This document shows positions 1-6,473 of a stretch of DNA of 6,473 nt, in pieces. The stretch covers positions 1-6,473 of the forward strand of contig JAGQGA010000194.1 in assembly GCA_020432595.1 (NCBI GenBank), in the 5' to 3' direction. The notes beneath the pieces were generated by a model. The model was not told the DNA's origin. It searched no databases and saw nothing but the letters and a program-made list of their open reading frames with translations. How positions within the stretch are numbered: position 1 is the stretch's first letter; each line of letters opens with the position of its first letter. The translations under genes and the position numbers were made by a program. Source of the stretch: Anaerolineales bacterium (GTDB lineage Bacteria; Chloroflexota; Anaerolineae; Promineifilales; Promineifilaceae).

Positions 1-405
1 CCCTATGCTCCGCAGCAGTTTTTTTTTTTTTTTTTCATGCGGGTGCAGGGGGCGGCGTTGGTGGGGTATTTAACGGCCGTTGATGGCGAGGTGTTGGTGA
101 TGCTCCATCCCTATTACGCCCTGCTGGCCGGCAAAGAGCCAGGCGTTCATGTGCAATCCCTCTGGCACGGCCGGCAGCGCGGCCAGCAGCCCTTGCCGCC
201 CGATTTGGTCAGCCGCATCCAACAGCAGCAGTACGCGGTGATTATTTCTGACCAAAGCCTCTATTTTGAGACCGAACCCGCCTTGCTCGCCCTTTTGGAG
301 CAATATTACCAGCCCGAACCGCTTGACCCAACCCTCTCGCCCCCCACCCTCAGCGGCCTTGTGACCCGCCCCCTGCTCATCTACAAACCCAAGCCGCCTA
401 GCTAA
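1..405 (+). CDS. C-terminal tail of a probable membrane glycosyltransferase (5' partial)
   Basis: Open from the window edge in frame 1 to the TAG at 403-405; the first ATG is at 37, but the frame continues upstream, so this is probably the end of a longer gene. The pattern 'ALVGYL.AVDGEVLVMLHPYYALLAGKEP.VH' followed by 'YAVIISDQ' and 'LLEQYY' resembles the soluble domain that follows the last membrane helix in GT39/PMT- or ArnT-like lipid-linked sugar transferases. I recognise this by pattern and have made no alignment. It would act at the cytoplasmic membrane on polyprenyl-linked sugars. No membrane helix is visible in the part present. The T17 run at 19-35 reads as six Phe, just where such proteins have a variable linker, and may be an assembly artefact. 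One AACGGCCGTT palindrome (72-81) is read as LTAVD. It is the only convincing plus-strand gene here. Confidence 0.6.
   Translation, partial: PYAPQQFFFFFFMRVQGAALVGYLTAVDGEVLVMLHPYYALLAGKEPGVHVQSLWHGRQRGQQPLPPDLVSRIQQQQYAVIISDQSLYFETEPALLALLEQYYQPEPLDPTLSPPTLSGLVTRPLLIYKPKPPS
19..35. repeat. T17 homopolymer tract
   Basis: Seventeen consecutive T between 'gcagcag' and 'catgcg'. In the glycosyltransferase frame it reads as six Phe codons counting the final TTC. It is the longest single-base run in the window and sits in otherwise GC-rich coding sequence. It could be a true slippage tract (a phase-variation candidate) or a sequencing or assembly error. Confidence 0.9.
72..81. repeat. AACGGCCGTT iterated palindrome, copy 1
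   Basis: Perfect 10-bp palindrome inside the glycosyltransferase tail, read in the Thr-Ala-Val frame (LTAVD). It lies between two family-like blocks (ALVGYL and DGEVLV), so it appears to be tolerated as a conservative loop sequence. Confidence 0.9.
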
Positions 406-428
406 TCAGCTTGCCACCATCAATTGTC

Positions 429-448
429 ATACCCGCGAAAGCGGGTAT
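429..448. repeat. REP-like hairpin with GAAA tetraloop
   Basis: An 8-bp perfect stem (atacccgc / gcgggtat) closes a GAAA loop at 437-440, flanked by 'gtc' and 'cca'. The 'CCCGCGAAAGCGGGTATCCA' form is a widely distributed intergenic repeat found in many bacterial phyla. It starts 24 bp after the glycosyltransferase stop, so it could also act as a 3' mRNA-stabilising or attenuating hairpin. No T-tract follows it, so it is not a classical intrinsic terminator. Confidence 0.75.
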
Positions 449-610
449 CCATGCCGATGCTGAAGATGGACTCCCGCTGAGCGTGCTGAACACGAAAAAC
501 AATCGTCACGGCAAAACCGAACATCAATAACGGGTCGCTTTTGTCTATCAAGAACCGGCCACCAAGAAGAACTTCGTTTTCCCATCTAGTTAACAATGAG
601 GCAGTTTCAT
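449..610. other. Intergenic, no gene recognised
   Basis: Between the REP-like hairpin and the transposase relic. Minus-strand translation gives a short open stretch, but no recognisable motif and no start signal. It is probably degraded sequence at the distal end of the transposon scar. It contains no AACGGCCGTT copy. Confidence 0.5.
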
Positions 611-1281
611 TTACACAAAATACTTGACATTCTCATACTGTCGCCATTTGCGTGGGTCTGTCTCACGCAAAGCCAACTTGCTCTCTTTCAGTTTAACACC
701 CGCTTTTGGCAGCTCTTGTGCCAGTTCCTCTAAATCGGCTGGCTTCCAGAGCTGAAAGCGAATTGGATATCGGTTTGCTTATCGCTATAGTGCAGGCTCA
801 CGAGATTATGCGCCCACACATATCGATTCTCGACATGATCCCACAACTTGGCTATCTTCTCAAATGCCTGACCATAGTGCGTCAGCAAGGTGTCATCTAG
901 GCTCAAGACCCCTTTGCTTGGTTTGATTCGCGCACCAGGGATACTATACTCAAATTTGAATGAAACCTATGATTTTTTGCCTAACAGGTGCGAAAAAAAC
1001 CATAGGTTTCAAATTGCACGGAGTATAGACATCATCGCTAAACGCGCCTCATTGAGTTCGCTCAATGAAAAGGGGCTATTGGTCAACAACCGATTCAGGT
1101 TGCTTTGCGTCCGTTTTTCGCTGATAAATAGCTGGTTGATCCCGCTGATCGTTTTGTTTTCACCCACGAGCAGCCCGCTGATGTATCGTTTGAATTGGAT
1201 AAACGCCTCAGCGGAGAAAACGGGTTCAAAAAAGTGAGCATAATGCTCGACAATCGCTGGAAATTCAACAAGCGGAACCAT
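611..1281 (-). pseudogene. Decayed DDE transposase (IS4/IS701-like), interrupted, frameshifted and truncated
   Basis: The start ATG at 1281-1279 is preceded by AGGTGA (1290-1285). The N-terminal part reads 'VEFPAIVEHYAHFFEPVFS' and 'QFKRYISGLLVGENKT' and runs to a TGA at 1011-1009 that lies in an inserted element (944-1028). Beyond the insert the same frame continues as 'KPSKGVLSLDDTLLTHYGQ' and 'WDHVENRYVWAHNLVSLHY'. The DD pair (897-892) fits the first catalytic Asp of a DDE transposase. Near 768 one base is missing: supplying a T restores 'DYPIRFQLWKPADLEEL', which continues as 'KLKESKLALRETDPRKWRQY' to a TAA at 613-611. The regions that should carry the remaining D and E catalytic residues are gone. 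The family assignment is by motif memory. The coding relic is clear; the exact IS family is less certain. It cannot be active. Confidence 0.8.
944..1028. mobile_element. 85-bp inverted-repeat (MITE-like) insertion inside the transposase
   Basis: Both ends carry the same 8 bp inverted (ctatactc 944-951, gagtatag 1021-1028). Further in, tgaaacctatg (961-971) pairs perfectly with cataggtttca (1001-1011), followed by T6 (973-978) against an A7 run (993-999). The left arm has about four extra bases (a repeated GAAT) relative to the right. The element encodes nothing. It separates two transposase segments that lie in the same frame, so its net length is a multiple of three (removing 944-1027 rejoins them as MMSIPGARIKP). 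TA-rich flanks fit insertion at TA, but the exact target duplication is unclear. Confidence 0.6.
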
Positions 1282-1485
1282 GTTTCACCTCTGGCTCCCT
1301 TGTTTTTCTCAACAGTATACCCCGCTTGTAGCCTGTTGGGTGCTTTTCTTTATCTATTCAATTGGTAAGGTTCTGCTTTCGGTCTGTTTACCCCGAATGG
1401 CTACCTAACTTAATGATGCCAAAGTCGAGTTAAATCCTGCTAAAACCGGTTCATCCTGTCTGAAAATTATCTGCTGCTTGCTAGT
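1282..1485. other. Intergenic between lipoprotein stop and transposase relic
   Basis: This holds the transposase ribosome-binding site (AGGTGA, 1290-1285) and probably the outer end of the old insertion sequence, but I cannot locate its terminal inverted repeat because the partner end is lost. No gene, tRNA or convincing terminator is seen. It contains no AACGGCCGTT copy. Confidence 0.5.
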
Positions 1486-2538
1486 CTATGGTATCCAAGT
1501 GAGCATGGCTCCAGCTGAGGTTTCTAGTAATTTTTGTAGTTTGCTGCCGTCGGGGTTTATGGTGTAGAGGCCGGTTTGGCTGGCGAAGGCGATGTGGGAG
1601 CCATCGGGGGAGAAGCCACCGTATAACCCGGCTTCGTTGATGTGGCTGATTTGTTCGGGGGAGCCACCGCTGACGGGAATGCGCCACCAGTCGGAGGGGA
1701 CACTATGGGCGGTTACTGTCTTTACTCCTAACAGCCTGTCCCACCCATTTGACTGCGGCAGTGGTACGGCACTGAAGTAGAGCCATTGGCCGTCGGGCGA
1801 GAAGAAGGGCGCGTCCATGTCGGCAAAGTCTTCTTGGGTAACAAGCGTGCGCGGGTTGCTGCCGTCGGCTTCGCTGACGACCAGTTCGCGGGTGAAGGCT
1901 TCGAGGTTGACTAGGATGTAGGCTAATAAACGGCCGTTTGGCGATACCCGACCCCAAATCCCATTTTTCGCCACCACCGCACTTTCCCCACTTTGCCGGT
2001 CAAACCGCTCCAGCGTGGTGGTGAAGGGGGCGTTGTTTTGCTGCACAACGTGGGAGTAGTAGATAAAACGGCCGTCGTCTGTCCAATCGGGGTAAAAAAA
2101 GATTTCGCCCGCTTGCTGAGACTCAATAAGAAGGCGGGGTGTGGTGTCGCCGTTAGTAAGCAGGTAAAGCTGGGTAAAGCCTAGCTGCACTTCGCCATCG
2201 GGCGGGGGCGGGGCGTAGGCCAAAACAAATTCGCTGCCGTCGGGGTTGCTGTCAGCATGGGAAAGCCAGCTGTTGGTGAGGGGGATAAAGAGAGTTTCGA
2301 TTTCATTGCTGTCTAAATTAAACCGGGCGAGGGTTTGCGTGCCGGGGGCAATTTGCATGAAGAGTAGGGCGTTGGCGGGGGTGGAAACGGCCGTTTCTTC
2401 CATGTCCGCTGCTGGTTTAGTGGGAGTAACGGGGGTGGCTGTGGAGTTACTGGGGGCAGGAACGGCCGTTTCCACAGCCGTTTCTCCACCACAGGCTACC
2501 AACAGGATGCAGGCAAGTACGAATAGCTGTGTTTTCAT
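1486..2538 (-). CDS. TolB/PD40-type beta-propeller lipoprotein
   Basis: 350 aa from the ATG at 2538. The signal peptide has a lysine, a hydrophobic core and the lipobox LVAC with Cys16, so the protein should be lipid-anchored on the outer face of the membrane. Residues 17-60 are a Thr/Pro/Ala-rich linker. Propeller-type repeats follow: 'YPDWTDDGRFIYYSH', 'GRVSPNGRLLAYI', 'PFFSPDGQWLYFSA' and 'GGFSPDGSHIAFAS', the [SW]PDG-x-x-[IL]-x-[YF] signature of PD40/WD40-like blades. This fold usually binds partners or polysaccharide; no catalytic motif is visible. A frame extension up to 2637 exists, but it runs through an intergenic repeat and would bury the signal peptide, so the 2538 start is preferred. 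Three perfect ACGGCCGT decamers lie in the gene, two of them in the linker (giving ETAV), plus an off-consensus ACGGCCGTC at 2067-2076. Specific substrate unknown. Confidence 0.8.
   Translation of the reverse strand: MKTQLFVLACILLVACGGETAVETAVPAPSNSTATPVTPTKPAADMEETAVSTPANALLFMQIAPGTQTLARFNLDSNEIETLFIPLTNSWLSHADSNPDGSEFVLAYAPPPPDGEVQLGFTQLYLLTNGDTTPRLLIESQQAGEIFFYPDWTDDGRFIYYSHVVQQNNAPFTTTLERFDRQSGESAVVAKNGIWGRVSPNGRLLAYILVNLEAFTRELVVSEADGSNPRTLVTQEDFADMDAPFFSPDGQWLYFSAVPLPQSNGWDRLLGVKTVTAHSVPSDWWRIPVSGGSPEQISHINEAGLYGGFSPDGSHIAFASQTGLYTINPDGSKLQKLLETSAGAMLTWIP
1929..1938. repeat. AACGGCCGTT iterated palindrome, copy 2
   Basis: Perfect copy inside the beta-propeller lipoprotein, read in the Asn-Gly-Arg frame (SPNGRLLAYI). 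Here it supplies the turn of a propeller repeat, in place of the SPDG seen in the other blades. Confidence 0.9.
2384..2397. repeat. AACGGCCGTT iterated palindrome, copy 3 (14-bp extended form)
   Basis: Perfect 14-bp palindrome gaaacggccgtttc in the linker of the lipoprotein, read as EETAVST. It is the same extended form as the copy at 6106-6119 in the SDR gene. Confidence 0.9.
2461..2485. repeat. AACGGCCGTT copy 4 plus adjacent degenerate copy
   Basis: A perfect AACGGCCGTT (2461-2470) is followed 5 bp later by a near copy with one core change (agccgtttc, 2476-2484). On the minus strand they read as a tandem ETAV-ETAV directly after the lipidated Cys-Gly-Gly. It looks like local expansion of the element in a low-constraint linker. 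Confidence 0.8.
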
Positions 2539-2544
2539 GGGGCA

Positions 2545-2550
2545 ATTGTA
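2545..2550 (-). promoter_or_regulatory. Candidate -10 (TACAAT) for leaderless start of the lipoprotein at 2538
   Basis: TACAAT on the minus strand ends exactly 6 bases (TGCCCC) before the ATG, so transcription would begin at or next to the start codon. No Shine-Dalgarno lies upstream. The -35 is weak. The geometry matches the site before the radical SAM gene. Confidence 0.45.
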
Positions 2551-2566
2551 GCATGGTACGAAACAA

Positions 2567-2634
2567 AAATGGGATGCAGATTGACCTGATTTTGACGATG
2601 GATCAGGCGTATCAGGCTTATCTGCGTCCCATTT
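2567..2634 (-). terminator. Long hairpin repeat after the radical SAM gene, likely terminator
   Basis: A 14-bp stem (aaatgggatgcaga 2567-2580 with tctgcgtcccattt 2621-2634, one G-T wobble) encloses inner cctgat/atcagg pairs (2585-2590 with 2602-2607 or 2611-2616). In minus-strand transcription it begins inside the radical SAM stop codon and is followed by TTTTTGTTT, as in an intrinsic terminator. The left half resembles 6325-6352 upstream of the SDR start, so it also belongs to an interspersed repeat family. Confidence 0.6.
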
Positions 2635-3845
2635 CAAAGTAGGCGCAATTGATTGGGGTTGGGATTGATTAACGGCCGTTTGCCCCCTAGCAGCACAAAA
2701 GGCGAAAGCCGCCGAATATTTCGCACGCCAATCGCCTGTAAGTCTGTTAGCTCGTGCAGCACGCCGCGCCGCCGCGCCGCCAAAATCGCCGCCGCTCCCT
2801 GTGGCCCAATACCCGATACCCGCAGCAGTTCCCGCCGCTCGGCGCGGTTGAGTTCAATGGGTGTGTGGGTCAGATGCTCCCGCGCCCACGCCAGCTTGGG
2901 GTCTTCGTCCAGCGGCAAATGGCCGCGCTGGGTAAAGGGCATCTCCTCCAAATCAAAGCCATAGTCGCGGAAGAGAAAGGATGCTTGGTAAAGCCGATGT
3001 TCCCGCAGCGGGTCTTCGGCGTGGCGGTTTTCCAGCGGCGTGTCGCGGATGGGGCTGAAGGCGGAGAAGTAGGTGCGCCCCAGCTTGAGCTGGCTGTAGA
3101 GATAGTGGGTGGTGGTGAGAATTTCGAGGTCGGTTTCGTCGGTGCCGCCGACGACAAACTGGGTGACGGATGAGGGCCAACGGCCGTTCCACGTGGAAAA
3201 CGGCCGTTCTGTCTGCCGAATTTCCTCCACCCATTGCAGCGGCCGCAGCAGTTCGGCCACAAACTCCTTGCGCGGAGCCAGTGCTTCCAGCCGCTTGTCG
3301 TTGGGTGCTTCCAAGTTGACAGATAGCCGATCCGCCAGTTCCATTGCCCGCCGCACCTGGTCTTTTTCCGCCCCCGGCATCACTTTCAGGTGCAAAAAGC
3401 CGCGATATTGGTGTTTGTTCCGCAAAATATCGGCCGTGTCCAGCAGCTTGTCCTGCGTTTTCACCCCGCCGCCAATGATGCCGGAGCTAAGAAACAGCCC
3501 ATTGACCATTCCGGCGCGGTACATGTCGTTGACCGTCTGCGCCATTTCTTCTGGTTTGAGGGTGGTGCGGCGGTAGTTGCGGCCGGCGCGGAAGGGGCAG
3601 TAAAAGCAGTTGCGCTCGCAGGCGGTGGTGAGCATGGTTTTGATCATTGGCACGGCTTTGTTACCGACAACGGCTTGGTGGATGCCTAGCGACGGCTTTT
3701 TGCTGCTAGTGTCGCCTTTGGGCAACACCTGACCACAGGGGGCGACGTGGGTGGCTTCATCGAGCAGGGGGCGGGGGCTGACTTCTTCGGCCGGCTCCAA
3801 GTGCATGTGGGTGGCGATCTCTTCAAGCTTGATGATCGTTTCCAT
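2634..3845 (-). CDS. Radical SAM protein with C-terminal helix-hairpin-helix domain (COG4277-like)
   Basis: 403 aa from the ATG at 3845. The Cx3Cx2C motif 'TTACERNCFYCPFRAG' (Cys76, 80, 83) would hold the 4Fe-4S cluster that cleaves S-adenosylmethionine. Later blocks 'FLHLKVMPGAE', 'LSVNLEAPND' and 'TQFVVGGTDETD' fit the barrel core. The C-terminus ('LLRVSGIGPQGAAAILAARR' and 'LTDLQAIGVRNIRRLSPFVL') is a tandem helix-hairpin-helix DNA-binding domain. The combination matches the 'DNA-binding radical SAM/HhH' group, thought to act in DNA or nucleic-acid modification or repair; the substrate is unknown. The uracil-DNA-glycosylase-like partner often found beside the related rSAM family is not in this window. 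An in-frame ATG at 3899 exists, but a TATAAT hexamer six bases before 3845 favours the shorter form. Three perfect AACGGCCGTT copies lie in the gene. Confidence 0.85.
   Translation of the reverse strand: METIIKLEEIATHMHLEPAEEVSPRPLLDEATHVAPCGQVLPKGDTSSKKPSLGIHQAVVGNKAVPMIKTMLTTACERNCFYCPFRAGRNYRRTTLKPEEMAQTVNDMYRAGMVNGLFLSSGIIGGGVKTQDKLLDTADILRNKHQYRGFLHLKVMPGAEKDQVRRAMELADRLSVNLEAPNDKRLEALAPRKEFVAELLRPLQWVEEIRQTERPFSTWNGRWPSSVTQFVVGGTDETDLEILTTTHYLYSQLKLGRTYFSAFSPIRDTPLENRHAEDPLREHRLYQASFLFRDYGFDLEEMPFTQRGHLPLDEDPKLAWAREHLTHTPIELNRAERRELLRVSGIGPQGAAAILAARRRGVLHELTDLQAIGVRNIRRLSPFVLLGGKRPLINPNPNQLRLL
2671..2680. repeat. AACGGCCGTT iterated palindrome, copy 5
   Basis: Perfect copy near the 3' end of the radical SAM gene, read in the Arg-Pro frame (GGKRPLIN). 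It lies just past the helix-hairpin-helix domain, in the short tail. Confidence 0.9.
3179..3208. repeat. Compound palindrome: two AACGGCCGTT copies flanking TTCCACGTGGAA
   Basis: Copies at 3179-3188 and 3199-3208 flank and overlap a perfect 12-bp palindrome (3187-3198). The whole 30 bp can fold as one inverted repeat with a 2-base bulge. On the minus strand it reads ERPFSTWNGR within the radical SAM protein, using two different frames of the same palindrome (RP and NGR). It is 30 bp, exactly 10 codons, just before the conserved-looking 'TQFVVGG' block, so it looks like an in-frame insertion in a loop. Confidence 0.8.
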
Positions 3846-3851
3846 GCCAGA

Positions 3852-3880
3852 ATTATAGAACATTTGTTTGTGATTGGGAA
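3852..3880 (-). promoter_or_regulatory. Promoter of the radical SAM gene (TTCCCA-17-TATAAT), leaderless geometry
   Basis: Minus strand: -35 TTCCCA (3880-3875, four of six consensus bases), 17-bp spacer, perfect -10 TATAAT (3857-3852), then six bases (TCTGGC) to the ATG at 3845. Transcription would start about at the A of the ATG, giving a leaderless mRNA. No Shine-Dalgarno is present. This decides the choice of start. Confidence 0.65.
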
Positions 3881-3973
3881 GGGTTTTGGCGTGCAGCACA
3901 ACACTCTATTTTGCGTTGTTATACACCCTCATGAGCGTAAGGCGGATTCAGATAGGTTTTGCCTCAGCCTGCA

Positions 3974-5194
3974 TTATTGCCATAATGATCCTTCATGCGT
4001 TAGTAGATAAATATTCCAATCCGCTTCGGGGCTTTCTATTGATGAGCTTAAATCGGAACCTCTGCCACTGACTTGACCTGATTGAACATAGATAAAATAA
4101 GTGTTATCGTGGTACAACAAATTGGCTGCCCAGATGAAAGGGCCAACATTTTCTCCACTGGCAACAGGTTCATCTGAACGTTTCCAGTTGATTCTGTCTG
4201 AACTTACGGCAATGCCGTATGGCCCGTGTGCGCCCACTTTGTAGCTACGTGAATACAACATGACCCAGCCATCTGGGGTTAGAATAACCCGAGGATCGAT
4301 CATGAATGCATTGTCCCAAGACCCGCTTTCGCCACTTCTAGTAAAAATGGGTTCCTCGTTCTTTGTCCACTCGATGCCATCTGGGGACGTAGCCATACCA
4401 ATAGCTGCTTGTCGTTCCGAGTAACCAGTATAATACATGACGTATTCAGTTTCGGTACGCACAACGCTAGGATTTTGAACACAAAACGAATCCCATGTGC
4501 CTTGTTTCCCAGCCGTTAACACCATTTTGTCATCCGCTACCCAGGGGCCGGTTGGTGCTGGCGCTGTAGCACGCCCAATACTGCCTTGGGTTATTGCTTC
4601 CCATCCTACTGGGTTGTCGACGGTGTAAAAATACAGTACCCATGTGCCATCCTCTTCAACGAGAACACTGGAAACATAGGCGGTATAGAGAGCATTTAGT
4701 GCTTCGCCTAAAAAAAGAGGTTCATCTGTAGCCCGTGTCCAATTACGGCCGTCTGGAGACGTTGAGTAAAAGGTGTGTACTTGAGCAGGCCACCATTCTA
4801 ATTCGTTGTGGAACATGTGAAATAAGTTGTCATGATAGACAACGGCACCTGGAAATGCTAAATGCATAGGCACTTCTGCCGAATCATTATGATAAATGAC
4901 TGGTTCTTCACTAAACAACGTAAACAGATCAGTGCTGGGTATTCTGTTTGAATCAGGTTCGAGTGGTATCGTTGGTTCGGGTGTTATGGTTGGCGATGGT
5001 TCAGTCGGTGGGGGTTGAGTAGGCGGAACGGCCGTTTCTATTGGCAGAACGGCTATGTTTTCTGCTTCAACAGGAGTTTCTTTGACAATGGCACTCGTTT
5101 CTGGATCAATTTCTGAAATTTCTGGTGCGGCTTGGCAACTTATTAAGACCAACCCAAAAGCCAGAGCAATTGGAATCAGCCTGTATTTTTTCAT
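3974..5194 (-). CDS. Beta-propeller lipoprotein resembling glycoside hydrolase GH32/43/68/130 superfamily
   Basis: 406 aa. The start is fixed by AGGAGG five bases before the ATG. A lipoprotein signal (MKKYR, hydrophobic core, LISC with Cys20) is followed by a Thr/Pro/Glu-rich linker to about residue 87. The mature domain carries recurring blades ending in '[AS]tSpDGxxWtxxxEPxf': about residues 143-161, 268-284 and 328-345, with a variant near 208-222 ('RATAPAPTGPW'). Such repeats typify five-bladed propellers of levansucrase, invertase, arabinanase and mannoside phosphorylase type. Conserved-looking 'FPGAVVYHDNLFHMFHN' and 'DNAFMIDPRVI' could line the central pocket, but I cannot assign catalytic acids, so it may be an enzyme or only a sugar-binding protein. 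It would be tethered outside the cell. Base composition looks more AT-rich than its neighbours and it carries only one full AACGGCCGTT (in the linker, ETAV), plus an octamer ACGGCCGT at 4745-4752, hinting at different origin or age. Confidence 0.75.
   Translation of the reverse strand: MKKYRLIPIALAFGLVLISCQAAPEISEIDPETSAIVKETPVEAENIAVLPIETAVPPTQPPPTEPSPTITPEPTIPLEPDSNRIPSTDLFTLFSEEPVIYHNDSAEVPMHLAFPGAVVYHDNLFHMFHNELEWWPAQVHTFYSTSPDGRNWTRATDEPLFLGEALNALYTAYVSSVLVEEDGTWVLYFYTVDNPVGWEAITQGSIGRATAPAPTGPWVADDKMVLTAGKQGTWDSFCVQNPSVVRTETEYVMYYTGYSERQAAIGMATSPDGIEWTKNEEPIFTRSGESGSWDNAFMIDPRVILTPDGWVMLYSRSYKVGAHGPYGIAVSSDRINWKRSDEPVASGENVGPFIWAANLLYHDNTYFIYVQSGQVSGRGSDLSSSIESPEADWNIYLLTHEGSLWQ
5027..5036. 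repeat. AACGGCCGTT iterated palindrome, copy 8
   Basis: Perfect copy in the Pro/Thr linker of the GH-like lipoprotein, read as IETAVPPT, the same ETAV reading as the copies in the other lipoprotein's linker. Confidence 0.9.
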
Positions 5195-5199
5195 CTCAA

Positions 5200-5205
5200 C
5201 CTCCT
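5200..5205 (-). promoter_or_regulatory. Strong ribosome-binding site (AGGAGG) of the GH-like lipoprotein
   Basis: AGGAGG within AAAAGGAGG on the minus strand, with five bases (TTGAG) to the ATG at 5194. It fixes the start and contrasts with the SD-less starts at 2538 and 3845. Confidence 0.85.
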
Positions 5206-5254
5206 TTTAAATTTTTGTGGTTCGTCAATTGCACGCACGTTATTAGGCGATGCC

Positions 5255-5260
5255 AGTATA
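5255..5260 (-). promoter_or_regulatory. Candidate -10 (TATACT) of the GH-like lipoprotein
   Basis: TATACT on the minus strand, about 60 bases upstream of the ATG, leaving a leader that carries the AGGAGG. The -35 is poor (TATCAC at 17-bp spacing). A one-base variant of the iterated palindrome, AACGGTCGTT (5267-5276), occupies the spacer. Confidence 0.35.
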
Positions 5261-5282
5261 GAGAGAAACGGTCGTTTGTGAT

Positions 5283-5320
5283 AGTGACAAAGATCATTGC
5301 CTTATGCACCAATTGTCACT
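5283..5320. repeat. Inverted repeat agtgacaa...ttgtcact
   Basis: Two 8-bp arms (5283-5290 and 5313-5320) are separated by 22 bases, just upstream of the candidate promoter of the GH-like lipoprotein. The position would suit an operator or a hairpin; no T-tract follows on either strand. It is one of the few structured items in the 355-bp gap 5195-5549. Confidence 0.4.
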
Positions 5321-5367
5321 GGCCTTAATTTTTGGGATGAGAGGTGATGCTCAAATAAGCCACGGAG

Positions 5368-5451
5368 ATGCGGCAATTTATAACCTTGGCTGATTTGCTG
5401 GCCTTTTTAGCTGCGGAAATGGCGAATCACGACACAATGGCAGAACAATAA
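5368..5451 (+). CDS. Possible 27-aa small ORF, or remnant
   Basis: ATG at 5368 with 'cggag' two bases before it, reading MRQFITLADLLAFLAAEMAN and seven more residues to a TAA. The peptide would be an amphipathic or hydrophobic helix. After the stop, the next frame stays open with a charged stretch (DDEQQAKQRRSIIRERK), so this may be the frameshifted remains of one slightly longer gene. It is the only plus-strand coding candidate in the 5195-5549 gap. No family is recognised and chance is a real alternative. Confidence 0.2.
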   Translation: MRQFITLADLLAFLAAEMANHDTMAEQ

Positions 5452-5518
5452 GGGGGGCTGACGATGAACAACAGGCGAAGCAACGTAGATCAATTATCAG
5501 GGAACGGAAACATAGGGA

Positions 5519-5539
5519 GGGAAAAACGGCCGTTTTCCC
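5519..5539 (-). terminator. Hairpin after the SDR gene built on an AACGGCCGTT copy
   Basis: ggg-aaaaa-cgg / ccg-tttt-ccc forms a stem with one bulged A around the perfect AACGGCCGTT at 5525-5534. It lies about 10 bases past the SDR stop. No T-run follows on the minus strand, so it may act as a 3'-end stabiliser rather than a true intrinsic terminator. It is the only perfect copy of the palindrome that is not inside a gene. Confidence 0.4.
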
Positions 5540-5549
5540 CTCTACCTCC

Positions 5550-6323
5550 CTACACCCCCATCCCAAACCGCGCCACCAACGCCTGCACTGGCTCATCATC
5601 CCAGCCCATAAACTGCCCACTCCACTCGGCCGGGGCGTGAAGTGCTAGAATTGCCAGTGCCATGCCCGGTGTTTCTGGCGGTAGAAGCTGACCTTTTTCA
5701 TGAAAACCAACAAAGCGGGCATGGGCATCGGCCGGCATCCCGACGGCGCCGTCGCGGCGGATGGTGGCCTGCATGTTGGTATCTACAATGCCGGGGCGCA
5801 CAGAAACGGCCGTTATTCCCCGCTCCTCTACCGACAGCACATGGTTAAACTGGTTCAACGCCCCCTTTGCCACGCAGTACGCCCCCCACCCTGGAATTGA
5901 TCCCGTGGCCGCGCCGCTAGAAACGTTGATGACGCGGCCGTTGGTGGCTCGCAAATGGGGCAGGGCTGCCTGCGTCAGCATCATTGGCCCCAGTACATTG
6001 ACCCGCCAATTGTGCTCCCACGCTTCTGGTGGGGTGTCGGCAATCGCCCCTACTGGTTCAATGATGCCTGCGTTGTTGACCACTGCATCAATGCGGCCAA
6101 AGTGAGAAACGGCCGTTTCTACCAACGCCGCACAATCGTCCTGATTCGCTACGCTGCCCGAAACCGCCACTGCTTGTGCCCCAATTTTCGTTGCTACTGC
6201 TTGCAACTCGATTTCTGAGCGAGCGTTCAAAACAACATTGGCACCTAATTGCGCCGCAGCGCGGCCAATTGCCGCCCCAATTCCCCGCGATGCTCCAGTC
6301 ACAATGATAGTTGGTTTTGTCAT
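5550..6323 (-). CDS. SDR-family NAD(P)H oxidoreductase, benzil reductase/Irc24-like
   Basis: 257 aa, normal length for a classical short-chain dehydrogenase/reductase. Visible motifs: cofactor-binding TGASRGIG (residues 9-16), NNAG (83-86), Asn109, catalytic Ser136, Tyr149 and Lys153 in the YxxxK arrangement (AYCVAK), and the RPGIVDT segment (176-182). The Arg35-Ser36 that follows the second strand is compatible with NADPH preference. 'VINVSSGAAT', 'GWGAYCVAKGALNQFN' and 'AVSVRPGIVDTNMQ' resemble the benzil reductase / yeast Irc24 and sepiapterin-reductase-like branch, which reduces carbonyls in the cytosol; the physiological substrate is unknown. The ATG has no Shine-Dalgarno. The unknown partial gene 58 bp upstream could share its transcript. 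Two AACGGCCGTT copies fall at VETAVSH and GITAVSV, outside the catalytic motifs. Confidence 0.9.
   Translation of the reverse strand: MTKPTIIVTGASRGIGAAIGRAAAQLGANVVLNARSEIELQAVATKIGAQAVAVSGSVANQDDCAALVETAVSHFGRIDAVVNNAGIIEPVGAIADTPPEAWEHNWRVNVLGPMMLTQAALPHLRATNGRVINVSSGAATGSIPGWGAYCVAKGALNQFNHVLSVEERGITAVSVRPGIVDTNMQATIRRDGAVGMPADAHARFVGFHEKGQLLPPETPGMALAILALHAPAEWSGQFMGWDDEPVQALVARFGMGV
5805..5814. repeat. AACGGCCGTT iterated palindrome, copy 10
   Basis: Perfect copy in the SDR gene, read as GITAVSVRPG. Here the encoded Thr-Ala-Val forms a core strand leading to the PG motif, so the palindrome is part of native structure and not a loop insertion. Confidence 0.9.
6106..6119. repeat. AACGGCCGTT iterated palindrome, copy 11 (14-bp extended form)
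   Basis: Perfect palindrome gaaacggccgtttc in the SDR gene, read as VETAVSHFGRID, in the surface helix before the NNAG strand. Confidence 0.9.
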
Positions 6324-6324
6324 A

Positions 6325-6352
6325 ACAAAATGAAACGCAGATTTGCCTGATT
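6325..6352. repeat. Partial copy of the intergenic repeat seen at 2567-2634
   Basis: 'aaaatgaaacgcagatttgc' followed by 'ctgatt' closely matches the left half of the hairpin repeat at 2566-2592. It sits directly upstream of the SDR start, so both intergenic copies abut a gene end or start. No full second arm is seen here. Confidence 0.45.
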
Positions 6353-6381
6353 ATCCTGGTTGTATCTGGCAAACGTGTGTT

Positions 6382-6473
6382 CTATGAATCTTGAGAAAGT
6401 ACGCTGATCAATGAATCAACGTCCTGTTGAATTAAGTGCAGCAGCCGCAGCATTTCACGTCGTTCGGTTGCCG
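6382..6473 (-). CDS. C-terminus of an unknown protein (5' partial)
   Basis: A minus-strand frame enters from the right edge and ends at a TAG (6384-6382), giving 29 residues: ATERREMLRLLHLIQQDVDS followed by LISVLSQDS. The spacing of hydrophobic residues suggests an amphipathic helix or short coiled coil. It is in the same direction as the SDR gene, 58 bp upstream, so it could be co-transcribed. It is too short to identify, and a chance open frame cannot be excluded. Confidence 0.4.
   Translation of the reverse strand, partial: ATERREMLRLLHLIQQDVDSLISVLSQDS

Follow-up and report, generated by a model that had tools for sequence, protein, structure and literature searches.

Cyanobacterial genomes hold thousands of copies of the highly iterated palindrome (HIP) HIP1. 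Neisseriaceae and Pasteurellaceae have DNA uptake sequences that are also short words dispersed at about one per kb, and these are not known to be strict palindromes. In HIP1 (GCGATCGC) and the alternate HIPs a single palindrome dominates, built on a rigid GC-rich core and present at about 500–2500 copies per Mb, and some lineages have a different palindrome in its place (PMC4390886); the same paper reports a cognate methyltransferase for alternate HIPs when these are abundant, and a few HIP1 genomes without the CGATCG enzyme. HIP1 is regarded as kept by selection in PMC6604393, which cites Xu, Lawrence and Durand 2018 in support. The strings Chloroflex, CGGCCG and phage are all absent from the main text of Elhai 2015 (PMC4390886), and no report of HIPs in Chloroflexota was found in the literature searched, most subscription papers being outside its reach.

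The element described here is of the HIP type, like cyanobacterial HIP1, and lies in a second phylum. It differs from HIP1 in sequence and phylum and occurs clade-wide in 6-, 8- and 10-bp forms; unlike most published HIPs, its carriers have no methyltransferase family (C5, PF00145; N4/N6, PF01555) common to all. HIP1 itself is ruled out, the word being ACGGCCGT in Chloroflexota records and not GCGATCGC in cyanobacteria. A restriction–modification site would be expected to be avoided or neutral, whereas this one is strongly enriched. Its GGCC centre is shared with the m4C methylation target of M.Ssp6803II in Synechocystis (PMC6560206). According to PMC6651687, the TetR-family protein TTHA0973 of Thermus binds palindromes of such a type, with one promoter match beginning with AACGGCCGTT; by contrast, it is a regulator with few promoter sites, consensus AACnAACGTTnGTT, and is not genome-wide. 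Literature occurrences of ACGGCCGT or AACGGCCGTT comprised a Thermus TetR site and an absent-word list, the remainder being judged by title.

Palindrome copies in the window

The window, that is, the whole 6,473-nt stretch analysed, had been read from its sequence alone as containing 11 perfect copies of AACGGCCGTT and further ACGGCCGT octamers at 2068 and 4745; every coordinate proved exact and both extra octamers are present. These words are also the commonest 10-mer and 8-mer of the window, respectively. With up to one mismatch allowed, 13 sites match AACGGCCGTT; 200 dinucleotide shuffles gave 0.27 on average and 3 at most, so that the copy number is far above chance.

The frames given in the sequence-only reading (TAV six times, NGR twice and RP twice, with the copy at 5525 intergenic) are likewise correct. 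The TAV frame is used by copy 1 (72..81) in a forward-strand open reading frame (37–405), by copies 3 (2386..2395) and 4 (2461..2470), which form an imperfect inverted repeat, by copy 8 (5027..5036), and by copies 10 (5805..5814) and 11 (6108..6117) in a short-chain dehydrogenase (SDR) gene (5550..6323, minus strand). NGR is encoded by copy 2 (1929..1938), in a gene for a WD40-like (PD40) beta-propeller protein (1486..2538, minus strand; PF07676, 8.9e-15), and by copy 6 (3179..3188), in a radical SAM protein gene (2634..3899, minus strand; PF04055); the RP frame is found in copy 5 (2671..2680), in the same radical SAM gene, and in copy 7 (3199..3208), which starts 20 bp after the start of copy 6. 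A palindrome between copies 6 and 7, TTCCACGTGGAA, was found at 0 of the 317 loci examined. Both octamer-only sites are in the DGR frame: 2068..2075, where the 10-mer has a terminal C, and 4745..4752, in a GH43/GH130-like glycosidase gene (3974..5194, minus strand). Intergenic DNA holds copy 9 (5525..5534), within a longer near-palindrome (5517–5542), and a one-off relative, AACGGTCGTT (5267..5276). The spread is uneven, with no copy from 82 to 1928, a stretch that contains an IS701-like transposase remnant.

The radical SAM protein, which served as the query for relatives and as the basis of the tree, scores 267 bits against TIGR03916 (putative DNA modification/repair radical SAM protein), below the cut-off of 343.5.

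Abundance and distribution in relatives

Genome-wide figures come from relatives of the window rather than from its own genome; these are mostly metagenome-assembled, and their completeness is not stated. The 7.7 Mb genome G003 holds 12,866 copies of ACGGCCGT and 64 of the reversed word, with corresponding counts of 14,867 and 185 in G370 and 6,919 and 46 in G002. Under an order-3 Markov model, observed and expected counts were 346 and 13.6 in 180 kb of G244, 250 and 10.4 in 161 kb of G003, and 101 and 2.1 in 100 kb of G006, and the excess was 14- to 48-fold across sampled stretches of seven octamer genomes; ACGGCCGT is also the top octamer palindrome in six loci. Neither a count near the Markov expectation nor a motif restricted to one contig, the two outcomes named beforehand as fatal to the idea, was found in relatives, and their counts bear out the proposal of a HIP1-like genome-wide palindrome with another sequence. 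As the repeat unit, AACGGCCGTT holds locally; across the sampled relatives the repeat is more generally the 8-mer ACGGCCGT with its core CGGCCG, and how far the 10-mer is preferred differs between lineages.

At least 0.5 copies per kb of ACGGCCGT were reached in 20 of 396 genomes of the class, these 20 ranging from about 510 to 2,100 per Mb, and in a 400-genome sample of the phylum by the query genome only. Within the genomes searched, the octamer is confined to one Anaerolineae clade, where it occurs genome-wide at about 1–2 per kb. In a tree of 99 proteins, all 18 carrier rows (more than 0.6 octamers per kb of locus), the window included, fall inside a 24-row clade with SH-aLRT support of 93, which is below the 95 mark of the tree tool, and the carriers are not a single branch inside it. 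Rows required a match of more than 250 residues, which excluded fragmentary matches, that of G224 among them; G177, G323, G393 and G290 gave no match.

Clade members vary: some iterate only the core CGGCCG (G161, G214 and G360), others favour AACGGCCGTT, and in one genome TGCCGGCA takes the place of these words. Few of the GGCC sites in core-only G161 (81 of 444) lie outside CGGCCG. Near relatives thus include core-only, octamer, decamer, other-palindrome and low-count types, which is material for finding the responsible gene by comparison.

Copies occur in all codon phases and in intergenic DNA of the relatives. In four octamer genomes, densities are 0.55–1.58 per kb in crude non-coding DNA and 1.14–2.03 per kb in open reading frames, so no single genomic role is flagged; spacing is near-random (CV 0.98 and 1.07; 1.39 in G003). 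One-off variants cluster at the outermost bases, as in the HIP class: the outer one-off TCGGCCGT reaches 3.9-fold in G244 and 4.4-fold in G003 versus 1.9-fold in the control G077, and core one-offs, summed by hand, lie at about 0.7-fold in all three. An excess of CACGTG at locus L028 was set aside, since it belongs to a regular array of ~62 bp read as CRISPR-like.

Conservation at orthologous sites

The orthologous-site comparison suggested by the sequence-only reading showed copies conserved above control octamers in all pairs compared. At 91.6% identity, 57 of 61 sites were intact, compared with 60.8% of control octamers; the figures were 95 of 107 versus 34.5% of same-composition octamers at 84.2% identity, and 20 of 26 versus 19.4% at 78.1% identity. 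Further pairs, counted in both directions, gave 66/86 versus 21.6%, 48/62 versus 18.1% and 4/5 versus 6.9%. Pieces shorter than 400 bp (first set of pairs) or 300 bp (further pairs), or overlapping better pieces, were uncounted, and control octamers with alignment gaps or close to a motif copy were left out; G244, G263, G370 and G354 form one close group, and independent comparisons come solely from G003/G004 and from G006/G398, a tiny pair.

Divergence is 2.4–2.8% within the 8 bp versus 10–28% outside, with a sharp edge at 8 bp. Third bases in G370 were kept inside versus outside the motif in 48/50 versus 138/212 ACG, 46/46 versus 578/753 GCC and 29/29 versus 62/120 CGT codons; in the G354 comparison, third bases of GCC did no better inside (8/10) than outside (163/213). 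Alignment gaps were found at 0/121, 2/211 and 1/52 sites, at 6/86 in G003/G004 and at 0/62 in another pair, and the other non-shared sites are aligned sequence with substitutions. A constraint on exactly 8 bp of DNA thus keeps ACGGCCGT, with gain and loss mostly by point substitution, and ortholog conservation, the 8-bp edge and third bases agree with the earlier view that the constraint is on DNA and not on protein.

A dominant genome-wide palindrome, its density, its outermost one-offs and its conservation as DNA place the element in the HIP class. The finding of another HIP clade, outside the cyanobacteria, amounts to a natural replicate, and the features common to both (palindrome, rigid core, about 1–2 per kb, DNA conservation and lineage swaps) suggest that a general process is at work.

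Methyltransferases and other candidate factors

By profile search, the C5 family PF00145 was absent from 9 of 22 carriers; G002 and G370, the latter with the most copies of any genome, lack both PF00145 and a convincing N4/N6 match, and G214 is also without PF00145. PF01555 was above cut-off in 30 of the 34 genomes searched, so most carriers have some N4/N6 enzyme; its best match was weak in G002 (5.0e-4), G370 (4.6e-4) and core-only G360 (4.0e-4), and there was none in core-only G214. When the 28 best PF01555 proteins and 35 PF00145 proteins were clustered, no ortholog cluster spanned the carriers: among the best PF01555 matches, the largest cluster comprises 6 proteins, five of them from carriers and one from low-count G045, and the PF00145 cluster common to core-rich G161, G290 and G360 also includes low-count G077. 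Of the 10 members of this PF00145 cluster, the one tested gave a match to PRK10458, a family of DNA cytosine methylases (Dcm). Methyltransferase loci L118 and L240 gave no open reading frame under the motif rule used and stayed unclustered. One-offs showed no general C-to-T excess of the kind expected as a C5-type footprint. Since no PF01555 or PF00145 cluster is common to carriers, a methyltransferase shared within these two families was set aside, and judging from these searches methylation by a C5 or N4/N6 enzyme common to carriers is probably not the general basis of the motif. The dedicated methyltransferase put forward from the sequence alone is unsupported as a general explanation, neither family tracking the motif, and the leading methylation model thereby becomes directly testable.

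Dnd phosphorothioation targets GGCC contexts in Streptomyces. Here dndC was above cut-off in only 4 of 29 genomes, with weaker or partial matches in 4 more, and Dnd is therefore not the common factor. MutL, present in 26 of 28 genomes searched, does not discriminate; nor does ComEC (27 of 28), since the non-carriers G005, G009 and G077 have it just as the carriers do, and so have 10 of 14 control genomes.

Explanations for the iterated palindrome

About half of the coding copies encode TAV (169 of 317 in G244), as could be expected if the repeats were a mere by-product, whether of amino-acid motifs, codon usage or base composition. Yet 2,000 shuffles of the five window genes that kept protein and codon usage gave a mean of 1.26 octamers (maximum 5) against 12 observed, and of 0.31 decamers (maximum 3) against 10; together with the use of every phase and of non-coding DNA, third bases kept better inside the motif in most codons compared, and the Markov excess in seven octamer genomes, these tests refute the by-product reading, whose probability is negligible. 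Spread by insertion of a selfish or mobile palindrome, also raised from the sequence alone, would suit the very high copy number and the 20-bp offset of the copies at 3179 and 3199; it is unsupported, and very improbable, because differences between orthologous sites are mostly substitutions and gaps are rare, contrary to REP-like gain.

An orphan cytosine methyltransferase could mark CGGCCG (or GGCC), with methyl-directed mismatch repair ratcheting neighbouring sequence towards the palindrome, as proposed for cyanobacteria. The core is a plausible cytosine target, some genomes iterate CGGCCG only, GGCC carries m4C in Synechocystis, and MutL and PF01555 are widespread; the carriers without PF00145 or with weak PF01555 matches, the lack of a carrier-wide cluster, the presence of G077 in the core-rich C5 cluster and the one-off spectrum make this account unlikely. 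A DNA uptake signal, in which a competence receptor prefers motif DNA and uptake with recombination holds 1–2 copies per kb, would match the density range of uptake sequences, the near-random spacing and the prevalence of ComEC. It is considerably less probable still: ComEC is also found in non-carriers and controls, the motif in phage genes is not readily explained, and the varied target lengths and the TGCCGGCA genome would demand co-evolution of the receptor.

The element is probably a clade-specific highly iterated palindrome, with ACGGCCGT on a CGGCCG core as its unit and AACGGCCGTT as its local form, under a DNA constraint that we infer to reflect read-out by a sequence-specific host factor. 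Copies would be kept by selection on many weak sites or by repair biased toward the palindrome. Selection at more than 10,000 sites requires a tiny benefit per site, or else biased repair, and the data are compatible with either. Candidates for the factor include proteins of chromosome maintenance or repair, and a methyltransferase that escaped recognition; in the last case, the likelihood of this reading overlaps with that of the methylation account.

Palindrome copies in resident phage DNA

Prophages of three hosts carry the motif too, at 0.83–2.18 per kb in head/packaging regions, two of the three regions being small counts (5 and 7 copies). Among viral contigs with related terminases, 81 of 82 lie below 0.5 per kb and 1 of 82 has prophage-like density. 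Given that resident phage DNA is marked by the motif as well, we favour a process that would act in trans on any DNA staying in the cell; prophages sit in the chromosome, and their copies alone are thus no proof of trans action. We tentatively suggest, as a possibility with the odds against it, a methylation-independent, sequence-specific DNA maintenance system that conserves, and perhaps writes, the palindrome genome-wide and in resident phages, with a target of 6, 8 or 10 bp or another palindrome in related lineages; such a system is undescribed in any phylum in the literature searched.

The prophage count leaves out L295 and L311, which are fully masked, and the portal loci L300–L302 of G383, which have 1.0–2.2 octamers per kb. 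Four proteins of L300 were scanned: two gave ParB-like matches, one matched the phosphoadenosine phosphosulfate reductase family and one had no match.

Abundance of the palindrome in the window and in related genomes

The octamer ACGGCCGT, built on a CGGCCG core, is a highly iterated palindrome (HIP)-type element by its abundance, density, core rigidity and conservation as DNA. The sequence-only reading had placed 11 copies of its decamer form, AACGGCCGTT, and two extra octamers in the window, and every position proved exact. With at most one mismatch the decamer matches 13 times, against a shuffle mean of 0.27, and the five window genes hold 12 octamers, against a mean of 1.26 and a maximum of 5 when synonymous codons are shuffled with protein and codon usage preserved. 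The copies are read as TAV, NGR/DGR and RP, one copy being intergenic. Positions 82–1928, around an IS701-like transposase remnant (1009–1281, minus strand; NF033540, 7.3e-6, 25.5 bits, far under the cut-off) and the hairpin adjoining it (94%; 961–1011), contain no motif copies, as would be expected of recently acquired DNA. A different palindrome, TTCCACGTGGAA, fills the interval from copy 6 to copy 7 (3187–3198) and shares the last positions of copy 6; it resembles a parS site, and it does not occur among the 317 loci searched.

Whole-genome counts bear out the abundance of the octamer in relatives: G001–G004, G006 and G007 hold 2,984 to 12,866 copies, against 46–403 of the reversed word, and four further relatives hold 14–505. 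The best 80 of 84 relatives of the radical SAM gene (2634–3899, minus strand) in genome contigs all carry Chloroflexota-type record titles; ACGGCCGT ranks first among octamer palindromes in six of these 80 loci, all from the seven closest (60–66% identity), and does not in the remaining 74. In an even draw of 396 genomes from the class, 20 reach at least 0.5 copies per kb, giving 22 carriers with G002 and G004. The 400-genome phylum sample reaches this density only in the query genome G003 (by count, G045 and G077 follow, with 646 copies over 3.6 Mb and 549 over 5.0 Mb); as no other carrier was drawn, it is informative mainly on the rest of the phylum.

In a quick single-gene tree of 99 protein rows, all 18 carrier rows, window included, fall in one 24-row clade (SH-aLRT 93, below the tool's mark of 95), together with five intermediate rows and G005. 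Carriers are not a single branch inside this clade: they require 4 changes, and 43 of 500 shuffles of the labels gave a number as low. The group nearest the window includes both the carrier G002 and two genomes rich in the core only, G214 and G360. A single gain followed by losses or replacements is likely.

Lineage variants

The form of the palindrome differs between lineages. In the stretches sampled, octamer genomes hold 346 copies of ACGGCCGT versus 13.6 expected (G244, 180 kb) and 250 versus 10.4 (G003, 161 kb); AACGGCCGTT accounts for 80 of 101 octamers in the decamer-leaning G006 and 13 of 19 in G002; A flanks are scarce in G244 (15 decamers among 346 octamers). No single octamer dominates in the core-only genomes, in which CGGCCG occurs 363 times in 70.8 kb (G161; expected 45.6 at order 2 and 83.8 at order 3), 183 times in 56 kb (G360; 29.8 and 56.5) and 222 times in 65 kb (G214; 59.8 and 101.9). 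The carrier G290 (0.51 octamers per kb) is core-rich too, with 205 CGGCCG versus 30 octamers in 64 kb. The flank variant TCGGCCGT is enriched 3.9- and 4.4-fold in G244 and G003 (1.9-fold in control G077), and GCGGCCGT 1.6- and 2.6-fold in octamer genomes, yet also 2.5-fold in the control; one-off variants of the core total about 0.7-fold in all three. In the related G005 (L005, L208–L210), CGGCCG is nearly absent (2 in 29 kb; expected 26.0 at order 2, 12.6 at order 3), and a different palindrome, TGCCGGCA, is iterated (37 versus 2.3 expected; 3,665 copies in 4.0 Mb genome-wide).

Conservation and turnover of sites

Between G244 and its relatives, 57 of 61 sites are kept in G263 (91.6% identical), 95 of 107 in G370 (84.2%) and 20 of 26 in G354 (78.1%), against 60.8%, 34.5% and 19.4% of octamers of the same G+C, and 69.1% (n = 55), 30.1% (n = 73) and 13.3% (n = 15) in a small control set made by scrambling the letters of the octamer. 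Other pairs keep 66 of 86 (G003/G004, 77.5% identical, counted in both directions; controls 21.6%), 48 of 62 (G370/G354; 18.1%) and, in a tiny piece, 4 of 5 (G006/G398; 6.9%). Folded on the palindrome centre, divergence from G370 is 2.4–2.8% at motif positions versus 9.8–27.9% at the sixteen flanking positions. In the G370 comparison, third bases are identical more often inside than outside the motif in ACG (48/50 versus 138/212; Fisher p 3e-6), GCC (46/46 versus 578/753; p 1e-5) and CGT codons (29/29 versus 62/120; p 8e-8); compared with G354, ACG behaves likewise (10/10 versus 26/73) and GCC has no clear gain (8/10 versus 163/213). Spacing is near exponential in G244 (CV 0.98) and G370 (1.07), with more clumping in G003 (1.39), and densities per kb inside and outside ORFs, resting on crude ORF calling, are 1.97 and 1.54 (G244), 1.40 and 1.58 (G003), 1.14 and 0.55 (G006) and 2.03 and 1.24 (G370).

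A three-genome alignment of 11,676 columns has 12 of 24 sites common to all three and 12 that differ. Non-shared sites are mostly aligned, with substitutions; gaps affect 0/121, 2/211 and 1/52 sites in the G244 comparisons, 6/86 in G003/G004 and 0/62 in G370/G354. The spreading selfish palindrome suggested earlier is thus disfavoured, sites changing mostly by substitution and not by insertion. Separately, L173 contains REP-like dispersed hairpins (CGTAGTAGGC...GCCTACTAC; 8998–9052, 11073–11127 and 6520–6585) that match several places in G263 and G370; the copies inspected lack ACGGCCGT.

Methylation or another proposed host factor

PMC4390886 describes alternate HIPs that are accompanied by matching enzymes, as well as a ratchet based on repair. 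ACGGCCGT differs from published HIPs in phylum, sequence and range of lengths, and its carriers lack a common cognate methyltransferase family in searches with PF00145 and PF01555. PF00145 has no match in 9 of the 22 carriers (genomes of unstated completeness). Of 34 genomes searched, 30 have a PF01555 match above the cut-off, the best matches being weak in G002 (5.0e-4), G370 (4.6e-4) and G360 (4.0e-4) and absent in G214. G370 has the highest copy number among all genomes counted, and with MutL and ComEC it is more than a bare fragment; G002, in which MutL has no match, may be less complete. In a clustering of each genome's best PF01555 match together with 35 PF00145 proteins, no cluster spanned the carriers. 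The methylation model is weakened but may still hold. The repair half of the HIP ratchet could operate on ACGGCCGT too; its methyl signal is not evident. We commit to a putative sequence-specific host factor, which would keep ACGGCCGT via selection or biased repair.

Phages and viral contigs

Prophages of three carriers also hold the motif. Prophage head and packaging regions, located independently of it, hold 7 octamers in 6.5 kb (G354), 5 in 6.0 kb (G177) and 20 in 9.2 kb (G393), with 0.3–0.4 expected per region. A viral-contig scan requiring two close decamers, and so biased to dense contigs, gave 25 stretches, 13 of them with at least 1 per kb; one of these, L170, with terminase, portal and head-protease genes, has 23 octamers in 12.5 kb. 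Among 82 viral contigs with related terminases (2 for G354 and the best 80 of 108 for G177), only L324, whose terminase is 71% identical to that of G177, reaches 0.5 per kb; 71 have no octamers, including four closer contigs at 72–76% terminase identity. It therefore seems that the presence of the motif depends on the host and not on the phage family.

Other palindromes recur as well. One viral contig, IMGVR_UViG_3300040801_001003 (L158 and L169), carries two iterated palindromes, CGTCGACG 6 and 15 times and ACGGCCGT 6 and 11 times. CTCGAG, scattered 33 and 29 times in L360 and L361 (about 3 per kb; expected 0.3), is possibly another; these viral contigs have a common run of spacings and are apparently related or overlapping. 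CACGTG occurs 50 times in L028, and because all 30 spacings listed are 61–63 bp, these repeats are probably a CRISPR-like array.
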